Assembly (NCBI RefSeq): GCF_900169365.1
Contig: NZ_FXZH01000012.1
Coordinates: 1-64,000 of the forward strand
Direction of reading: 5' to 3'
Source: Brevibacterium sp. 239c
GTDB taxonomy: Bacteria > Actinomycetota > Actinomycetes > Actinomycetales > Brevibacteriaceae
DNA length: 64,000 nt
Under the pieces are notes generated by a model. That model made no database searches and was not told the origin of the DNA. It was given only the letters and a program-made list of their open reading frames with translations. The number at the start of each line of letters is the position of its first letter. The first letter of the stretch is position 1. Positions 1-64,000 of this stretch are shown here, piece by piece. The position numbers were made by a program, and so were the translations under genes.

Positions 1-78
1 GACGTTCGAGGGCAACAGTGGTTCGATTTTCTCCCACTGCTCATCAGTGAATACTCGGTGTCGTTGCTTTGTCGTCAC
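1..78 (-). CDS. IS5-family transposase, N-terminal fragment
   Basis: Only the first 26 codons lie in the window, from a GTG start at 78 running off the left edge. The peptide contains HRVFTDEQWEKIEPLLPSN, which is the typical start of the small N-terminal domain (DUF4096-like) of IS5/IS427 transposases. These enzymes carry a DDE catalytic domain further on, which is not visible here. A TTG directly upstream is an alternative start. The gene sits about 47 bases inside the proposed end of the element, as expected for this group. Confidence 0.72.
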   Translation of the reverse strand, partial: MTTKQRHRVFTDEQWEKIEPLLPSNV

Positions 79-125
79 CAACCCACCGTGTCAGTCCTGG
101 AATCGTCAATAAAGGAGACACGCCC
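1..125 (-). mobile_element. End of an IS5-family (IS427-like) insertion sequence, partial
   Basis: The left edge holds the 5' end of an insertion sequence read on the minus strand. Its outer end reads GGGCGTGTCTCC from position 125 inward, which resembles the terminal inverted repeats of the IS427 group of the IS5 family. The next bases, TAA at 126-128, fit the short T-N-A target duplication of that group. The other end lies outside the window, so the duplication cannot be confirmed. It interrupts a VOC-family gene whose start is at 206. Confidence 0.75.
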
Positions 126-206
126 TAAGTCGAGGCCGAGTGCGGAGTAGAACCGCACTGCTGCGGACATGTCTGCGGTGATGATTGAGATCGCGTCGAG
201 TTTCAT
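126..206 (-). pseudogene. VOC/glyoxalase-like protein, truncated by the IS
   Basis: From an ATG at 206 the minus strand encodes MKLDAISIITADMSAAVRFY followed by SALGLDL. This is the first beta-alpha unit of a vicinal-oxygen-chelate (glyoxalase/bleomycin resistance) protein. Similarity stops exactly where the IS end begins at 125, and the frame then runs to a stop inside the IS. Members of this family are normally 110-150 residues, so at least three quarters is missing or displaced beyond the IS. The rest may continue on the far side of the element, outside the window. The fragment is divergent from the PCD-VOC gene at 335. Confidence 0.7.
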
Positions 207-334
207 GTTCCCAGGCTATGGGCACGAGGCCTGGCCGAGCATGAACAGAACGGCCATCTTCTCGCAGAGGCACCATTCCTCCGATAGCGTGACTCCTGCG
301 ACCAAACGCACACGCATCACGGGAGGAGCGAGTT

Positions 335-1018
335 GTGGGACACGATGGCGTTCTCACCAGTTCGCAGATCTTCGACGCTGACCTCGAGGACTGGCGGCAG
401 TTGGCAGGGCCGATCAGGGCCAGATTCAGAACCGACGAATTCGGCCGAGGTCTTGCCTTCGTCAATGCGGTCGGGGAGGCGGCAGAACTGTCGAACCATG
501 CCCCCGACATCACTCTCACGAAGACCGGTGTCACCGTGACTGTGGGCAGTCATGACGTCGGCGGCGTGACCGAACGGGATATCACTCTCGCTCGAAAGAT
601 CAGCACGATCGCCGCTGAAGCGGACCTGAGTGCTGACACCGCAAGCCTGATGCAAGCCGAATTCGCTCTCGACACGAATTCAAGTGATCGAGTGTCCGAC
701 TTCTACGCGGCACTCCTCGGCGGTGAACCTGCGGGAGTGCATGCGGGTGGTGACCTCGTCGACCCAACTGGTCAGGTGAATACGCTGCTGTGGTGGCAGA
801 GGCCACGAGACGACAGCCGGTTCCCTCTGCCGGAGTCAGCCGTCCCGCAGAGTTGGCATCTCGATGTCTGGGTGAGCCATGACGAGGCCGAAGGACGGAT
901 TGCTGCAGCTCTCGCTGCGGGCGGCCACCTCGTCAGCGACACAGCTGCTCCGTCCTATTGGGTTCTAGAGGATCCCGACGGCAACCGAGCCTGCATCTGC
1001 GCGCCGATGGTCCACTGA
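335..1018 (+). CDS. Pterin-carbinolamine-dehydratase-like / VOC fusion protein
   Basis: Two domains are visible in 227 residues. Residues 5-95 resemble pterin-4a-carbinolamine dehydratase, ending in GGVTERDITLARKI. Residues 105-225 are a VOC (glyoxalase-like) domain ending in LEDPDGNRACICAP. Such fusions are annotated in other Actinobacteria; their reaction is not established. The dehydratase active-site region reads NHAP, where the usual motif is HHP, so one of the two adjacent catalytic histidines is replaced by alanine and dehydratase activity is doubtful. The GTG start at 335 is supported by AGGAG about 6 bases upstream. The next gene runs convergently and ends 5 bases away. Confidence 0.75.
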   Translation: MGHDGVLTSSQIFDADLEDWRQLAGPIRARFRTDEFGRGLAFVNAVGEAAELSNHAPDITLTKTGVTVTVGSHDVGGVTERDITLARKISTIAAEADLSADTASLMQAEFALDTNSSDRVSDFYAALLGGEPAGVHAGGDLVDPTGQVNTLLWWQRPRDDSRFPLPESAVPQSWHLDVWVSHDEAEGRIAAALAAGGHLVSDTAAPSYWVLEDPDGNRACICAPMVH

Positions 1019-1022
1019 GTCA

Positions 1023-1424
1023 TCAGTCGGCTTCGGCGAGGTATTCCCCGAGGATGCTGCGAATGCCCTCGGGGATCGGCGAGGGCTTGCCGGTCTCCCG
1101 GTCGATGTGGACGAGGACGACGTCAGAGTTGAACACCTTCTGGCCGCTCTGGTCACCGCGGGTGTGGACGGTGAATGAGGAGTTGCCGATCCTCTTGATG
1201 GTCACCGTCATTGTGAGTTCGGGGCCGTACATGACGGGGAGCAGGTAGTCGATCGACTGGTTGGCGACGAGCATGCCACCGCCGGTCAAGCTCCCGGCCT
1301 TGGCCTCGTGGAGCCACCTGATGCGGCCTTCCTCGATGAGGGTGATCATGCGCGCGTTGTTCACGTGGCCGAGCATGTCCTGATCGGACCAGCGCACCTC
1401 TGGGGAATACTCGAATGTCTTCAC
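1023..1424 (-). CDS. Hotdog-fold acyl-CoA thioesterase (4HBT family)
   Basis: A 133-residue single-domain hotdog protein. WSDQDMLGHVNNARM near the N-terminus is the 4-hydroxybenzoyl-CoA-thioesterase signature, with the aspartate as the usual catalytic residue and the GHVNN turn at the start of the central helix. It probably hydrolyses a fatty or branched acyl-CoA in the cytoplasm; the substrate cannot be read from sequence. I prefer the GTG at 1424, with GAAAGG about 6 bases upstream, over a TTG two codons earlier. It is divergent from the acyl-CoA racemase gene at 1603, which suits a shared role in acyl-CoA handling. Confidence 0.8.
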   Translation of the reverse strand: MKTFEYSPEVRWSDQDMLGHVNNARMITLIEEGRIRWLHEAKAGSLTGGGMLVANQSIDYLLPVMYGPELTMTVTIKRIGNSSFTVHTRGDQSGQKVFNSDVVLVHIDRETGKPSPIPEGIRSILGEYLAEAD

Positions 1425-1563
1425 GGACAACCTTTCGACTCATCTGCTTCGGAGACTCTCCATCTCCGACTATGGGACGCTACCAGGGTGGCCGGACGGC
1501 CCTGATCACCGGGACCTCTGATCGTCGGGTGTGGCCCTGCCGCCTCTTCGGACCTGATCGATC

Positions 1564-1578
1564 GTTCTATAGTGGAAC
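1564..1578. promoter_or_regulatory. Candidate promoter and operator upstream of the racemase gene
   Basis: GTTCTATAGTGGAAC is an imperfect palindrome with GTTC/GAAC ends. Its middle contains TATAGT, a good -10 element for the gene starting at 1603. A similar but longer palindrome occurs at 12893-12909 in front of the DmdA-like gene, so both could be bound by related regulators. Operator function is inferred from symmetry only. Confidence 0.4.
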
Positions 1579-1602
1579 ATGTTTGATCGACGAAAGGAAA
1601 TC

Positions 1603-2769
1603 ATGGCAGTGCTCAAAGGCGTGCGCGTTCTCGACCTCGGCGGAATCGGCCCCGGCCCCTTCGCCGCAATGATGTTGGCAGATATGGGCGCCGAGGTGAT
1701 TCGCCTTGATCCGCCGAAGACGGCCGGCCAGCCCATGAACCCTGTTCTCGACCGCGGCAAGAGGTCGATGACCGCAGACTTCAAGTCCGAAGCCGGCATC
1801 GAACTCGCCCGGTCCCTGGCGGCGAAGTCCGACATCGTCATCGAAGGCTTCCGTCCAGGCGCCGCGGAACGCTTGGGCCTCGGCCCCGACGATCTCCACG
1901 CGCTCAATCCTGCCCTTGTCTACGGCCGCATCACCGGCTACGGACAGGACGGTCCGAAGTCGCAGAAGGCAGGCCACGATCTGGGCTACATCGCTTCGTC
2001 CGGACTGCTCAACCAGCTCGGCCGCGCCGATGGACCGCCGCAGTTCCCCGCAAACCTCATCGGCGATTTCGGTGGGGGCGGCATGCTGCTTGTCGTCGGC
2101 GTTCTCGGCGCACTGACCAGTGCCCGCACCACCGGCATCGGCACCGTCGTCGACACCGCCATGATCGACGGCGCGAACCTCCTGTATTCGATGATGCACG
2201 GCTTCTCCGAGATCGGCATGTGGCGTCACGACGCACGCGGGCGCAACCTCCTGGATTCCGGAGCACCGTTCTATGACGTCTATCCCACCGCCGACGACAG
2301 GTACGTGTCCGTTGCCTGCATCGAACCGGCCTTCTTCGCCGAATTCGTGCGCACTCTCGACGTCGAGGACCGCCTGCCCGAACCGCTGGGCGAGATCAAC
2401 CATTGGCAGCCGAAGCACTGGCCCGTCATGCGGCCAGTCTTCGCCGAGGCGCTCGCCTCACGCACCTTGGCCGAACTCGAAGAGCTCTTCACCGGTCGCG
2501 ATGCCTGCGTCGAACCGGTCCTGACCATGGCCGAGGCGAAGACCGATGCTCATAACCAGTACCGCGGACTCTTCTACACCGATGAGGCCGGAATCGAGCA
2601 ACCCGCACCGGCACCGAGGTTCGGCCAGGCAACTGCCCCCACCTCAACAGGCACCCCCACCTCAACTGGCGCGGCCACCTCGGATGGCGCGGACAGTGCA
2701 GGCCAACCTCGGCGGGCATCGGTTATCGGTGCCGACACCGACGCGGTGATCGCCGAATTGGGTCTGTGA
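1603..2769 (+). CDS. Alpha-methylacyl-CoA racemase-like CoA-transferase family III enzyme
   Basis: This 388-residue protein belongs to the CaiB/BaiF family. Family features include GVRVLDLGGIGPGPFAAMMLADMGAEVI at the N-terminus. AGHDLGYIA, NLIGDFGGG and ACIEPAFF match the regions carrying the His, Asp and Glu catalytic residues of bacterial alpha-methylacyl-CoA racemase, so racemisation of 2-methylacyl-CoA esters is more likely than CoA transfer. The ATG at 1603 is chosen because GAAAGGA lies just before it; an earlier in-frame ATG at 1579 has no ribosome site. An odd stretch of Thr, Ser, Pro and Gly with repeated PTSTG units, encoded at about 2624-2720, interrupts the C-terminal region. The neighbouring etfA ends 6 bases beyond the stop on the other strand. 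Confidence 0.82.
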   Translation: MAVLKGVRVLDLGGIGPGPFAAMMLADMGAEVIRLDPPKTAGQPMNPVLDRGKRSMTADFKSEAGIELARSLAAKSDIVIEGFRPGAAERLGLGPDDLHALNPALVYGRITGYGQDGPKSQKAGHDLGYIASSGLLNQLGRADGPPQFPANLIGDFGGGGMLLVVGVLGALTSARTTGIGTVVDTAMIDGANLLYSMMHGFSEIGMWRHDARGRNLLDSGAPFYDVYPTADDRYVSVACIEPAFFAEFVRTLDVEDRLPEPLGEINHWQPKHWPVMRPVFAEALASRTLAELEELFTGRDACVEPVLTMAEAKTDAHNQYRGLFYTDEAGIEQPAPAPRFGQATAPTSTGTPTSTGAATSDGADSAGQPRRASVIGADTDAVIAELGL

Positions 2770-2775
2770 GCGGCA

Positions 2776-3744
2776 TCAGCCGCGACGGTTCCTGATCTCC
2801 TCGTTGACGGCGCCGACGACCTCGTGGAGATCGCCGATGATGGCGTAATCGGCGCGCTGAACCATCGTCGACTCCTCGTCGGTGTTGATCGCGATGAGCG
2901 TCTTCGCGCCCTCGATTCCGGCCATGTGCTGGATCGCGCCGGAGATTCCGCACGCGATGTAGACATCGGGGGTGATCCGACTGCCGGTCTGACCGACCTG
3001 TTCGGAATGCGGTCGCCAGCCCAGACCCGTGACCACGCGAGAGACTCCCAGGGCTCCGCCGAGGTGGTCGACGAGTTCGAGGACCTCGCCGAATCCGTTC
3101 TCCGAACCGACTCCGCGACCGGCTCCGACGACGGCTCTGGCCTGAGTCAGCCCTGTCGTGTCATTGCCATCGGTGGTTTCGACTTCGGTGCGAAGCACGC
3201 GGGTGCGCAGATCCTCCTCCGCGGCTTCGGGGGAGTGCGTGAGGACCTCCGGTGTCGTCGGTGTGGTCTCCTCCGGGTTGCAGGCGTGGCCGGCGACCGT
3301 AAGAACCTGCAGGTCACCGCCGAGTCGGAGGCGTTCGAACGCGGCCCCACCGAGCACCTGTCGCAGCAGACCCTCGTCGTCGGCGGCCACGACGTTGGCC
3401 GCCATCCGCTCACCGATGCGCACGGCCACATGTGTCATGAGCTCCATCCCGCGCGGAGTCCCCGAGGCCAGAACCGTCCCGGTCTCCGGCGCGATGTCGA
3501 CGAGAGCCTGAGCCCAGGCTGCGGCTGAATAGGCCTCAAGGTCCGCAGACTCGAGGTGGTGGATCCGGTCCACGCCGAGTGCTGCGAGCTGCTTGTGGGC
3601 TGACTCGGTGAGCGAGCCGATGACGGCAGCTTCGAGGACCGAACCGGCGAGGACGTCCGCGTTCGTACGGGCGAAGGTGAGCGCCTCGGCGGAGGTCAGC
3701 TGCACCTGACCACTCTCATCGGTTTCGACGTATACGAGAGTCAT
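2776..3744 (-). CDS. etfA: Electron transfer flavoprotein alpha subunit
   Basis: The 322-residue protein has the FAD-binding C-terminal domain of EtfA/FixB, seen as GLGWRPHSEQVGQTGSR followed by PDVYIACGISGAIQHMAGI. It carries electrons as a heterodimer with EtfB from a dehydrogenase to ETF-quinone oxidoreductase. Its start overlaps the end of etfB by four bases, so the two are translationally coupled. They follow directly after a dimethylglycine/sarcosine dehydrogenase-like gene, which makes this pair a likely dedicated acceptor for that enzyme rather than the housekeeping ETF of beta-oxidation. An insert in the middle (ETTPTTPEVLTHSPEAAEED) is longer than I expect for the family. Confidence 0.9.
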   Translation of the reverse strand: MTLVYVETDESGQVQLTSAEALTFARTNADVLAGSVLEAAVIGSLTESAHKQLAALGVDRIHHLESADLEAYSAAAWAQALVDIAPETGTVLASGTPRGMELMTHVAVRIGERMAANVVAADDEGLLRQVLGGAAFERLRLGGDLQVLTVAGHACNPEETTPTTPEVLTHSPEAAEEDLRTRVLRTEVETTDGNDTTGLTQARAVVGAGRGVGSENGFGEVLELVDHLGGALGVSRVVTGLGWRPHSEQVGQTGSRITPDVYIACGISGAIQHMAGIEGAKTLIAINTDEESTMVQRADYAIIGDLHEVVGAVNEEIRNRRG

Positions 3745-4529
3745 GACCTGATCACTCCGATCTCTTCGAGAATATCGACCAAGGCACCGGCAGCGTCACG
3801 GCCCTCGCCGAGGATCGTGACCGCGCTTGCCTTCTCCGGCGGCAATTCGAGGCCGATGCGCGGATTTCCGGCACCCGGCTCGGGCGCCACATATTCGGCA
3901 ATGCGAGCCTTCTTCGCCTTCATCCGACCGGTGATCGATGGATAGCGCGGGTCGATACCGCCCTCCTGGACGGCGATGACGGCGGGCAGCTCGAGGGAGA
4001 AGGCCTCGGTCCCGGCCGGCCCGATCCCGTGGGCCTCGATCGCGCCGGAGCCGCCGGAACCCCCGGTCGCGCTCAGCGTCTGGATCCCGGTCAGCACCGG
4101 GTATTCGAGATCATAGGCCAGGCGGATGGGGACCTGGAAATCACCGGTGTCGGCGGCATCATTGCCCAGCAGCACGAGATCGAAGTTCTGGCCCTCCTCG
4201 GCGCGATCACGGATGACGTCACCGATGATCGAGGCGATGTCTTCGGGGCCGAACGCCTCGGGATTGTCGGCTTCGATGAGGATTCCGTCGTTGGCGCCCA
4301 CGCCTACGGCTGCGCGCAGCTGCTCGACTGCTTCAGCGGGGCCCAACGTGAGTACTGTGACCGTGCCGCCGGTGGCAGCCGCGGTCTGGATGGCCAACTC
4401 CACCGCGCATTCCTCGTGCGCCGAGGTGGTGTGGCCCAGGCTCGAGTCGTCGATGTTCGTGCCGGATTCGTTGAGCGTGATCTGGCCAGAGATGTCGGGG
4501 ATGCGTTTGATGCAGACGAGGATGTCCAC
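3741..4529 (-). CDS. etfB: Electron transfer flavoprotein beta subunit
   Basis: 262 residues beginning MDILVCIKRIPD, the characteristic opening of EtfB/FixA, with the alpha/beta fold that holds AMP in the heterodimer. It lies three bases after the stop of the flavoprotein gene and overlaps etfA by four bases, so flavoprotein-etfB-etfA forms a three-gene operon on the minus strand. A glycine-rich stretch (TGGSGGSGAIE) around residues 153-163 is probably a flexible loop. Confidence 0.9.
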   Translation of the reverse strand: MDILVCIKRIPDISGQITLNESGTNIDDSSLGHTTSAHEECAVELAIQTAAATGGTVTVLTLGPAEAVEQLRAAVGVGANDGILIEADNPEAFGPEDIASIIGDVIRDRAEEGQNFDLVLLGNDAADTGDFQVPIRLAYDLEYPVLTGIQTLSATGGSGGSGAIEAHGIGPAGTEAFSLELPAVIAVQEGGIDPRYPSITGRMKAKKARIAEYVAPEPGAGNPRIGLELPPEKASAVTILGEGRDAAGALVDILEEIGVIRS

Positions 4530-4532
4530 GGC

Positions 4533-7046
4533 CTACCTCCTGATGCTCTCGTTGTCGGGATCGAAGAGGGGCGTGGCGTCGATCGAGGCCACCGTGACGG
4601 GGTAGGCCTCCTCCATGTAGACGACGGTGAGCTGGTTGCCCACGACCGCCTCGGCGGGAGGGAGGAAGGCCATGAGGACATGCTTGCCCAGGCTCGGGGC
4701 AGACCCCGCCGAGGTGACGAAGGAGTGGTGCCCGTGCCCGTCGACCAGCGGCCCGCCGTCCTTGGATTGGATGGGTTCCCCGCCGAGCATGTAGCGTTTC
4801 TCGCCGCTGGCGCTTGTATGATCGTCGACCGTGAGTGAGCACAGGATCGCCTTCGGGTCCTCCTCGCGGTGTCGCAGGTGGGCGTCGCGGCCGACGAAGT
4901 TCTGCGACTTCACCTTCGGTCGGGCCATGCCGACCTCGATGACGGTGCGGTCGGAGTCGAGTTCGGCACCGAAGGCGCGGTAGCCCTTCTCGATGCGGCC
5001 CGTGGTGCCGTAGACGCCGAGTCCCACCGGTACGAGACCGTGCTCTTTTCCGGCCTCGGTGAGGACGTCCCAGAGTTTGAGTCCGGATTCCATAGGGACG
5101 TAGAGTTCCCAGCCCAGATCACCGACGTAGGAGATGCGGGAGGCCAGCACCGTCAGCGAGCCGATCTCGATGGTCCGGGCCGTGCCGAACTTGAAGGCTT
5201 CGTGGGAGACGTCTGCGTTCGTGACCTGGGAGAGGATGTCGCGTGCCCGCGGTCCCCACAATCCGATCGTCGTCCATGACGAGGTGAGGTCGGCGATCTG
5301 GGCACCTGTCTTCGGGAGCCGATCGGCGAACCATTTGACGTCGACCATGCCGTGGGCGGCTCCCGTGACAACGCGGAACCGGTCGTGGGACAGTCGCATG
5401 ATGGTCAGGTCCGAGCGGAATCCACCTGCCTCGTCGAGGACCGGGGTGTAGACGACCCTGCCGATCTTCACATCCATCTGGGCCAGCACGATGGACTGGA
5501 CGGCATCGAGGGCGGCGGGGCCGAACACATCGAAGATGACGAAGCTTGAGAGGTCGACGAGTCCGGCGCGCTCGCGCATCGCTAGGTGTTCGGCGTTGGT
5601 GATCGGCGACCACCAGCGCGAGTCCCATTCCGCAGTGCGGTCCATGACCTTGTCGCCGAATTCTTCGAGCAGCGGTGCATTCGATTCGTACCACTGGGGG
5701 CGTTCCCAGCCGGCGACTTCGAAGAAGACGGCGCCGAGTTCCTTCTCGCGCTCATGCATGGGGGAGAGGCGAACGTTGCGGTCGGAGTTCCACTGCTCGC
5801 CGGGATGGACGATGCCGTAGGTCTTGATGAAGGCTTCCGAGGTGCGGGCCTGTACGTGTTCGCGGGTGCGTTGGTGCGGGTGGAAGCGGGCGATGTCGGC
5901 GCCCTGGACGTCGACCTCGGGCAGGCCGTTCGTCATCCACTCGGCCACGGCCCGGCCCACGCCCGGGCCTTCCTTGACCCACACGGCTGCGGCCGACCAC
6001 AGGCCTCTGACCTCGGGTGATTCGCCGAGGATGGGAGCACCGTCGGGAGTCAGGGACAGGAGACCGTTGATCGCGTAGCGGATCTCGACGTCGGGGTTGG
6101 ACAGCACATCGGGCATGAGTTCGAGGGCCTGTTCGAGCTGCGGGTCGAAGTCGTCGTCGGTGAAGGGCATCTCCGTGGGGGAGAGCTTCGCGGCCTCGAT
6201 CGAGGGGATCTCATCGGGCTCGTGGAGAATTGCACGGTGGGCGTAGGAGCCGATCTCCATGTCCGAGCCGTGCTGACGTTCGTAGCAGAAGGTGTCCATA
6301 TCGCGCACTATGGGGAAGGTGATCTCACCCGTCTGTTCGGCCAGCTGTGGGACCGGGCCGACGCTGATCATCTGGTGCACTGCCGGGGTCAGTGGGATCG
6401 CGGCACCGGCCATGGCAGCGATGCGCGGACTCCAGACACCGCAGGCGATGAGAATCTTGTCGGTCTCGATCGCACCCTTCGTGGTGTGCACGCGTGCGAT
6501 CGCTCCGCCCTCGACGTCGATGCCGGTCACCTCGGTGTTCGGCGACACAGTGAGAGCACCCTTCTTCTGCGCGGATTCGCGCATCATCGTGCCCGCCCCG
6601 ACGGAGTCGACGACGCCGACGCTGGGCGTCCAGAAGGCACCGACGATGACCGACGGGTCGAGGAACGGAACCTTCTCGACGACCTCTTCGGGGGTGACCA
6701 GATGAGATTCGATGCCCCAGGCCTTGGCCGAGGCCATCCTGCGCCGCAGCTCCTGCATGCGCGCCTGGGTGCGAGCGACCTCGTAGCCGCCGGACTGGGT
6801 GAAGACGCCGAGTTCCTTGTACTGACGCACGCTGTCAAGGGTGAGGTCGGTGATCTCGCGGGAATGATCGACCGGGAAGATGAAGTTCGAGGCATGTCCG
6901 GTCGAGCCGCCCGGGTTGGGCAGCGGACCCTTGTCGACCTGGACGATGTCGCTCCAGCCGAGCTCGGCCAGATGGTGGACGAGGCTGTTGCCGACGATGC
7001 CTGCACCGACGACAACGACACTGGCCTGGGCGGGAATGGAGGCCAC
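4533..7046 (-). CDS. Dimethylglycine/sarcosine dehydrogenase-like flavoprotein with GcvT domain
   Basis: This 837-residue protein has the same domain order and length as Arthrobacter dimethylglycine oxidase. It has a DAO-type FAD domain (VVVGAGIVG near residue 10), a middle linker domain, and C-terminal GcvT folate-binding domains from about residue 440. GGSTGHAS near residue 50 contains the histidine that carries covalent FAD in that family, and AGGFRSDLT near residue 550 contains the aspartate used in folate chemistry. It should oxidise an N-methyl substrate and pass the methylene group to tetrahydrofolate. Because it is co-transcribed with etfBA, it probably acts as a dehydrogenase rather than an oxidase. 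The GTG start has GGAGAGGAG upstream. The exact substrate is not determined by sequence. Confidence 0.82.
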   Translation of the reverse strand: MASIPAQASVVVVGAGIVGNSLVHHLAELGWSDIVQVDKGPLPNPGGSTGHASNFIFPVDHSREITDLTLDSVRQYKELGVFTQSGGYEVARTQARMQELRRRMASAKAWGIESHLVTPEEVVEKVPFLDPSVIVGAFWTPSVGVVDSVGAGTMMRESAQKKGALTVSPNTEVTGIDVEGGAIARVHTTKGAIETDKILIACGVWSPRIAAMAGAAIPLTPAVHQMISVGPVPQLAEQTGEITFPIVRDMDTFCYERQHGSDMEIGSYAHRAILHEPDEIPSIEAAKLSPTEMPFTDDDFDPQLEQALELMPDVLSNPDVEIRYAINGLLSLTPDGAPILGESPEVRGLWSAAAVWVKEGPGVGRAVAEWMTNGLPEVDVQGADIARFHPHQRTREHVQARTSEAFIKTYGIVHPGEQWNSDRNVRLSPMHEREKELGAVFFEVAGWERPQWYESNAPLLEEFGDKVMDRTAEWDSRWWSPITNAEHLAMRERAGLVDLSSFVIFDVFGPAALDAVQSIVLAQMDVKIGRVVYTPVLDEAGGFRSDLTIMRLSHDRFRVVTGAAHGMVDVKWFADRLPKTGAQIADLTSSWTTIGLWGPRARDILSQVTNADVSHEAFKFGTARTIEIGSLTVLASRISYVGDLGWELYVPMESGLKLWDVLTEAGKEHGLVPVGLGVYGTTGRIEKGYRAFGAELDSDRTVIEVGMARPKVKSQNFVGRDAHLRHREEDPKAILCSLTVDDHTSASGEKRYMLGGEPIQSKDGGPLVDGHGHHSFVTSAGSAPSLGKHVLMAFLPPAEAVVGNQLTVVYMEEAYPVTVASIDATPLFDPDNESIRR

Positions 7047-7089
7047 GGGAGGCTCCTCTCCGAAGGCATCTTCGCCTTCAACGGCACAT

Positions 7090-7119
7090 GTTGCGTACTA
7101 TGCAACGTGACGCACTATG
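7090..7119. promoter_or_regulatory. Candidate IclR operator in front of the flavoprotein-etfBA operon
   Basis: GTTGCGTACTATGCAAC (7090-7106) is an inverted repeat with 5-base arms. The core GTACTATG recurs as GCACTATG 17 bases later (7112-7119). The pair lies between the flavoprotein gene and the IclR gene upstream of it, the normal place for an operator bound by that IclR protein. Binding is inferred. Confidence 0.45.
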
Positions 7120-7188
7120 TGAAACTAGGTGCTCTGATCGTCCTCCGCCCGCCGAGGTGTGTCAAGGGGTCTGTTCGGCGACCGTTCC

Positions 7189-7965
7189 TCAGCTCTCGCG
7201 CCAGCCGAACCGTGACGAGATGTCGGCGGCCGCAGCCACCAGCAGATCCTTGGCAGCTTCGACCTTTTCCTCCGTGAAGCGAAACCCCGGTCCCGAGGCA
7301 GAGACCGAGGCGATGACATCGCCGTGGGCGTTGCGAATCGGGGCAGAAACGGCGGTGAGGCCGATCTCGAGCTCATCGATGACGATCGAGTGTCCGGCGG
7401 CGACCACCTCGGCGACTTCAGCGAGCAGATGGGGGATCGCGGTCACCGTGTGCGGAGTGTAGGTCGGCAGTCTCTTTTCGAGTGCGGCGCGGATGCCTGC
7501 CTCGCTCAGGCCCGACAGGAGGACCTTGCCGTTCGATGTCGCGTGCAGGGGGATGCGCTGGCCGACCCAGTTGTGGCTCTGGACAGAGGCACTGCCGGAG
7601 ACCTGGTCGAGGTAGAGGGCCGCGCCGTCGGAGAGGACGGCGACGTTGATCGTCTCACCGGTGCGTTCTGCTAAGAGCTTCGCGATGGGGCGGGCTTCCT
7701 GGACGATGTCGAGACGTGCGGTGGTGGCTCCGGCAAGGCGGAGGATGCCAAGACCCAGGCGGTACTTGCCGCGATGCTGGTCCTGTTCGACGAGGCCGCG
7801 GGCCTCAAGTGTGGACACGATGCGGGAGGCGGTCGATTTGTGCACGCCGAGTTCGACTGCGATGTCGGTGACCCCGGCGAGCCCGGTGCGGGCGATGACC
7901 TCGAGGATCGTGACCGCGCGGTCGACTGACTGCACGGAGCCGGAATTCGTCTCGCTGTTGCTCAT
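7189..7965 (-). CDS. IclR-family transcriptional regulator
   Basis: 258 residues. The N-terminal winged helix (SVQSVDRAVTILEVIARTG, then GVTDIAVELGVHKSTASRIVSTL) is followed by the IclR effector-binding domain. It lies directly upstream of, and on the same strand as, the dimethylglycine dehydrogenase-like operon, so it is the likely regulator of that operon. The ATG at 7965 was chosen because the IclR domain begins a few residues later; an upstream in-frame TTG would add ten unusual residues. It is divergent from a second IclR gene, so the 121-base spacer probably holds two facing promoters. Confidence 0.88.
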   Translation of the reverse strand: MSNSETNSGSVQSVDRAVTILEVIARTGLAGVTDIAVELGVHKSTASRIVSTLEARGLVEQDQHRGKYRLGLGILRLAGATTARLDIVQEARPIAKLLAERTGETINVAVLSDGAALYLDQVSGSASVQSHNWVGQRIPLHATSNGKVLLSGLSEAGIRAALEKRLPTYTPHTVTAIPHLLAEVAEVVAAGHSIVIDELEIGLTAVSAPIRNAHGDVIASVSASGPGFRFTEEKVEAAKDLLVAAAADISSRFGWRES

Positions 7966-8086
7966 TTCGAAACTGTAACTCACATGACACAACACGAACA
8001 GGGTTCAATCACGGGTGATGTAGGGTGAATGCCGCCGGAGCGCCGATGGCGCCGCGGCACATCTTTCCCCGACGGAGTTGAGCGCT

Positions 8087-8836
8087 ATGACCAATGGGAC
8101 CCAGTCGATCGATCGCGCGGCAGAGATATTGTCGCTGGTGGTGAAGTCGGATGACCCGATCTCCTACACAGAAGTGGTGGAGTCGACGGAGCTGGCACGA
8201 TCGACGGTCTCACGCCTGCTCTCCGCCCTCGAACGCAACGGTCTGGTCGAACGTGACGGCGATGGACTCTATCGTGGAGGATCCCTTTTCGCGACCTACG
8301 CTTCACGCTTCGATCGGGTCGAAACGCTGGTCACGGCGGCCGATCCCACGCTGCAGCGGCTGAGCGAGGAGACCGGCGAGACGGTCAATCTCGCCGTGCC
8401 CAGTGCCACAGGTGTCGTGCAGGTCGCACAGGTCGATTCGACCTTCGTCCTCGGCGCCACGAACTGGGTCGACGTGGAGGTGCCACCGCACTGCTCGGCG
8501 CTGGGCAAGATCATGTACGCCTTCGATATCATCCCGGTTCCCGCTGGCCGGTTGGAGCGCCGCACCCCGTACACCTTGGGCTCCCGGAAAGAGCTCATGG
8601 ACAACCTCGCCGAGGTGCGCGAACGTGGGTATGCGCTCGTGCACGAGGAATTCGAAGAGGGACTCGATGCCCTGGCCGCACCCGTGTACGGCGTCGACGG
8701 TCAGGTGGTTGCGGCGATCGGAATCTCGGGACCGACCATGCGCATCGCTGCACATCATGACGACGTCGGACGCCTCCTCGTCGACGAGGCGGGTCTGCTC
8801 TCCCGCAGCCTCAAGCGCAAGGTCACCCACCGCTGA
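8087..8836 (+). CDS. IclR-family transcriptional regulator
   Basis: 249 residues with an N-terminal winged helix (GTQSIDRAAEILSLVV, ELARSTVSRLLSALERNGLV) and a C-terminal effector domain containing GYALVHEEFEEGLDALAAPVYG, typical of IclR proteins. The ATG at 8087 is preceded by GGAG at 8074-8077, 9 bases before it. It is divergent from the IclR gene at 7189-7965. Its target is not obvious: the next gene is convergent, and the divergent dehydrogenase operon is one candidate. A 17-base tandem repeat begins at its stop codon. Confidence 0.87.
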   Translation: MTNGTQSIDRAAEILSLVVKSDDPISYTEVVESTELARSTVSRLLSALERNGLVERDGDGLYRGGSLFATYASRFDRVETLVTAADPTLQRLSEETGETVNLAVPSATGVVQVAQVDSTFVLGATNWVDVEVPPHCSALGKIMYAFDIIPVPAGRLERRTPYTLGSRKELMDNLAEVRERGYALVHEEFEEGLDALAAPVYGVDGQVVAAIGISGPTMRIAAHHDDVGRLLVDEAGLLSRSLKRKVTHR

Positions 8837-8936
8837 GTCCCGCGTTTCCCTGAGTCGGACGAACCCCCGAGTCGTACGAACCCTTGAGTCACACTAACCC
8901 CTGCGTCGTACGAACCCTTGAGTCACGCGTTCCGGA
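8835..8936. repeat. 17-bp tandem repeat, six imperfect copies
   Basis: Six head-to-tail units of 17 bases can be lined up at 8835, 8852, 8869, 8886, 8903 and 8920. The clearest units read GAGTCGTACGAACCCTT and GCGTCGTACGAACCCTT. The array fills the space between two convergent genes and runs into the last codons of the minus-strand gene. There is no unique spacer between units, so this is a minisatellite and not a CRISPR. Confidence 0.85.
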
Positions 8937-10509
8937 ACGTTCCTGAGTCGGCGCGCGCCCAGTCCCTCGCCCATGACTCCGGTGGCTGTGCCAGAAGCTC
9001 TCCCGGCTGCAGCCATTCGTAGAGTTCGGCATAGGAGCGGTGCTCGTTGCGGGAGATATTGCGCTGCAGGTGTTCCGGGCGCAGCTCCTGCGGGCTGCTG
9101 GCACCCATTGATGCCATGATCTCGACGGCCTGCTCGACCGTCGCTTCTTGGTAGTTCTTTACGCGTTCGCTCTTGTCGCCGACGTGCAGGGCACGCTGAC
9201 GCTTCGGATCCTGGGTCGTCACCCCGACGGGGCAGAGCCCGGTGTGGCAGATCTGGGCCTGGATGCAGCCGACGGCCATCATCATCGCTCGTGCCGAATT
9301 CGTGTAGTCCGCTCCTTGGGCCAGGCGTTTGACGATGTCGTTGCCAGCAGCGACCTTACCGCTGGCCCCGATCCGGATCTGGTCGCGCAGGCCGGTGCCG
9401 ACCAAAGCATTGTGCATGGTGAGCAGCCCGTCGGTCAGGGGCGTTCCCATGTGATCTTCGAACTCGAGAGGAGCCGCACCCGTTCCTCCTTCAGAGCCGT
9501 CGACGATGATGAAGTCCGGTGCCGTGCCGACGTCCTTGATGGCCTTGCAGATCGCCAGCACATCGATACGGGAGCCGACGCACAGTTTGAAGCCGGCGGG
9601 CTTCCCGCCAGATAGTTCACGCATGCGGGCAATGAATTCGATGAGTTCGGTCGGGGTGCTGAAGGCAGAGTGCGCCGGGGGACTGACGCACTTCACGCCC
9701 TGGGGGACCCCTCGGGCCCGGGCGATCTCCGCATTGACCTTGGCCGCCGGCAGGACGCCGCCGATGCCTGGCTTTGCGCCCTGGCTCAGCTTCAGGGACA
9801 CGCATTTGACCTGATCACGCGAACTCTGCTGTGCGAACTGCTCGGGGTCGAATCGGCCCTCGTCGGTGCGTGTGCCGAAGTATCCGGAGCCCACTTCCCA
9901 GATCAGGTCACCATTGTTCTCAAGATGATAAGGCGAGATGCCGCCTTCGCCGGTGTCGTGGGCGAAGCCGCCCATCTCCGCCCCGCGATTGAGCGCTCGC
10001 ACCGCGTTGGGCGACAGAGCACCGAAGCTCATCGCAGAGACGTTGAGCAGGGACATGCTGTAGGGGTGTGAGCAGTCGCGGCCGCCCACGATGACACGTG
10101 GCGGCGTCGCAGGAGCGGGGATTGGGGCAGTGGAATGAACGAGATATTCATAGCCTTCAGCATTGACGTCGCGCTCGGTGCCGAAGGCCTTCTCTCCGTG
10201 GATGCCCTTCGACCGTTCATAGACGATCGAGCGTGTGTCGCGGTCGAAGGGGCGACCGTCCCAGTTGCGTTCGATGAAGTACTGCTGGAGTTCTGGTCGT
10301 AGGCTCTCGAGGAGAAACCGCAGGTGCCCGACGACCGGATAGTTGCGCAGGATCGCGTGTTTCTTCTGTGTGAGATCGTAGATCGCGAGAACGATGACGG
10401 CGGCGACGAGGGCACCGATCACCCACCAGGCCCACGGTCCGACTGCTGCCGCCCACCCCAGTGCCACCAGAATGCCGAGTGTCGCAGCGATTGCCAGGAA
10501 ACGTCCCAT
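8923..10509 (-). CDS. Membrane-anchored FMN-binding glutamate-synthase-like protein (YerD type)
   Basis: 528 residues. Two hydrophobic segments (about residues 3-21 and 25-43) anchor the protein. The rest is the FMN and Fe-S domain of glutamate synthase (GltB domain 2), seen in VSLKLSQGAKPGIGG, IIVDGSEGGTGAAPLEF and the cysteine motif CIQAQICHTGLCPVG. It lacks the glutaminase and C-terminal domains of true glutamate synthase, as do the stand-alone homologues typified by Bacillus YerD. Their physiological reaction is not firmly known. A 17-base tandem repeat covers its last codons. The protein is complete. Confidence 0.83.
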   Translation of the reverse strand: MGRFLAIAATLGILVALGWAAAVGPWAWWVIGALVAAVIVLAIYDLTQKKHAILRNYPVVGHLRFLLESLRPELQQYFIERNWDGRPFDRDTRSIVYERSKGIHGEKAFGTERDVNAEGYEYLVHSTAPIPAPATPPRVIVGGRDCSHPYSMSLLNVSAMSFGALSPNAVRALNRGAEMGGFAHDTGEGGISPYHLENNGDLIWEVGSGYFGTRTDEGRFDPEQFAQQSSRDQVKCVSLKLSQGAKPGIGGVLPAAKVNAEIARARGVPQGVKCVSPPAHSAFSTPTELIEFIARMRELSGGKPAGFKLCVGSRIDVLAICKAIKDVGTAPDFIIVDGSEGGTGAAPLEFEDHMGTPLTDGLLTMHNALVGTGLRDQIRIGASGKVAAGNDIVKRLAQGADYTNSARAMMMAVGCIQAQICHTGLCPVGVTTQDPKRQRALHVGDKSERVKNYQEATVEQAVEIMASMGASSPQELRPEHLQRNISRNEHRSYAELYEWLQPGELLAQPPESWARDWARADSGTFRNA

Positions 10510-10628
10510 CGTGATCTCCTCCCGAGCGAACGATGGAGCCCCGAGTCTCGGGTCACGATCTCAGTGACGGGCGCCGTTGGTTCCGTGTGCTCAAAAGCGG
10601 CGTCGGGCAGCATCGTCCTGCTGCCATG

Positions 10629-11267
10629 CTATGCCTCGATCCGGAGAGAACTGAGAAATCTGCCTGTGAAATCAGAGATGTGGTCACGTCCTGCGCGAAC
10701 GACGGCAATGGCGAATCCACCATTGACCTTGACGGATCCTCTGAAGTCCTGACCACTGGAGCTGCCGGGGGTGGTGACCGAGTGGAAGAAGCGGATGATC
10801 CGCTGGGCACCGAAGATCGGATTGAGTGCAGAGGAGACCTTGCCGCCCCCATCGGCCCAGAACACGGCGTCCTCGGCCAGCAGCAGGCCGAGTGCTGTTC
10901 TCAGATCGCCGCTGTGAATCGCATCGATGAGACGACCGAGCATCGCCGAGTCCGCGGTGCGAGTCACCTGCCGATCCAGATCGATCCGGCGTGCGGCTCG
11001 TGAGATCATCTGGCGCACAGCGGCAGAGCTCTTGCCGAGAATTCCGGCGACCTCCTCGGCGCTCATATCGAAGGCCCTGGTGAGAACGAAGGCCGCGCGG
11101 GTCTCCGGGTTCAGCTGCTCGGCCAGGTGGAGCAGTGTCAGCGACAGCAGGTCCCGATTCGCGACCGCATCCTCTGGCAGCTGGTCGGTCGAGACCGGCT
11201 CGGGCGGCCTCTGTGCTGGCAGCCGTATCGCCTGGGCTGCCGAACTCGATCCCGTCCACCTCTCCAA
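10629..11267 (-). pseudogene. ECF41-type sigma factor lacking region 2 and the C-terminal end
   Basis: The 212-residue frame contains a sigma region 4 helix-turn-helix (SAEEVAGILGKSSAAVRQMIS) and a C-terminal SnoaL/NTF2-like domain with DGGGK, which marks the ECF41 group. Region 2, about 80 residues needed for core RNA polymerase and -10 binding, is absent: upstream sequence is the neighbouring AhpD-like gene. The NPDKL motif normally near the C-terminus is also missing. The only start is a weak TTG at 11267. Linkage to a carboxymuconolactone-decarboxylase-like gene is typical of ECF41 loci, so I read this as a decayed sigma gene. A shortened regulator that only titrates the C-terminal domain cannot be excluded. 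Confidence 0.65.
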
Positions 11268-11273
11268 TGTAGA

Positions 11274-11738
11274 TCAGTCGGCTGTCTCGGCAGAGCCATC
11301 GGCGACCGGCGGGGTCGTCTCGGTGGCGATTGCCAGGCGATTCCAGACGTTGATCGTGGAGATGGCCAGAAGCAGGTCGCCGAGCTGTTCGGCGCTGAAG
11401 TGCTTGGCCACCTCGTCCCAAATCTCGTCGGTCACGGTCTCCGGACCGAGTTTCGTCACCGCATCCGTGAGGGCGAAGACGCTGCGCTCTCGCTCATCGA
11501 ACAGGGCGCCGGCGTGCTGCCATGCCGAAACGGCGTAGAGCTTTCGGGACGAGACGCCGAGACTCTCCAGATCGGTGGAGTGCATGTCGACGCAGAAGCC
11601 GCAGCCGTTGACGATCGATGCGCGAAGCTTGATGAGATCGTAAAGCTCATCGCCCAGAGCGGTGCGGCAGTGGGAATCGAGTCGAGCAACGTGGGAGTAG
11701 CCCTTCTTGCTGACCTGGTCGAGGTTGATACGAGCCAT
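11274..11738 (-). CDS. AhpD-like carboxymuconolactone decarboxylase family protein
   Basis: 154 residues with the alkylhydroperoxidase-D-type motif NGCGFCVDMHS, giving two redox cysteines in CxxC and a histidine four residues later. Such proteins are peroxidase-like or unknown-function redox enzymes and are the standard partner gene of ECF41 sigma factors. The ATG at 11738 has AGGAAAGGA upstream, making it the clear start. The truncated sigma gene follows 6 bases after the stop. An ECF41-like promoter lies about 77 bases upstream. Confidence 0.85.
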   Translation of the reverse strand: MARINLDQVSKKGYSHVARLDSHCRTALGDELYDLIKLRASIVNGCGFCVDMHSTDLESLGVSSRKLYAVSAWQHAGALFDERERSVFALTDAVTKLGPETVTDEIWDEVAKHFSAEQLGDLLLAISTINVWNRLAIATETTPPVADGSAETAD

Positions 11739-11814
11739 GAGTGTCCTTTCCTGAAGGTGTGTCACGTTCCCTGGCGAACAATGGTGCGGACGACTTTCGC
11801 CCGTCATCCACTAC

Positions 11815-11841
11815 GTCGGATGGCGGCGGTGAAGTGTGACA
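11815..11841 (-). promoter_or_regulatory. ECF41-like promoter for the AhpD-like gene
   Basis: On the minus strand TGTCACA (11841-11835) is followed after exactly 16 bases by CGAC (11818-11815). The published ECF41 promoter is TGTCACA, 16 bases, then CGTC, so seven of seven and three of four bases match with the right spacing. It lies about 77 bases before the start of the AhpD-like gene, the usual ECF41 target. Confidence 0.5.
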
Positions 11842-11911
11842 GGTTCACGCGAAATCTCTGTCCGCCGGGCGCACCGAACGTCTCACACCTGCTGTCTTAG
11901 GACGCGCTGCC

Positions 11912-12772
11912 TCACGACGTGCTCGGGACCTCATCGGTGTGTCCTAGAGCAGCGAGCTGCTTGCGTCGCCAGATCTCCGTGTCCTTGATCTGGTTGAAAG
12001 TATAGATGTGGAGTCCGGCCACGCCCATGGTTGGATCGTCCAGGATGGGTGCGAGTTTGTCGAGGAATTTCCGTGGGTTGTACCCGCCAGGTTTGGCCAT
12101 TCGGGAGAAGGTCGCCGTGTTCTTGCGCAGGAACCGTGTCGATTCGCCCACGCCGATCTTCGACGCGACGCGGGTCAGCTTCGTCAGTTCCACTTTGCCA
12201 GCGATGCCCAGGATGAGCGGCAGCTCGATGCCGCGCGCCCGCACCCTGGCCAGCCACGTGGCGATGACTCCGGGATCAAAGCACAGATTCGAGACGAGGT
12301 GGGTGGCGTAGTCGCGTTTGTCCCACATCGCTTGGATGGTGACGTCATCGGGGATCAGCGGGTGAGTCTCCGGGTAGGCGCTGACGCCGAGGTGCTGGAT
12401 CGGTGCCGCCATGCTCGCGAGGTCGACGATGAGGTCGAGTGCTCCGGCATAACCTCCGGCTGGGGGCGTGGCATCGCCGGCGGGGACGAAGATCCGATCG
12501 ATGCCGGCCTGCGTGATGCGGTCGACGATCTCCTCGAGCTCGGTTCTGCCCTGGACCATCCTCGCTGCGATGTGGGGGACCGCATTGAATCCGAGCGCCT
12601 GCAGCTGTTCCGCGGTCGACAGCGTGGCCTCAAGTGTCAGCCCGGTCGAGGCGGTCACAGTGATCACCCGGCCGGGTGCGACGTACTCGTGGACACGGTC
12701 GACGACTCCGGCGGTGGGAAGGATTTCATAGCGCGCGGATTTCAGCAGCGTGCTCAGAACTTCCTGTGACAT
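11912..12772 (-). CDS. Methylenetetrahydrofolate reductase family protein (MetF-like)
   Basis: 286 residues with the MetF TIM barrel: early strand RVITVTASTGLTLEATLSTAEQL, then VPHIAARMVQGR, RIFVPAGDA, HLVSNLCFDP and HIYTFNQIKDTEIW, which line up with the FAD- and folate-binding regions of methylenetetrahydrofolate reductase. It interconverts 5-methyl- and 5,10-methylene-tetrahydrofolate. Divergent pairing with a DmdA-like methyltransferase suggests it runs in the oxidative direction, recovering methyl groups, rather than serving methionine synthesis. Similar metF/methyltransferase pairing is known for the lignin O-demethylase LigM. GGAG precedes the ATG. Confidence 0.8.
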   Translation of the reverse strand: MSQEVLSTLLKSARYEILPTAGVVDRVHEYVAPGRVITVTASTGLTLEATLSTAEQLQALGFNAVPHIAARMVQGRTELEEIVDRITQAGIDRIFVPAGDATPPAGGYAGALDLIVDLASMAAPIQHLGVSAYPETHPLIPDDVTIQAMWDKRDYATHLVSNLCFDPGVIATWLARVRARGIELPLILGIAGKVELTKLTRVASKIGVGESTRFLRKNTATFSRMAKPGGYNPRKFLDKLAPILDDPTMGVAGLHIYTFNQIKDTEIWRRKQLAALGHTDEVPSTS

Positions 12773-12873
12773 CCCGTGCTCCTTTGAGAGGATCCCTGGA
12801 AAGTGGTCGACGGCTGATGAATCTGGATGGAAACCCTTGCTTCCGTCGACACTTCAATCCTACACTGATTCTA

Positions 12874-12909
12874 CCCATAATATGGGAATCGAGTTCTACA
12901 ATGTAGAAC
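12874..12909. promoter_or_regulatory. Two palindromic candidate operators between metF-like and dmdA-like genes
   Basis: CCCATAATATGGG (12874-12886) and GTTCTACAATGTAGAAC (12893-12909) are both perfect inverted repeats with a 3-base centre. The first overlaps CATAAT, a likely -10 element for the gene at 12930. The second lies between that promoter and the start. They sit in the divergent spacer and probably control both genes; the regulator is not identified. Confidence 0.6.
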
Positions 12910-12929
12910 TGATCAGCAGGGGGAACATC

Positions 12930-14234
12930 ATGGACAACAACGTTCCATCAGTGGACCAAAGCGACAGACAAGTCCCAATCAACCTACGCCAATCAGGCCC
13001 CACGCCAGTCGAGATGCTCATTGACACCAGAGTGCGGAAGTCTCCGTACTGGGAGCTGTCGATGCAAGAGGGATGCTGGCGAGCCTCTATCTACAACCGG
13101 ATGTACCACCCGCGCGGCTATGTGCCTCGCGAGGATGGCGGGATGATGGTCGAGTACCAGTCTCTCGTCAACGACGTGACCTTGTGGAACGTCGCCGTCG
13201 AACGTCAGATCCAAGTCAAGGGTCCCGACGCCGAGGCGTTCGTGAACTATGTCATCACCCGTGACGCGACCAAAATCCCAGTCATGCGCGCCCGTTACGT
13301 GATCCTGTGCAATGAAGCCGGAGGCATCCTCAACGACCCGATCCTGCTGCGAGTGGCGATCGACGAATTCTGGTTCAGCCTCTCGGACACCGACCTCATG
13401 CTCTGGCTGCAGGGCGTCAACGTCGGCAAGGGGTTCGACGTCACCATCGCCGAGATCGATGTCTCGCCGGTGCAGGTCCAGGGTCCGAAGTCCGTCGATG
13501 TCATCGCCGACCTCGTCGGTGAAGAGGGGCGCACGCTGCCCAGCTATGGACTCATGGAAGCCCAAGTCGGCGGGCACGACGTCATCATCTCCCAGACAGG
13601 GTTCACTGGAGAGAAGGGCTACGAGATCTACCTCAAGGACTCGACGAAATACGCCGAGGACATGTGGAACGCAGTGCTCGCAGCCGGCATTCCCTACAAC
13701 CTCAAGGTCGTTGCTCCCAGCCATCACCGCAGGATTGCCGCAGGCATCCTGTCGTGGGGTCAGGACATGGACTTCGAGACCTACCCGTTCCAGGTCAACC
13801 TCTCTTACCAGGTGCCGCGGAAGAAGGAAGCCGACTACATCGGCAAAGCGAAACTCGAGGAGGTTCGTGAGCAGATCACTGCCGGTACTCCACCGTTCAA
13901 GACTCAGCTCGTGGGTCTGCTGGTCGGCGGAAAGCCGATCACAGACTACGCTCCCGACTTCTGGCTGGTCAGCGCCACATCTGGTGGCGACCCGGTCGGG
14001 TATGTGACGTCGCCCTGGTACTCACCGGAGCTCGAAGCCAATATCGCGATGGCACATGTGCCGGTCGAGAGCAGTGCGCTGGGAACCGAGTACTGGGTTC
14101 AACTCCCCGAACCCTTCGCAGACACCCCGGGTGAGCCCGTTCGCGCCGAGGTGGTGGAGATGCCGTTCCGGGCGAGCGTCAACCCCAGCCAGCGTGAACG
14201 TCTGAAGATGAACGGCCTCGACGCCGCCGTCTGA
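12930..14234 (+). CDS. GcvT-family methyltransferase, DmdA-like
   Basis: 434 residues of the aminomethyltransferase (GcvT) family. The order of conserved blocks, including YNRMYHP, LWNVAVERQIQVKGPDA, NDPILLRV, VQGPKS and GYEIYLKDS, resembles dimethylsulfoniopropionate demethylase DmdA more than glycine-cleavage T protein. DmdA moves a methyl group from DMSP to tetrahydrofolate. The true substrate here is unknown; a sulfonium, quaternary amine or O-methyl compound is possible. The start at 12930 is set by AGGGGG upstream; an in-frame opening to 12750 lacks a ribosome site and overlaps metF. Divergent metF supports use of the methyl-folate product. Confidence 0.72.
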   Translation: MDNNVPSVDQSDRQVPINLRQSGPTPVEMLIDTRVRKSPYWELSMQEGCWRASIYNRMYHPRGYVPREDGGMMVEYQSLVNDVTLWNVAVERQIQVKGPDAEAFVNYVITRDATKIPVMRARYVILCNEAGGILNDPILLRVAIDEFWFSLSDTDLMLWLQGVNVGKGFDVTIAEIDVSPVQVQGPKSVDVIADLVGEEGRTLPSYGLMEAQVGGHDVIISQTGFTGEKGYEIYLKDSTKYAEDMWNAVLAAGIPYNLKVVAPSHHRRIAAGILSWGQDMDFETYPFQVNLSYQVPRKKEADYIGKAKLEEVREQITAGTPPFKTQLVGLLVGGKPITDYAPDFWLVSATSGGDPVGYVTSPWYSPELEANIAMAHVPVESSALGTEYWVQLPEPFADTPGEPVRAEVVEMPFRASVNPSQRERLKMNGLDAAV

Positions 14235-14330
14235 TCCGCGGCGAAAGCCTGGGGCGGGCGAGAGCCTGAGTCCAGCGGTCGGGCTCTACCTAGCGGAGAA
14301 ATTCTGCTGCACGGTTCCACCACCCTGATC

Positions 14331-14370
14331 CGAGCGCGGTCACTGCGCGACATACCAGTGGCCGCGCTCG
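14331..14370. terminator. Hairpin, 15-bp stem
   Basis: Arms at 14331-14345 and 14356-14370 pair over 15 bases with one G-T pair around a 10-base loop. No clear T tract follows, so it may be a factor-assisted or bidirectional terminator for the methyltransferase gene. Confidence 0.5.
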
Positions 14371-14540
14371 CCTCTGCCCCGCCGTCGCGCTTCGACCGTG
14401 CATCCCTCACCGGCAGCGCCAATTCCTCCACGTACGCGGGAATGAATTGCTGCTCGCGGTGAGGGGTGGCCGCCCAGCCCCGTGTGCCCCAGCGTCGATC
14501 CGCGCGGCACCGTCGATGAAGACACACCTCGAGCATTGAA

Positions 14541-14573
14541 GTGCGGCCACCGAGATGTCTCCGATGGCCGCAC
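14541..14573. terminator. Hairpin with GTGCGGCCA/TGGCCGCAC arms
   Basis: Perfect 9-base arms at 14541-14549 and 14565-14573 enclose a 15-base loop. It lies about 90 bases past the end of the minus-strand permease gene and probably terminates that transcript or both convergent ones. Confidence 0.5.
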
Positions 14574-14660
14574 TCTTGCGAGGTGAGAACTGTTCGCTGC
14601 TGCTCTCCAGCCGCTGTTGTTCGGGCTGACTCTCAGCGCATCACTTCCTGCGGCGCGACT

Positions 14661-16115
14661 TCATTTCCTGCGGAGTGACTTCACCTTCGCGAGGAGTTCG
14701 TCTTCAGCATTCGGTCCGGCCTTGATGCCGGTGGGCAGGCGGAACATGAAGAAGACTCCGACTGCGAGCCAGAGGCCGAACATGGCCCACGACTGCCAAT
14801 CCAACTGTGCTGAGACCGGGGTGATCGGCAGGTAGAGGATGAAGAGGATGAAGGTCAGGATAGAAGAGATCACGCCGATGATGAAGCCACCATTGCGCGG
14901 CCCGCCGATGCGCAATGGACGTTCCATGTTCGGCTCGCGCCTGCGCAGAACCAGGAAGCCGACGCTGACGAGGAAGTAGGCGATGACGATCGCTGGTGAT
15001 CCCGCATCGACGATCCAGCCGAGGGCCGCTGTGCCGAAGAACGGGGCGACGGCGGAGAGGGCTCCGATGAAGATGATCGCGTTGGACGGGGTCCGGTACT
15101 TGGGGTGCAGTTTGCCGAACCATTTCGGGATCATGCCCGCTGCGGCCATTGCCCACATCAGTCGGGACGAGCCCATGAGGAATGCGTTCCATGAGGTGAT
15201 GATGCCTGCCAGACCGCCGGCGATGACGATCTTGCCCCAGATGGGCGAACCGAACATGGACGCGAGGGCGTCGGCGGTGACGAGGTCGTGGGTGCCCAAT
15301 TCGGATGCGGGCATGGCCACCGAGGTGGTGCCGATGATGATCACGTAGAAGGCCACGGCCATGATGACGGAGATGACGACGAGCTTGCCGATCTTCGCAG
15401 GAGGAAGTTTGACCTCCTCGGCGGACTGCGGGATGACATCGAAGCCGACGAACAGGAACGGGACGACAGCCATCACTCCGATGAAGCCGGCGCCACCGCC
15501 GGAGAAGAATGGTTCGGCGTTCTCGATCGTTCCGCCGGTGAAGCCGCCGGCCAGCAGCATGAGTCCGACGATGATGAGGAACCAGACGACGAAGGTCTGG
15601 ACCATGGAGGCGAGCTTGACGCCGCGGATGTTGATCCACGCGATGATGATCGCTGTGATGGTGCCGACGAGGGCCCAGGTGAGATAGACATCGGAACCGG
15701 CGATGGTCCACATCTTTATCTGTTCGAGGTTCGGGAACAGATAGACGGCGGTCTTCGGCACCGAGACGGCCTCGAACATGACGACGCTGATATAGCCGCC
15801 GGTGATCGCCCAGGATCCGAAGAGAGAGACTTTGGGGCCCATCGCCCGGATGAGGTAGTTGTGCTCACCGCCGGCGTGCGGCATCGCGGCCACCATCTCG
15901 GAGTACACCGTGCCGACGAAGCACATGATGACGCCACCGACGATGAACGCGAGAATCGCGCCGAGGGTGCCGGCACCGGTGAGCCAATCGCCGGTGAGGA
16001 CGACCCAGCCGAAACCGATCATCGCTCCGAATCCGATGAACAGGGCATCGATCGTTCCCAGCGATCTGACGAAACCGTGGCCCCGGTCGTCGATCTCCGT
16101 GTTCTGCTGCGTCAT
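14661..16115 (-). CDS. APC-family amino acid/amine permease
   Basis: 484 residues with about twelve hydrophobic segments. The opening GTIDALFIGFGAMIGFGWVVL matches the first helix of amino acid-polyamine-organocation transporters, with the unwound substrate-binding glycines. It should import an amino acid or amine across the cytoplasmic membrane in symport. Its position beside methyl-group metabolism genes makes a methylated amine or amino acid plausible, but this is only context. The gene starts with ATG at 16115 and is convergent with the DmdA-like gene. A very basic C-terminus (KVKSLRRK) lies on the cytoplasmic side. Confidence 0.85.
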   Translation of the reverse strand: MTQQNTEIDDRGHGFVRSLGTIDALFIGFGAMIGFGWVVLTGDWLTGAGTLGAILAFIVGGVIMCFVGTVYSEMVAAMPHAGGEHNYLIRAMGPKVSLFGSWAITGGYISVVMFEAVSVPKTAVYLFPNLEQIKMWTIAGSDVYLTWALVGTITAIIIAWINIRGVKLASMVQTFVVWFLIIVGLMLLAGGFTGGTIENAEPFFSGGGAGFIGVMAVVPFLFVGFDVIPQSAEEVKLPPAKIGKLVVISVIMAVAFYVIIIGTTSVAMPASELGTHDLVTADALASMFGSPIWGKIVIAGGLAGIITSWNAFLMGSSRLMWAMAAAGMIPKWFGKLHPKYRTPSNAIIFIGALSAVAPFFGTAALGWIVDAGSPAIVIAYFLVSVGFLVLRRREPNMERPLRIGGPRNGGFIIGVISSILTFILFILYLPITPVSAQLDWQSWAMFGLWLAVGVFFMFRLPTGIKAGPNAEDELLAKVKSLRRK

Positions 16116-16426
16116 TGCGTGCCTCTCATGTCCCTGCTATTACAGTTCTGCACAGTAGCAGGAAAAGCGAGAGTTCCGCGTCAGTAACCTCCGAACGGAC
16201 GCATCGGCCGGTTCAGAGCCCCGACGCGTACAGGCCCAGGCTCCGACCCCGACGCCAACAGGCTCAAAATCAGGCTAAGGCTCAGCTCCGACCCCGTAAG
16301 TCGTGGGCTCGATTAGCTGAGTTCGGCCGACTTCCACCGCCGAACTGGCATGCAGCCGAGCTGACACGAGGCCGGACTGAGACAGGTCTGCCCCCACCGA
16401 TCGGTGAGGGCAGACCTGCTTGGAGA
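16116..16426. other. Spacer between permease and haem monooxygenase genes
   Basis: About 311 bases. It contains the permease promoter region near 16115-16160 (TGTAAT on the minus strand is a possible -10), a C-rich stretch with repeated GCTCCGACCCC words, and a terminator at 16383-16418. I see no gene. Confidence 0.55.
16383..16418. terminator. Strong hairpin downstream of the haem monooxygenase gene
   Basis: CAGGTCTGCCC at 16383-16393 pairs with GGGCAGACCTG at 16408-16418, and the loop itself holds a second palindrome (CACCGATCGGTG). It begins 9 bases beyond the stop of the minus-strand gene and is well placed to end that transcript. Confidence 0.75.
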
Positions 16427-16723
16427 TCACTCGCCGAGGTCGACGACCTCGAACTCGAGAAGATTGGCCTGCTCCGAGACGGGCTCCTTGCCGTTGGCTT
16501 CGTGTGCGGGCTGGCGGGCCTGGCGCCAGTTCTCGAAGTCCTCACGTGTGGCCCACTGCGTGTAGACGAAGTACTGGTCGCCGCCGGAGACCGGACGCAG
16601 CAGCTGGAAGCCTTCGAAGCCGGGTGAGCCGTCGACGGAGTGCTTGCGTGCCGCGAAGCGCTTCTCGAGTTCACCGCGTGCCGCTTCGGGAACGGTGAGG
16701 GTATTGATGGCGACGACGGACAT
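16427..16723 (-). CDS. Haem-degrading monooxygenase, MhuD/IsdG type
   Basis: 98 residues of the antibiotic-biosynthesis-monooxygenase fold. INTLTVPEAARGELEKRF, DGSPGFEGFQLLRPV and the ending NLLEFEVVD follow Mycobacterium MhuD closely. An asparagine near residue 7 and the histidine in PAHEANG correspond to the catalytic Asn and the haem-ligand His of that family. It opens haem to release iron in the cytoplasm. The ATG at 16723 has AGGAG 5-6 bases upstream, so 16 earlier in-frame codons are excluded. The gene stands alone; I did not find a clear DtxR box in front of it. Confidence 0.8.
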   Translation of the reverse strand: MSVVAINTLTVPEAARGELEKRFAARKHSVDGSPGFEGFQLLRPVSGGDQYFVYTQWATREDFENWRQARQPAHEANGKEPVSEQANLLEFEVVDLGE

Positions 16724-16931
16724 GCTGGCTCCTAAAACTGGGGAACAATTATCTGCAGAACAACGGTTCACAGACCGACGGCGAAACCGTTCGTGTCTTC
16801 CTCGAGGCTACGACCGAAATCTGGATCCGAGCTGAATTGTCCACATGAGACCGCGACCCGTCTCAGCATTATGAGATGAATCAGCATCGTGAGATGAAAG
16901 AGGACGCCAAAGCCCCCGAAGCCGATCGACC

Positions 16932-17216
16932 TCAGGCGCGGGGAAGCTTGGCGTGCCGCGGATCCCGGTTCACCGGCTGCGTACGGCGACTGGAGGAGGG
17001 AACACGCGAGATGACTGGTGGTGACTCTGCGGTCTTCTTCGTGGCGTCGATGTCTCCGAAGACAGTCCCGGAACCGGCGCCGAGGTGAGGGGAAGTGAAC
17101 GCTGAGACGGCCGTTCCGTGGCAGTCGGGGCAGGTGACAGCCTCCGGTTTCCGGCTCATCGGAAAAGCCTGTTCGGTGTCGCCGCAGGACTCGCATCGGT
17201 AGACGTAGGTGGGCAC
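16932..17216 (-). CDS. FmdB-family zinc-ribbon protein
   Basis: 94 residues starting MPTYVYRCESCGDTEQAF, with a second CxxC in VTCPDCHGTAV. This four-cysteine zinc ribbon defines the FmdB/CxxC_CxxC_SSSS family of small putative regulatory proteins. The C-terminal half is Ser/Thr/Arg-rich and probably disordered. In other genomes such genes lie next to amidases or mechanosensitive channels; here they are absent and the neighbours give no clue. The start is GTG at 17216. Confidence 0.8.
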   Translation of the reverse strand: MPTYVYRCESCGDTEQAFPMSRKPEAVTCPDCHGTAVSAFTSPHLGAGSGTVFGDIDATKKTAESPPVISRVPSSSRRTQPVNRDPRHAKLPRA

Positions 17217-17308
17217 TGGATCACTCTTCTCGAAATCATTGCCGACTGATAATCCTCAATTCATTCCTACACCGTCACCAGGAAAGACTCAAGAGTGGCA
17301 GCGAGAGT

Positions 17309-18520
17309 TCACTGCTCGGCCACCCTGATCTCCGTGAAATGAAACTCGGAGTCGTGGCGCTTCGCGGCACGCCGGATCCGCTCCGCGGTGAGCCTGCTGA
17401 TCTCAGGGAAACCGGTCTCGGAGTCCGCATCCACGAGGCTGCGCGCATTCTTCGACTGCAGCGGTTCTGGGGTCTGGACGAGGATGAACTTCCGTGAGCC
17501 TTCGTCTCTCTGATTGGCAGCCATCACTGCCTGCGCGGTCGTACCGGACCCGGCGAAGAAGTCGAGGACGATGGCGTCGGGATCGAAGAACGTCTGCGAG
17601 GCCACGAGCGTCTTGACCAGGTCGACGGGTTTGGGATAGCTGAAGATCCCACCCAGTCCGAGATCTTCGAGGTCGTTCTGCCCGCCCAGGGCTTTGATGA
17701 TCGAGTAGAGCTTCGAACTTGCCTTCTCAGCAGGCGTGACTCGCACGACCGCATGTTTCCCCTGGGCACCCCATTGGCGCAGAACATATTCACCCGAGGC
17801 CAACTTCGCATCCACCTCGGCGAGCTTCTTCGCTCCTTTGACATCGACGATGTCCTCGTACATCAGCCGGCGTTCCTGACCCCGGGCGTAGCGGCCGAAG
17901 CCGGCACGCAGCACATCCGTTTCGACGAGCATGCGTTTGCCGTCGATGATCTCAAGCTTCGCCGGGGCCTTCTTCTCCGTCAGGAACGCACCCGCCTGAT
18001 CAGCGACTTTGGCCCACACGTGAACATAGTCGTGGCCGCGGACGAAGGAGGGGGAGTTGCCGCCGCCCTTCGCGCGCTGATGGATCAGGGTGCCCAGCGA
18101 ATTGTCCTCGCCGAAGATCTCATGCCCCAGCAGCTGCGCCCACGCGCTCTCCCCATCGTCGAGGTGGATGAAGATCACGCCGTCATCGCGCATGAGCTCA
18201 CGTGCGAGCATGAGTCGCGGCGTCATGAAGTTCAGCCAGCTCGCATGATCGTGCCCATGATCCTTATACGCCAGCGCATTGCCCGTGTTGTACGGCGGAT
18301 CGATGTAGACGACCTTGACCCGCCCGCGATGCGTGGCCAGCAGCCCGGTCAGCGCCGGCAGGTTGTCCCCGACGACCAACATATTCTCAGCGACGTCCGG
18401 AACGTGGGTGTCACCATTGCGAATGAAATGCGGAACCTCGCCGAGGTGGCTCTGCTGTTCCAGCCGTTCGCCGAGTGCGAAGGCGGCGTCCTTTCCAGTC
18501 CAGTTCAGGGCCGTCGACAT
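17309..18520 (-). CDS. Site-specific DNA methyltransferase (beta class, type III Mod-like), orphan
   Basis: 403 residues. DPPYNTGN at residues 74-81 is catalytic motif IV of N6-adenine/N4-cytosine methyltransferases, and DFFAGSGTTAQAV near residue 325 is the S-adenosylmethionine motif I. This order (IV before I) marks the beta class that includes type III Mod subunits. No restriction subunit is nearby, so it is an orphan that may act in regulation or protection. The ATG at 18520 follows GGAGAAGG; the longer reading frame upstream would overlap the divergent oxidase gene. Target sequence unknown. Confidence 0.85.
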   Translation of the reverse strand: MSTALNWTGKDAAFALGERLEQQSHLGEVPHFIRNGDTHVPDVAENMLVVGDNLPALTGLLATHRGRVKVVYIDPPYNTGNALAYKDHGHDHASWLNFMTPRLMLARELMRDDGVIFIHLDDGESAWAQLLGHEIFGEDNSLGTLIHQRAKGGGNSPSFVRGHDYVHVWAKVADQAGAFLTEKKAPAKLEIIDGKRMLVETDVLRAGFGRYARGQERRLMYEDIVDVKGAKKLAEVDAKLASGEYVLRQWGAQGKHAVVRVTPAEKASSKLYSIIKALGGQNDLEDLGLGGIFSYPKPVDLVKTLVASQTFFDPDAIVLDFFAGSGTTAQAVMAANQRDEGSRKFILVQTPEPLQSKNARSLVDADSETGFPEISRLTAERIRRAAKRHDSEFHFTEIRVAEQ

Positions 18521-18557
18521 CCTTCTCCTTCTCCGCGATCGGTGCCAAGATTGCTGT

Positions 18558-20114
18558 ATGAGTATTTCACGAGTGGCCGTGATCGGTGCCGGGATCGTCG
18601 GAGTGGCGCTCGCCAGGGAGATCACCGGCCGACTTCCAGCCGCTGAAGTGACCGTCTTCGATAAGGCTGACCGTGTTGGCGCACATCAGAGCGGGCACAC
18701 CTCGGGGATCGTGGATCCCACCCTCGATGCGAAGGCAGGATCACCGGAAGCGAAGCTCGCCCGTCGAGGTGTTGAGCTGTTGGTCCCCTACGTGTCCGAA
18801 CGCGGCATTCCCTACCGCGCGTGCGGGCAGCTCCTCGTCGCGCAGACCACCGACGAAGCCGACCGGCTCGAAGAGATCCTCGCCCGGGCCGAGGCGAACG
18901 CGATCCCGGGGGTCCGGCTACTCGATCGCAACGAGATGCGCGAGGTCGAACCCAATGCCAGGGGAGTCCTCGCCCTGTATTCGCCGCACACGGCCGTCAC
19001 CGATTTCACCGCCCTGACCGAGGCGTTCGCTTCCGATGTCACCGCAGCCGGGGGTACCTTCCGCTTCGGCACCGAGGTCACCGGCCTGGACGTGATGAGC
19101 AACGAAGTCCGCGTCCGCATGTGTGCTGCAGCACCCGAGCCTGACACGGATGCGGCCAGTGACACCGGAGCCGACAGGCGGGAGAGTGGCGACCATTCCC
19201 AGGTTCGCGACGACATCGACGATCAGGTGCACGAGGCCCCGCGGACATATCGTGGTGAGGACTCGACTGGGCCGGTCATCGACTTCCGCGACGAGCTGCG
19301 CAGCCGTTTCGGTGAGCAGGGCTGGTTCAAGCAGGTCGAGGATACGATTGGCAACCTCAGCGACCGATTCACCAACCCGGCCGCGGGACGTGAACGGCCA
19401 GGAGCCCCTGATCATGAACGGCCAGGTGCTCGTGAGCAGGAACGGCCAAGTACCCGCGAGCGTGAACGTTCGGAGCGGTCCGAGGACGCGGAGGTTTTTG
19501 ACCTCGTCATCGTCTGCGCTGGTCTCCAGGCTGACCGTCTGGCGTTGGCAGCCGGCTTCGACGAGGAGCCTCGCATCGTGGCCTTCACCAGCGACTACTA
19601 CAGTGTCGACGACTCCACCGAGGTGGTTCGGGGCATCATCGGAACGGTTCCCGATGCCGGCACCCCGTTTACCGGGAAGTCTGTGGTCAGGGGCGTCAAT
19701 GGCTCCTTGTCCCTGGGCCCGAACACATTCGTGTCCTTGGGGCGCGAACGCTATGACAAGCACGGTTTCGACCTCGGCGATATGGGGTCGACAGTCGGCT
19801 TCAAGGGGTTCTGGAAGTTCGCGGCGCAGACTGCGAAGACCGCGGCACGCGGTGCGAAGTCGGCCGTCAGCTCCTCCTCCTTCGTCGCAGAGGTTCGTAA
19901 GTTCGTTCCTGCCATCGACGCATCGACCGTCCGACCAGGAACGCGCGGCATCCGCGCACAGGCAATCGATGCTGGAGGCAAGCTCGTCGACGAACTGCGC
20001 GTGACCACGCGCGGCAGGCTCACCATGGTCAGGAGCCTCCCCAGGTCAGGGGCCACCTCGGCGCTGGCTGCCGCGGAGCGCATCGCGGACCAGGCCCTGG
20101 ACGCGAACGCGTGA
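18558..20114 (+). CDS. lhgO: L-2-hydroxyglutarate oxidase-like FAD protein with large insert
   Basis: 518 residues; the family is usually near 400. VAVIGAGIVGVALARE at residues 6-21 is the FAD-binding start, HQSGHTSGIVDP matches the L-2-hydroxyglutarate oxidase flavin region, and the distal part (SLSLGPNTFVSLGRERYDKHGF) also fits. It would oxidise L-2-hydroxyglutarate to 2-oxoglutarate. About 120 extra residues, from roughly 190 to 310, form a charged insert with repeated ERPGA and ERPST units encoded near 19385-19470. The insert precedes the beta strand DLVIVCAG, so it could be a surface loop. The start is ATG at 18558, 37 bases from the divergent methyltransferase start. Confidence 0.78.
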   Translation: MSISRVAVIGAGIVGVALAREITGRLPAAEVTVFDKADRVGAHQSGHTSGIVDPTLDAKAGSPEAKLARRGVELLVPYVSERGIPYRACGQLLVAQTTDEADRLEEILARAEANAIPGVRLLDRNEMREVEPNARGVLALYSPHTAVTDFTALTEAFASDVTAAGGTFRFGTEVTGLDVMSNEVRVRMCAAAPEPDTDAASDTGADRRESGDHSQVRDDIDDQVHEAPRTYRGEDSTGPVIDFRDELRSRFGEQGWFKQVEDTIGNLSDRFTNPAAGRERPGAPDHERPGAREQERPSTRERERSERSEDAEVFDLVIVCAGLQADRLALAAGFDEEPRIVAFTSDYYSVDDSTEVVRGIIGTVPDAGTPFTGKSVVRGVNGSLSLGPNTFVSLGRERYDKHGFDLGDMGSTVGFKGFWKFAAQTAKTAARGAKSAVSSSSFVAEVRKFVPAIDASTVRPGTRGIRAQAIDAGGKLVDELRVTTRGRLTMVRSLPRSGATSALAAAERIADQALDANA

Positions 20115-20151
20115 CACGAAAAGCTGATGTGAACGGCGGAGGTGAGCGCTC

Positions 20152-21603
20152 CTAACCCGAGTGGCGTTCGAGGAACTCGTAGACCTCGGTGTCATCGACT
20201 CCGGGGACGGCGCCGGGCGGAACGGCCGCAAGCAGGGATGCGTGCATCTGCGCCGAAGGCAGGGCCTGGTTCTCCCACTTCTCGGCGAGATCCTCGGGTG
20301 CCTGACGGCAGCAGGCGGGGTCCGGGCATGCTGACTTGGAACGGATCTGCGATTCGCGTCCCTCGAACCACTTCACGTGGGCGAAGGGGACTCCGACACT
20401 GATGGCGAAGTCACCGCCGGGCAGTACGCGTGCGGTGCACCAGAATGAGCCCTCCGGCGTGTCCGTGTACTGGTAGTAGGGGCTGAACCTGTCCGCGACA
20501 CGGAACACCGTGCGAGAGGTGAAGCGTTTGCACGCGAACTGTCCCTCGATGGCGCCAAGTGGATCCGTGGGATAGGGCAGTCCGTCGTTGGAGTAGGCCT
20601 TGTGGATCGTTCCCGAGCGGTGAACCTTCATGAAGTGCACGGGCAGACCCAGATGTTCGGTGGCCAGATTCGTGAACCGGTGGGCGGCCATCTCGTAGCT
20701 GACGCCGAACATATCGCGCAGATGCTCGACCGATATCTCACGCCTCTTCTTCTCCTCCACGAGCATCGGCACGGCAGAGCTCTGCGGCAGCAGCACCGCC
20801 GCAGCCAGATAGTTCGCCTCGACTCGTTGCTGGAGGAACTCGCTGAAATCCTTCGGAGAGTCGTGGCCGAGTACGTGTGCGGCCAGGCTCGTGAGCAGAT
20901 GGGAGCGCGGATCTGCGGCGGCATCGGAGTTGGGCAGATAGAGGCGGTTGTTGGCCGTGTCCGAGATCGACCGGGTTGATGTGGGCAAATCGGAAACGTA
21001 GTGAAGGCTGAATCCCAGCTTCTCCGCGATCGTCGCCGTCTGCCGTTGGGAGACCGTGCCCGATTCATAGCCGGCCAGGCGCAGGAGCTCAGCCGCCTGG
21101 GCCTCGAGGTCGGCGAAGTAGTTGTTCTTCTCACGCATGCGCTCGCGCAGCTCCCGGTTGGCCCGACGAGCCTCCTCCGGAGTCGCGGCTCGACGTTCGA
21201 GGACCTGGCCGAGCTGTCTCTGCAGACCCACGATCGCTTCGAGGGCGTCGTGGGGCAGTGATTTGATCCGCACCTGTGGCAGACCCAAAGAGGAGTACAT
21301 GGGCGACGCCTGGTTGCGTTCGGCTTCGAGTTCGAGAGCCTGCCTGCCGTCGACTGGCGTGGGGTCGATGAGCTCGGCGACTTCGGTGTGCAGGGCCTTC
21401 GCGATCGCGCTCAACAGCGTGACAGAAGTTTCTCGCTTGCCGTTCTCGATCGTTGAGATCTGGGAGGCTGCGCGCCCCACCTTCTCGCCCAGCTCGGTGA
21501 GGGTCAGCCCTTGCTGTTTGCGAAAAAACCTGATTCTTCTACCGATGCTGAGGGTGTCGGCTTCCTGGTCGGTGTCCTTCAGATCGATCTCGTTGCTTGT
21601 CAT
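20152..21603 (-). CDS. ramB: RamB-like XRE/short-chain-fatty-acyl transcriptional regulator
   Basis: 483 residues. An XRE helix-turn-helix (SIGRRIRFFRKQQGLTLTEL, then VGRAASQISTIENGKRET) is followed by an ImmA/IrrE-like region with a degenerate HVLGH where peptidases have HExxH, and a C-terminal short-chain fatty acyl regulator domain with clustered cysteines (CPDPACCRQ). This is the architecture of Corynebacterium RamB, which controls acetate and glyoxylate-cycle genes. It is divergent from aceA, exactly as expected for that role. The ATG at 21603 has GGGAG upstream; earlier in-frame codons are unlikely. I could not find a clear copy of the known RamB box. Confidence 0.87.
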   Translation of the reverse strand: MTSNEIDLKDTDQEADTLSIGRRIRFFRKQQGLTLTELGEKVGRAASQISTIENGKRETSVTLLSAIAKALHTEVAELIDPTPVDGRQALELEAERNQASPMYSSLGLPQVRIKSLPHDALEAIVGLQRQLGQVLERRAATPEEARRANRELRERMREKNNYFADLEAQAAELLRLAGYESGTVSQRQTATIAEKLGFSLHYVSDLPTSTRSISDTANNRLYLPNSDAAADPRSHLLTSLAAHVLGHDSPKDFSEFLQQRVEANYLAAAVLLPQSSAVPMLVEEKKRREISVEHLRDMFGVSYEMAAHRFTNLATEHLGLPVHFMKVHRSGTIHKAYSNDGLPYPTDPLGAIEGQFACKRFTSRTVFRVADRFSPYYQYTDTPEGSFWCTARVLPGGDFAISVGVPFAHVKWFEGRESQIRSKSACPDPACCRQAPEDLAEKWENQALPSAQMHASLLAAVPPGAVPGVDDTEVYEFLERHSG

Positions 21604-21780
21604 GGCGGCTCCCGTCGACATCGTGTCCTGGTTCACATGCAGTGAGAGCAAGTATGACAGAACGGGGAAATTTCTAAAAACGGAAAACTGTCGATTATTC
21701 ATTCAAGAAACCTCTATCGACCCCCTTGCACCCACGGCAGACTGGTCTCACCAACCCCGAACGAGTAGGAGTGAGAAACA

Positions 21781-23091
21781 ATGACTGACAACACCACGCA
21801 GAGCAGCTTGCACGATGCTGAGGCCATCCGCCGCGATTGGGCAACCAATGCCCGCTGGTCGGGAGTCGCTCGTGACTACGAGCCCGAGGATGTCGTCAAA
21901 CTGCGCGGTTCGCTGATCGAAGAGCACACGCTGGCACGTCACGGTGCCGAGCGCCTGTGGAACCAGGTGGCCTCCACCGACATCAAGTCAGGTGACTACA
22001 CCAACGCACTCGGTGCGCTGACCGGCAACCAGGCAGTTGAGCAGGTCAAGGCCGGCCTCAACGCCATCTACCTCTCCGGCTGGCAGGTCGCCGCCGACGC
22101 GAACGCCGCCGGACAGACTTACCCAGATCAGTCGATCTACCCGGCCAACTCGGTGCCGCAGGTCGTGCGTCGGATCAACAATGCGCTCATGCGTGCCGAC
22201 CAGATCGAGAGCTCAGAAGGCAACAAGCAGGTTGACGACTGGTTCGCACCGATCGTGGCCGACGCAGAAGCAGGCTTCGGCGGTTCGATCAACGTCTACG
22301 AGCTCATGCGCTCGATGATCTCCGCCGGCGCAGCCGGTGTGCACTTCGAGGATCAGCTCGGTTCGGAGAAGAAGTGCGGCCACCTCGGCGGCAAGGTTCT
22401 CGTCCCGACCTCGCAGCACATCCGCACACTCAACGCGGCTCGCCTCGCGGCCGACGTCGAGAACGTGCCCAGCCTCGTCATCGCCCGTACAGATGCTGAG
22501 GCAGCCACGCTCATGACCTCGGACATCGACGAGCGCGATCAGAAGTTCGTCACCGGTGAGCGCACCTCTGAAGGCTTCTACAAGATCACGAACGGCATCG
22601 AAGCAGGCATCGCCCGCGGACTGTCCTTCGCTCCCTACGCGGACATGCTGTGGATGGAGACCTCCACACCGGATCTCGAAGCTGCCAAGCAGTTCGCCGA
22701 TGCGATCCACGCCGAGTACCCGGACCAGATGCTGGCCTACAACTGCTCGCCGTCGTTCAACTGGCGCAAGCACCTCGACGATGCCACCATCGCGAAGTTC
22801 CAGCGCGAACTCGGAGCCATGGGCTACAAGTTCCAGTTCATCACCCTGGCCGGCTTCCACGCTCTGAACTACTCGATGTTCGATCTGGCTCACGGCTACG
22901 CCCGCAACCAGATGACTTCGTACGTCGATCTGCAGGAACGCGAGTTCGCTGCAGAGGACCGCGGCTACACCGCCACGAAGCACCAGCGCGAGGTGGGCAC
23001 CGGTTACTTCGACCTGGTCTCGACCGCACTGAACCCGGAGTCCTCGACTACAGCTCTGGCCGGTTCGACCGAATCCGCTCAGTTCAGCTGA
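21781..23091 (+). CDS. aceA: Isocitrate lyase
   Basis: 436 residues, the usual length for actinobacterial isocitrate lyase. KKCGH near residue 197 carries the catalytic cysteine, and the surrounding blocks ([24 protein letters not shown]) bind metal and substrate. It splits isocitrate to glyoxylate and succinate, the first glyoxylate-shunt step. AGGAGTGAG precedes the ATG. It is followed by the malate synthase gene after a hairpin and a CA-rich spacer, and is divergent from ramB. Confidence 0.97.
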
Positions 23092-23162
23092 GCCTTCGGT
23101 GACCCGACCGGGTACTTGACGAGGGACACCGATTTCGTCGGTGGACCGGTCATCTAGAACTC

Positions 23163-23211
23163 GGCGCGGATCGACAGTGTTTTCACGGGGTTTGCACTGT
23201 TGATCCGCGCC
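23163..23211. terminator. 17-bp hairpin between aceA and aceB
   Basis: Arms at 23163-23179 and 23195-23211 pair over 17 bases with one mismatch around a 15-base loop. No T run follows on the plus strand, so it may act as a 3' stabiliser of aceA mRNA or a leaky terminator. The next 140 bases up to aceB are CA-rich and probably unstructured leader. Confidence 0.6.
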
Positions 23212-23375
23212 GGCACACCGGTCATCACAGATCCAACCACAACCTCGGCGACACCAGCACCACCGAAGAACAGCACCAATGCACCAACGGCACCACAGAC
23301 AGTAGAGCACCACCGCACCACAGCCACCGCAACGCACATCAGCAGCACACATTCCGACGGGTGAGGAGAAGCCCC

Positions 23376-24980
23376 ATGTCTCACATCAAAATCAACGCCC
23401 CCATCGAACCAGGCTTCGACACAATCCTCTCGGAGTCCGCTCTCAACTTCATCGCAGCGCTCCACGATCGTTTCAGCGACCGTCTGGGCAAGCTGCTGGG
23501 AGTCCGCGGACGTCAGGCGCAGAGCATCCGGAACGGTACGTTCCCGAGGTTCACCCCAGACACCGCAGGAATCCGGGCCGACACCTCATGGAAGGTTGCC
23601 GGAGCGACCGGCGCACCCGGTCTCGAAGATCGACGCGTCGAGCTGACCGGCCCCGTCTCCGAACCTGAAGTCATTGCGGCGCTGAACTCTCGTGCGAAGG
23701 TCTGGCTCGCCGACCTCGAAGACGCAACAAGCCCGACCTGGGGCAACGTCATCGGCGGACAGCTCAACCTGTTCAACGCCATCCGCGGCAACCTGCCGGG
23801 CGTGAACAACCGCGAACAGCCGACGATCGGTCTGCGTCCCCGCGGCTGGCACCTGCCGGAGAAGCACCTGCTGCGCATCGACGACCAGGGCAGGGAATCA
23901 GAGACCTCGGGCGCCATGGTCGACTTCGGTCTCTACTTCTTCCATAACGCTCGCCGTCTCATCGACAACGGCTCGGGACCATACTTCTACCTGCCGAAGC
24001 TCGAATCCTTCCGCGAAGCACGTCTGTGGAACGAGATCTTCGTCTTCGCACAGGACTACATGGGCATCCCGCAGGGAACCATCCGCGCGACCGCTCACAT
24101 TGAGACGATCACCGCTGTGTTCCAGATGGAAGAGATCCTGTGGGAGCTGCGCGACCACTGTGCCGGCCTCAACGCAGCAGGATGGGACTACCTGTTCTCG
24201 CTGGTGAAGAACTTCCGCAATTCCCCGAAGTGGGTGTTGCCGGACCGTGAGCACCTGACAATGGGTCTGCCGCTCCTGCAGGCGTTCGCTGACCGTCTCG
24301 TCTCGACCTGCCACCGCCGCGGAGCACACGCGATCGGGACCATGGGCAACCTCATGACCACACACCCGGACAAGGAATTCGTCGCTTCAGAGCTGGCGAA
24401 GATGCGTGAAGACAAGGCTCGCGAAGCCTCACGCGGCTTCGACGGCACCTGGGTGGCCGAGCCGGGACTGGTGAATGATGCGTTGGAGGTCTTCGATGCT
24501 GCGCTCGGTGACAAGCCGAACCAGCTCGACAACCGCCGGGTCGATGCCCATGCCTGCGCCGAGCACATGCTCGACGTATCGGGTCTGGACACCACGGTCA
24601 CCGAGGAAGGTGTTCGCCTGAACATCCGTGTGGCAATCGGCTACATGAACGAATGGCTGGGCGGCAACGGAAACGTCGCACTCGAGAACCTGCTCGAAGA
24701 CGCGTCGACTGCTGAGATCTCTCGGTCACAGATCTGGCAGTGGATCCGTCACTCGGTGACACTGGACAACGGGAAGCAGGTCACCCGCGACCTGGTTGAG
24801 CGCTACATGGGCGAGGAGCTCGCTGTCATCGACCGCCACCCCGCTGACCACTACACCGAGGCTGTGGAGATCTTCCGCAAGAGCGCACTGGGCGAGGACT
24901 TCCCCGAATTCCTCACCATGCCTGCCTACACCGACCACCTGGTCGACAGGGTGTCGAAGGGCGCCGTATTCGCGGCCTGA
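23376..24980 (+). CDS. aceB: Malate synthase A
   Basis: 534 residues matching malate synthase A throughout. GTIRATAHIETITAVFQMEEILWEL holds the catalytic arginine and metal-binding glutamate region, and the C-terminal SRSQIWQWIRH motif is typical. It condenses glyoxylate with acetyl-CoA to malate. The ATG at 23376 has GAGGAGAA upstream. It lies 284 bases after aceA on the same strand; the intervening hairpin suggests it also has its own promoter. A strong terminator follows at 25008. Confidence 0.97.
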   Translation: MSHIKINAPIEPGFDTILSESALNFIAALHDRFSDRLGKLLGVRGRQAQSIRNGTFPRFTPDTAGIRADTSWKVAGATGAPGLEDRRVELTGPVSEPEVIAALNSRAKVWLADLEDATSPTWGNVIGGQLNLFNAIRGNLPGVNNREQPTIGLRPRGWHLPEKHLLRIDDQGRESETSGAMVDFGLYFFHNARRLIDNGSGPYFYLPKLESFREARLWNEIFVFAQDYMGIPQGTIRATAHIETITAVFQMEEILWELRDHCAGLNAAGWDYLFSLVKNFRNSPKWVLPDREHLTMGLPLLQAFADRLVSTCHRRGAHAIGTMGNLMTTHPDKEFVASELAKMREDKAREASRGFDGTWVAEPGLVNDALEVFDAALGDKPNQLDNRRVDAHACAEHMLDVSGLDTTVTEEGVRLNIRVAIGYMNEWLGGNGNVALENLLEDASTAEISRSQIWQWIRHSVTLDNGKQVTRDLVERYMGEELAVIDRHPADHYTEAVEIFRKSALGEDFPEFLTMPAYTDHLVDRVSKGAVFAA

Positions 24981-25007
24981 TCGCCATCCGCCGGCTGACA
25001 TAGCCCG

Positions 25008-25066
25008 CTGCCCGAGTCTGGGAACGCAACAGGTATCAGTTGCGTCTTCCAGACTCGGGCAGTTTT
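25008..25066 (+). terminator. Rho-independent terminator of aceB
   Basis: CTGCCCGAGTCTGG pairs with CCAGACTCGGGCAG, extended by an inner AACGCAAC/GTTGCGT pairing, and is followed by TTTTGTG. The complete stem plus T run is a textbook intrinsic terminator. Confidence 0.88.
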
Positions 25067-25087
25067 GTGTGGCCTCAGCTCCATCCC

Positions 25088-25684
25088 TCAGCTCCACCCC
25101 TCGGGTGGCCAGGGCTGACCGTCGGCCTGGGCGTTGAGCTGGTAGGCGATCGCACCATCGATGGACTCACGGATGATGTCGGCGTGTCCGGCATGGCGAG
25201 CGATCTCGGTGGTGAGATGGCATAGGATCCATCGGACATTCATGACGAAGTCCTTGGGCATCCACGGATTGCCGGGCATCGGTACGACGGTGCCGAGGTC
25301 GGTTCCGTTCTCGTCCACGGCCCGACGAGCCACGTCGATCTCGGCGACGGCCTTCTCAAAGATCGCCACCACGTCGACGATGTCGAGGTCGGGGAGCGCA
25401 GACCCATCGAACATTCCTTCAAGGCCGAGTCCGTCGTTGATTGTCGGATATTCCTCCTCATCGATATAGCGGTCAGGTGCCTTCACCTGCAGCAGCCAAC
25501 CGTTGAGGACCTGTGCCGCATGAGCTATGAGGCCGGAGATGCTCAGCGCGCTCGCAGTCGGGGCGGTGCGGGCCTGCTCGTCAGTGAGGTCGCGTGCAGT
25601 GAGCTTGAGTTGGGTGCACTGCTGCTCGAGGAAGGCGAACAGGGCGTCGGCCTCGGTTGTCACTGAGGGGGCGAAGAATGGCAT
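25088..25684 (-). CDS. DinB-family protein (putative thiol-dependent metal enzyme)
   Basis: 198 residues of the DinB/YfiT four-helix bundle. Histidines in SISGLIAHAAQ and WILCHLTTEIARHAGHADIIRE are at the positions of the metal triad in this superfamily; several actinobacterial members are mycothiol-dependent transferases. Function is not otherwise known. It is divergent from a WYL-domain regulator 86 bases away, which probably controls it. GAGAT near the start is a weak ribosome site. Confidence 0.8.
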   Translation of the reverse strand: MPFFAPSVTTEADALFAFLEQQCTQLKLTARDLTDEQARTAPTASALSISGLIAHAAQVLNGWLLQVKAPDRYIDEEEYPTINDGLGLEGMFDGSALPDLDIVDVVAIFEKAVAEIDVARRAVDENGTDLGTVVPMPGNPWMPKDFVMNVRWILCHLTTEIARHAGHADIIRESIDGAIAYQLNAQADGQPWPPEGWS

Positions 25685-25750
25685 GGGATCTCCTGAATGT
25701 CAGTCGTTGATCCGGTCGTCCGGACCTGTGACACAAGTATCTGACCGATT

Positions 25751-25769
25751 GCGGACATATACTGTCCGC
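25751..25769. promoter_or_regulatory. Palindromic operator and promoter of the WYL regulator
   Basis: GCGGAC (25751-25756) and GTCCGC (25764-25769) form an inverted repeat around a 7-base centre that contains TATACT (25758-25763), a likely -10 element. It ends one base before the ATG at 25771. A repressor bound here would block its own promoter and possibly that of the divergent dinB-type gene. Confidence 0.65.
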
Positions 25770-25770
25770 T

Positions 25771-26733
25771 ATGACCGCTGATTTCCGTCTGCTGTCGTTG
25801 CTGGGGATGGTGGCTTCGGGACGGACCTACTCCGCGACTGAGCTGGCCGCACACTTCGGTGTCACCCCGCGATCCATTCGCCGTGACATCACGAGCCTGC
25901 GGCAGCTCGGATATGTCATCGAATCAACCCCGAGCGCGGCCGGCGGATACCGCGCTCACTCGCGCACCGTCCTGCCCCCGCTGCAGCTCGAGGCCGGTGA
26001 AGCACTGGCCACAGCGCTCGGCTTGGCACTGCTCAACGGAGCCGGGTTGGGTACGTCGAACGCCGATTCAGCCACCGCGAAATTGCGCGAAATGCTGCCT
26101 GCTGTGATGCGCGAGATGATCGGGGACATCAGCACGGCGGTCTCTGTTCTGGCTGGTCACGAGCCTGGAGTCGACATGACATCGGTGATGACGACCGCCT
26201 CGGCGATTACGTCTCGAAGCGTCCTGACGTTCACCCACATGAAGCGGAAGCCAGCCGACAGCTCACGCGCGACGGCGATGGAGCGCCGGGTGGAGCCGGT
26301 GCAGCTGGTGGTTCTCGGCGCGCACTGGTATCTCTATGCCTGGGATCTCACCCGCAGCGACTGGCGCGTATTCCGCCTCGATCGGATGACTCAGGTTCAC
26401 GAAACGACCTTCGCCTTCTCGCCCAGAGACCATCCCGACGCCGAGGCGGCGGTGAGTTCCGCCGTCACCACCGACGCGTACCGCCACACCGTGATCCTGG
26501 ATGTCGATGCCACAGTGGCCGAGACCAAAGCGTGGTTCCCTACAAGGACGGCGACGATCACGAAGACCGACGACGGCGCCCGCATCGAGTTCGGTGTCGA
26601 GGACCTCGGATGGGCGGCCGTGATCACCGCGGCGACTCCCGTGGAATGTCGAGTGATCCAGCCCCCGGAACTCTTGGACGCACTGCGCGACCTTGGTGAG
26701 CGGGCGGCCAAAATGAGCGGGAGGCCCAAGTGA
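25771..26733 (+). CDS. YafY-type HTH/WYL-domain transcriptional regulator
   Basis: 320 residues. The N-terminal winged helix (SATELAAHFGVTPRSIRRDITSLRQLGYVI) is followed by a WYL ligand-sensing domain (VEPVQLVVLGAHWYLYAWDL, WRVFRLDRM) and a C-terminal extension. Such proteins are usually repressors or activators of a divergent gene, here the DinB-family gene. There is no ribosome site; the -10 element lies 7 bases before the ATG, so the transcript is probably leaderless. Confidence 0.88.
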   Translation: MTADFRLLSLLGMVASGRTYSATELAAHFGVTPRSIRRDITSLRQLGYVIESTPSAAGGYRAHSRTVLPPLQLEAGEALATALGLALLNGAGLGTSNADSATAKLREMLPAVMREMIGDISTAVSVLAGHEPGVDMTSVMTTASAITSRSVLTFTHMKRKPADSSRATAMERRVEPVQLVVLGAHWYLYAWDLTRSDWRVFRLDRMTQVHETTFAFSPRDHPDAEAAVSSAVTTDAYRHTVILDVDATVAETKAWFPTRTATITKTDDGARIEFGVEDLGWAAVITAATPVECRVIQPPELLDALRDLGERAAKMSGRPK

Positions 26734-26818
26734 GCAGGGCCGGTCGTGAAGGCCCTGAGATGTCCTCACGATGACACGAGAATGAACTAATCAGGGCAGA
26801 GCCAATATACTTGTTGCT

Positions 26819-27208
26819 ATGACGATTCTCATTGGCTATCTTCCTGCTCCTGAGGGTGAAGCAGCTCTGCGCGCGGGCTTCGCAGAGGCCAAACTTCGGT
26901 CGAGCAATGCTGTCGTGATCAACTCTCAACGACGCGGAGCCAGTGGAACCCCGACCGAGATCGACCAGGACGTCATCGACCGAATCGTCGCATTGGGCAA
27001 GGATTCGGACGTCGAGGTCGAGGTGCTCCAGCCCGATCACGAAGATGATCTGCCCGGAACCCTGAACGAGCTCGTCGAAGAACACGACGCTCAGCTCATC
27101 GTCATCGGACTGCGCAAACGCTCAGCCATCGGCAAATTCATCCTCGGCTCACAGGCCCAGCGAATCCTGCTCGAAGCCGAAGTTCCGGTCCTCACCGCCA
27201 AAGCCTGA
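26819..27208 (+). CDS. Universal stress protein (UspA family)
   Basis: 129 residues. The C-terminal GLRKRSAIGKFILGSQAQRILLEAEVPVL matches the G-2x-G-9x-G(S/T) ATP-binding motif of UspA proteins. Universal stress proteins are small cytoplasmic nucleotide-binding proteins induced in stress or stationary phase; no specific role can be read here. TATACT at 26806-26811 lies 7 bases before the ATG, again suggesting a leaderless transcript. It is convergent with the next gene. Confidence 0.87.
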   Translation: MTILIGYLPAPEGEAALRAGFAEAKLRSSNAVVINSQRRGASGTPTEIDQDVIDRIVALGKDSDVEVEVLQPDHEDDLPGTLNELVEEHDAQLIVIGLRKRSAIGKFILGSQAQRILLEAEVPVLTAKA

Positions 27209-27258
27209 GCCCAGGCGGCGTGCGCAGGAACCTGGGCAACGTGTGTCTGAGCCCTCGC

Positions 27259-30258
27259 TCATCGAGTGGGTTCGAGACCCCAGCCCCAGGCGAGCAACTC
27301 CGGCAGCGACACACCCTGGGCGTTGCTGAGGTCAGCGATCTGAGTCCGACAGGAATAGCCATCGGCCAGCACGACTCGTGTTCGGTCACCATCACCGGCA
27401 GCCTCACCTGTCCCCGCTGGTCCTCCAGCCCCGACCGCGTTCGGTGTCCGCTTGTGCAGCGCTTCCTGTTTGCGCAGGGCCGGCAGCAGAGCCACCTCGG
27501 CCACGGCGACGGAGGTTTCGTAATGGCCTTCTTCGACGCCGAAGTTCCCTGCCAGACCGCAGCAGCCGCCCAGGAACTTCGCCGCGGCGCCGGTCCTGGC
27601 CAGCAGCTCCTTGTCGGCGGCGTTGCCGAAGATCGCCGATTGATGACAGTGCGGCTGCACGAGTGCTTCGACCTCGTCCAGCCGTGGCAGTTCGGCACCC
27701 ACGCTGAGGAGGTACTGGGCAAAGGTCTGCACGCGTGCGGCGACCCGGGCCGAGGCCTCATCGGCCAGAAGCTTCTGCGAATCATCCTTGAGGGTCGCCA
27801 GACATGAGGGTTCGACCCCGATGATGGGCACATCCCCGGTGGCATCGAGCGCGCTGATCGTCGCTCCCAGGTTCGCCTTCGCCGCGTCGAGCTGACCGGT
27901 CGAGATCAAGGGCAGGCCACAGCACACGGTCTGGTCGATGACGCGCACCGTGACACCCGCGCGTTCGAGCACGGCAACGGCGGCGGCGAGGATGCGCGGT
28001 GCGAAATGATTCGACCACGAATCGGCGAACAGAATCACCTCACGTGTATTCGCCCTGGCACCTGCCCCAGGTGCACCCGAATTCCTGGGCCCCACCTCGG
28101 CGGGGGTGGTGCCCGTGGTGGACCACCACTTCTTGAACGTCGTCGCCGCGAACTGCGGGATCGATCGGCGCACGTCGATCCCGGACAGCTTCTTGGCCAC
28201 GGTCGTGAGTCCGGGCAGACCCGAGACTCGGTTGACCACGGGAGCCAATGGCGTGATGACCCGCGCCAACTGCGGCAGGAACCCGAGCGAATAATGCTTC
28301 ATCGGCCGCAGTCTGCCCTTATAGGACTGGTAGAGGACCTCCGCTTTGTACGTGGACATGTCCGTGCCCGTCGGGCACTCGGTGCCACACGCCTTGCAGG
28401 ACAGACAGAGGTCGAGCGCATCGGCGACTTCGGGGGACTGCCACGAGGAGTCGAGAAGGTCACCGGAGACCATCTCCTGCAGCACCCGGGCGCGACCGCG
28501 CGTGGAGTGCCGTTCATCGCGGGTGGCCTGGTAAGACGGGCACATGACTCCACCGGTATCGGCGGAGTCGGCGCGGCACTTGCCCACGCCGGTGCAGCGG
28601 TGCACGGCCGAGGCAAACCCTGCCGACTCTCCTTCGTAGGCCATCGCCAACTTGCCTGGCAGCTCTTCGCGCAGCGGCAGCCGGGTCAGGCGCAGTGATT
28701 CGCTGAGGGCATCCGGGTCGACGATGACTCCGGGGTTGAGCAGGTACTGCGGGTCGAAGAGCTCCTTGACCTCCTTGAACAGGTCGAGCACCGCCGGGGG
28801 ATAGATGAGGCGCAGCAGCTCGGACCTGGCCCGACCGTCGCCATGCTCACCGGAGACGGATCCTCCGTAGCGCGCCACGAGCTTCGTCGCTGCGACCATG
28901 AATGTGCGCATCACCTCGGGCCCGTCGGGATCGTCGAGTGGAAAGTCCACGCGCATGTGCAGGCAGCCGTCGCCGAAGTGCCCGTAGGGAATGCCCCACA
29001 GGCCATGCTCGGTGAGCAGGTCCATCAGATCACGCAGATAGTCGCCGAGGTGCTCCACCGGAACCGCGGAATCCTCCCACCCGGCGTGGGCGTCACGACC
29101 ATCGGGTGTGCGGGAGACCAAGCCGGCACCATCGGCGCGGATCGCCCACACCTCGGCGGCGGCCTGGGGGCCGAGAACCGCCGAGTCCAGGGAGCTGGAC
29201 TCCCTGATCAGGCGCTTCGTCTCATCGACCAGTTCGGCTTCATCCTCGCCGGTGAGCTCGACGACGAGCCAGCCCGCGCCCTCTGGCAGGTGGGGGACCG
29301 CCTCGGCGCCCTTGGTTTCGATGACCCGATCGAGCATGCGCGAGTCGAGGCCCTCGCAGGCTGCGACCGGGAAGTCCTTCAACAGGGGAGCGTCATGTGC
29401 GGCGGCAACCATGTTTTCAAATCCGAGCACCACCGCCGCGGTATGGGTGGGGTCCTTGACCAGACGCATCTTCGCAGCGAGGACGATGCCCCAGGTGCCC
29501 TCGGTCCCGGCGAAGGCCCGGCGCAGGTCGAAGTCGTTCTCCGGGAGCAGGGACTCCAGCCCGTACCCGGAGACCTGCCGTGAGAAGGTGCCCAGACTCG
29601 TCCGGATGGTGCCCAGCTGCCCGGCCACGAGTTCATGCAGACGCGGGAACTGCTCGGACGAGTCGGTGTCGTCGAGGGTGACGATGGTGCCGTCGACGAG
29701 CATGACGACCAGCGCCAGGATGTTGTCGCCGGTGCGCCCGTAGCCCAGAGCGCGTGGCCCGCAGGCGTTGTTGCCGATCATCCCGCCGATCGTGCAGCGC
29801 GTATGGGTTGAGGGATCCGGGCCGAAACGCAGCCCGTGCGGCCGCGCCTGCGTCTGCAGAGAAGCGTGGATGCATCCGGCCTGAACCCATGCGGACTGCG
29901 CATCGGGGTTGAGTGAGAGGACCTCATTCATATGGCGGGAGAAGTCGAGAATGATTCCCGTGCCGATCGCATTGCCGGCGATCGAGGTGCCGGCGCCGCG
30001 GCTGGTGATGGGTACTCCCAGACGACGCGAGATCGCCAGTGTGCGCGAGACGTCGGCCTCGTCATGCGGGAACACGATTGCCTGGGGCACCAGGCGGAAT
30101 AGGGAGGCATCGGTGGTGTACGCGGCACGATCGGTGTCATCGACGCTGAAGTCGCGAACCCCCGCAGACCGGAGCTCGGTCAGGAGGACATCGGCGAGAG
30201 ACATCTCTGTCTCCGCAGAGTTCCGAGGTGCACTGGAGCTGTGAGCCAATGTGGTCAT
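27259..30258 (-). CDS. FAD/Fe-S oxidoreductase (D-2-hydroxyglutarate dehydrogenase / D-lactate dehydrogenase type)
   Basis: 999 residues combining a GlcD/Dld-like FAD-binding half (ITSRGAGTSIAGNAIG; CTIGGMIGNNACGPRALGYGRTGDN) with a GlcF-like half. The latter has cysteine motifs near residues 556 and 618-629 (CLSCKACGTECP) for 4Fe-4S clusters and two CCG repeats (VCCGLPL, GCCGLAG). This is the architecture of E. coli YdiJ, a D-2-hydroxyglutarate dehydrogenase, and of long D-lactate dehydrogenases. It donates electrons to the respiratory chain. An L-2-hydroxyglutarate oxidase gene 7 kb away favours the hydroxyglutarate reading but does not prove it. Start: ATG at 30258; the ATG at 30204 with GGAG upstream is an alternative. 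Confidence 0.82.
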   Translation of the reverse strand: MTTLAHSSSAPRNSAETEMSLADVLLTELRSAGVRDFSVDDTDRAAYTTDASLFRLVPQAIVFPHDEADVSRTLAISRRLGVPITSRGAGTSIAGNAIGTGIILDFSRHMNEVLSLNPDAQSAWVQAGCIHASLQTQARPHGLRFGPDPSTHTRCTIGGMIGNNACGPRALGYGRTGDNILALVVMLVDGTIVTLDDTDSSEQFPRLHELVAGQLGTIRTSLGTFSRQVSGYGLESLLPENDFDLRRAFAGTEGTWGIVLAAKMRLVKDPTHTAAVVLGFENMVAAAHDAPLLKDFPVAACEGLDSRMLDRVIETKGAEAVPHLPEGAGWLVVELTGEDEAELVDETKRLIRESSSLDSAVLGPQAAAEVWAIRADGAGLVSRTPDGRDAHAGWEDSAVPVEHLGDYLRDLMDLLTEHGLWGIPYGHFGDGCLHMRVDFPLDDPDGPEVMRTFMVAATKLVARYGGSVSGEHGDGRARSELLRLIYPPAVLDLFKEVKELFDPQYLLNPGVIVDPDALSESLRLTRLPLREELPGKLAMAYEGESAGFASAVHRCTGVGKCRADSADTGGVMCPSYQATRDERHSTRGRARVLQEMVSGDLLDSSWQSPEVADALDLCLSCKACGTECPTGTDMSTYKAEVLYQSYKGRLRPMKHYSLGFLPQLARVITPLAPVVNRVSGLPGLTTVAKKLSGIDVRRSIPQFAATTFKKWWSTTGTTPAEVGPRNSGAPGAGARANTREVILFADSWSNHFAPRILAAAVAVLERAGVTVRVIDQTVCCGLPLISTGQLDAAKANLGATISALDATGDVPIIGVEPSCLATLKDDSQKLLADEASARVAARVQTFAQYLLSVGAELPRLDEVEALVQPHCHQSAIFGNAADKELLARTGAAAKFLGGCCGLAGNFGVEEGHYETSVAVAEVALLPALRKQEALHKRTPNAVGAGGPAGTGEAAGDGDRTRVVLADGYSCRTQIADLSNAQGVSLPELLAWGWGLEPTR

Positions 30259-30360
30259 GTCCGCATTCTGCCACTTCAGTAGTCGGTGAGGTACTCCTTC
30301 GACGGTGAGTGGGATGGCACCGTCTCTGGGCGGGATGGCCAGATCGCGCAGAGCAGGAAA

Positions 30361-30516
30361 TTCAGCAAACGTTACACAACCGTTATGTAAACGACCGAAA
30401 ATGCGCCTGAACTTCTATAATTCGGGAATAATTGGCCTATTGTCATATACGTGGTATTTAATGGAACTACACATCTAGCTGGCATCGAGCCACAGACATA
30501 AGTAAGGGAAGAAACC
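30361..30516 (+). promoter_or_regulatory. AT-rich promoter region of the small HTH gene
   Basis: This stretch is far richer in A and T than its surroundings. TTACA (30372-30376) and TGTAA (30386-30390) form an inverted repeat with a 9-base centre. TATAAT at 30416-30421 is a perfect -10 element. A second possible promoter (TTGTCA at 30438) lies closer to the gene. The region looks like a regulated promoter, possibly bound by a nucleoid protein such as Lsr2. Confidence 0.5.
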
Positions 30517-30774
30517 ATGTCGCGCCGCGCCCGTGAATTAACAGTTGACCAGACAGCCTTAGTTGGTGCCGTTCGTAAGGTTTCTCGTCAGCGAGCCAAA
30601 GTCAATACAGATTACGTGATGGCGATTCTTCGTGCTCGTGAAGAAGGGGCCACCTTCGGGTCCATCGCCGAGGCGGCAGGCACCTCCTCGCAGGCGGTGC
30701 AGGAGATCGTGCGCAGGCATGGTCCGATCCAGCGCACTGAGACCGCGACATCCGTGCCAACCCCCGCGAAATAG
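30517..30774 (+). CDS. Small helix-turn-helix protein, function unknown
   Basis: 85 residues. The centre (GATFGSIAEAAGTSSQAVQEIVRRHG) is a clear helix-turn-helix resembling sigma region 4 or a resolvase-type HTH. The N-terminus is basic (MSRRARELT) and the C-terminus is a short Thr/Pro tail. AAGGGAAG precedes the ATG. I do not recognise the family. Codons in the first third use more A and T in the third position than neighbouring genes, and the promoter region is AT-rich, so transfer or special regulation is possible. Confidence 0.72.
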   Translation: MSRRARELTVDQTALVGAVRKVSRQRAKVNTDYVMAILRAREEGATFGSIAEAAGTSSQAVQEIVRRHGPIQRTETATSVPTPAK

Positions 30775-31216
30775 GGTTAGGAGGGCGCTGCTTGAGCGTC
30801 AGCTGACAGACGGTGGGCCGAGGCGCCCGGTGGGCCTGCGCATCACAGTGACGTGATCCGCACCCGAGGTGCGCCTTGGGTGCCCAATGGTGACCTGAGT
30901 CATTCGTTTCATTACTGATTGATAACAACAGTGCTTTATTGTGGAAATCCTGTGAAAAGCATGCATGTGGCATTAGACAGGCGATTTCCCAGGGTCGGTG
31001 AACGGCTCTTTCGACCCAGCGGTCATGTGATCGAGAAGCCTGGTTCCGGAGTATCGATTTCGGTTGCCCGTGGTGAAGTTCAGTTGGTTGAACTCGAGGC
31101 TTCGAGTTCCCTTGAATTCTGAATCAAAGCGGCTTAGATACAAGAAGTACACACTCGGGCCTGTATTGCAGTGTTGTTACAGGGGAAGCCCGTTCGGGGC
31201 CGACTAGAGTTGAACT
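30775..31216. other. Spacer with a doubtful short frame
   Basis: About 442 bases. A frame from GTG 30952 to 31122 could encode some 56 residues (VKSMHVALDRRFPRVGERLF onward). Its third-position composition is close to random and it has no clear ribosome site or recognised motif, so I do not call it a gene. TAGAGT at 31205-31210 is a likely -10 for the next gene. An internal GTCACTGTG/CACAGTGAC-type palindrome lies near 30845. Confidence 0.45.
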
Positions 31217-32236
31217 ATGAGCTCAGAGACCGACCTTCTGCCCAATGCTGTCAACGATCTGCCATTGATCCGCATCGCCTCGGACCTCTCCGCGATGGCG
31301 TGGGAGCAGATGGTGGCCTGGCGCAGCTCCCTCGGTGCGCAGCTTGATGCTTCGGTGGTGGACACGAAGACTTCGCCCAACGACCTCGTGACTCTCGCAG
31401 ATGCGCAGATCGAATCACTCGTCCGCGGGTACCTGGCGAAGGTCCGCCCTGCAGACACGATGGTCGGTGAGGAGGGTGCGCCGGCACTGGATCCCATCGA
31501 CTTCTTCGATGCGCAGTTCGTGCGTGAGCTCAACTGCTTTGACGCCAGCCGCAATGATCTCCTCGACATGAGCGATGATGGTGCGCCGCTGGAGTGGCAC
31601 GTCGACCCCATCGACGGCACCGTCAACTATGTGCGCAACATCGAGCACTATGCCTTCTCCGTCGGGGTCTGCGAGGCTGGCGAGTCGCACGGGCGCGGCC
31701 TGGGCGACGAGGGCTGGCTCATCGGTCTCGTTGCTTCGCCGGGATTGAATGCCACTTGGGTGGGCGTGAAGGGCCGTGGTTCCTATCGCATTGAAGGTCG
31801 CCTGTCTGCGGCTGGGAGATCAATGTCGGGTAGCGATTCGACGGAGAGCGGTGATTCGACGAATGGTGGCGATTCGGCGTCTGGCATCCCTGCCCGGCGT
31901 CTGCGCGGGACGCCCGATGGACTCTCCGGCAGGCTGCTGGCCACGGGCTTTGCCTATACCGGCGACAACCGCGGACCGCAGCTGGCCAAGCTGTTCACCC
32001 TGATGGAGGGTTACGACGATATCCGGCGCTGCGGATCGGCCGCCATCGATCTCTGCATGCTCGCCGAAGGCAAGGTCAACAGCTATGCCGAGCGCGGCCT
32101 CGGGATCTATGACTATGCCGGTGGCGGCGTCATTGCCGCGGAAGCCGGTGCTCATGTGTCGCGGGGTGGGTCCGGTGGCCCCACTGCGGCCGCGGCAACC
32201 GAGCAGGAAGCCAGGCGTCTTATCGACTCGATCTGA
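31217..32236 (+). CDS. Inositol monophosphatase family phosphatase
   Basis: 339 residues with the family's metal-binding motifs in order: DLVTLADAQIE, GEEG, DPIDGTVNY and GIYDYAGG. These enzymes hydrolyse inositol phosphates, 3'-phosphoadenosine phosphates or related sugar phosphates with magnesium; the substrate cannot be chosen from sequence. An insert after residue 200 (MSGSDSTESGDSTNGGDSASG region, 31811-31890) consists of near-repeats of GDST. There is no ribosome site; a -10 element lies 6 bases before the ATG, suggesting a leaderless message. Confidence 0.87.
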   Translation: MSSETDLLPNAVNDLPLIRIASDLSAMAWEQMVAWRSSLGAQLDASVVDTKTSPNDLVTLADAQIESLVRGYLAKVRPADTMVGEEGAPALDPIDFFDAQFVRELNCFDASRNDLLDMSDDGAPLEWHVDPIDGTVNYVRNIEHYAFSVGVCEAGESHGRGLGDEGWLIGLVASPGLNATWVGVKGRGSYRIEGRLSAAGRSMSGSDSTESGDSTNGGDSASGIPARRLRGTPDGLSGRLLATGFAYTGDNRGPQLAKLFTLMEGYDDIRRCGSAAIDLCMLAEGKVNSYAERGLGIYDYAGGGVIAAEAGAHVSRGGSGGPTAAAATEQEARRLIDSI

Positions 32237-32351
32237 TGCGGCCCATCTGTCGGTGACTCCACCCACCGGTGCTCCCTGTCTGACCAGGCCATAAACTACT
32301 TCTATTGTCAATGTGAGATGAATAACGATAGATTGCTGTCACGTATTGCGT

Positions 32352-32370
32352 GAAGCTTAGGCTAAGCTAA
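32352..32370. promoter_or_regulatory. DtxR/IdeR-type iron box
   Basis: GAAGCTTAGGCTAAGCTAA agrees with the 19-base DtxR/IdeR consensus at 15 positions by my alignment, including the whole TTAG-S-CTAA core. It lies 54 bases before the start of the iron-siderophore binding protein gene, where iron-loaded DtxR/IdeR would repress the operon. Confidence 0.82.
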
Positions 32371-32423
32371 TTCACAGTTCGTGTTCATCTGTCATCAATG
32401 ACTTTTGCAGGAAGTAGATCACC

Positions 32424-33416
32424 ATGGTTTCGTCTCGTCTCCGTTTCAGCGCCCTGGCCGGCGTGGTTGCACTCGCACTGGCCGGCTGCGGCCAAGCTGC
32501 CGCCGAAGACACCGGCGCCGACGCAGCTTCCGGCAGCACCATCGACATCGAGGACAACAACGGTGCGCAGACCGTGGCGAGCCCGCCTTCCTCTGTAGTT
32601 GCCACAGACAACCGCACCTTCGAAACTCTCGACACCTGGGGCATCGAACTCAGTGCCGGCGCTGTTTCCCTGATGTCCTCAGATCTCAGCTACACGAAAG
32701 ACGACTCGGTCCTCGACCTCGGCTCGCACCGCGAGCCCGACCTCGAAAAGGTCGTCGAGGCCAAACCAGACCTCATCATCAACGGTCAGCGATTCTCGCA
32801 GTTCCACGACGACCTCGCGAAGCTGGCCCCCGAGGCCACCGTGCTCGAACTCGACCCTCGCGACGGTGAGGACTTCGGCTCCGAACTCAAACGCCAGACG
32901 ACAACTCTGGGGGAGGTCTTCGGCAAACAGGATGAGGCGAAGAAGATCATCGAGGATTACGATGCCGCGGTCGAGCGAGCCAAAACCGCCTATGACAGCA
33001 ACGACAAGGCCATGGGCCTCATCACCTCGGCGGGTGACATCGGCTACTCCGCACCTTCGGTCGGACGCACCGTCGGACCGGTCTTCGACATCCTCGACCT
33101 GACCCCGTCCCTCGAAGTCGATGCGAGCAGCGAAGATCACCAGGGAGATGACATCTCCGTCGAAGCCATCGCAGACTCCGACCCCGATCTCATGATCGTC
33201 ATGGATCGTGATGCTTCATTCGCGCCCGAGAAACGCGATGAAGGCTCGGCACCGGCTGCCGAAGTCCTCGAGAAGTCTGAAGCGCTCAAGGACGTTCCCG
33301 CGATCAAGGACGACAAGATCGTCTACTTCCCAGAGGACACCTACCTCAATGAAGGCATCCAGACGTACACGGAGTTCTTCGACACCTTCGCGGATCAGCT
33401 CGAAGGGCAGAAGTAA
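32424..33416 (+). CDS. Iron-siderophore ABC transporter, substrate-binding lipoprotein
   Basis: 330 residues. A signal peptide ends in a lipobox LALAGC with Cys22 as the lipidated residue. The mature protein is a FepB/FhuD-type periplasmic-binding-protein fold resembling YclQ (SVLDLGSHREPDLEKVVEAKPDLIINGQR). It captures a ferric siderophore at the outer face of the membrane for the following permeases and ATPase. AGGAAG precedes the ATG. A DtxR-type box sits upstream and a hairpin separates it from the first permease gene, which would allow the binding protein to be made in excess. Confidence 0.9.
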   Translation: MVSSRLRFSALAGVVALALAGCGQAAAEDTGADAASGSTIDIEDNNGAQTVASPPSSVVATDNRTFETLDTWGIELSAGAVSLMSSDLSYTKDDSVLDLGSHREPDLEKVVEAKPDLIINGQRFSQFHDDLAKLAPEATVLELDPRDGEDFGSELKRQTTTLGEVFGKQDEAKKIIEDYDAAVERAKTAYDSNDKAMGLITSAGDIGYSAPSVGRTVGPVFDILDLTPSLEVDASSEDHQGDDISVEAIADSDPDLMIVMDRDASFAPEKRDEGSAPAAEVLEKSEALKDVPAIKDDKIVYFPEDTYLNEGIQTYTEFFDTFADQLEGQK

Positions 33417-33458
33417 GACCAGCACGACGAAAGCCTCCTGATCTGGGAGCGCCACTAC

Positions 33459-33490
33459 GGCGGTGGATGAGCCCCGGCCCATCCACCGCC
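33459..33490 (+). terminator. Intercistronic hairpin between binding protein and permease
   Basis: GGCGGTGGATG (33459-33469) pairs perfectly with CATCCACCGCC (33480-33490) around a 10-base loop. It lacks a T run, so a partial terminator or an mRNA-stabilising structure protecting the upstream gene's message is most likely. Confidence 0.6.
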
Positions 33491-33513
33491 TTGTCACGAA
33501 TGAGAACGACCGG

Positions 33514-34635
33514 ATGACGAGCACAGACAACAGACCACCCGATGGGCGGGGTGGCGCAACCACGGACACGAGCACCGCCTCGGCGAAGTCGGGTGCCGCA
33601 GCGCACGACAGGGCGGCGAAGGGCCCCGAGGCCAGTGCCCCCGAGGCAGTGAAGAGCCCGATCACCAGCCCTGCTGGCACGGCGAAGAACCCACTGCTGA
33701 GCTGGAAGCTGCTCGCGGGCTTCATCGGTGTCGCGTTGCTCCTCGTAGTCTCCCTCTTCACCGGTGTCTACGACGTCTTCGGCGGCGACGGCGGTGCAGA
33801 GATGTTCCAGATAACCCGTGTGCCGCGCACCATCGCACTCGTTCTCTCCGGTGCTGCGATGGCTATGTGCGGTCTGGTGATGCAGCTGCTGACGCAGAAC
33901 CGCTTCGTCGAGCCGACGACGACCGGCACCACGGAATGGGCCGGCCTCGGACTCATGCTCACTGTCATCATCTACCCGGATGCCTCGATCCTGGCCCGGA
34001 TGATCGGGGCCGTCTTCGCCGCCTTCATCGGCACGCTCGTCTTCTTCCTGTTCCTGCGCCGAGTCTCGCTGAAATCATCACTCATCGTGCCCATCGTCGG
34101 CATCATGCTCGGCGCGGTGGTCGGCGCGATCTCGACCTTCATCGCCGTCCAGACAGATATGCTCCAGAGCCTGGGCATCTGGTTCGCCGGCAGCTTCACG
34201 TCGATTCTGCGGGGGCAGTACGAAATCCTCTGGGTCGTCGTCATCGTCGTCATCGCCGTCTTCATCACCGCTGACCGCTTCACCGTCGCAGGTCTGGGCA
34301 AAGAGGTCGCGACGAACGTCGGAGTCAACTACAGCCAGATCATCCTCATCGGCACCATCCTCGTGGCCACCGCCACGGGCATCGTCACGGTCGTGGTCGG
34401 CAGCCTGCCGTTCCTCGGCCTCATCGTGCCCAACGTCGTCTCGATGATCCGCGGCGACGACCTGCGCAGCAACCTGCCCTGGGTGTGCCTGCTGGGCATC
34501 GCGATCGTCACGATCTGCGACCTCATCGGCCGAATCATCATCATGCCCTTCGAACTGCCGGTCTCCGTCATCCTTGGGGTCGTCGGTGCGGCGGTATTCG
34601 TCGGTCTCCTCCTACGACAGCGGAAGCGAGGATGA
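33514..34635 (+). CDS. Iron-siderophore ABC transporter permease (FecCD family)
   Basis: 373 residues. After a hydrophilic, Ala/Gly-rich tail of about 55 residues come roughly nine hydrophobic segments. FQITRVPRTIALVLSGAAMAMCGLVMQLLTQNRFVEPTTTGTTEWAGLG is the conserved FecCD/FatD block, closest in feel to YclN/CeuB. It forms half of the membrane channel for a ferric siderophore. The ATG at 33514 is preferred because an earlier in-frame GTG at 33463 lies inside the hairpin. The stop overlaps the ATGA just before the next permease gene. Confidence 0.87.
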   Translation: MTSTDNRPPDGRGGATTDTSTASAKSGAAAHDRAAKGPEASAPEAVKSPITSPAGTAKNPLLSWKLLAGFIGVALLLVVSLFTGVYDVFGGDGGAEMFQITRVPRTIALVLSGAAMAMCGLVMQLLTQNRFVEPTTTGTTEWAGLGLMLTVIIYPDASILARMIGAVFAAFIGTLVFFLFLRRVSLKSSLIVPIVGIMLGAVVGAISTFIAVQTDMLQSLGIWFAGSFTSILRGQYEILWVVVIVVIAVFITADRFTVAGLGKEVATNVGVNYSQIILIGTILVATATGIVTVVVGSLPFLGLIVPNVVSMIRGDDLRSNLPWVCLLGIAIVTICDLIGRIIIMPFELPVSVILGVVGAAVFVGLLLRQRKRG

Positions 34636-34643
34636 GGCGCGCC

Positions 34644-35828
34644 ATGACTGCAGAAACGACAGGAACGACCGAAACGACAGAATCCACGCTGCCGTCGGCC
34701 ACGAACCGGGTGAGATCCAGGAAGCAGGAGTCGAGGTCGGCCAAGCGCCGACCGACCCCGAAGAAGCACCGACCGACCTCGAAGAAGCGCCGACCGATCA
34801 CGGTGAAGCGGGACGGAGGGCCGCCTCGGCGATCATCCGGGTCTTTGGCGACTCCCACGGCCAAACGGCGGTACTGGACGATCATGTTCGGGCTCGTCAT
34901 CGCCTCGGCGGCCATCGCCCTGGGGCTCCTGGCCTGGGACAACCCCCTGCCGATCACCGACGAGGGGTTCTGGCTCATCGCCGAGCTGCGGATGAAGAAC
35001 CTCGTCGTCATCGCGATCGTCGCACTATGTCAGGCGTTCGCGACCGTGGCATTCCAGACGGTGACGAACAACCGAATCATCACGCCTTCGATCATGGGCT
35101 TCGAATCACTGTACGTGGCCATTCAGACCGGGGCGATGTACTTCTTCGGCGTCACAGCGATCGTCGACCTCAAGGGGCTGGTCCCCTTCACCGTGCAGCT
35201 GCTGCTCATGGTGGGACTGTCGCTGGCACTCTACGGATGGCTGCTCTCGGGCAGATACGGCAACATCGCGATCATGCTCCTCATCGGCGTCGTCATCGGC
35301 GGTGGCCTCGGATCGATCGCGACATTCATGCAGCGGACCCTGACGCCGAGCGAATTCGACGTGCTCTCGGCCAGACTCTTCGGCTCGATCTCGAACTCGG
35401 ACGCCAGCTATCTGCCTGTCTCGATCCCACTGTGCCTCCTCGCCTGCGCTGCGATCTACCTGAGCTCTTCCCGGCTGAACGTCCTCGCCCTGGGCAGGGA
35501 TACGACCAGCAATCTGGGGCTGAACCACCGGTTCGAGATGATGAAGATCCTGTTCTTCGTCTCGATCCTCATGGCAGTGTCTGTGTCGATGATCGGACCG
35601 ATGATCTTCCTCGGCTTCCTCGTCGCGATGCTCGCCTATCAGTTCTCCGACACCTACGACCACAAATACGTGCTGCCGATGGCTGGCCTCCTCGGCTTCG
35701 TCGTCCTCGGCGGGGCGTACTTCATTATGAAGAACCTGTTCTATGCCGAGGGCGTCGTATCCATCATCATCGAGGTCGTCGGCGGCGGCGCATTCCTCTT
35801 TGTCATCATGAGAAAGGGGCGCCTGTGA
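34644..35828 (+). CDS. Iron-siderophore ABC transporter permease (FecCD family), polybasic N-terminus
   Basis: 394 residues resembling YclO/FatC-type permeases (PSIMGFESLYVAIQTG, LALGRDTTSNLGLNH). Before the first membrane helix there are about 75 residues with an extremely basic repeat (RRPTPKKHRPTSKKRRPITVKR). This would stay in the cytoplasm and may contact lipids or the ATPase; it is not usual in the family. The start at 34644 has GAGG upstream; 34632, overlapping the previous stop as ATGA, is an alternative. It ends in a GTGA overlap with the ATPase gene. Confidence 0.85.
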   Translation: MTAETTGTTETTESTLPSATNRVRSRKQESRSAKRRPTPKKHRPTSKKRRPITVKRDGGPPRRSSGSLATPTAKRRYWTIMFGLVIASAAIALGLLAWDNPLPITDEGFWLIAELRMKNLVVIAIVALCQAFATVAFQTVTNNRIITPSIMGFESLYVAIQTGAMYFFGVTAIVDLKGLVPFTVQLLLMVGLSLALYGWLLSGRYGNIAIMLLIGVVIGGGLGSIATFMQRTLTPSEFDVLSARLFGSISNSDASYLPVSIPLCLLACAAIYLSSSRLNVLALGRDTTSNLGLNHRFEMMKILFFVSILMAVSVSMIGPMIFLGFLVAMLAYQFSDTYDHKYVLPMAGLLGFVVLGGAYFIMKNLFYAEGVVSIIIEVVGGGAFLFVIMRKGRL

Positions 35829-36580
35829 TCACGCTGCGCGATGTCCGCAAGTCCTACAGCAACGACGTCGAGATCGGACCGGTTGATCTGCAGATCCCCG
35901 CCGGGGGAGTCACCGCGCTGGTGGGGCCCAACGGTGCCGGGAAGTCGACGCTGCTGACGATGATCGGCCGTCTGCTGGGCATCGATGACGGGGCGATCGA
36001 GGTCGCCGGATACGACGTGTCGTCGACGAAGTCGAAGGACTTGGCGAAGATCGTCTCCATCCTGCGCCAGGAGAACCACTTCATCACCCGGCTGACGATC
36101 CGCCAGCTCGTCGGCTTCGGCCGTTTCCCCTATTCCAAGGGACGTCTGACGGCCGCCGATGAGGAGATCATCTCTCAGGCCATCGACTTCCTTGAGCTCA
36201 ACGACCTCGAGGACCGGTTCATCGACGAACTCTCCGGCGGCCAACGGCAGCGGGCCTACGTGGCGATGGTGTTGGCTCAGGACACCGACTATGTGCTGCT
36301 GGACGAACCGCTGAACAACCTCGACATGAAACATTCCGTGCAGATGATGCAGCACCTGCGCCGAGCCGCCGCTGAGATGGGGCGGACCATCGTCATCGTC
36401 CTCCACGACATCAACTTCGCCGGACACTACGCCGATCACATCTGTGCGGTGAAGACCGGCAGCGTCGTCGAGTTCGGAACGCCTGAGGAGATCATGACCC
36501 CCGAGGTGCTCTCCCACGTCTTCGACACCCCTGTCGAGGTCATCGACGGACCCCGCGGCCGGTTGGCCGTGTACTACTGA
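35825..36580 (+). CDS. Iron-siderophore ABC transporter ATP-binding protein
   Basis: 251 residues. Walker A GPNGAGKST lies at residues 34-42, the signature LSGGQRQRAYVAMVLAQ near residue 137, and Walker B YVLLDEPLNNLDM follows, with the H-loop in VLHDINFAGHYADH. This is the FepC/YclP-type motor of the importer. The GTG start overlaps the upstream stop, so translation is coupled. It is the last gene of the operon. Confidence 0.92.
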   Translation: MITLRDVRKSYSNDVEIGPVDLQIPAGGVTALVGPNGAGKSTLLTMIGRLLGIDDGAIEVAGYDVSSTKSKDLAKIVSILRQENHFITRLTIRQLVGFGRFPYSKGRLTAADEEIISQAIDFLELNDLEDRFIDELSGGQRQRAYVAMVLAQDTDYVLLDEPLNNLDMKHSVQMMQHLRRAAAEMGRTIVIVLHDINFAGHYADHICAVKTGSVVEFGTPEEIMTPEVLSHVFDTPVEVIDGPRGRLAVYY

Positions 36581-36914
36581 GACGTTCGGCGCCGGGGTGC
36601 TGCTCCTTGCGGGGTGATTCGCGGTGTCGATCACCTTTGGTGCAGGAGAGCAGTTTGCAGACTGGTCGCGTGCACTGAAAGTGATCGAAACGCGTACGAA
36701 AGGTGATCGGCAGAGTCGCGGCGATCGTCGGGCTCCGTAGGTCGTGGTGAGTTGAGCGAATCGTTCTGTCCTAGCTAAGCCGCGCGAATCAGGGCAGAAC
36801 TCCTGTGGAGAGTCCGGCGACTCATGTGCGGATCGGTTGTGGATGGCTGGAGCTTGTCCACAGCCACATAATTGACTCTGGCATCCTCTGACCTCTGCGA
36901 CTCATGATCGGTGG
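36581..36914. other. Spacer between siderophore operon and DUF559-type gene
   Basis: About 334 bases. It contains a degenerate palindromic repeat (36628-36687) and the promoter region of the next gene. I see no coding sequence. Confidence 0.55.
36628..36687. repeat. Palindromic repeat, family A, degenerate copy
   Basis: Begins CGATCACCTTTGGTGCA and ends TGCACTGAAAGTGATCG, so the ends are complementary with a few mismatches. The left part matches the copy at 38072-38127 almost base for base, including the inner CAGT/TGCA words. The two copies flank the gene at 36915-37970. Confidence 0.7.
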
Positions 36915-37970
36915 ATGTACAACATCGTCTACTACAGGGACCTTGTATCGGCAGGAGTGTCGACTCGAACAATTCGTCAGGCTCAGGGATGCTGCATACG
37001 GAGACTGTGTCGCGGCGTGTACACCGTCCTGCTCGACTGTCCGAACATCGCTCACCGAAGGATCGCACGGTTCATCGACGATCCGAGTTGGATTGAATTG
37101 CACTCGCAGAAGACGACCGCCCAGCTTCAAGATGACTTCTCGTACCAGGAGCAGCTACGTCGACTGCGCGTTCTCAGCTATTCGAGATATCGAAGCGGCG
37201 ATACAGTCTGGGGAACCTCGGCGGCATTGATCCACGACATTCCGCTCTTCGGAGTGAGATCTGGCCCGATCTTCGTCGTCCATCCCACCAGCGCCTCGCG
37301 GTCGAGAGAGATCATTCGAACCGTGCGGACAGTCGACAAGGCAGACCAATGTGTCTTCTCCCACCTGGCCCTCACATCTCCGATCAGAACTTCTCTGGAC
37401 CTCGTGCGCCAGGAAGGACAGCAGGCGGGGTTCGCGGCCATGGAGGCAGTGCTTCGTGCTTCCGTCTTAGGAGCCGAGGGGGAACGCGACCTTCGGTTCG
37501 GATATCCATCTGGGTTCGGGGGACTTGCGCGTGGAAGGGTTGTGGAGAACTGGTACCCCGCCATCGCGCGTCTCCCATCCGGCAGAGCGACAGCACAGCG
37601 GATGGTCGACGTACTCAACCCGATGTCCGAGAGCATCGCCGAGAGCTTCTGTTCGTTTGACCTGCATGCTCTTCAGATCAGCGGATTTGAACAGCAGGTG
37701 AGCATTCGCGATGCCAGGGGCTTCGTCGGCCGCGTCGACTTCTTACATGAGGAGACGAAGACGATCATCGAAGTCGATGGCCTAGGCAAGTATCTGGTCG
37801 AAGGCCGGGCGGCCATGAACAAAGAGAGCGACCGGCACAACCGACTGCTGTCCATGGGCTACACGATTATTCGCATGAGGTTCAAGGACTTACTTCACCT
37901 GAACAGTTTCGCAACGAAGCTGTACGCCCAAGCACCCGAGCTGAGGAAATTTACGGGTGCCGTTCGATGA
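36915..37970 (+). CDS. AbiEi-like wing-helix / DUF559 nuclease-fold protein
   Basis: 351 residues. The N-terminus (YYRDLVSAGVSTRTIRQAQG, RRLCRGVYTVL) resembles the AbiEi antitoxin-type winged helix. The C-terminus (GRVDFLHEETKTIIEVDGLGKYL, then RLLSMGYTIIRMRFKDLL) fits the PD-(D/E)xK fold of DUF559 with Asp, Glu and Lys in place. Proteins of this layout are frequent, multicopy and uncharacterised in Actinobacteria; a nuclease or toxin-antitoxin-related role is possible but unproven. No partner toxin gene lies beside it. It is bounded by two copies of a palindromic repeat. Confidence 0.7.
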   Translation: MYNIVYYRDLVSAGVSTRTIRQAQGCCIRRLCRGVYTVLLDCPNIAHRRIARFIDDPSWIELHSQKTTAQLQDDFSYQEQLRRLRVLSYSRYRSGDTVWGTSAALIHDIPLFGVRSGPIFVVHPTSASRSREIIRTVRTVDKADQCVFSHLALTSPIRTSLDLVRQEGQQAGFAAMEAVLRASVLGAEGERDLRFGYPSGFGGLARGRVVENWYPAIARLPSGRATAQRMVDVLNPMSESIAESFCSFDLHALQISGFEQQVSIRDARGFVGRVDFLHEETKTIIEVDGLGKYLVEGRAAMNKESDRHNRLLSMGYTIIRMRFKDLLHLNSFATKLYAQAPELRKFTGAVR

Positions 37971-38071
37971 GTTCATGTGACGACGGATGAGCCCATGCAC
38001 CAGTGACGCTGAATCCACGTGTCCTGTGCGCCCGCGCAGTTGGCCTGCAAGGGGGCTGCTTCCAGCTCTTC

Positions 38072-38127
38072 ATCACCTTTGGTGCAGGAAACCAGTCTGC
38101 AAACTAGTTTCTTGCACCAAAGGTGAT
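38072..38127. repeat. Palindromic repeat, family A, intact copy
   Basis: ATCACCTTTGGTGCA at 38072-38086 is matched by TGCACCAAAGGTGAT at 38113-38127. The inner part is also nearly self-complementary (GAAACCAGT against ACTAGTTTC), so the 56 bases fold into one long hairpin. Related to the degenerate copy at 36628-36687. Confidence 0.85.
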
Positions 38128-38260
38128 CGGCCAGTGCGCTCCACGTGGAAAGGTGCATGCTGGCCCAGGTCCGCCGGTCGCGCCGACTCCCGTGGATGGG
38201 TCCAGCCGGCGCCGGCACATGGCCGCGCGGGCAGGCTGATTGTGAGCGGTTGACACCGAG

Positions 38261-38313
38261 CTGACGCGCTGCTGACGCGCTGCTGACGCGCTGCTGACGC
38301 GCTGCTGACGCGG
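38261..38313. repeat. 11-bp tandem repeat CTGACGCGCTG
   Basis: Four exact copies of CTGACGCGCTG followed by a partial fifth lie between the palindromic repeat and ureA. No frame through it looks coding. Confidence 0.9.
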
Positions 38314-38551
38314 CGCGGACAGCGAGTTGGCCCCGACCTGGCACCTCGGCCGCAGACGAGCTCCGTCGTGGACTTGACTGCCCCAGGGTGATGGGTCAAG
38401 TTGCGTGCATGAGCGTATTCTCGCGGGTGAGACGCTGCTTCAGGGCGTCATTCGACGTGCCCTGCCCGGGTCTCGAGTGCCCGGTGTGACAGGCAGCTTT
38501 CACATCACCTTTGCGAATTGATACATACCTTTCGAACGCACCGGGGGAAAA

Positions 38552-38854
38552 GTGTTTCTCAGTTTGTATGAGCAAGAGCGTCTGATGATCTACACGGCTG
38601 GGAAATTGGCCCTGGAGCGCAAAGAACGCGGCCTCAAACTCAACCTGTCCGAAGCGACCGCCGTCATCACCTCCTACCTTCTCGAAGGTGCGAGGGACGG
38701 CAGCAGCGTCGCGGATCTCATGGAATCGGGCCGACATGTACTCAGCAGAGATGACGTCATGGAAGGGGTACCGGAAATGCTCACCCAAGTTCAGGTCGAG
38801 GCGACTTTCCCCGACGGAACCAAACTCGTGACCGTGACAGGGCCGCTCCAATGA
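38552..38854 (+). CDS. ureA: Urease gamma subunit
   Basis: 100 residues matching UreA from end to end ([61 protein letters not shown]). It is the smallest structural subunit of urease, which hydrolyses urea to ammonia and carbamate. The GTG start has GGGGG about 5 bases upstream. The stop overlaps the ureB start as ATGATGA. First gene of a ureABCFDG operon. Confidence 0.95.
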
Positions 38855-39468
38855 TGAGCAACGAGAACGCCCCCGGCGAGAACACGGACGAGGCCACAGT
38901 CAACGACAATCCCTTCGAAAACGAAGAGCTGCAGCCGAAGGACCGCGAGGTCGAGCCCGAGCACGCAACCGATGATCCCGGTCGTGAATACGACGAGCCG
39001 GAAACTATGGTCATCGTCGAGCCGGGCATCGACAACGACCGTGAGCGTCACCCGTCGTCGGGCCCCAGCAGTCCCAGCGAGCCCCGGCGCCCAGGCGGTG
39101 GTTCACGTCAGGCTCCCAGGCAGGAGCATGACGCACCGGTCACCTCGGCGGATCGGGTCATCCCGGGTGAGATCTTCCTCAAGGAAGAACCGATCGAAAT
39201 CAATGCGGGACTCGCAGTCACGGCACTGCACGTGGCCAACGTCTCCGACCGGCCGATCCAGATCGGATCGCATTTCCACTTCGCCGAGGTCAACCCCGGC
39301 CTCGAATTCGACAGAGCTCGAGCGTGGGGAAAGAGGCTGAATGTGATGTCGGGAGGTGCGATGCGCTTCGAACCCGGCGCAGACGAGGAAGTCGAACTCG
39401 TCCCGATCCAGGGTGCACGCATCGCACTGGGATTCCGCGGAGAATGCAGAGGAGAGTTGGATGGTTGA
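38851..39468 (+). CDS. ureB: Urease beta subunit with long acidic N-terminal extension
   Basis: 205 residues, roughly twice the usual UreB. The standard domain begins near residue 103 ([21 protein letters not shown]) and runs to [11 protein letters not shown]. The first 100 residues are strongly acidic and Pro/Ser-rich and look disordered. The extension is in frame and overlaps ureA by four bases, so it is probably translated. Its role is unknown. The gene overlaps ureC by eight bases. Confidence 0.9.
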
Positions 39469-41174
39469 CATATCGAGGTCCGAATACGTTGCATCGTTCG
39501 GCCCCACCGTCGGTGATCGTGTCCGCCTGGCCGACACAGACATCGTCATCGAGATCGAGAAGGACTACTGCGTCGGAGGCGACGAAGTGGTCTTCGGCGG
39601 CGGCAAGTCCGCCCGCGAATCGATGGCTCAGTCCTCACGCACTCGCGCTGAGGGAACCCCAGACCTGATCATCACCGGTGCGATCATCCTCGACCACTGG
39701 GGAGTCGTCAAGGCCGACGTGGGCATCCGCGACGGCAAGTTCGTCGCGATCGGCAAGTCCGGCAACCCGGACACGATGAATGGCGTCCACCCGGACCTCG
39801 TTGTCGGCCCCAACACCGAGGTGGCCAGCGGCAATGGTCTGATCATGACACCGGGCACCATCGACACTCACGTTCATTTCGTGGGCCCCGACCAGTTCGA
39901 AGTCGGCCTCATGGCCGGCACGACGACCATGGTCGGCGGCGGCACTGGACCCACCGAGGGTTCGAAGGCAACGCTGGCGACCCCGGGCCCCTGGTGGCTG
40001 GCACGGATGTTCGAGTCGATGGACCCCTGGCCGGTCAACGTCCTCTTCCTCGGTCGTGGCAACACGATGAACGAAGAGGCCCTGTACGAACAGCTGCGCG
40101 GCGGTGCCGCCGGCTTCAAGATCCACGAGGACTGGGGCGCTACCCCGGCCGTCATCGACAAGGCCCTGTCCGTGGCCGATGACACCGGCGTCCAGGTCGC
40201 CATCCACTCGGACACTCTCAACGAGGCCGGCTTCGTTGAGGACATGCTCAAGGCCGTCGACGGCAGGACCTTCCACTCCTTCCACACAGAAGGTGCCGGA
40301 GGCGGGCACGCACCCGACATCATCAAGGTCGCTTCGGAGCTCAATGTGCTCCCAGCCTCGACGAACCCGACCCGCCCATTCACGGTCAACACCGTCGATG
40401 AGCACCTCGACATGGTCATGGTCGCCCACCATCTCAACCCGCAGGTGCCCAACGACCTCGCGTTCGCCGAATCGCGTGTCCGGGCCGGCACCATCGAGGC
40501 CGAAGACGTGCTCCAGGACCTCGGGGCCCTGTCGATCATGTCGTCCGACGCCCAGGCGATGGGTCGCATCGGTGAAGTCGCCATGCGCACCTGGCAGACG
40601 GCCCATCAGATGAAGAAGCTGCGCGGGCCCCTGGCCGGAGACGACCGGGGCCGACAACAACCGAGCACGGCGCTACATCGCGAAGTACACGGCCAACCCG
40701 GCCATCGCCCACGGCATCGACTCCTATGTCGGATCGATCGAACCGGGCAAGCTTGCTGACTTCGTGCTCTGGCAGCCGTCGATGTTCGCCGTCCGGCCGC
40801 ACACAGTGTTCAAGGGCGGGATGGCAGCGGTCGCCGCACTCGGTGATCCGAACGCTTCGATCCCGACCCCACAGCCGGTGTCCGAACGTCTCGGTTTCAA
40901 CTTCCGGTCCGCCTCGGCGGCAGCCACGAGCCTTGCGTTCGTGTCCGAGCAGGCCATCGAGGACGACATCGCGGGCAAGCTCGATAAGGTCCAGCGCGAC
41001 TTCGTGCCGATCACCTCGACGCGGAAGGTGACGAAGGACGACATGATCGAAAACTCGGCCCGCCCGCACATCGAGGTGAATACCGACACCTATGCGGTCA
41101 AGGTCGATGGAGAGCTCATCGAGCACCGGCCCGCCGAGTTCGTGCCCATGGCTCAGCGCTACTTCCTGTTCTGA
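39461..41174 (+). pseudogene. ureC: Urease alpha subunit, interrupted by one-base frameshift
   Basis: Two frames together encode a full-length UreC of about 570 residues. [15 protein letters not shown] (the carbamylated lysine), [17 protein letters not shown] and MSSDAQAMG supply the nickel ligands and catalytic residues. After LRGPLA near residue 393 the frame breaks; removing one G at 40637/40638 restores [17 protein letters not shown] and the rest. The change may be a real mutation or a sequencing error. The active-site flap reads MVAHHLN, with Ala322 in place of the cysteine normally in MVCHHL. As written the enzyme would be truncated and inactive. Confidence 0.88.
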
Positions 41175-41185
41175 GGAAGGGGCGG

Positions 41186-41902
41186 ATGAGAACACGCGCT
41201 GCACTGCTCATCCTCGGTGATGGGCGCCTGCCCTCGGGCGGCTATGCTCATTCCGGCGGGCTCGAACAGGCGATCCGGCAGGGCTGGGTGAACGATGTGG
41301 ACGGTCTGCGCGATTTCCTGCGCGGGCGACTGCACACCACCGGCCTGATGAACGCCGCCTTCGCCGCTGCCGCCTGGCACTCGGTGGGGGATCGGTCCGA
41401 CGCCGAGGCGAGAGCTGGGTCCGGCGTCATCACGTCCGAGGTCGAAGCGGCCCTGGCCGAGCTTGATGCCGAGCTCCTCGCCCGCACCCCGTCTCCGGCC
41501 CTGCGCCGGATCGGCGCGTGGCTGGGGACCCTGCTCCTGCGGTCGATGCGCAGCATCCACCCGCATCCGCTGCTCGAAGAGTTCCCGAAGGGACTCCAAC
41601 AGCCGCTCGTCTACGGCGTCATCGGTCGTGTGCTGGGACTGGACGCCGCGGACACGGCGGCAGTGGTGCTGCATGAGGCGGTGACCGGGCCGGCCACGGC
41701 CGCGGTGAAGCTCATGCACATCGACCCGTTCCAAGCCCACGGTGCCGTCATCGACCTTGCCGCCGATCTGGATGCCGCCGCCGACAAAGCGGCTGAACTG
41801 GGTCGAGGAAGTGCGGCCGAGATTCCGGCGCTGAGCGCACCGCTGTCCGATTTCGCCTCCGAACTGCACGAGGGGGACAATGTTCGACTCTTCGCCTCAT
41901 AA
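41186..41902 (+). CDS. ureF: Urease accessory protein UreF
   Basis: 238 residues of the all-helical UreF family: LLILGDGRLPSGGYAHSGGLEQAI at the N-terminus is its hallmark, and the SMRSIHPHPLLEEFPKGLQQPLVYG block is also typical. UreF joins UreD and UreG in the complex that loads nickel into apo-urease. It starts 11 bases after the ureC stop and overlaps ureD. Confidence 0.92.
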   Translation: MRTRAALLILGDGRLPSGGYAHSGGLEQAIRQGWVNDVDGLRDFLRGRLHTTGLMNAAFAAAAWHSVGDRSDAEARAGSGVITSEVEAALAELDAELLARTPSPALRRIGAWLGTLLLRSMRSIHPHPLLEEFPKGLQQPLVYGVIGRVLGLDAADTAAVVLHEAVTGPATAAVKLMHIDPFQAHGAVIDLAADLDAAADKAAELGRGSAAEIPALSAPLSDFASELHEGDNVRLFAS

Positions 41903-42806
41903 CGACGAGACGGCACCGCTGGCTCACCGGACGACGGGGTCCCAGACTGCCGGCTTCGCCAGCTCTGACGGCTCTGCCAGCGGCATGACCTGCCGAGCCT
42001 CCGTGGCCACGGAACTCGACGGCACCGGTCGTACGGGAGCACCTCGGTCCCGCGTCTCCGGCCTGCGCCGGCAGGCGCCGCTGGTGCCGCGTCCCACCGG
42101 TGCCAGCGGCTTCGAACCCTACGTCGACGGCGACCCGGACATTGCCCGAGTGGCTCTGACGACCGCGGCCGCGGGTCCGCTAGGCGGAGACCATTACGTC
42201 TTCGATGTCCATGTCGGTGCCGGTTCAACACTGCTCATCCGCGAGGTCTCGGCCACTCTCGTCCTGCCCGGCGCCCACGGCGCACCTTCGCTCATGCACT
42301 GCCGGGTCACGGTCGAAGCCGGGGGCACCCTCATCTGGGTACCCGAACCCGTCATCGCCGCCCAAGCCTGCGACCACACCCATCAGGTCGACATCGACCT
42401 GGCCGAGGATGCCCGCCTGTTCTACCGGGAGGAACTCGTCCTCGGACGTCACGGTGAGGACCCCGGCAACCTCAGCTCGCGCCTCAACGTTCGCCGAGGT
42501 GGTCGCCCGCTGAGCATCCAACGCTTCGACCTCGGTCCGGCCAGCATCGGATTCGACTCACCGGCCGTGGCCGGCGGTGCGCTGGGGGTCGGCTCGGTCG
42601 TCATCGTCGAACCCGAGGGTGGTCTGCCACAGGCGACCGCGATCTCCGATCCGCGTTCGGCGCTGCTGCCCATCGATGAGACCTGCGTGCAGATCAATGC
42701 ACTCGGCGATGATGCGTTGGCGCTGCGCAAACGCCTCGACGCGTCACTGGCCGAACTCGGCGAACCTTGGGGGAGGCAGACCGGATGGTCGGCCGTACCC
42801 CGGTGA
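41880..42806 (+). CDS. ureD: Urease accessory protein UreD
   Basis: 308 residues. The UreD/UreH domain is recognisable in DHYVFDVHVGAGSTLLIREVSATLVLPG, GGTLIWVPEPVIAAQACDHTHQVDIDL and ARLFYREELVLGRHGEDPG. It forms the scaffold of the urease activation complex. The first 65 residues are extra and low in complexity (many Ser, Gly, Arg). GGGGG precedes the ATG, which overlaps ureF by 23 bases. Confidence 0.9.
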   Translation: MFDSSPHNDETAPLAHRTTGSQTAGFASSDGSASGMTCRASVATELDGTGRTGAPRSRVSGLRRQAPLVPRPTGASGFEPYVDGDPDIARVALTTAAAGPLGGDHYVFDVHVGAGSTLLIREVSATLVLPGAHGAPSLMHCRVTVEAGGTLIWVPEPVIAAQACDHTHQVDIDLAEDARLFYREELVLGRHGEDPGNLSSRLNVRRGGRPLSIQRFDLGPASIGFDSPAVAGGALGVGSVVIVEPEGGLPQATAISDPRSALLPIDETCVQINALGDDALALRKRLDASLAELGEPWGRQTGWSAVPR

Positions 42807-42869
42807 CTGCCGTACCCCACCCGCACCATCACGAACCACATCTGTCACACACGCATTAGGAGGAAGATC

Positions 42870-43607
42870 ATGAGTACAGGAAAACGCGCATTGCGCCTGG
42901 GAATCGCCGGCCCCGTCGGGACCGGCAAGAGTTCGTCGATCGCGAACATCTGCACGGCCCTGGCCGAGGAGTTCCGCATCGGCGTCATCACCAACGACAT
43001 CTACACCGATGAGGACGCACGCTTCCTCAAGGCGGCCGGAGTGCTGCCCGAGGAGCGCATCCGCGCCGTCGAGACCGGTGCCTGCCCGCACACCGCGATC
43101 CGCGATGATGTGAGCATGAACCTGCTCGCCGTAGAAGCACTCGAAGAGGACTTCGATCCCCTCGACATCGTGCTCATCGAATCCGGCGGAGACAACCTCA
43201 CCGCCACCTTCTCCCCGGCTCTCGTCGACGCCCAGCTCTTCGTCCTCGACGTTGCCGGCGGCGGCGACGTGGCTCGCAAGGGCGGGCCGGGAATCGGCCG
43301 TGCCGACCTGCTCGTGATCAACAAGATCGACCTCGGCCCCCATGTTGACGTCGACGTCGAGCAGATGCTCGCCGATGCCAGGGATGCACGTGAGGGCGGA
43401 CCCGTGCTCGGCGTCTCTCGCAAGCAGGAGGACACCGTCCACGCCCTGGCCGATTGGGTGCGCGAGGTCCATGCTCGCTTCGTCAAGGGTGACCACACCC
43501 CTGTCGATCCGGGCCCGATGGCACCGCACTTCCACGCCGATGAGGATGCCGAAGGCGGCGGCTTCATGCACACGCATGAAGAGGGCGAAGCCGCCCACGC
43601 GCACTGA
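42870..43607 (+). CDS. ureG: Urease accessory GTPase UreG with histidine-rich C-terminus
   Basis: 245 residues. The P-loop GPVGTGKS is at 14-21, the metal motif [12 protein letters not shown] near residue 70, and ESGGDNL and NKIDL follow. UreG uses GTP to deliver nickel to urease. The last 30 residues add six histidines and many acidic residues, a feature more usual for UreE, which is absent from this operon. The tail may store or hand over nickel. GGAGG lies about 8 bases before the ATG. Last urease gene before a terminator. Confidence 0.93.
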
Positions 43608-43634
43608 TAATTTCAGAACAAGAACCACCGGCGC

Positions 43635-43668
43635 CGAGGTGGGGGCTGGGACTGCTGCCCCCACCTCG
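43635..43668. terminator. Terminator after ureG
   Basis: CGAGGTGGGGGC (43635-43646) pairs perfectly with GCCCCCACCTCG (43657-43668) around a 10-base loop, followed by TCGGTGTTTG. It separates the urease operon from the ABC importer operon. Confidence 0.75.
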
Positions 43669-43716
43669 TCGGTGTTTGGGCTGATCGGTAAAGAACAGTT
43701 GACAGAAAGAGGCGAG

Positions 43717-45330
43717 ATGACAAGGGTTCGACAGCACAAGACCGCGCTGAAGGCTGTGGCCTGGACTGCAGGCATCGGCGCCCTGGCCCTGGTGCTGTCC
43801 GGGTGCGAGGCACCCAGCGGCGGTGACTCGGAGCTGGTCATCGGCACGGAGAACCTGGGCGGGTACAACCCGGTCAACGGGTACTCCGTCGACGGCAACT
43901 CGCCCTTCTACGATGGTCTCCTGCGTCTGCAGGAGGACTCGGGATCCGGTGCGATGCCCGAGCTCGCGCCGGCACTGGCCTCAGCCCAGCCGAGTGCGAA
44001 CGAGGACTCTACGAAATGGACTGTGAAGCTGCGCGATGACGTCACCTTCTCCGACGGAACGGCGCTGGACTCCAAGGATGTGGCCGCCACCTACGAGGCG
44101 ATCATCGACCCGAAGTCGGCTTCCGAATCCGTCGACGCCTTCCGCATGATCAAGGACGTCAAGACCCCAGACGAGCACACTGTCGTCTTCGAACTCGACG
44201 AGCCCACACCGAGCTTCACCTCCCGCCTGGCTGTGGGAATCCTACCGTCGGAAGCCATCGAAGAGGGCACACCCGCGGCGGACTGGAAGGTCAACTCCGC
44301 ACCCGTGGGCACCGGTGCGTACACCCTCGATTCGCTCAACGCCGACACCGCCGTGCTCAAGGCCCGCGATGACTACTGGCGCACCACCCCGCAGGTGAAA
44401 TCGGTGACCCTGCAGGGATACTCCGACACCTCGGCCCTGGCCGCCGCGGTCAAGGACGGGAAGGTCTCCGGCGCCGCTGTGCCCCCGCGTTCGGCGGAGA
44501 AGATCAAGGGCGAGGACCAGAAGATCTATACCGCACGCACCGCCGACTGGCGCGGACTCACCCTGCCGAGTGACATCCCGCTGACCTCCGATGCCAGCGT
44601 CCGAAAGGCTCTTAACTTAGCCATCGACCGGGACAAGGTCGTCGACGAGGTGCTTGGCGGTCACGGCACGCCCGCCTCCACCCCGGTCGGCGAATTCTAC
44701 GGCGACGCCTACGAACCATCCGCCGCATTCGACCACGATGTCGAAGCGGCGAAGCAGCTGCTCGACAAAGCCGGCTGGAAGGCCGGAGGCGACGGGCCGC
44801 GGAGCAAGGACGGTACACAAGCCGTCATTGACGTCACTTACCCGGCCGGGGACACCGTGCGCGGAGACATCGCCGCCGAAATCGCCGCCCAGCTCAAACC
44901 TCTGGGCATCACGATGAAGGTCAAGGCCATGGAATGGGACGAGATCGAGAAGGACATGGCCAACCTGGCGATCGTCTACGCCGGCGGAGAACAGCCCTAC
45001 AACATCGACCACCAGATCAGCGCTTCCCTGCACACCCATACGAAGACCTCGGGGGTCTTCGACAATCCCTCGAATGTCGAGGTCCCGGGTGCCGATAAGC
45101 TGCTCGACCATGCCGCGGTCGAGACCGATGAGAAGAAGGCCGACGCCGACTACCGGTCCGTGCAGGATAAGTACATGGACGCACCCAGCTACCTCATCGT
45201 GGCCTTCCTCGAACACACCTACGTGGCCGACACCCAGGGTTGGGACGTCCCGAAGACCACCTTCGAACCCCACGTCCACGGCTCCGACTGGGGCCCCTGG
45301 TGGAACCTGGCCGACTGGAGGAAGAGCTGA
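43717..45330 (+). CDS. Nickel/peptide-type ABC transporter substrate-binding lipoprotein
   Basis: 537 residues. The signal peptide ends in the lipobox LVLSGC with Cys30 as lipidation site. The mature part is an SBP family 5 protein (DppA/OppA/NikA), e.g. LRDDVTFSDGTALDSKDVAATYEAI and ALNLAIDRDKVVDEVLGG. Binding of nickel or a nickel chelate is inferred from its place directly behind the urease genes; a peptide ligand remains possible. AAAGAGGCGAG precedes the ATG. First of five importer genes on the same strand. Confidence 0.85.
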   Translation: MTRVRQHKTALKAVAWTAGIGALALVLSGCEAPSGGDSELVIGTENLGGYNPVNGYSVDGNSPFYDGLLRLQEDSGSGAMPELAPALASAQPSANEDSTKWTVKLRDDVTFSDGTALDSKDVAATYEAIIDPKSASESVDAFRMIKDVKTPDEHTVVFELDEPTPSFTSRLAVGILPSEAIEEGTPAADWKVNSAPVGTGAYTLDSLNADTAVLKARDDYWRTTPQVKSVTLQGYSDTSALAAAVKDGKVSGAAVPPRSAEKIKGEDQKIYTARTADWRGLTLPSDIPLTSDASVRKALNLAIDRDKVVDEVLGGHGTPASTPVGEFYGDAYEPSAAFDHDVEAAKQLLDKAGWKAGGDGPRSKDGTQAVIDVTYPAGDTVRGDIAAEIAAQLKPLGITMKVKAMEWDEIEKDMANLAIVYAGGEQPYNIDHQISASLHTHTKTSGVFDNPSNVEVPGADKLLDHAAVETDEKKADADYRSVQDKYMDAPSYLIVAFLEHTYVADTQGWDVPKTTFEPHVHGSDWGPWWNLADWRKS

Positions 45331-46343
45331 GGCAGCCCCGATCGAGCAGGTCGGCGGGTCCGTCCCGCTCACCGGCACACATCCTGCGCCGAGGTGGCAT
45401 CATCCTCGGCGGGATGATCCTTGCCCTGCTCGCCGGCGGGGCCGGAGTCTTCGCCCTGGCCGCGATCTCCCCGGCCAATCCACTAGCACACACGGTGGCC
45501 GGGTGGGAGTTCGCCTCGGCGCAGGCTCGTGCGGACCTCGTGACCGCCTATGACACGGGCGGCTGGTTCGGGGCCTGGTGGCAGTGGATGGTCACAGCGG
45601 TGACCACGGGAGATCTCGGATATTCGCGGATCCTCCATGAGCCCGTCGCCGAGGTGGTCGCCGGCAGAGGCCTCAACACCGTGGCCGCCACGGCCACCGC
45701 CGTGGTGCTCACCGGGGTTATCGTCGCCGTCGTCTGCATCCTGTTGGCGCGGTTTCCCGGTCTCGCGCATAACCCGGTGACCTCGGGGGTCATCGGAGCC
45801 TGGTTAGCTGTGCCTTCCTTCCTCATCGCGCTGCTCATCGTCGTGGGCTTCGGGTCCCAGCTGCCCAACCCCGCGACAAGCGCACCGATCACCCTCATCC
45901 CGGCAGTGTCGTTCACGATCGCTCTGGCTTGGTCGGCGATGCTCATCGCCGCAGCCAGGTCGGCCGCCGCCGAGGTGTGGTCGACACCGTGGGCGCGAGC
46001 CCTCATCGGCCGGGGACTGCCCTCCTCAGCACGAGTGCGCACGATCCTGCCGAGTGTCCTGTCGGCTGTGCGTTCGCCCGCTGTCATCTACCTGCCCGTC
46101 GTGATCCTCGGGGAGGCCGCCGTCGAGGCGGTGCTGTCGTATCCGGGTCTGGGCAATGCCCTCGTCGAGGCGGCGGCCGGAGCCGATCTGCCGCTGCTGG
46201 CGACGGTGACAGCGCTCGCGGCCGCGCTGACGACAGGTCTGGTGCTGCTCGTGCGTTCCCTGGGGCAGGTGCGTGAGGCACGGTTGGTCGGCGCGGGTAC
46301 GGCAGCGACCTTCGGTATCTCGACGGTCGGGGTGAGCTTATGA
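45300..46343 (+). CDS. Nickel/peptide-type ABC transporter permease (NikB/DppB family)
   Basis: About 347 residues with six hydrophobic segments. VFALAAISPANPLAHTVAG is the DppB/NikB first-helix region, and the loop with PAVIYLPVVILGEAAVEAVLSYPGLGNALVEAA is the conserved EAA contact site for the ATPase. The start is uncertain: GTG at 45300 is the only standard in-frame codon before the first helix and overlaps the binding-protein gene by 31 bases; a CTG at 45327 with GGAGGA upstream is possible. It ends four bases into the next gene. Confidence 0.82.
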   Translation: MEPGRLEEELRQPRSSRSAGPSRSPAHILRRGGIILGGMILALLAGGAGVFALAAISPANPLAHTVAGWEFASAQARADLVTAYDTGGWFGAWWQWMVTAVTTGDLGYSRILHEPVAEVVAGRGLNTVAATATAVVLTGVIVAVVCILLARFPGLAHNPVTSGVIGAWLAVPSFLIALLIVVGFGSQLPNPATSAPITLIPAVSFTIALAWSAMLIAAARSAAAEVWSTPWARALIGRGLPSSARVRTILPSVLSAVRSPAVIYLPVVILGEAAVEAVLSYPGLGNALVEAAAGADLPLLATVTALAAALTTGLVLLVRSLGQVREARLVGAGTAATFGISTVGVSL

Positions 46344-47122
46344 AGATCCGTCCCACGGCCGTCATCGTGCTCGGGTGTCTGCTCGTGTTGCTCATCTGCG
46401 GACGATTCCTTCCCGGTCAGGACACGGATTTCGCCCGGGCTCTGACCCCGCCGGGGGATGGGGGAATTCTCGGCACCGACCATTTCGGGCGCAGCGTCGC
46501 CGTGACCGTGTGGAACGCGGCCGGCGGATCGGCGCTCGCCGCCCTCTTCACCGCGGTGGTCACCACGGTGATCGGTGCCGGGATCGGCGTCGTGTCCACC
46601 CTGTCCTCGGCCTTGTCGAAGGTCTCGACCGGGCTGCTCATTGCGACCCTCGTCGTTCCTTCGATGCTCTTCACCTTCATCGTCGTCGGACTCCTCGGGG
46701 GTGGGCGAACTGCGATCATGGTGACCGTGGCGCTGACCCACTGGCCACTGGCCGCTCAGCTCATCGGACCGAAACTGCGGGAGGAATGGAACTCCGGATG
46801 GGTTTGTTTCGACCGTCGCCTCGGCGCCAAGCGAGCACAGATCCTCAGGTGGCATGTGCTGCCAGCGGCGGCCGGTCGGGTATCGGCGGCGATGGCCGTG
46901 ATCTTCCCTTCGGCGGTCGTCCATGAGGCGACGACGGCGTTTCTCGGAATCGGTGTCGACCCTTCGGCCGTGTCGTTGGGGCCGCTGATTGCCTGGGGGC
47001 AGTCGGAAATGAACCTCGGGGCATGGTGGACACTGCTCGTGCCGACGGTGGCGCTGATGATTCTGCTGCTGCCGCCGACGGTTCTCGCCCGCCGACTTGG
47101 TGAAAGGCCGCGATCATTATGA
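46340..47122 (+). CDS. Nickel/peptide-type ABC transporter permease (NikC/DppC family)
   Basis: 260 residues. GILGTDHFGRSVAVTVWNAAGGSALAALFT is the diagnostic DppC/NikC block, and the EAA loop is HEATTAFLGIGVDPSAVSLGPLIAWG. It pairs with the preceding permease. Start and stop both overlap neighbours by four bases (ATGA), so the operon is translationally coupled. Confidence 0.88.
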   Translation: MKIRPTAVIVLGCLLVLLICGRFLPGQDTDFARALTPPGDGGILGTDHFGRSVAVTVWNAAGGSALAALFTAVVTTVIGAGIGVVSTLSSALSKVSTGLLIATLVVPSMLFTFIVVGLLGGGRTAIMVTVALTHWPLAAQLIGPKLREEWNSGWVCFDRRLGAKRAQILRWHVLPAAAGRVSAAMAVIFPSAVVHEATTAFLGIGVDPSAVSLGPLIAWGQSEMNLGAWWTLLVPTVALMILLLPPTVLARRLGERPRSL

Positions 47123-48255
47123 CGAAGTCGAAGTCCCTGCGACAGGCGGAGTCGACGTCCGTCCGGCGGGAGGAGAAGCTGGATAACGCGGCGGTAGCTG
47201 ATTCGGCAGCGTCGGACGATGCTGCGAGGCCTGACGCTGCGAAGCCTGACGTGGCGAGGCCTGACGCGGTGCTGCCGAACGAGTCTGCGGAGCCGAATGA
47301 GACTGCGGTCATGCGCATCGCCGACTGCACGCTGAGACTCCCTGACACTGATCAGGTGCTGTCGGCACTCAACCTGGAACTGCGCACAGGGGGCGTGACC
47401 TGGATCGTCGGCGAATCCGGCGCCGGGAAGTCCACGCTGTGCAATCTCCTGGCCGGGCTGATTCCGGCCGGGGCCAAGTCATCAGGCACATTGGAATTCG
47501 CGCCGGATGGTACTGCGGATGGCGGCAGGGTTGGCGGCACAGGCGTCCACATCCCACCACACATCGATTTTGCGACGGGACGAGGTCGCAGAAACCTCAC
47601 GAGGTTGCGCAGGAAGGGTGTCATCGCGTGGGCTCCACAGAATGCGATGGACACTTTCCCTCCGCGGATGCGGCTGCGCGATTGGTTCGTACGTGCCAGG
47701 ATCGAGGCTCCCGACCTCGAACCGTTCGGATTGGAGACCGCGATGCTGCAGAAGTTGCCGCACCAGTTCTCCGGCGGGCAGATCTCCCGAATCTCCTTGG
47801 CCGCGGCCATGGCCCGAACGCCCCGCCTGCTCGTCTGCGATGAACCCACCGCAGGTCTCGACCCGGACCAGGCCGACGCAGTGGTGTCCATCCTCAACGA
47901 CCATGCGAGAGGAAGGGCCGAGCGTGCGCACCGACGGGCGGTCCTGGCCGTCACCCATGATCTCTCGGCGGTGCAGCGCAACGCTCATGCCGATGATCGT
48001 GTGGCGGTGATCTTCGCAGGCCACATCGTGGAGAACTGTTCGGTCGCCGACTTCCTCTCTGGAGGGGCCTGCAATCCGTATGCTCGAGCATTGGCCGCCG
48101 CTGCCCCGGCCGCCGGAGCTCACCCGCTTCCCGTAATGGATGAGCCGCGACCTCGACCATGGACATATCGCGCAGGCGACGAACTGGTCCGTCTCAACGC
48201 CGGTAATCCAGAGCCAGGCCATCGGCAGGGAGGTGGCGAACATGGAGCTGCATGA
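47119..48255 (+). CDS. Nickel/peptide-type ABC transporter ATP-binding protein (NikD/DppD family)
   Basis: 378 residues. Walker A GESGAGKST lies near residue 100, the signature FSGGQISRISLAAAMA and Walker B RLLVCDEPTAGLDPDQ follow. The first 60 residues are a non-conserved tail with repeated DAARPDAAKPDVARPDAV units. The core ATPase begins at MRIADCTLRL, but the ATGA overlap with the permease gene favours the long start. It overlaps the next ATPase gene by 14 bases. Confidence 0.86.
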   Translation: MTKSKSLRQAESTSVRREEKLDNAAVADSAASDDAARPDAAKPDVARPDAVLPNESAEPNETAVMRIADCTLRLPDTDQVLSALNLELRTGGVTWIVGESGAGKSTLCNLLAGLIPAGAKSSGTLEFAPDGTADGGRVGGTGVHIPPHIDFATGRGRRNLTRLRRKGVIAWAPQNAMDTFPPRMRLRDWFVRARIEAPDLEPFGLETAMLQKLPHQFSGGQISRISLAAAMARTPRLLVCDEPTAGLDPDQADAVVSILNDHARGRAERAHRRAVLAVTHDLSAVQRNAHADDRVAVIFAGHIVENCSVADFLSGGACNPYARALAAAAPAAGAHPLPVMDEPRPRPWTYRAGDELVRLNAGNPEPGHRQGGGEHGAA

Positions 48256-48916
48256 GGTCGTCATCGATCACGGTTCCACCCTTGTGGGACCAGTGACCGC
48301 GGCCATCCCGGAAGGACAGGTGACGGTGCTTCAGGGGCCCTCGGGAAGCGGGAAGACAAGCCTGTGCCTGGCCATGACCGGGTTCCTCACTCCCGGCCGC
48401 GGTCACATTGAGGGGGAAATCGGTGTCCTTGTTCCTCAGAATCCCCGGGAATGGCTCAACCCCAGGCTCAGGGTCTCTCAAGTGCTCGAGCACACGATGC
48501 GCATCCGCAGGACGCAATCGAGCGACCCCGCTCACCAGGGACCGGGATTACGTGCCGCTCGACCCTCCGAACGTGCCGCTGACGCTGCAGAACGTGCCGC
48601 TGACCGTCCGTTGGACGGCGACCTGGACCGTGACGAGCTGCTGGCTCTGGCATTGCTGGGTCCCGAAATCGCCGAACATCGCTGCGGGGAGCTCTCGGGT
48701 GGGCAGGCCGCGCGAGTGTGCATTGCCCGCGCGCTGGCCAGCGGCATCGACACCATCGTCTGCGATGAACCGACCGCGGCACTGGACTCCTCAAACGCGG
48801 CACGCATCGCTAGGCTGGTCAACAATCTTGCGGCCACGGGGAAGACGATGGTGTGGGCGACCCACGACAGGGACCTCGTTGCGGCGACCGACAGCGGTCA
48901 TTCCTTCGCCCTCTGA
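48242..48916 (+). CDS. Nickel/peptide-type ABC transporter ATP-binding protein (NikE/DppF family)
   Basis: 224 residues. Walker A GPSGSGKTS, signature LSGGQAARVCIARALA and Walker B TIVCDEPTAALDSS are all present. A Arg/Ala-rich stretch with repeated ERAAD units (48560-48630) is inserted before the signature. The ATG at 48242 follows GGGAGGTGG. The protein is shorter than typical DppF because it lacks the C-terminal oligopeptide domain, which agrees with small or metal substrates. Confidence 0.84.
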   Translation: MELHEVVIDHGSTLVGPVTAAIPEGQVTVLQGPSGSGKTSLCLAMTGFLTPGRGHIEGEIGVLVPQNPREWLNPRLRVSQVLEHTMRIRRTQSSDPAHQGPGLRAARPSERAADAAERAADRPLDGDLDRDELLALALLGPEIAEHRCGELSGGQAARVCIARALASGIDTIVCDEPTAALDSSNAARIARLVNNLAATGKTMVWATHDRDLVAATDSGHSFAL

Positions 48917-48965
48917 GCCCCGCGGGCCGTGATGCTTATGAGGTGAGTAGACCCCACCCCTCATT

Positions 48966-49000
48966 GCTCAGAGCTCAGAGCTCAGAGCTCAGAGCTCAGA
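48966..49000. repeat. 7-bp tandem repeat GCTCAGA
   Basis: Five exact copies of GCTCAGA, followed by degraded copies to about 49035 (GCTCAGACTTCCAGACGCTCA). It fills the spacer between two convergent genes. Confidence 0.9.
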
Positions 49001-49035
49001 AGATCTGAAGCTCAGACTTCCAGACGCTCAGACGC

Positions 49036-49518
49036 TCAGGCGCTCACTTCGGGGCGGACTGTGGCCCACTTGCGGACAGCGACGATGAGCATGGCGATGA
49101 GGCCGATGATGAGCAGACCATCGGCGGCGATGTAGAACAGGTGCAGGCTCGACCCGCCGTCATCGACGCCGGCGAGCACGGCATCCGTGCGTTTGTTGAG
49201 CAGCGGTCGGATCACGGTGACCTTGATGATGAGGACAGCGATCATGCCGCAGGCAAGCCACCGGTAGGCCCTGCCGATGTGGTCCTTGAGCACCGACCAC
49301 AGCAGGATCACGGCGATGACGATCTCCACCCAGTTCATGGCAGTGAAGACCAGTCGGCCGATGCCTAGCCCCAGTGGGATCGTGATGCCTGGAGCAGTGA
49401 ACTTCAGCGGCGCCTCGATGAGTGAGATGCCGATGATGAGACCCAGCCAGACGGCAGGAAGAATGATGCGGGCACCTGCAGAGAGCCGGGTGTCTTGAGA
49501 GCTGAAAACATTGGCCAT
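49036..49518 (-). CDS. Four-helix membrane protein, function unknown
   Basis: 160 residues with four hydrophobic segments (about 17-34, 46-68, 76-97 and 126-147). The motif SLIEAPLKFTAPGITIPLGLGIGRLVF and the pattern of helices are not ones I can assign with confidence; a DUF-type small membrane protein is likely. The ATG at 49518 matches the start of the hydrophobic core and is divergent from the amidohydrolase gene 104 bases away. A longer in-frame reading to 49923 would overlap that gene and is rejected. Confidence 0.7.
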   Translation of the reverse strand: MANVFSSQDTRLSAGARIILPAVWLGLIIGISLIEAPLKFTAPGITIPLGLGIGRLVFTAMNWVEIVIAVILLWSVLKDHIGRAYRWLACGMIAVLIIKVTVIRPLLNKRTDAVLAGVDDGGSSLHLFYIAADGLLIIGLIAMLIVAVRKWATVRPEVSA

Positions 49519-49621
49519 GCCTCGAATTTTACTCTCGGTAGAAGACGTGCGGTATCGACTCGCAGAAGCCACCTCGCTCCCCAAGCCGATACGCGCGCAC
49601 TGGAGCTCTAGACTGGTGCTC

Positions 49622-51595
49622 ATGCGTCTGTTCTCCAACGCCGTCGTGCGAACTTTTGCTCCTTCCTCTCCGGGGTCGGATGCTGCCACACTAACCGCTG
49701 CCGCTGACACGGCACCTGACTCGATCCTCGTCGACGGGGAGACGATCGTGGCCGTGGGCACCAGAGCGGAACTGCTCGACATCGCAGCCCAGGAGTCCTC
49801 GACGACTGCAGCGCTCGCCCCGGCGGGCGGAATCGGTGCCACCACGGTGATTCCGGGCCTTGAAATCGAAGAGATCGACTGTGCCGGCCAGGTCATTCTG
49901 CCCGGCCTCGTCGACGCGCACATGCACTCGGTTCACTACGCCGATTCTCTGACCGACCTCGACCTCTCGAACGTGCGCTCCCTCGCCGAGGCGGTCGACG
50001 CGATCCGTGAACGCGCCAGTTCGATGCCGTTCGGTGAATGGGTGGTCGGCTCCGGGTGGGACCTCAACAAATGGGATGACCCGCGCTATCCCGACCGGGA
50101 ACTGCTTGATCAGGCCGTGCCTGACCATCCGGTGGCAATGTGGTCGGTCGACCTCCACACGCTCTGGACGAACGCTCATGGCCTGGAGATCGCCGGCATC
50201 GATGACCTCACTGCGGATCCTTTCGGTGGAGAGTTCGTTCGCGATGATGAGGGTGTGCTGACTGGCCTGGTCCGTGAGGACGCCACCGACCTGGTGGCCA
50301 GATTCATCCCCGAACCCACCCGCGAAGAACAGGTCGAGCGACTCGACCGCACGCAGAAACTCTTCCTCTCCCAGGGACTGACCGGGATCCACGACTTCGA
50401 CAGCATCGCCTCAACCCTGGGGTGGTATGACCTGCGGGAGGCCGATCGTCAGCACATCCGTGTGACGAAGTATCTGCGCTCACCGGAGGTGCCCTGGGCG
50501 ATCGAAACCGGTTGGCACACCGGCGACGGCGATGACTGGCTGCACCGAGGCGGCTTGAAGCTGTTCTCCGATGGAGCCCTGGGCTCGCACACCTGCCACA
50601 TGTCCTCACCGTTTCTCGAAGCGAGCGCCCACGACGAGGAAGTTGCGCCTGAAGAGACGAGCGCCCACGAAGAACCGAGCACGCCCGATGAGCCCTCCGG
50701 TCAGGAGACTTTCACCTATCCCGGTACTGTGCCCGAGGATGCTTTGAGCAGCGAGCCGGACGACGCCAACTACGGGATCACGCAGATGTCAGAAGACGAC
50801 CTGTTCGAGAACGCACGCTGGGCCACCGAAGCCGGCATCTCGGTCGCCATCCACGCCATCGGCGACCAGGCCAACCACCATGTGCTCAACGTCTTCGACC
50901 GTCTGCGCCAGACCACGAAGGAGGCCGAGGAACGCTTCGAGCGCCCACTGCGCCACCGGGTCGAGCACGCTCAGTTCATCCAGCCTGCCGATGTCGCCCG
51001 GTTCGCCGAACTCGACGTCATCGCCTCGATGCAGCCCCGCCACTGCATCTCCGATCTGCACCTGCTCCACCTCATCGACGAATCCGCCCAACTCGCTGCC
51101 TACGCCTGGCCAGATCTCCTGACAGCCGGGGCTCATGTGGCATTCGGATCCGATGGCCCGGTCGAGCCCGCGAACCCCTTCGCTGCGATCTATGCGGCGA
51201 TGACCAGGGCGAACATCTCCGGCGATGCGAGCACGAGTTTCCAACCTCGTCGTCGGCTCTCCGCAATCGAAGCGGTCCGGCAGCACACCTTGGGCCCGGC
51301 CTATGCCGCAGGACTCGAAGATCGCCGAGGTTATCTGGCACCGGGCATGGACGCTGACTTCATCGTCGTCGACACAGATCCCTGCGTCGCTGCGGGATTG
51401 AAGTACTCCGCGGGTACGCACGATGCTTCGGCCCCGCTCGATCACGACAGTCCGCTCGATCACCACGACCGATATGCGCACGACGGCCTACTCGGCTACG
51501 AGTCCGAAGACGCACTGTTCGCCCATGCCGAGGCGATCCGCGATACCAGGGTTGCACTGACCGTGGTCGGTGGTCAGGTGAAGTACTCCGCCTGA
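49622..51595 (+). CDS. YtcJ-like amidohydrolase
   Basis: 657 residues. VDAHMHSVHYADS carries the metal-binding HxH, KLFSDGALGSHT the lysine/aspartate region, and HAIGD, HRVEHAQ and FGSDGPVEPANPF further ligands and the catalytic aspartate; this set matches the YtcJ/AepA branch of metal-dependent amidohydrolases. The substrate is unknown. Two acidic inserts without counterparts in the family occur: one near residues 340-380 with repeated AHEE/APEE units (50620-50760), the other near residue 600, rich in His and Asp. A -10 element (TAGACT) lies 7 bases before the ATG, suggesting a leaderless message. Confidence 0.83.
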   Translation: MRLFSNAVVRTFAPSSPGSDAATLTAAADTAPDSILVDGETIVAVGTRAELLDIAAQESSTTAALAPAGGIGATTVIPGLEIEEIDCAGQVILPGLVDAHMHSVHYADSLTDLDLSNVRSLAEAVDAIRERASSMPFGEWVVGSGWDLNKWDDPRYPDRELLDQAVPDHPVAMWSVDLHTLWTNAHGLEIAGIDDLTADPFGGEFVRDDEGVLTGLVREDATDLVARFIPEPTREEQVERLDRTQKLFLSQGLTGIHDFDSIASTLGWYDLREADRQHIRVTKYLRSPEVPWAIETGWHTGDGDDWLHRGGLKLFSDGALGSHTCHMSSPFLEASAHDEEVAPEETSAHEEPSTPDEPSGQETFTYPGTVPEDALSSEPDDANYGITQMSEDDLFENARWATEAGISVAIHAIGDQANHHVLNVFDRLRQTTKEAEERFERPLRHRVEHAQFIQPADVARFAELDVIASMQPRHCISDLHLLHLIDESAQLAAYAWPDLLTAGAHVAFGSDGPVEPANPFAAIYAAMTRANISGDASTSFQPRRRLSAIEAVRQHTLGPAYAAGLEDRRGYLAPGMDADFIVVDTDPCVAAGLKYSAGTHDASAPLDHDSPLDHHDRYAHDGLLGYESEDALFAHAEAIRDTRVALTVVGGQVKYSA

Positions 51596-51659
51596 CCGCT
51601 CACCTGCCACCTATCTGCCACGCCAAAGCTGTCCCAGACTGCCGAAAAGGACCCCGCAC

Positions 51660-52973
51660 ATGCCCCGTTCGTTCACGGCTCAGGCACAGAAGATCGACGC
51701 CGCCACCCCTGACTCCCGCAATCGCGAAGTCGATTTCCTCCGCGCAGCAGCGATCACCGTCGTCGTGCTGGGTCACTGGACGATCATCGCGGTCAGCGTC
51801 ACCGGAGGCATCGAGCCGCATGGCCTGCTCGATGAGGCGCGCTGGACGCACCCGCTGACCTGGCTGTTCCAGGTGATGCCGATCTTCTTCCTGGTCGGCG
51901 GCTATTCCAATGCTCTGTCCTGGCGTTCGGCGAGGCGGAAGGACGTCGGCTACGCCGAATGGCTGCGCGCTCGCCTGCGTCGTCTGGGACTGCCCCTCAT
52001 CCCACTTCTGCTCGTCTGGCTGGCCACCTGCATCATCGCGTTGAGCCTCGGGGCCGAACCGGCAGCTGTCCAGCTGGCATCGCAGATGGCTCTGGTGCCC
52101 ACCTGGTTCCTCGCCGCTTACCTGATCGTCGCGATCGTCGCCCCGCCCTGCCTGGTGCTGTGGGAGAAATGGGGCTGGTGGTCGATCGTCCTCGGCATCG
52201 CTGCAGCGGGAATCATCGACATCATCAGCATCTCCACCGGCAGCACCCTGGCCGGTTACCCCAACTATCTGCTCGTCTGGGCCAGCTTCCACCAATTCGG
52301 CTACGCATGGCTCGACGGCAGGCTCTCGAGCCTGAAACGCTGCCTGCTGATCTTCGTCATCGGCGCCGTGGGACTGGGACTTCTCGTCGGTCTCGGCCCG
52401 TACCCGGTCTCGATGATCACCGCCGGTACCGATACGATCTCCAACTCGGCCCCGACCAGGGTGACCATGGCCTTCCTCGGAATGGCACAGGCAGGAATCG
52501 TGCTTATGCTGCAGCGACCGCTGGCGGCACTGCTGCGCAGCCCCGGGCTGTGGATGCTCACTGTCCTGGTCAATCAGCGGATCATGACCTGGTTCCTCTG
52601 GCACCTCACCGCACTGACGGCACTGGCCCATATGCTCCTCGCGCTCAACGCCGAGGCCTTGCTGCCCACCCCACTGAGCGGCGTCTGGTGGCTGACCAGA
52701 CCCCTGTGGTGCCTGGGGCTGCTCGCGATCACCGGCGTCCTCGTAGTGATCTTCGGCCGGTTCGAGTCTGCGCAGCCCGACGATCGCCCTGCTCCGCCGG
52801 TGTGGATGCCGATCCTTGCCGCGGCAGCGATCTGCGTGGGACTGGCGATCATGGCCGATGTCGGCATGGTCAACGCCACCGGGGTGACCTGGATCTGGCC
52901 GCTGCTGCCGCTGGTGGGCATGATCGTCTTCGGCGTCGTCAGACTCCCGCGCAGGCGCTCCTACCGAGACTGA
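51660..52973 (+). CDS. Acyltransferase-3 family membrane protein
   Basis: 437 residues with about ten hydrophobic segments. NREVDFLRAAAITVVVLGHW has the first-helix RxxxxxxVxxxH pattern of acyltransferase-3 proteins, with His in place; QVMPIFFLVGGYSN is the second conserved block. These enzymes O-acylate sugars, peptidoglycan or other envelope molecules; the acceptor is not known here. AAAGGA precedes the ATG. It is convergent with the SDR gene at 53151, with a palindromic repeat between. Confidence 0.84.
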   Translation: MPRSFTAQAQKIDAATPDSRNREVDFLRAAAITVVVLGHWTIIAVSVTGGIEPHGLLDEARWTHPLTWLFQVMPIFFLVGGYSNALSWRSARRKDVGYAEWLRARLRRLGLPLIPLLLVWLATCIIALSLGAEPAAVQLASQMALVPTWFLAAYLIVAIVAPPCLVLWEKWGWWSIVLGIAAAGIIDIISISTGSTLAGYPNYLLVWASFHQFGYAWLDGRLSSLKRCLLIFVIGAVGLGLLVGLGPYPVSMITAGTDTISNSAPTRVTMAFLGMAQAGIVLMLQRPLAALLRSPGLWMLTVLVNQRIMTWFLWHLTALTALAHMLLALNAEALLPTPLSGVWWLTRPLWCLGLLAITGVLVVIFGRFESAQPDDRPAPPVWMPILAAAAICVGLAIMADVGMVNATGVTWIWPLLPLVGMIVFGVVRLPRRRSYRD

Positions 52974-53019
52974 GCCGCCGGGGCCAAGACTGAGCTCTCA
53001 AGATTGAGCCGCAGACAGA

Positions 53020-53080
53020 ATTTGGAGGGAACAGAACACTGATTTCTGTCATAGAAATCGCACTTCTGTTCCCTCCAAAT
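53020..53080. repeat. Palindromic repeat, family B
   Basis: ATTTGGAGGGAACAGAA (53020-53036) is perfectly complementary to 53064-53080. A second stem (GATTTCT at 53041, AGAAATC at 53053) lies inside. The outer core GGGAACAGAA is shared with the element at 61541-61605. It lies between convergent genes and could also terminate both. Confidence 0.85.
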
Positions 53081-53120
53081 CCGCTGGGCCGCTGGGCCGC
53101 TGGGCCGCTGGGCCGCTGGG
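53081..53120. repeat. 8-bp tandem repeat CCGCTGGG
   Basis: Five exact copies of CCGCTGGG directly abut the palindromic repeat and lead to the end of the minus-strand SDR gene. Confidence 0.9.
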
Positions 53121-53150
53121 ATTTCGTCACCTCGACGCTGGCCTGGGTGA

Positions 53151-53942
53151 TCAGATGTGGCGACCGCCGGAGATCTCGGTGACGGTGCCGGTGAGGTAGC
53201 TGGAGAGGCCGGAGGCCAGGAACAGCACCACCGAGGCGACCTCTTCGGGCTCGCCAGGACGGCCCAGCGGGATCTCGGAGAGCTTCGAATCGATCACGTG
53301 CTGCGGCATGGCCGCGGTCATCGCGGTGTTGATGAAGCCGGGCTGGATCGCGTTGATGCGGATGCCCTTGAACGCGACCTCCTTGGCCACGGCCTTCGTC
53401 ATGCCGACGATGCCGGCCTTCGCTGCGGAGTAGTTCGACTGGCCGAGCATGCCGACCTTGCCGCTGATGGATGAGACGTTGACGATTGCTCCGCCGCGGT
53501 CCTGTTCGCGCATGAGACCGGTGGCGACCTTGAGTCCGTTCCAGGTTCCGCGCAGGTGCACGGAGATGACGTCGTCGAATTCCTTCTCGGTCATCTTCCG
53601 GATCGTAGCGTCGCGGGTGATGCCGGCGTTGTTGACCCAGATGTCGACGCCGCCGAAGGTCGTCGTTGCCGTCTCGGCGAGCTTTTCAGTGTTCTCCAGT
53701 GAGGCCACATTGCACACGACACCGGCAGCTGATTCCGTACCGCCGAGTTCCTCAACGGCTGAGCGTAGGCTCTCCTCGTTCATGTCGCCGAGGACGACCT
53801 TCGCGCCGGAGTTCACGAGGCTGCGGGCCATGGCCAGGCCCAGCCCCTGGGCGCCGCCGGTGACGACGGCAACCTTGCCGGTGAGCAGGCCGGGGATCTC
53901 GGAGATCCCCTGTGCGGTGGAAGTGGTGGGTGCATCAGTCAT
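53151..53942 (-). CDS. Short-chain dehydrogenase/reductase (FabG / 3-hydroxyacyl-CoA type)
   Basis: 263 residues. The cofactor motif [16 protein letters not shown], catalytic Ser in VSSISG and YSAAK are all present. It oxidises or reduces a hydroxyl/keto group with NAD(P). Being last in an operon with an acyl-CoA dehydrogenase and a CoA-transferase, a 3-hydroxyacyl-CoA dehydrogenase role is likely. GGAAGAA precedes the ATG. 69 bases separate it from the dehydrogenase gene. Confidence 0.88.
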
Positions 53943-54011
53943 AGGGTTCTTCCTTCTTTGTGGGTGGATGAGTCAGCTGTACGTGAATCATCTGCTGTGC
54001 GTGAGGATGAG

Positions 54012-55175
54012 TTACAGGTTGAACTGGGGTTTGTGGGCGCCCTTGAGCAGCTGCCGGGCGACGACGACGCGTTGGACCTCCGAGGTGCCTTCGTAGATGC
54101 GGAACAGGCGAGCATGGCGGTAGAAGCGTTCGACCGCGGATTCGCGCATGTAGCCCGTTCCGCCCTGGATCTGCACACCCTTGTCGGCGATGCGGCCCAG
54201 AGCCTCGGAGGCGAAGAGCTTCGCGGAGCTGGGCCCGAGCTTCCGATCCTCATCGGCGTCCCAGCGCTTCGCGGCCGCGAGTACGAGAGCCTTGGCGGCG
54301 GCGACCTCGGTGTAGATGTCGGCGAGCATGGCCTGGACCAGCTGGAACCGGGCGATGGGCTCTCCACCCTGTTTCGCCTCGGCGGCATAGTTCACGGACT
54401 CGTCGAGGATGCGGGTGGCCTGGCCCACGCAGATCGCTGCGATGTGCAGGCGGCCCTTGTTCAGTGAGGCCATTGCGGCGTAGAAGCCCTTCTCCTCCTC
54501 ACCGCCGATGAGGTTGGCGGCCGGGACACGGACGTCGTCAAAGAAGATCTCGGAAGTCCAGGCACCGGCCTGACCCATCTTGTTGTCATGAGCTCCGAGC
54601 GTGACACCGGCCGTCTTCGTAGGCACGAGGAAGACCGAGATGCCCTTCGAACCCTTCGCGTTCGGGTCGGTGCGGGCGAAGACCATGAGGACGTCGGAAG
54701 ATTCGGCGTTGGTGATGAAGCGTTTGCTGCCGTTGATAACGTAATCCTCACCCTCGCGCACAGCTCTGGTGCGCATGCCCGAGGGGTCGGAGCCGGCCTC
54801 GGACTCGGTCAGAGCGAAGGAAGCGACGACATCGCCGGACGTCAGCTTCAGCAGCCATTCGCTCTTCTGCTCATCCGTGCCGTAATTGACCAGTACCTGC
54901 CCGGCGATGCCGTTGTTCGTGCCGAACACGGACCGGAACGACGGTGTCGTGTAGCCGAGCTCCATTGCCAGCTGGGCGTCCTGTTCGGCGTTCATGCCCA
55001 GCCCGCCGTACTCCTCGGGCAGAGCCCAGCCGAAGAGCCCCATCTCGGCGGATTCCTTGATGATCGTCTCCGGGATGGCGTCGTTGGCCTCGATGTCGAG
55101 TTCGATGGGGACGACCTTCTCGCGGACGAATTCGCGGACGATCGAGAGGACGTCATCCAGTTCCGAAGTATCCAT
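54012..55175 (-). CDS. Acyl-CoA dehydrogenase
   Basis: 387 residues across the full family. FALTESEAGSDPSGMRTRA binds FAD and substrate, and RIYEGTSEVQRVVVARQL near the C-terminus carries the catalytic glutamate in the short/branched-chain position. It introduces the 2,3-double bond in an acyl-CoA and passes electrons to ETF. AGGAG precedes the ATG. Co-transcribed with the CoA-transferase upstream and SDR downstream. The chain length of the substrate cannot be told. Confidence 0.92.
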   Translation of the reverse strand: MDTSELDDVLSIVREFVREKVVPIELDIEANDAIPETIIKESAEMGLFGWALPEEYGGLGMNAEQDAQLAMELGYTTPSFRSVFGTNNGIAGQVLVNYGTDEQKSEWLLKLTSGDVVASFALTESEAGSDPSGMRTRAVREGEDYVINGSKRFITNAESSDVLMVFARTDPNAKGSKGISVFLVPTKTAGVTLGAHDNKMGQAGAWTSEIFFDDVRVPAANLIGGEEEKGFYAAMASLNKGRLHIAAICVGQATRILDESVNYAAEAKQGGEPIARFQLVQAMLADIYTEVAAAKALVLAAAKRWDADEDRKLGPSSAKLFASEALGRIADKGVQIQGGTGYMRESAVERFYRHARLFRIYEGTSEVQRVVVARQLLKGAHKPQFNL

Positions 55176-55233
55176 TCTTCGTTCTCCTTATGTGGTGAGG
55201 CGGGGTGTCAAGGTGATGTAGTCGCCGAGGTGG

Positions 55234-56463
55234 TCAGAGGCTGTCGAGCCAGGCGCGGACCCGATCGGAGTCGGCCCCGAGCTCGGGCGGCGCGAGATCG
55301 TAGGAGACCTCGGACTTGGCCAGACGGATCGGATTGCGGATCGTGGGAATGACGCGCTCGCCCTGACCTGTGTCGACGATCGGGTCGAGGCCGAGGTCCC
55401 GGGCGCGTTCGACACCCTGGGAGATCGAGTTGATCGGGGCGCAGGGCAGGCCCACGGCCGTGAGCTTCTCAAACCATTCCTGAGCGGTGTGGGCTTGGAG
55501 CGCTTCGAGGAGTTCGGGTTCGAGCTCGTCACGGTTGGCGTTGCGGGCCTTGGCCCTTGCAAAGCGTTCGTCTTCGGCCCAGTCCGGTCGCCCGAGGGCC
55601 TTGGCGAGAGTCGCGAACTGACCGTCGTTGGCCGCAGCAACGATGAGCTCGCCGCCCTTTGTCGCCATCGGCTGGTACGGGTAGAGGCTGGGGTGGGCGT
55701 TGCCCATGCGCGTCGGTGTCACACCTGCGGCGGCATAGGCTCCGGACTGATTTGCAAGGCCCGACATCGCCGAAGACATGAGGTTCGTTTCCACCAGCTG
55801 ACCTTCGCCGGTGAGATGTTTGTGTTGGATCGCGGCCATGATGCCGATCGTCGTGTGCAGTCCGGTGATGACGTCGAAGACTGCGACGCCGGCACGGTAG
55901 GGGGAGCCCTCGGGGCTGCCGGTGACGCTCATGAAACCGGACATCGCCTGGACCAGCAGATCGTAGCCGGGCAGAGCATTGTGTGCACCGAAGCCAGTGA
56001 CCGAGGCATAGATGACTTCAGCGTTGGCGTCCTTGATCGAGTCGTAGTCGAGGCCGAACTTCTTCAAGCCGCCCGGTTTGAAGTTCTCGACGACGATGTC
56101 GGCTCTGGCAGCGAGCTTCTGGGCGATTTCGAGGTCATCGGCATCGGAGAAGTCGAGCACGATGTCGAACTTGTTCCGATTGATCGACAGATAGTAGGTG
56201 GCATCGTCATCACGAACCGGTGGGCTCCAGTTCCTCGTGTCGTCACCGCCCGGACCTTCGACCTTGATGACCGTGGCGCCGAGGTCGGCGAGCATCATCG
56301 TGGAATAGGGGCCGGCGAGGACACGGGAGAAATCAACGACGACTTGGCCCGAGAGAGGACCGTTGCCAGCGCGTGGGAGGAAATCGGCGATGGACGCGGC
56401 CTGATCTCTCGCGGTCGTCCCGTGATCCGCTGGTGCCTGGCTCGTGGCTGTCTCGCCATTCAT
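55234..56463 (-). CDS. CaiB/BaiF family CoA-transferase
   Basis: 409 residues. VVVDFSRVLAGPYSTMMLADLGATVIKVEGPGGDDTR is the family opening, with the catalytic aspartate in SGFMSVTGSP-flanking YDLLVQAMSG. It would transfer CoA from an acyl-CoA donor to a free carboxylic acid, activating the substrate for the dehydrogenase that follows. It is the first gene of the operon and is divergent from a LysR regulator. A 20-base palindrome lies 29 bases before its start. Confidence 0.88.
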   Translation of the reverse strand: MNGETATSQAPADHGTTARDQAASIADFLPRAGNGPLSGQVVVDFSRVLAGPYSTMMLADLGATVIKVEGPGGDDTRNWSPPVRDDDATYYLSINRNKFDIVLDFSDADDLEIAQKLAARADIVVENFKPGGLKKFGLDYDSIKDANAEVIYASVTGFGAHNALPGYDLLVQAMSGFMSVTGSPEGSPYRAGVAVFDVITGLHTTIGIMAAIQHKHLTGEGQLVETNLMSSAMSGLANQSGAYAAAGVTPTRMGNAHPSLYPYQPMATKGGELIVAAANDGQFATLAKALGRPDWAEDERFARAKARNANRDELEPELLEALQAHTAQEWFEKLTAVGLPCAPINSISQGVERARDLGLDPIVDTGQGERVIPTIRNPIRLAKSEVSYDLAPPELGADSDRVRAWLDSL

Positions 56464-56491
56464 CGATGAACGCTCCCGGTGATTCTGCTCG

Positions 56492-56511
56492 ACTCTGAGG
56501 TTCCTCAGAGT
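56492..56511. promoter_or_regulatory. Palindrome upstream of the CoA-transferase operon
   Basis: ACTCTGAGG and CCTCAGAGT form perfect 9-base arms separated by two bases. The site lies in the divergent spacer between the CoA-transferase and LysR genes. It may be an operator or a leader hairpin; it does not have the usual T-N11-A spacing of LysR sites. Confidence 0.5.
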
Positions 56512-56625
56512 GTTTCACCCCACAATATAGCAATATGAGTAATAATGAGAAGTGATTGTTATCTGTAATGGTATTTAAGCGAATGCAGGATCTGTGTGCG
56601 GTCGTAGGTAGATGGAGAGCAGAAC

Positions 56626-57531
56626 ATGATGGAGATTCAGCAGGTGCGTGCCTTTCTCGCCGTCGCCGAAGAGCTGCACTTCGGCCGTGCCGCTGCGCGG
56701 CTGGGTGTACTCCAGCCCCCGCTGAGCCGTACGATCAGGGCTCTCGAGGACGACCTCGGGGTCTCCCTGTTTCAGCGCACGACTCGGAACGTGAGGCTCT
56801 CGTCGGAGGGTGAGGCGCTGATCGAGCCTGCGAGAAAAATGCTCGAATACCAGAGTCTTGCGGTCGATTCCGTCCAGCGGGCGGCAGCGGGGGAGACCGG
56901 GCGCATCAGCTTCGGTTTCGCCAGGTCATCCTCGCGGGCTCTGGCGGCTGCCCTGGTGACAGCCTCGCGAGGGCGGAGTCCGGGCATCGTCTTCAGCCTC
57001 GAGTCCAACGTCTTCGCTGAGGAGGGTCTAGCCAGGCTGGTCGACGGAACCCTTGATCTCGCTTTGGTCCGATGGGACAAGCAGCCGCCTGGGGTGACGG
57101 GGCGACCGGTCATGATCGAGCGTCTGTGCGCCGCACTGCCCGAAGGTCATCGGCTGGCAAAACATTCCTCTCTGCGCGTGGATGAACTTGCTGACGAAGA
57201 CTTCATCGCCCTGCCTGCCCATCCCAGCTCGACGCTGCGAGAGAACACCCTACGGCTGTGCCACGAGGCCGGCTTCACCCCTCGCCTGGCTCAGGCGGCG
57301 CCGGATTCGCAGACGATCGGCGCCCTTGTTGCAGCAGGACTGGGTATCTCGATCACCTTCGACTCGGTCTCGGCGAATACGCGTGAGGCGGGAACCGTGG
57401 CCGTACCCCTCGATGTCGAGCAGGATCCCTCGACTCTGTACCTGGCGCATCGGACCGGTCATGGCAAATCGTCGCTGGAGGCAGTGCTCGTCCTCGCGGA
57501 GGAGGTTCTGCCGACCGTCGTAACAGAGTGA
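56626..57531 (+). CDS. LysR-family transcriptional regulator
   Basis: 301 residues. The N-terminal helix-turn-helix (MEIQQVRAFLAVAEELHFGRAAARLGVLQPPLSRTIRALEDDLG) is standard LysR and is followed by a periplasmic-binding-like effector domain. It is divergent from the CoA-transferase/dehydrogenase/SDR operon and probably activates it. GAGAGCAG precedes the ATG at 56626; the next codon is also ATG. Confidence 0.92.
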   Translation: MMEIQQVRAFLAVAEELHFGRAAARLGVLQPPLSRTIRALEDDLGVSLFQRTTRNVRLSSEGEALIEPARKMLEYQSLAVDSVQRAAAGETGRISFGFARSSSRALAAALVTASRGRSPGIVFSLESNVFAEEGLARLVDGTLDLALVRWDKQPPGVTGRPVMIERLCAALPEGHRLAKHSSLRVDELADEDFIALPAHPSSTLRENTLRLCHEAGFTPRLAQAAPDSQTIGALVAAGLGISITFDSVSANTREAGTVAVPLDVEQDPSTLYLAHRTGHGKSSLEAVLVLAEEVLPTVVTE

Positions 57532-57591
57532 GTGCCGCGCGTTGCCTCGATGCGCCTTACCTTGTGGCGCGGCGCCCATCGTCGGGCTGCG

Positions 57592-58428
57592 TCAGAGCGT
57601 CGCGTTCCACGCATCGAGCCTCTGCCGCAGGATCCCTGAGGTCATCTCGGTCCGACCGATGCCGTGGTAGTTGGGCAGCCAGGTCTCAACACGTTCGTGG
57701 GCTCGAGCTGCTGCTTGCACATCCCAAGCGTGGATATCACTGATTGTGCGTCCCAGCAGTCGTTCGTACTCCTCGAGGAAGAGTCCGGCAGCCTCGGGGG
57801 AGCCGAGGAGCACAAGGTCCTGTCGGCACCACGCCATATCGACTCCGCGCGGACCTCGGCGTGCACCCGACCAGTCGACGACTCCGGCGAGCCCGCCCGC
57901 CTTCCATAGTGCATTCCCACACCAGAAGTCCGAGTGAGTGAGTACTGGATCACGCATGTCCAGACAATCCCATTCTCGCTGAGCACGGAGTGCAAGATCA
58001 GAATGTCCGTGCGGGGGCTCTGCAGGAGTGGGTCTCAGCCCGCTGCCGTCGAGTGTGTGGATCCGCACCAGTGCAGCCGCCATCTCAGTGGCGATCACTG
58101 CTGGTGGCAGCTCGCGGTAGGGTGCAGTGCCGGCGACCCGCGAGGTCACGATGACGGGATCGCGCAGATCATCGCTGACTGCGATCAGTCGGGGAACCCA
58201 GTCACCCAGAGGTGATATCCGGTTGAGGATCTCAGCTTCCCTGACGGCCGAATCGTCATGGGCAGGGAAGGCGCGGACGACGAATTCTGTCTTTCCGTCG
58301 CTCGCCAGCAGGGTGGTTGCGTGCTGACCGCCGGTGAGGAAATCGACCAAGATCAGCTCGCGCCCGATAAGGTGGGAGGCGCTGCGGACCAGCCTGACTG
58401 CATCTGCGCTGAGCGGAGCGCTTCTCAT
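57592..58428 (-). CDS. Aminoglycoside-phosphotransferase-fold kinase
   Basis: 278 residues. LTHSDFWCGNALW is the Brenner motif with the catalytic aspartate and VVDWSGARRGPRGVDMAW the metal-binding motif of APH/choline-kinase-like enzymes. Many such proteins phosphorylate small molecules other than antibiotics, so resistance should not be assumed. Its ATG overlaps the stop of the upstream TetR gene by four bases, so the two form an operon. Confidence 0.82.
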   Translation of the reverse strand: MRSAPLSADAVRLVRSASHLIGRELILVDFLTGGQHATTLLASDGKTEFVVRAFPAHDDSAVREAEILNRISPLGDWVPRLIAVSDDLRDPVIVTSRVAGTAPYRELPPAVIATEMAAALVRIHTLDGSGLRPTPAEPPHGHSDLALRAQREWDCLDMRDPVLTHSDFWCGNALWKAGGLAGVVDWSGARRGPRGVDMAWCRQDLVLLGSPEAAGLFLEEYERLLGRTISDIHAWDVQAAARAHERVETWLPNYHGIGRTEMTSGILRQRLDAWNATL

Positions 58429-59003
58429 CCTGTTGGGTTCTGCGGCTGGGATTGTGCTCCGGCCGCGAGTCCGTCGAGAAGCAGATCGAGGAGGCGTTCG
58501 CGCTGAGCGGGAGAGTCCCCGGCGACGGCGTGGCCGAGCTGGATTCCTATGAGCGAAGCCGTGACGTCCTTTGCGTCGATATCATTGCGAAGCACGCCGG
58601 CGCTGCTTCCCGCCGAGAGGAAGGCGGCGATGGTTTCAGTCACGCGAGAGCGCGTGTCCGGGGTGGCGATGGTGCCGGCGGCCCATCCTGAACGCAGCGT
58701 TTCGAACATTCCGTGCTTGAGCTCTACGAATTGGAAGTAACGTCCCGCCCAGATGTGCAGTGCCCTGTCGGCGGGGTAATCCTCAAGGAGGCTCGGAGCG
58801 GCTGCGATGACCGCGTCCAACTCTGCCGCGTAGAGGGCATCAACGAGTGCCTCGCGGGTGGGGAAGTGGCGATAGAGGGTTCCGATGCCGACTCCTGCGG
58901 CCTGCGCGATGGCGTCCAGTGACGCACCGGCGTCCCCGTCTGAGTAGGCATCGCGAGCCGCGGCGAGGATCTTGCTGCGATTGCGGAGTGCGTCGGCCCG
59001 CAT
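58425..59003 (-). CDS. TetR-family transcriptional regulator
   Basis: 192 residues. The helix-turn-helix SLDAIAQAAGVGIGTLYRHFPTREALVDALY is typical TetR; the remainder is the ligand-binding helical domain. The ATG at 59003 has AGGAG upstream; longer in-frame readings are rejected. It is divergent from an aldo-keto reductase gene, and two palindromes in the 118-base spacer are likely its operators. Confidence 0.9.
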   Translation of the reverse strand: MRADALRNRSKILAAARDAYSDGDAGASLDAIAQAAGVGIGTLYRHFPTREALVDALYAAELDAVIAAAPSLLEDYPADRALHIWAGRYFQFVELKHGMFETLRSGWAAGTIATPDTRSRVTETIAAFLSAGSSAGVLRNDIDAKDVTASLIGIQLGHAVAGDSPAQRERLLDLLLDGLAAGAQSQPQNPTG

Positions 59004-59042
59004 GGGTGCTCCTGGGATTAGGTCGGATTCAGGGTTCATAAA

Positions 59043-59092
59043 CGGAGGACACTCCGGTAGCGTAGTGCCCACAAAGCGGAGGAACCTCCGCT
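59043..59092. promoter_or_regulatory. Two TetR-type operators
   Basis: AGCGGAGGAACCTCCGCT (59075-59092) is an inverted repeat with 8-base arms and a two-base centre. CGGAGGACACTCCG (59043-59056) is a shorter version sharing CGGAGG. Both lie between the divergent TetR and reductase genes. Confidence 0.7.
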
Positions 59093-59121
59093 CACTGCCG
59101 ATTATCACATAGGAGGCTCTC

Positions 59122-60024
59122 ATGAGCACTGCCGAAACGAGACGCGACGCAACGATCGAGCTCGCCGGTCGCACCATCTCCAAGGTCGGATACGGGACCA
59201 TGCAGCTTGAGCGCCTCGGCGATGATCCGCAGGCAGCGATCGGGGTGGTTCGGCGAGCAGTCGACGAAGGGGTGGGAGTGATCGACACCGCTCATTTCTA
59301 CGGTGACGGGTTCGTCAACGACATTCTGCGGCGAGCGCTGACGGACGATGATGAGATCGTGATGTCGACGAAGGTCGGGGCCGAATACGATCCGGCGGGT
59401 GCGATCCCGCTCCGTCCGGCGCAGAAGCCGCACCAGTTGCGAGCGGGTGTCGAAGATAATCTGCGAAGTCTCGGTGTCGAACACATCGATCTGCTCTTCC
59501 TGCGCCGTCTCGATGCGGGGCCCGGAATCACTGCGGAGGGTGACCAACTGGTCGCATTGGACGACCAGCTGGCGGAGCTGGAACAGCTGCGGGCTGAGGG
59601 CAAGATCGGTCACATCGGACTGAGTGGCATCACCGGCGACTCCCTCGACGAGGCAGTTCTCGGAGTGACCGCTGCCGTGCAGAACAACTTCAGCCTCGTC
59701 GATCGCAGCGACGAACCGATTCTCCGTGCGTGTGCCGACAACGGGGTGGTGTGGATGCCGTTCTTCCCTCTGGGAGGAGCGCAGCCGGGCATCGCAAAAG
59801 TCGGTTCGCATCCTGTCATTCGTGACATGGCGGCAGCATCGGGCATCACACCGGCGCAGCTCGGCTTGGCATGGCTGCTGCACCATGCGGCGAATACCGT
59901 ACTGGTTCCCGGCACCACTTCCATTGCTCACCTGAGGGAGAACCTCGCTGTCAGCGAGATCGAACTCTCCGCCAAGGTCATGGATCAGCTCGACCAGCTC
60001 GACTGGCCCGGCCAGCTCGACTAA
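59122..60024 (+). CDS. Aldo-keto reductase family protein
   Basis: 300 residues of the AKR barrel. Asp55, Tyr60 and Lys84 (VIDTAHFYG, VMSTK) of the catalytic tetrad are present, but the usual histidine after the fourth strand is Arg128 (LLFLRRLD). Some AKR branches have this change, so the substrate range may differ. The C-terminus ends in a short LDQLDWPGQLD repeat. AGGAGG precedes the ATG. Divergent TetR probably represses it. Confidence 0.87.
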   Translation: MSTAETRRDATIELAGRTISKVGYGTMQLERLGDDPQAAIGVVRRAVDEGVGVIDTAHFYGDGFVNDILRRALTDDDEIVMSTKVGAEYDPAGAIPLRPAQKPHQLRAGVEDNLRSLGVEHIDLLFLRRLDAGPGITAEGDQLVALDDQLAELEQLRAEGKIGHIGLSGITGDSLDEAVLGVTAAVQNNFSLVDRSDEPILRACADNGVVWMPFFPLGGAQPGIAKVGSHPVIRDMAAASGITPAQLGLAWLLHHAANTVLVPGTTSIAHLRENLAVSEIELSAKVMDQLDQLDWPGQLD

Positions 60025-60029
60025 CTTGA

Positions 60030-60611
60030 CTAGCCCGAGTGGCGAATGCCGGTTCGAGTGGCTGCTGCGACCGCCTTGGCGACATGGGCCATAGCGGATT
60101 GAGCCACAGGTTGACGGTCGGTCCCGCGCACACTTGACTCCTGCAGCATCCTCTTCAGGCCGGCCGCATATCGCCGGGCCATCATCTTCTGCGCTGCAAC
60201 AGACATCGGAGCGAAGGCTCTCAGCAGCGGGTGTCCGGGAACGGAATCCGAAGTGATGGAGACACCGAGGCGACCGTCCGATCCGAGGGACGCGAGGAAC
60301 ATCTGCTCCCCAGACTCGAGGTGCCCGGGCAGAGTGCGATAGACGAAACCCGCTGCAGATTCTGCGTCGATGACCTCGATGACTTCGCAGGTTCCGACCG
60401 GAATTGTGAGCTCGCGTCCGCGCAGACGTGGTGCAGGCAGCGGCCAGGTCGGATTGAGCCAGAGATTCACGACCTGACCGACATGAACACGACGGACCGG
60501 ACGCGCGATGACACCGGCAGACTCCTGCAGCTTCCACGTCAGGATCGCCTCCCTTGCCATCGGGAACACCTCGGCCGGTCCCAGGTCGAGGGTCTGCTTC
60601 AATCGGTTCAT
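60030..60611 (-). CDS. DUF1990 family protein
   Basis: 193 residues. GFVYRTLPGHLESGEQMFLASL and the surrounding pattern fit the DUF1990 family, found mostly in Actinobacteria and of unknown function. The last 35 residues are Ala-rich and not conserved. It starts with ATG at 60611 and is convergent with the reductase, ending 5 bases from it. Confidence 0.78.
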   Translation of the reverse strand: MNRLKQTLDLGPAEVFPMAREAILTWKLQESAGVIARPVRRVHVGQVVNLWLNPTWPLPAPRLRGRELTIPVGTCEVIEVIDAESAAGFVYRTLPGHLESGEQMFLASLGSDGRLGVSITSDSVPGHPLLRAFAPMSVAAQKMMARRYAAGLKRMLQESSVRGTDRQPVAQSAMAHVAKAVAAATRTGIRHSG

Positions 60612-60687
60612 CCGTTATCTCCTGATGCTGCCGGCCAACTCGTCCTTGTGATTGTCGGTCGCTCCTGCCTACGATACAAACACAGCA

Positions 60688-60703
60688 CTGAGCGAACGCT
60701 CGG
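60688..60703. promoter_or_regulatory. Candidate TetR-family operator before the SDR gene
   Basis: CTGAGCGAACGCTCGG contains GAGCG and CGCTC around AA, similar to operators of TetR regulators of fatty-acid and efflux genes. It lies 28 bases before the start at 60732. No TetR gene is adjacent, so the regulator would be elsewhere. Confidence 0.4.
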
Positions 60704-60731
60704 TTAACTCGACGGACGATGGAGTTCACGC

Positions 60732-61532
60732 ATGACAGAACACGCCAGCACCCAAGACCAGACTCACCTCGGCGCGCGATTCGCCGGTCAGGTCGCACTC
60801 ATCACCGGTGCCAGTCGTGGAATCGGACTCGGCATCGCCAAGCGGCTGCAGGCAGAGGGTGCCACCGTCATCCTCACCGCCCGAAAACCCGAGGCCCTCG
60901 CCGAGGCGGTCGCGCAATTCCCCGAAGGCACTGCCCTGGCTATTGCCGGGAAGTCCGATGACCCCAAGCACCGCGCGGAGGTCTACGACACGATCGCGGA
61001 GAAGTTCGGTCGACTCGATGTGTTGGTCACGAACGTGGGCATCAACCCGGTCTACGGTCCGCTCATCGACCTTGACCTAGATGCCGCTCGCAAGATCCTC
61101 GACGTCAACGTCATCGGCACGCTTGCCTGGGTGCAGGAGGCAGTCCATCACGAGAAGCTGGGCTTCCGTGAGAACAAGGGGCGGGTCGTGAGCGTCTCCT
61201 CCGTAGCCGGTCAGGTTCCCAGCCCCGGCATCTCCTTCTATGGCATCTCGAAGGCAGCGGTGTCACACCTGACGAAGTCCCTGGCCGTCGAACTCGGTCC
61301 TGATATTCGCGTCAATGCTGTGGCCCCAGCAGTGGTCAAGACGAACTTCGCCACTGCGCTCTACGAAGGCAAAGAAGAGGAAGTCGCCTCCGCCTACCCA
61401 GCCAAGCGGCTCGGCACCCCCGAGGACATCGCCGCTGCCGTGGCCTACCTGGCGTCCTCGGATGCCGACTGGATCACCGCCCAGGTGCTCACCGCCGACG
61501 GTGGAGTCATCACTGCCGGCGGAAAAGCCTAG
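60732..61532 (+). CDS. Short-chain dehydrogenase/reductase
   Basis: 266 residues. TGASRGIGLGIA binds the cofactor; TNVGIN replaces the common NNAG; Ser in VSSVAG and YGISK supply the catalytic residues. Substrate unknown. GATG near 60718 is a weak ribosome site. It is followed by a perfect palindromic repeat and a spacer leading to gcvP, and is divergent from the DUF1990 gene. Confidence 0.88.
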   Translation: MTEHASTQDQTHLGARFAGQVALITGASRGIGLGIAKRLQAEGATVILTARKPEALAEAVAQFPEGTALAIAGKSDDPKHRAEVYDTIAEKFGRLDVLVTNVGINPVYGPLIDLDLDAARKILDVNVIGTLAWVQEAVHHEKLGFRENKGRVVSVSSVAGQVPSPGISFYGISKAAVSHLTKSLAVELGPDIRVNAVAPAVVKTNFATALYEGKEEEVASAYPAKRLGTPEDIAAAVAYLASSDADWITAQVLTADGGVITAGGKA

Positions 61533-61540
61533 CCGGTCAA

Positions 61541-61605
61541 GGATTTCGCGGGAACAGAACCTCGATCGAATCAACGAATTTCGAGGTTCTGTTCCCGCGA
61601 AATCC
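61541..61605. repeat. Palindromic repeat, family B, 25-bp arms
   Basis: Arms at 61541-61565 and 61581-61605 are perfectly complementary over 25 bases with a 15-base loop. The arms contain GGATTT and GGGAACAGAA, as does the element at 53020-53080. It lies 9 bases after the SDR stop and could also act as terminator. Confidence 0.9.
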
Positions 61606-61689
61606 TCGAATACGTGAGTGCGAACAGTCCGAGCTCCGCGTGAGCTGGGACCGCTATCTCGCCGTTCGTCCGACTGGCCTAGTAGCCAG

Positions 61690-61749
61690 CCCAGTGATCG
61701 GCCCAGTGACCGGCCCAGTGACCGGCCCGGCAACCGGCCCAGTGACCGG
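61690..61749. repeat. 12-bp tandem repeat CCCAGTGACCGG
   Basis: Five units at 61690, 61702, 61714, 61726 and 61738; three are exact CCCAGTGACCGG, one has T for C, one is diverged. It lies in the spacer upstream of the glycine riboswitch. Confidence 0.88.
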
Positions 61750-61910
61750 TCCAATGCCCTGCTCAGGACCCGGTTCAGGGCCCAGTCCACGGTGTTTGTC
61801 CGCCGTGATCTCACCCACTAGACTTGGCCCCATAAGTACATAGCCACATCAGCAACAAGTAAAACCAGCAACAAGCAGAACCACACAATTGAATACTGCC
61901 GTTAAGACAT
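61750..61910. other. Spacer and presumed gcvP promoter
   Basis: The remainder of the 609-base spacer between the SDR gene and gcvP. It is A/C-rich after 61830 (AGCAACAAGTAAAACCAGCAACAAG), as in many leader regions; TACATA near 61837 is a possible -10. No gene seen. Confidence 0.4.
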
Positions 61911-62031
61911 GACGTGGGAGAGCTGCTCAACTGTCGCAACCACCGGTTGCCCGAACAGTGCGAAGCAGCGCCGTAGGTGCAATTCCCTCCCCGGGAAACT
62001 CTCAGGCCCAGTACCACCGATTGCAGGCATA
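61911..62031 (+). promoter_or_regulatory. Glycine riboswitch aptamer upstream of gcvP
   Basis: The spaced conserved words of the glycine aptamer are present: GGGAGAG at 61916, then GCCGTAGGTGCAA near 61969, and CTCTCAGG at 61999 followed by GTACCACCGATTGCAG. It lies about 110 bases before gcvP, the glycine-cleavage gene such switches usually control. Glycine binding should increase expression. I see one clear aptamer; a second, degenerate one before the start codon is possible. Confidence 0.85.
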
Positions 62032-62079
62032 TCTGAAGGACCGCTACCGCGCTCGCGCGTTGTCAGTCCGACAGAACGG

Positions 62080-62138
62080 GGAGGACCACCACTGCTCAGT
62101 GCGTCCTCCATAGGCGGGCGCGACACCGACCCGAGGAC
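62080..62138 (+). promoter_or_regulatory. Riboswitch expression platform with alternative pairing
   Basis: GGAGGAC (62080-62086) pairs with GTCCTCC (62103-62109) to form a hairpin with an inner CACTG/CAGTG stem. The same GTCCTC can instead pair with GAGGAC (62133-62138), the ribosome site of gcvP. No T run follows, so control at the level of translation is likely. Confidence 0.55.
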
Positions 62139-62141
62139 GGC

Positions 62142-64000
62142 ATGACCAGTTCACACGCCCACACAAGTTCACTCGCGCACACCACCGCCCCCACCGGAGA
62201 CACCGAACGTCCCTTCTCCGACCGGCACATCGGCCCCCGCGCCGACGACACCGCGGCCATGCTGGCCGAACTCGGCTACGACTCCCTCGAAGCGCTGTCG
62301 GCCGCAGCCGTCCCAGAATCCATCCAGATCGACGGACTCGACCTGCCCACCGGCCGCTCCGAAGCCGAGGTCCTCGGTGACCTCCGCGCGATCGCCGGCC
62401 AGAACGTCATGCGCACGCAGATGATCGGCCAGGGCTACTACGACACGATCACCCCGGCCGTCATCCGCCGCAACCTGGTCGAGAACCCCGCCTGGTACAC
62501 CGCTTACACCCCGTACCAGCCCGAAATCTCCCAGGGCCGCCTCGAAGCGCTGCTGAACTTCCAGCAGGTCGTCCAGGACCTCACCGGCCTCGACATCGCC
62601 AACGCCTCCCTCCTCGATGAGGCCACCGCCGTCGCCGAGGCCGTCCTCCTCATGCGTCGAGCAGTGAAGAAGGGGACGACCGTCGTCCTCGACTCCGAAC
62701 TCCATCCGCAGACCATCGCCGTCGTCCGTGCCCGCGCGAAGGCTATGGACTTCCGCGTCACCGTCGCTGACCTGGCCAAAGGCCTCGTAGGCGAAGATAT
62801 CTTCGGCATCGTCTGTGCCCAGCCCGGCACCACCGGAGTCATCCGCGACTTCACCGAAGCCGTGGACGGCGCCCACGATCGCGGCGCACTTGTGACCTTC
62901 GACGCCGACCTCCTGGCCCTGACCCTGCTCAAGGATTCCGCCTCCCAGGGCGCCGACATCTCCGTGGGCTCGGCCCAGCGCTTCGGTGTTCCCCTGTTCT
63001 TCGGCGGACCCCACGCCGGCTTCATGGCCGTGAAGTCCGGCCTCCAGCGCCAGCTGCCCGGCCGCCTCGTCGGTGTCTCCAAAGATTCCCAGGGCAAACC
63101 CGGTTACCGCCTGGCCCTGCAGACCCGTGAGCAGCACATCCGCCGCCAGAAGGCGACGTCCAACATCTGCACCGCGCAGGCACTGCTGGCCAACGTGGCC
63201 TCCATGTACGCCGTCTATCACGGCCCCGTCGGCCTGACCCGCATCGCCTCCCGCATCCACCGCCTGGCCCAGGCCTTCGGAGCGTGCGCGGACACCGCAC
63301 CCGGCGCCGAGGTGGTCAGCCGCGAATTCTTCGACACCGTGGCCATCCGCGTCGCCGACGCAGAAGCAGCCAGAGTCGTGTCCGAACGCGCCGGTTTCAA
63401 TATCCGCGTCATCGACGACTCCACCATCGGCGTCTCCTTCGGCGAACCACACTCGGTCGCCGATGCCAACGGACTGCTTGAAGCCCTGGGAATCATTGCC
63501 CGCATCGATGAAGCGGACTTCGAAGCCGCCTCGGCGGGGACATTCGGTGCCAACCATGTTCCGACCCCAGCCTTCGACGCGACCTTCCACCGCGATACCG
63601 AGTTCCTCACCCACCCCGTCTTCAGCGCACACGGGTCCGAGACCTCGATGATGCGCTACCTGCGCACCCTCGCTGACCGGGACCTGGCGTTGGATCGGAC
63701 CATGATCCCGCTCGGCTCGTGCACGATGAAGCTCAACGCCGCGGCGGAGATGGAACCCATCACCTGGCCGGAGTTCGCTTCCATCCACCCCTTCGCCCCC
63801 GTCGAGCAGACTCATGGCTGGCGAAACCTCATCACCCGTCTGGAGAACTCGCTCGTCGAGGTCACCGGCTATGACCGTGTGTCCCTGCAGCCCAATGCAG
63901 GCTCTCAGGGTGAGCTGGCCGGGCTGCTGGCGATCCGCAACTTCCATGTGGCCAACGGTGAGGCCAACCGCGACGTGGTCCTCATCCCGCAGTCGGCTCA
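62142..64000 (+). CDS. gcvP: Glycine dehydrogenase (decarboxylating), P protein; partial
   Basis: 619 codons are visible before the window ends; complete P proteins are 950-1000 residues. FSDRHIGPRADDTAAMLAELGYDSL, then MIGQGYYDTITPAVIRRNLVENPAWYTAYTPYQPEISQGRLEALLNFQ, and LGSCTMKLNAAAEM are family landmarks. It decarboxylates glycine with pyridoxal phosphate and passes the aminomethyl group to the H protein. The PLP lysine lies beyond the edge. The ATG at 62142 has GAGGACGG upstream. It is preceded by a glycine riboswitch. The rest of the gcv genes are not in view. Confidence 0.96.
   Translation, partial: MTSSHAHTSSLAHTTAPTGDTERPFSDRHIGPRADDTAAMLAELGYDSLEALSAAAVPESIQIDGLDLPTGRSEAEVLGDLRAIAGQNVMRTQMIGQGYYDTITPAVIRRNLVENPAWYTAYTPYQPEISQGRLEALLNFQQVVQDLTGLDIANASLLDEATAVAEAVLLMRRAVKKGTTVVLDSELHPQTIAVVRARAKAMDFRVTVADLAKGLVGEDIFGIVCAQPGTTGVIRDFTEAVDGAHDRGALVTFDADLLALTLLKDSASQGADISVGSAQRFGVPLFFGGPHAGFMAVKSGLQRQLPGRLVGVSKDSQGKPGYRLALQTREQHIRRQKATSNICTAQALLANVASMYAVYHGPVGLTRIASRIHRLAQAFGACADTAPGAEVVSREFFDTVAIRVADAEAARVVSERAGFNIRVIDDSTIGVSFGEPHSVADANGLLEALGIIARIDEADFEAASAGTFGANHVPTPAFDATFHRDTEFLTHPVFSAHGSETSMMRYLRTLADRDLALDRTMIPLGSCTMKLNAAAEMEPITWPEFASIHPFAPVEQTHGWRNLITRLENSLVEVTGYDRVSLQPNAGSQGELAGLLAIRNFHVANGEANRDVVLIPQSA

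Follow-up and report, generated by a model that had tools for sequence, protein, structure and literature searches.

The window analysed here was a 64,000-nucleotide stretch of a contig from Brevibacterium sp. 239c, a salt-tolerant bacterium. The initial annotation had placed a GcvT-family gene and a divergent MetF homologue in it, and both were present at 12930–14234 (plus strand) and 11912–12772 (minus strand), respectively. The features of the locus were as follows, with tetrahydrofolate abbreviated as THF, dimethylglycine as DMG and DMG dehydrogenase as DMGDH.

2776–3744, minus strand: electron-transfer flavoprotein (ETF) alpha subunit (PF00766/PF01012; 39–42% identical to etfA of actinobacterial operons)
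3741–4529, minus strand: ETF beta subunit (PF01012; 43% identical to etfB of actinobacterial operons)
4533–7046, minus strand: DMG-dehydrogenase-like FAD + GcvT fusion, 837 aa (DMG oxidase 1pj5, E 2.6e-162; DMGDH, 1.2e-84)
7189–7995, minus strand: IclR-type regulator 1, travelling with the dehydrogenase/ETF genes (PF01614, 3.4e-39; 39–50% identical to IclR of actinobacterial clusters)
8078–8836, plus strand: IclR-type regulator 2, which probably controls the metF/methyltransferase pair (Pfam IclR_C, 2.5e-31; locus conservation)
11912–12772, minus strand: MetF-like 5,10-methylene-THF reductase, 286 aa, proposed 5-methyl-THF oxidase (PF02219, 7xg9 match, kept Glu/Asp, adjacency)
12837–12866, plus strand: conserved promoter-like TTGCTT-18-TACACT of the methyltransferase gene (present in 23 Brevibacterium sequences and in part in Leucobacter)
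12874–12886, no strand: operator-like palindrome 1, CCCATAATATGGG (CCCATA-a-TATGGG), immediately after the promoter (conserved in both place and sequence across 23 sequences)
12892–12910, no strand: operator-like palindrome 2, AGTTCTACAATGTAGAACT, that is AGTTCTACA-a-TGTAGAACT; genus consensus GTTCCATAATATARAAC (palindrome scan, alignment)
12930–14234, plus strand: GcvT/DmdA-fold THF-dependent methyltransferase, 434 aa, proposed glycine betaine:THF methyltransferase (Pfam, NCBIfam, tree, model, RBS/ATG)

The methyltransferase gene was taken to start at ATG 12930, as this start was kept by the Brevibacterium relatives in the locus alignment; a 494-aa frame from GTG 12750 was rejected as over-long. 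Upstream of the ATG, the window had AGCAGGGGGAAC, and GCAGGGGGAACAcCATGGACAACAA or a near-identical sequence was kept at the gene start in the Brevibacterium alignment. Orthologues 89–97% identical were found in more than 20 Brevibacterium genomes. The permease gene that the initial annotation had read as an uptake component was present, encoding an APC permease (14661–16115) that was convergent on the other strand, approximately 430 bases from the methyltransferase gene, and was kept in 22 of 24 Brevibacterium/Leucobacter loci. When neighbour families were compared, it did not recur in the methyltransferase gene cluster outside these two genera, and it was not counted in the conserved system; an uptake role is not supported outside Brevibacterium. 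Elsewhere in the window, a SigJ-type ECF sigma factor frame (10629–11267) began at approximately position 80 of its model, its 5' end looking truncated or frameshifted, and an L-2-hydroxyglutarate oxidase homologue (18492–20111) carried a low-complexity, RE/RP-repeat-rich insert in mid-protein.

The two perfect palindromes noted initially between the genes were palindromes 1 and 2. Their centres were 21 bases apart, approximately two helical turns, and both stood at the same place behind the −35/−10 pair across 23 Brevibacterium sequences. The perfection of palindrome 2 was limited to strain 239c and its closest relatives, while CCATAATAT was common to both palindromes in the genus (CCCATAATATGGG and GTTCCATAATATARAAC). 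Palindromes with 9-base arms and a 1-base centre occurred only twice in the 64-kb window, the other being at 53892–53910. Palindrome 2 had no second site within three mismatches in the window, and an operator matrix search across the window revealed no further convincing site, the regions ahead of the DMGDH and IclR genes included. The strain's perfect palindrome was rejected as a genome-wide operator, since no other site with at most one mismatch was found in the genome and the counts were about those of the reversed control.

With the single exception of L010, every Brevibacterium locus that covers this region had IclR-type regulator 2 near the pair, also where the dehydrogenase genes lay elsewhere, and in the Leucobacter locus L031, an IclR 62% identical to it was encoded directly beside the methyltransferase gene. 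The location of the palindromes directly past the promoter suggests a repressor, and we infer that the IclR repressor encoded at 8078–8836 probably acts on these two sites. As the palindromes were conserved in position, the IclR gene was close by and the DmdA-type protein was paired with MetF, the regulated methyl-catabolic module initially proposed is considered likely.

The methyltransferase had GCV_T (4e-39) and GCV_T_C (5e-11) domains in Pfam and reached no equivalog cut-off in NCBIfam. The DmdA model (NF009133) gave 238.3 bits against a cut-off of 410, true DmdA scoring 477–703 bits on it. The TMAO demethylase and SoxA models gave 166 and 115 (cut-offs 1100 and 1164), the GcvT models 157 and 143 bits (cut-offs 300 and 236), and the LigM and DesA models 31 and 45 bits (cut-offs 580 and 800). 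In a maximum-likelihood tree of 75 sequences, whose deepest joins were uncertain owing to long outgroup branches, the methyltransferase belonged to a distinct clade (27 rows, SH-aLRT 100), whose members in marine and halophilic Proteobacteria were 67–73% identical to it. The sister of this clade was an actinobacterial clade (approximately 40–47% identical), and DmdA formed a separate clade (SH-aLRT 100), leaving the methyltransferase outside DmdA proper. The three clades lay together in a superclade (SH-aLRT 97) without GcvT, SoxA, DMG dehydrogenases, Tdm and LigM, and the methyltransferase was also away from sarcosine oxidase and DMG oxidase. On profile scores and tree, the protein was rejected as a member of the GcvT, LigM or sarcosine oxidase families and of DmdA proper. 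The initial assignment as DmdA-like rather than GcvT was upheld at the level of the superclade, and placement in the GcvT or sarcosine oxidase clade, which had been set as the test of that assignment, came out negative. The true gcvT-gcvH pair of the genome was on the same contig (C25), at 65 kb.

The AlphaFold model of the methyltransferase had a mean pLDDT of 75, with low confidence at 1–33 and 269–296, and was nearest to DmdA 3tfh (Z 30.9, 355 aligned residues), followed closely by GcvT and DMGDH. The protein had the GcvT fold with a THF site, in which the folate-site residues E204 and Y206 were kept, and many positions fixed in DmdA were different, such as E241→A and R194→Q (3tfh numbering). 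The family pattern HHRRIAAGILSWGQD occurred where DmdA, the actinobacterial sister clade and GcvT keep Glu, and H265, H266 and R267 were specific to the family. An N-terminal motif, VDQSDR.VP.NLRQSG.TP..ML..TR.RKSPYW, was nearly invariant in the family; this stretch of approximately 35 residues (12930–13040), modelled with low confidence, could serve as a lid or interface. A residue like W197 has been used as a DMSP marker (PMC7487153), and it was given no weight here because Roseobacter DmdA mostly have Tyr at that position. In Rhodobacteraceae (L185–L189, L196), DmdA-like paralogues scoring 320–384 bits, just under the DmdA cut-off, were common and belonged to several clades.

The MetF homologue carried a PF02219 MTHFR domain (1.6e-13; 51 bits against a cut-off of 24), and its best solved-structure match was the MTHFR 7xg9 (4.7e-34). 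The catalytic Glu of YEILP and Asp of AGD aligned with 7xg9 and were kept across most of the family, and the protein was accordingly assigned to MetF. Its score on TIGR00676 was 62 against an equivalog cut-off of 294, and it was thus regarded as a divergent type. The gene adjoined that of the methyltransferase in Brevibacterium and in other phyla, so that the pairing claimed initially was found to recur well beyond the window.

The gene neighbourhood was compared in 56 loci outside Brevibacterium and Leucobacter, and counts were taken from the 35 whose flanks reached 4.5 kb or more on each side. MetF was encoded in 18 of these, formate-THF ligase (Fhs) in 15, a DMGDH-type protein in 20 and SoxA in 11. 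DMGDH or Sox genes were within 8 kb in 23 of the 35 (OYE-only matches left out), whereas approximately 2% per 17-kb stretch would be expected by chance, by our own arithmetic from about four such loci per 4.4-Mb genome like G000, the Brevibacterium genome. A GbdR-like regulator occurred in nine loci (the L035 copy scoring 382 bits against the GbdR cut-off of 480), and five (L043, L056, L063, L074 and L084) were without any betaine or C1 gene nearby. At least three types of DMG demethylase adjoined the gene, namely, two DMGDH subfamilies with approximately 27% mutual identity and, in Vibrionaceae, DgcAB. In Photobacterium, the order was soxB-soxD-soxA(G)-gene-metF-fhs-pepD-DUF5943-dgcA-dgcB; the methyltransferase and metF genes stood where gbcAB would be expected, and gbcAB was missing. 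The pepD-hp-dgcAB part corresponded to the betaine genes reported in P. aeruginosa and V. natriegens, and gbcA and dgcA are needed for growth in V. natriegens (PMC12093977). In some Vibrionaceae copies (L202:4428–5606, also L200 and L201), a fatty-acid-hydroxylase-family membrane protein was encoded between fhs and pepD.

In the actinobacterial sister clade, DMGDH and/or Sox genes were found in all seven loci read. Three of the seven, L214, L215 and L216, had gcvT-like-metF-fhs-DMGDH-etfBA operons, followed by an IclR gene in two of them. Linked DMG and sarcosine demethylation genes, the mark of a betaine cluster, were found in the DMGDH/etfBA genes of the window, the soxBDAG genes of the genome and the loci of other phyla. 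While 11912–14234 was correctly given as the gene pair, the system extended beyond it and took in the DMG-dehydrogenase/ETF/IclR genes at 2776–8836.

The window MetF, DMGDH and ETF were 33–44%, 61–63% and 39–43% identical, respectively, to those of the actinobacterial gcvT-like/metF/fhs operons, and the methyltransferase was approximately 40% identical to the gcvT-like protein of these operons and nested with the proteobacterial ones (68–73%). In the tree, the Brevibacterium and Leucobacter methyltransferases nested inside proteobacterial diversity. The simplest reading of these sequences would be an actinobacterial operon whose methyltransferase gene was replaced by a proteobacterial one.

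Other loci of the Brevibacterium genome were also considered. Contig C58 held the soxBDAG genes and a locus (L112, G000:C58:215000–233000) with a GbcA-like oxygenase (390 bits, cut-off 670), a GbcB-like reductase, formaldehyde dehydrogenase (fdhA) and a DMG oxidase (1204 bits to 1pj5). A second GbcA-like Rieske locus (L114, G000:C37:46000–62000; 410 bits, cut-off 670) had a DgcA-like OYE-family gene and is perhaps for another betaine. As Brevibacterium also has GbcAB-like genes, glycine betaine demethylation there may not need the methyltransferase gene; two parallel routes look possible, one with oxygenase and oxidase and the other with O2-free folate transfer and dehydrogenase/ETF. At 7256–9609 of a further locus (L115, G000:C27:138000–152000), a true LigM (860 bits, cut-off 580) was encoded directly behind a second divergent MetF, and by these matches this is a methoxyaromatic O-demethylation pair in the same genome.

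Known first-step enzymes were searched for in 21 genomes. PF00848 Rieske oxygenases were not found in 12 of the 21, and MttB-family proteins were not found in 20. Five of the 12 PF00848-free genomes (two Photobacterium, Rhodospira, Roseospira and one SAR86) had no stand-alone homocysteine methyltransferase, the PF02574 domain being absent or only of MetH size; in Photobacterium, PF00848 (GbcA) and PF06253 (MttB) gave no match, and PF02574 occurred only at MetH size. The methyltransferase is the only first-step candidate found in these five genomes. Among 197 Vibrionaceae, nine had both the gene and GbcA, five the gene only, nine GbcA only and 174 neither, an association with a Fisher p of 8e-8 in which kinship between genomes is ignored. 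A GbcA-like gene was also found in 18 of 19 Brevibacterium carriers. Mutual exclusion of the two genes was rejected as they co-occur in both groups, and the enrichment of GbcA among Vibrionaceae carriers is what a shared role in betaine catabolism would predict.

Fold, clade, gene partnership across phyla and the conserved promoter and palindromes were read directly from the sequence; we infer the substrate, the direction of MetF and which regulator binds the palindromes. DmdA transfers a methyl group from a sulfonium carboxylate, a zwitterion, to THF, yielding 5-methyl-THF (PMC5395565), and a 5-methyl-THF-oxidising role has been proposed for MetF2 of R. pomeroyi (PMC12478193). We consider it likely that 12930–14234 encodes a THF-dependent glycine betaine demethylase and that MetF, DMGDH/ETF, Sox and IclR complete the system. 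Glycine betaine is an ammonium counterpart of the DmdA substrate. Unlike a tertiary amine, its quaternary N-methyl group is not open to oxidation by a flavin dehydrogenase. Thus, removal by an oxygenase or by transfer is needed, and transfer to THF, which yields 5-methyl-THF, would explain a dedicated MetF. The methyltransferase would convert glycine betaine and THF to DMG and 5-methyl-THF, taking one methyl group and no oxygen, and the divergent MetF, in the role proposed for MetF2, would oxidise 5-methyl-THF to 5,10-methylene-THF, thereby passing the methyl carbon to the folate C1 pool. The FAD/GcvT dehydrogenase with ETF (2776–7046) would demethylate DMG next, sarcosine oxidase, encoded elsewhere in the genome, would carry out the final demethylation, and enzymes of the Fhs, FolD and PurU types would close the folate cycle. 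The initial expectation of a methylated compound outside the obvious known pathways was not supported, as the gene neighbours instead suggest an everyday osmolyte, glycine betaine.

At least for Brevibacterium, the same mechanism could act on another quaternary betaine (such as proline betaine, beta-alanine betaine or carnitine), which would explain the coexistence with GbcAB-like genes there; a distinct Rieske oxygenase 5–6 kb from the methyltransferase gene in L034, L035 and L038 also fits it. However, the 67–73% family identity across phyla suggests one substrate, the neighbouring genes encode DMG and sarcosine enzymes, which act on compounds derived from glycine betaine, and Photobacterium had no other known first-step enzyme that was found, making this reading unlikely, though the strongest of the rivals. 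Far less credit is given to a functional DmdA acting on DMSP. DmdA was the best match in both NCBIfam and fold, and many carriers are marine, but the score was far below both the cut-off and that of true DmdA, the clade was separate, DmdA-fixed positions were changed, and no DMSP-pathway acyl-CoA ligase or dehydrogenase was recognised among the recurring neighbour families.

Co-localisation with DMGDH and Sox would also suit a DMG or sarcosine demethylase, or a folate-loading auxiliary of DMGDH, rather than a first-step enzyme. Those flavoenzymes, however, have their own GcvT-type folate domain, and on chemical grounds an extra methyl-THF-forming enzyme with MetF would be needed only for a non-oxidisable methyl group; such a role is thus judged very improbable. 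Least probable is a methoxyaromatic O-demethylase of the LigM/DesA kind. LigM is likewise GcvT-fold, THF-dependent and MetF-linked, as in the C27 pair, yet the LigM and DesA scores were far below the cut-offs, LigM was far away in the tree, and no aromatic catabolic genes were among the recurring neighbours.

Returning to glycine betaine, we further think it probable, with somewhat less assurance than for the locus itself, that an O2- and cobalamin-independent demethylation, carried out by one GcvT-fold glycine betaine:THF methyltransferase together with its own methyl-THF-oxidising MetF, is widespread, occurring in SAR86, Marinobacter, Photobacterium and phototrophic/halophilic Alphaproteobacteria, with a sister form in many Actinobacteria. 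Glycine betaine ranks among the most abundant marine osmolytes. If the proposal is true, the gene markers for tracing glycine betaine carbon and nitrogen flow would change (SAR86, halotolerant Actinobacteria), the C1 unit would be folate-borne without oxygen or formaldehyde release, and genes now labelled merely aminomethyltransferase or DMSP-demethylase-like would be explained.

Known routes of the first demethylation run through GbcAB, BHMT or the cobalamin-dependent MtgBCD. In P. aeruginosa, a 'glycine betaine transmethylase' was reportedly described by Serra et al. in 2002. The first demethylation has been described as a step of elusive mechanism (PMC12478193). No published description of a GcvT- or DmdA-type betaine demethylase was found in open-licence PMC papers, and set against this literature, the methyltransferase family appears undescribed.

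Compared with known systems, the methyltransferase resembles DmdA of P. ubique (3tfh) in fold, folate-site residues, expected THF acceptor and expected zwitterionic onium substrate, but differs by its separate clade, sub-cut-off score, conserved N-terminal extension of approximately 35 residues and betaine-catabolic neighbours. The LigM-MetF pair of Sphingobium SYK-6 is likewise a GcvT-fold THF-dependent demethylase beside a divergent short-type MetF, whereas its substrate class, clade and neighbours are different. The GbcAB monooxygenase shares the proposed step from glycine betaine to DMG and the downstream genes (dgcAB, soxBDAG, GbdR), but it is a Rieske oxygenase, unrelated as a protein, which consumes O2 and releases formaldehyde. 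In MtgBCD with MetF2 of Ruegeria pomeroyi (PMC12478193), a glycine betaine methyl group is also passed to THF and MetF2 then oxidises methyl-THF; that system is cobalamin-dependent with an MttB-family protein, whereas one GcvT-fold protein is proposed here. The actinobacterial operons of L214, L215 and L216 have the same gene set, although their methyltransferases are only approximately 40% identical to that of the window.

Follow-up and report, generated by a model that had tools for sequence, protein, structure and literature searches.

The window, a stretch of 64,000 nucleotides from Brevibacterium sp. 239c, ends within a gene whose complete product (983 amino acids) matches TIGR00461 with 1245 bits (cut-off 859), in agreement with the assignment to gcvP made in an earlier note on this DNA. 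On the same strand gcvP is followed by gcvT, gcvH and an L-serine ammonia-lyase gene (sdaA), and the operon is catabolic, directed to glycine and serine breakdown. That note had also placed a glycine riboswitch ahead of gcvP, and Rfam cmscan of the window confirmed it with an RF00504 match of 37.7 bits (gathering threshold 32; E 0.00049). The element belongs to RF00504 by its covariance score above gathering, and is predicted to bind glycine; it is the only RF00504 copy in the source genome. A degenerate second aptamer was considered and rejected, as a permissive Rfam scan (E up to 5) gave no further match in 61800-62250. The features of the leader are collected in Table 1.

Table 1 Positions of leader features within the window
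Feature	Position	Strand	Remarks
Promoter-like pair TTGTCC / TAGACT	61796-61824	+	weak; possible leader start
P0 5' strand TGCC	61897-61900	+	pairs with GGCA 62026-62029; leader-linker helix
Glycine aptamer (RF00504)	61905-62026	+	Rfam cmscan
P1 5' strand GTGG	61914-61917	+	pairs with CCAC 62014-62017; only four Watson-Crick pairs
P3b hairpin TTCCC-TCCCC-GGGAA	61983-61997	+	loop is one side of P5
Strand 1, CCTCCCCG	61986-61993	+	eight-pair alternative helix with 62077-62084
Ghost-aptamer P1 5' strand TCTG	62032-62035	+	pairs with CAGA 62072-62075
Strand 2, CGGGGAGGAC	62077-62086	+	holds P5 partner GGGGA and hairpin 5' arm GGAGGAC
Strand 3, CGTCCTCC	62102-62109	+	hairpin 3' arm; also anti-Shine-Dalgarno
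Strand 4, GAGGACG	62133-62139	+	gcvP Shine-Dalgarno region; pairs with strand 3
gcvP, 5' part	62142-64000	+	runs past the window

Directly 3' of the aptamer, TCTG and CAGA are assigned as P1 of a lost second aptamer, the ghost, on which the aptamer is predicted to dock. Ghost P1 has three or four standard pairs in 55/55 Brevibacterium leaders, its strands lying 19-119 nt apart. Because the aptamer lies 5' of the ghost, the leader, judged from its sequence, ranks as a glycine riboswitch of the type-1 singlet kind, with an aptamer and ghost P1 ahead of gcvP-gcvT-gcvH-sdaA. Type-1 singlets are described as the usual singlet kind before glycine-cleavage genes, 93% being said to be so placed (Crum 2019, PMC6944388). 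Ruff 2016, Torgerson 2020 and Tezuka 2014 are cited in this work by way of PMC13104608, PMC5666159 and PMC9481103. The element in the window is an ordinary riboswitch of a known type; its expression platform is unusual.

RF00504 was found in 55 of 57 Brevibacterium genomes, with one match each, and a 56th genome (G041) carries the same leader with a long P2 insert and no RF00504 match (L136). No gcvP match was found in G050, the second genome without an RF00504 match. Fifty-six leaders were fetched and 55 parsed, L014 being left out because its contig ends before gcvP. The P2 insert (61927-61964 in the window) is very variable in size, the distance from GGGAGAG to CTCTCAGGC ranging from 57 to 135 bases across the genus. 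The insert probably depresses the Rfam score, and would account for the missing match in G041. The closest named contigs over the gcvP start are those of B. aurantiacum, B. antiquum and B. sp. ZH18 (95-97% identical). A leader-linker K-turn would combine a P0 helix with tandem G-A pairs; in the parsed leaders the P0 core GCC/GGC was present in 55/55 and a standard outer pair in 27/55. A -10-like word lies 5' of the aptamer in 41/55 leaders, and a consensus sigma-70 scan of the leader region returned no promoter. A 12-base unit, GCCCAGTGACCG, occurs in 5.4 copies (61689-61753) in the gap that separates the leader from the SDR-family gene upstream of it.

Elsewhere in the window, a match to RF02514 (5_ureB_sRNA, 50.6 bits, 39616-39905, minus strand) falls within a urease alpha-subunit ORF (39356-40759, plus strand), in antisense orientation, and probably reflects urease coding sequence, not an sRNA gene. 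Of the 573 positions of the profile this ORF matches no more than the initial 400, and ureC may therefore be interrupted.

The P3b loop and the G-tract behind the ghost aptamer

UCCCC, the loop of P3b (61988-61992), and GGGGA (62078-62082) are complementary. In 55/55 Brevibacterium leaders GGGGA lies 2-3 bases 3' of ghost P1, and the complementarity to the loop is kept in all of them. We traced this complementarity through the 55 Brevibacterium leaders, through gcvP loci of other genera (62 of 66) and through a class-wide sample. The loci L058, L082, L090 and L111 gave no parse (L058 still entered the SD-duplex and tails-only masking sets), in the class-wide sample L155 was unparsed and L172 was without P3b, and a phylum sample (L207-L231) was left out of the analysis. 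Rare variants covary, as in ACCCC/GGGGU (L184), GCCCC/GGGGC (L192), ACUCCC/GGGAGU (L170) and CCUCUCC/GGAGAGG (L179). The complementarity is weak or broken in L146 and L173, and gcvP was found at neither. The permutation test set aside L107, L165, L201 and L206, whose captured sequence held aptamer 2 alone. In it the score of the cognate pairs was equalled by 6/2000 permutations of the 83 distinct combinations, by 116/2000 of the 23 variant combinations and by 52/2000 of the 15 most divergent, in each case with relatedness uncontrolled.

We considered this contact as a new finding and rejected the idea, since it has already been described: it is the known P5 pseudoknot, here kept across a ghost aptamer as a predicted pairing. 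P5 is known from tandem glycine riboswitches of the ON type (Torgerson 2020 as cited in PMC13104608), and the latter source reports it as frequent in ON and absent from OFF glycine switches. In those parts of the glycine-riboswitch literature that were available to us, we found no mention of P5 in singlets. The earlier note overlooked P5, as well as the operon and the ghost aptamer. P5 pairing would withdraw GGGGA from the upstream hairpin, a push opposite to the direction which that note had assigned to glycine.

The hairpin arm and the gcvP ribosome site

The earlier note had proposed that the 3' arm of this hairpin can pair either with its upstream partner or with the gcvP ribosome site, and this alternative proved exact: GTCCTCC (62103-62109) forms seven Watson-Crick pairs with either GGAGGAC (62080-62086) or GAGGACG (62133-62139). 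The Shine-Dalgarno (SD) duplex with ACCTCCTTT amounts to -5.9 kcal/mol. Folded alone, the hairpin reaches -15.9 kcal/mol (z -2.0) and the stretch from the arm to the SD -18.4 kcal/mol (z -1.1), and the whole leader has no advantage in folding over shuffled sequence (z -0.75). When 62087-62132 was shuffled, a seven-pair upstream helix arose in 109/5000 sequences, a seven-pair SD helix in 93/5000 and both in 12/5000. Seven contiguous pairs with GCGTCCTCC were found at 0/48 ORF starts and six pairs at 2/48, a chance level that refers to script-chosen starts of the window only, one of which (antisense to gcvP) is surely spurious. Some SD complementarity is to be expected, because the arm complements a purine-rich, SD-like strand.

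The absence of a T-run terminator, also claimed previously, held in that 61500-62300 contains no terminator-like site, and an intrinsic terminator was rejected on this ground. With the terminator absent and the SD engaged in one of two mutually exclusive helices, the platform fits the translational type, and switching is predicted. The hairpin loop CACTG is complementary to codons 3-4 (CAGT) in the window; the match is striking there, but we do not claim it as an extended pairing, since the sequence around the start is different in L015, L016 and L021. The first gcvP codons carry a near-duplicate 18-base unit (AGTTCACACGCCCACACA, 62148-62182). The gcvP start is ATG in the window (GGCATGACC) and apparently TTG, a weak start, in many relatives, among them L022, L030, L114 and L121 (GGCAATTGACC).

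The GTCCTCC arm is present in 37/55 parsed leaders (hereafter the window's group), and 18/55 have other hairpin arms or none. The two arms vary jointly in the genus, for example as GAGCAC/GTGCTC and GGAGGAC/GTCCTCC. Strand 3 keeps at least six pairs with the SD in 35/37 arm-bearing leaders.

In unconstrained ensembles of five segments of the window leader, strands 1 and 2 were predicted to pair at 0.78-0.98 and strands 3 and 4 at 0.67-0.99, leaving the SD unpaired at no more than 0.10. Forcing the aptamer core raised the pairing of strands 2 and 3 to 0.69-1.00 and the unpaired SD to 0.39-0.71, which fits the proposal that glycine favours the upstream hairpin. This part of the earlier reading weakened when P0 and ghost P1 were forced as well: the hairpin then fell to 0.05-0.47 in 4/5 segments, with the pairing of strands 3 and 4 best or equal in 4/5. 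Across the group the unconstrained SD-covering fold (strands 3 and 4) exceeded 0.5 in only 6/37 same-arm species. Strands 1 and 2 exceeded 0.5 in 15/37, and the predicted OFF helices are thus weakly robust across the 37 leaders. Strands 2 and 3 exceeded 0.5 in 21/37 unconstrained leaders and in 30/37 with the aptamer forced. In RNA ending after strand 3 the hairpin is already dominant in 30/37, window included, and in most species this dominance is predicted with or without the aptamer.

Several versions of the thermodynamic sign tests (tails only; full leaders) gave no strong agreement. With aptamer and ghost P1 forced, the start site became more than 1 kcal/mol cheaper to open in 14/37 leaders and costlier in 4/37. 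The median opening cost was 5.8 kcal/mol in free leaders, 4.8 with aptamer and ghost, and 6.5 with GGGGA masked in addition, differences that we judge to be no larger than the uncertainty of the energy model. Relative to the unmasked aptamer, masking GGGGA as in P5 opened the start by 1 kcal/mol in 0/37 leaders and closed it in 19/37.

Direction of the glycine response

Glycine riboswitches of catabolic genes have been described as ON switches (PMC13104608), and the nature of the operon together with this literature makes a glycine-ON assignment plausible by analogy. We regard a four-strand, translational glycine-ON route as the most likely arrangement, at a probability of roughly 0.4. Without glycine, strand 1, in P3b of the aptamer, would hold strand 2, so that strand 3 would be left free to cover the SD. 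When glycine closes the aptamer, strand 1 would return to it, strand 2 would pair with strand 3, and the exposed SD would switch on glycine breakdown through gcvP-gcvT-gcvH-sdaA. The base of the proposal is the aptamer, ghost P1, the complementarity of P3b loop and GGGGA, the hairpin and the arm:SD complementarity, from which we infer the relay between strands. Such control is plausible because the eight-pair helix, a lengthened form of the P5 pairing, predicts an OFF fold with GTCCTC over the ribosome site, and because the forced aptamer usually restores the hairpin.

An ON response could also be driven by P5 itself. Glycine would dock the aptamer on ghost P1, the P3b loop would take GGGGA, and the hairpin, here the OFF state, could not fully close, so that expression would rise; the hairpin would act on transcription and not on the SD, by pausing or by a U-less or Rho-linked stop. 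We hold this to be unlikely, though it has several observations in its favour: the reported occurrence of P5 in ON and not in OFF switches (PMC13104608), the fixed place of GGGGA behind ghost P1 in every Brevibacterium leader, the early dominance of the hairpin once strand 3 has been transcribed, and the joint variation of its arms. It finds no terminator-like site to act through, however, and leaves the arm:SD complementarity (at least six pairs in 35/37 leaders) unexplained.

The loci outside the genus bear on the sign of the response. In 40/63 of these gcvP loci the strand that follows the last aptamer makes a direct helix of at least five bases with the SD-to-start region, against 4/63 for the next ten bases; the same direct pairing occurs in 0/37 leaders of the window's group and in 7/18 other Brevibacterium leaders. 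The Arthrobacter layout is typical and has GAGGAAC after the aptamer and GTTCCTC between SD and ATG, and L079 has GAGGGAC/GTCCCTC. An Arthrobacter-like anti-RBS layout was also observed in the gcvP leaders L143, L151, L158 and L167, where GGAGGCC follows aptamer 2 and GGCCTCC separates the SD from ATG. Masking bases 1-7 of the post-aptamer strand outside the genus opened the start in 34/63 loci and closed it in 2/63, whereas masking bases 1-7 of strand 2 in the window's group opened it in 2/37 and closed it in 31/37 (at least 1 kcal/mol). Masking bases 8-14 acts much alike, so these figures report the sign of the wiring, and the P5 bases by themselves cannot be credited with it. Should P5 be the contact of the bound state, the relatives would be plain ON switches; the window's group would then be inverted, except if the OFF state is now provided by the eight-pair helix. 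The competition for the ribosome site is real; the direction given here for the effect of glycine is tentative, since the wiring seems to be reversed in relatives from other genera.

A tentative and rather unlikely generalization is that the hairpin arm inverted the platform in the B. aurantiacum-linens lineage. The strand captured by P5, an anti-RBS in the relatives, would have become an anti-anti-RBS, so that P5 would close the start site; either glycine then lowers gcvP, or P5 was demoted and the new helix drives an unchanged response.

It is doubtful that the arm:SD complementarity is a by-product, with regulation following another route, such as a helix of the G-rich stretch 5' of the SD with CGCCC in the first codons. 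Strand 3 has to complement GGAGGAC, which is itself SD-like, and predicted folds of several relatives show other start-site hairpins, but seven pairs were matched at none of the 48 other starts, and the two pairings together were rare in the shuffles (12/5000). About as doubtful, though like the P5-driven ON switch a live rival to the four-strand route, is a switch in which glycine forms P5, frees strand 3 to cover the SD and thereby lowers the gcvP operon: the 31/37 closures on strand-2 masking, set against 34/63 openings and 2/63 closures outside the genus, and the P5 complementarity preserved in 37/37 leaders agree with it, but it is physiologically odd for a glycine-cleavage operon, the similar effect of bases 8-14 makes the masking test unspecific to the P5 bases, the effect is small in the full-length context, and P5 is reported to be absent from OFF switches (PMC13104608).

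Comparison with known glycine riboswitches

Glycine riboswitches are a standard model for the communication between aptamer and expression platform. As a lone annotation the riboswitch of the window is ordinary; the near genus-wide combination of aptamer and P5 with rewired downstream sequence offers a natural test of the role of P5 and of whether a single hairpin can reverse a riboswitch.

The leader resembles type-1 singlets (Ruff 2016 as cited; Crum 2019, PMC6944388) in having an aptamer followed by ghost P1 and glycine-cleavage genes downstream. It departs from those described in PMC6944388 in its group-specific hairpin with an anti-SD arm, its four-pair Watson-Crick P1 and its extended P2. 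As in the P5 of tandem ON switches (Torgerson 2020 as cited in PMC13104608), the P3b loop is C-rich, and the G-tract of the window lies directly 3' of ghost P1. In tandem switches the G-tract lies directly 3' of the second aptamer, whereas P5 in the window would span the ghost instead, and in the window's group, unlike in tandem P5, the G-tract doubles as the 5' arm of a hairpin (PMC13104608). The platform can also be set beside the translational gcvT switch of Neisseria gonorrhoeae (PMC13104608), which likewise has no intrinsic terminator, is a glycine ON switch, as we propose for the window, and uses aptamer sequence to help cover the translation start, as is predicted here. The gonococcal switch, however, is tandem, and bases of P3a, P3 and P1 of its aptamer 2 pair with the start region directly, with no relay arm, whereas the proposed route in the window would pass through strands 2 and 3.
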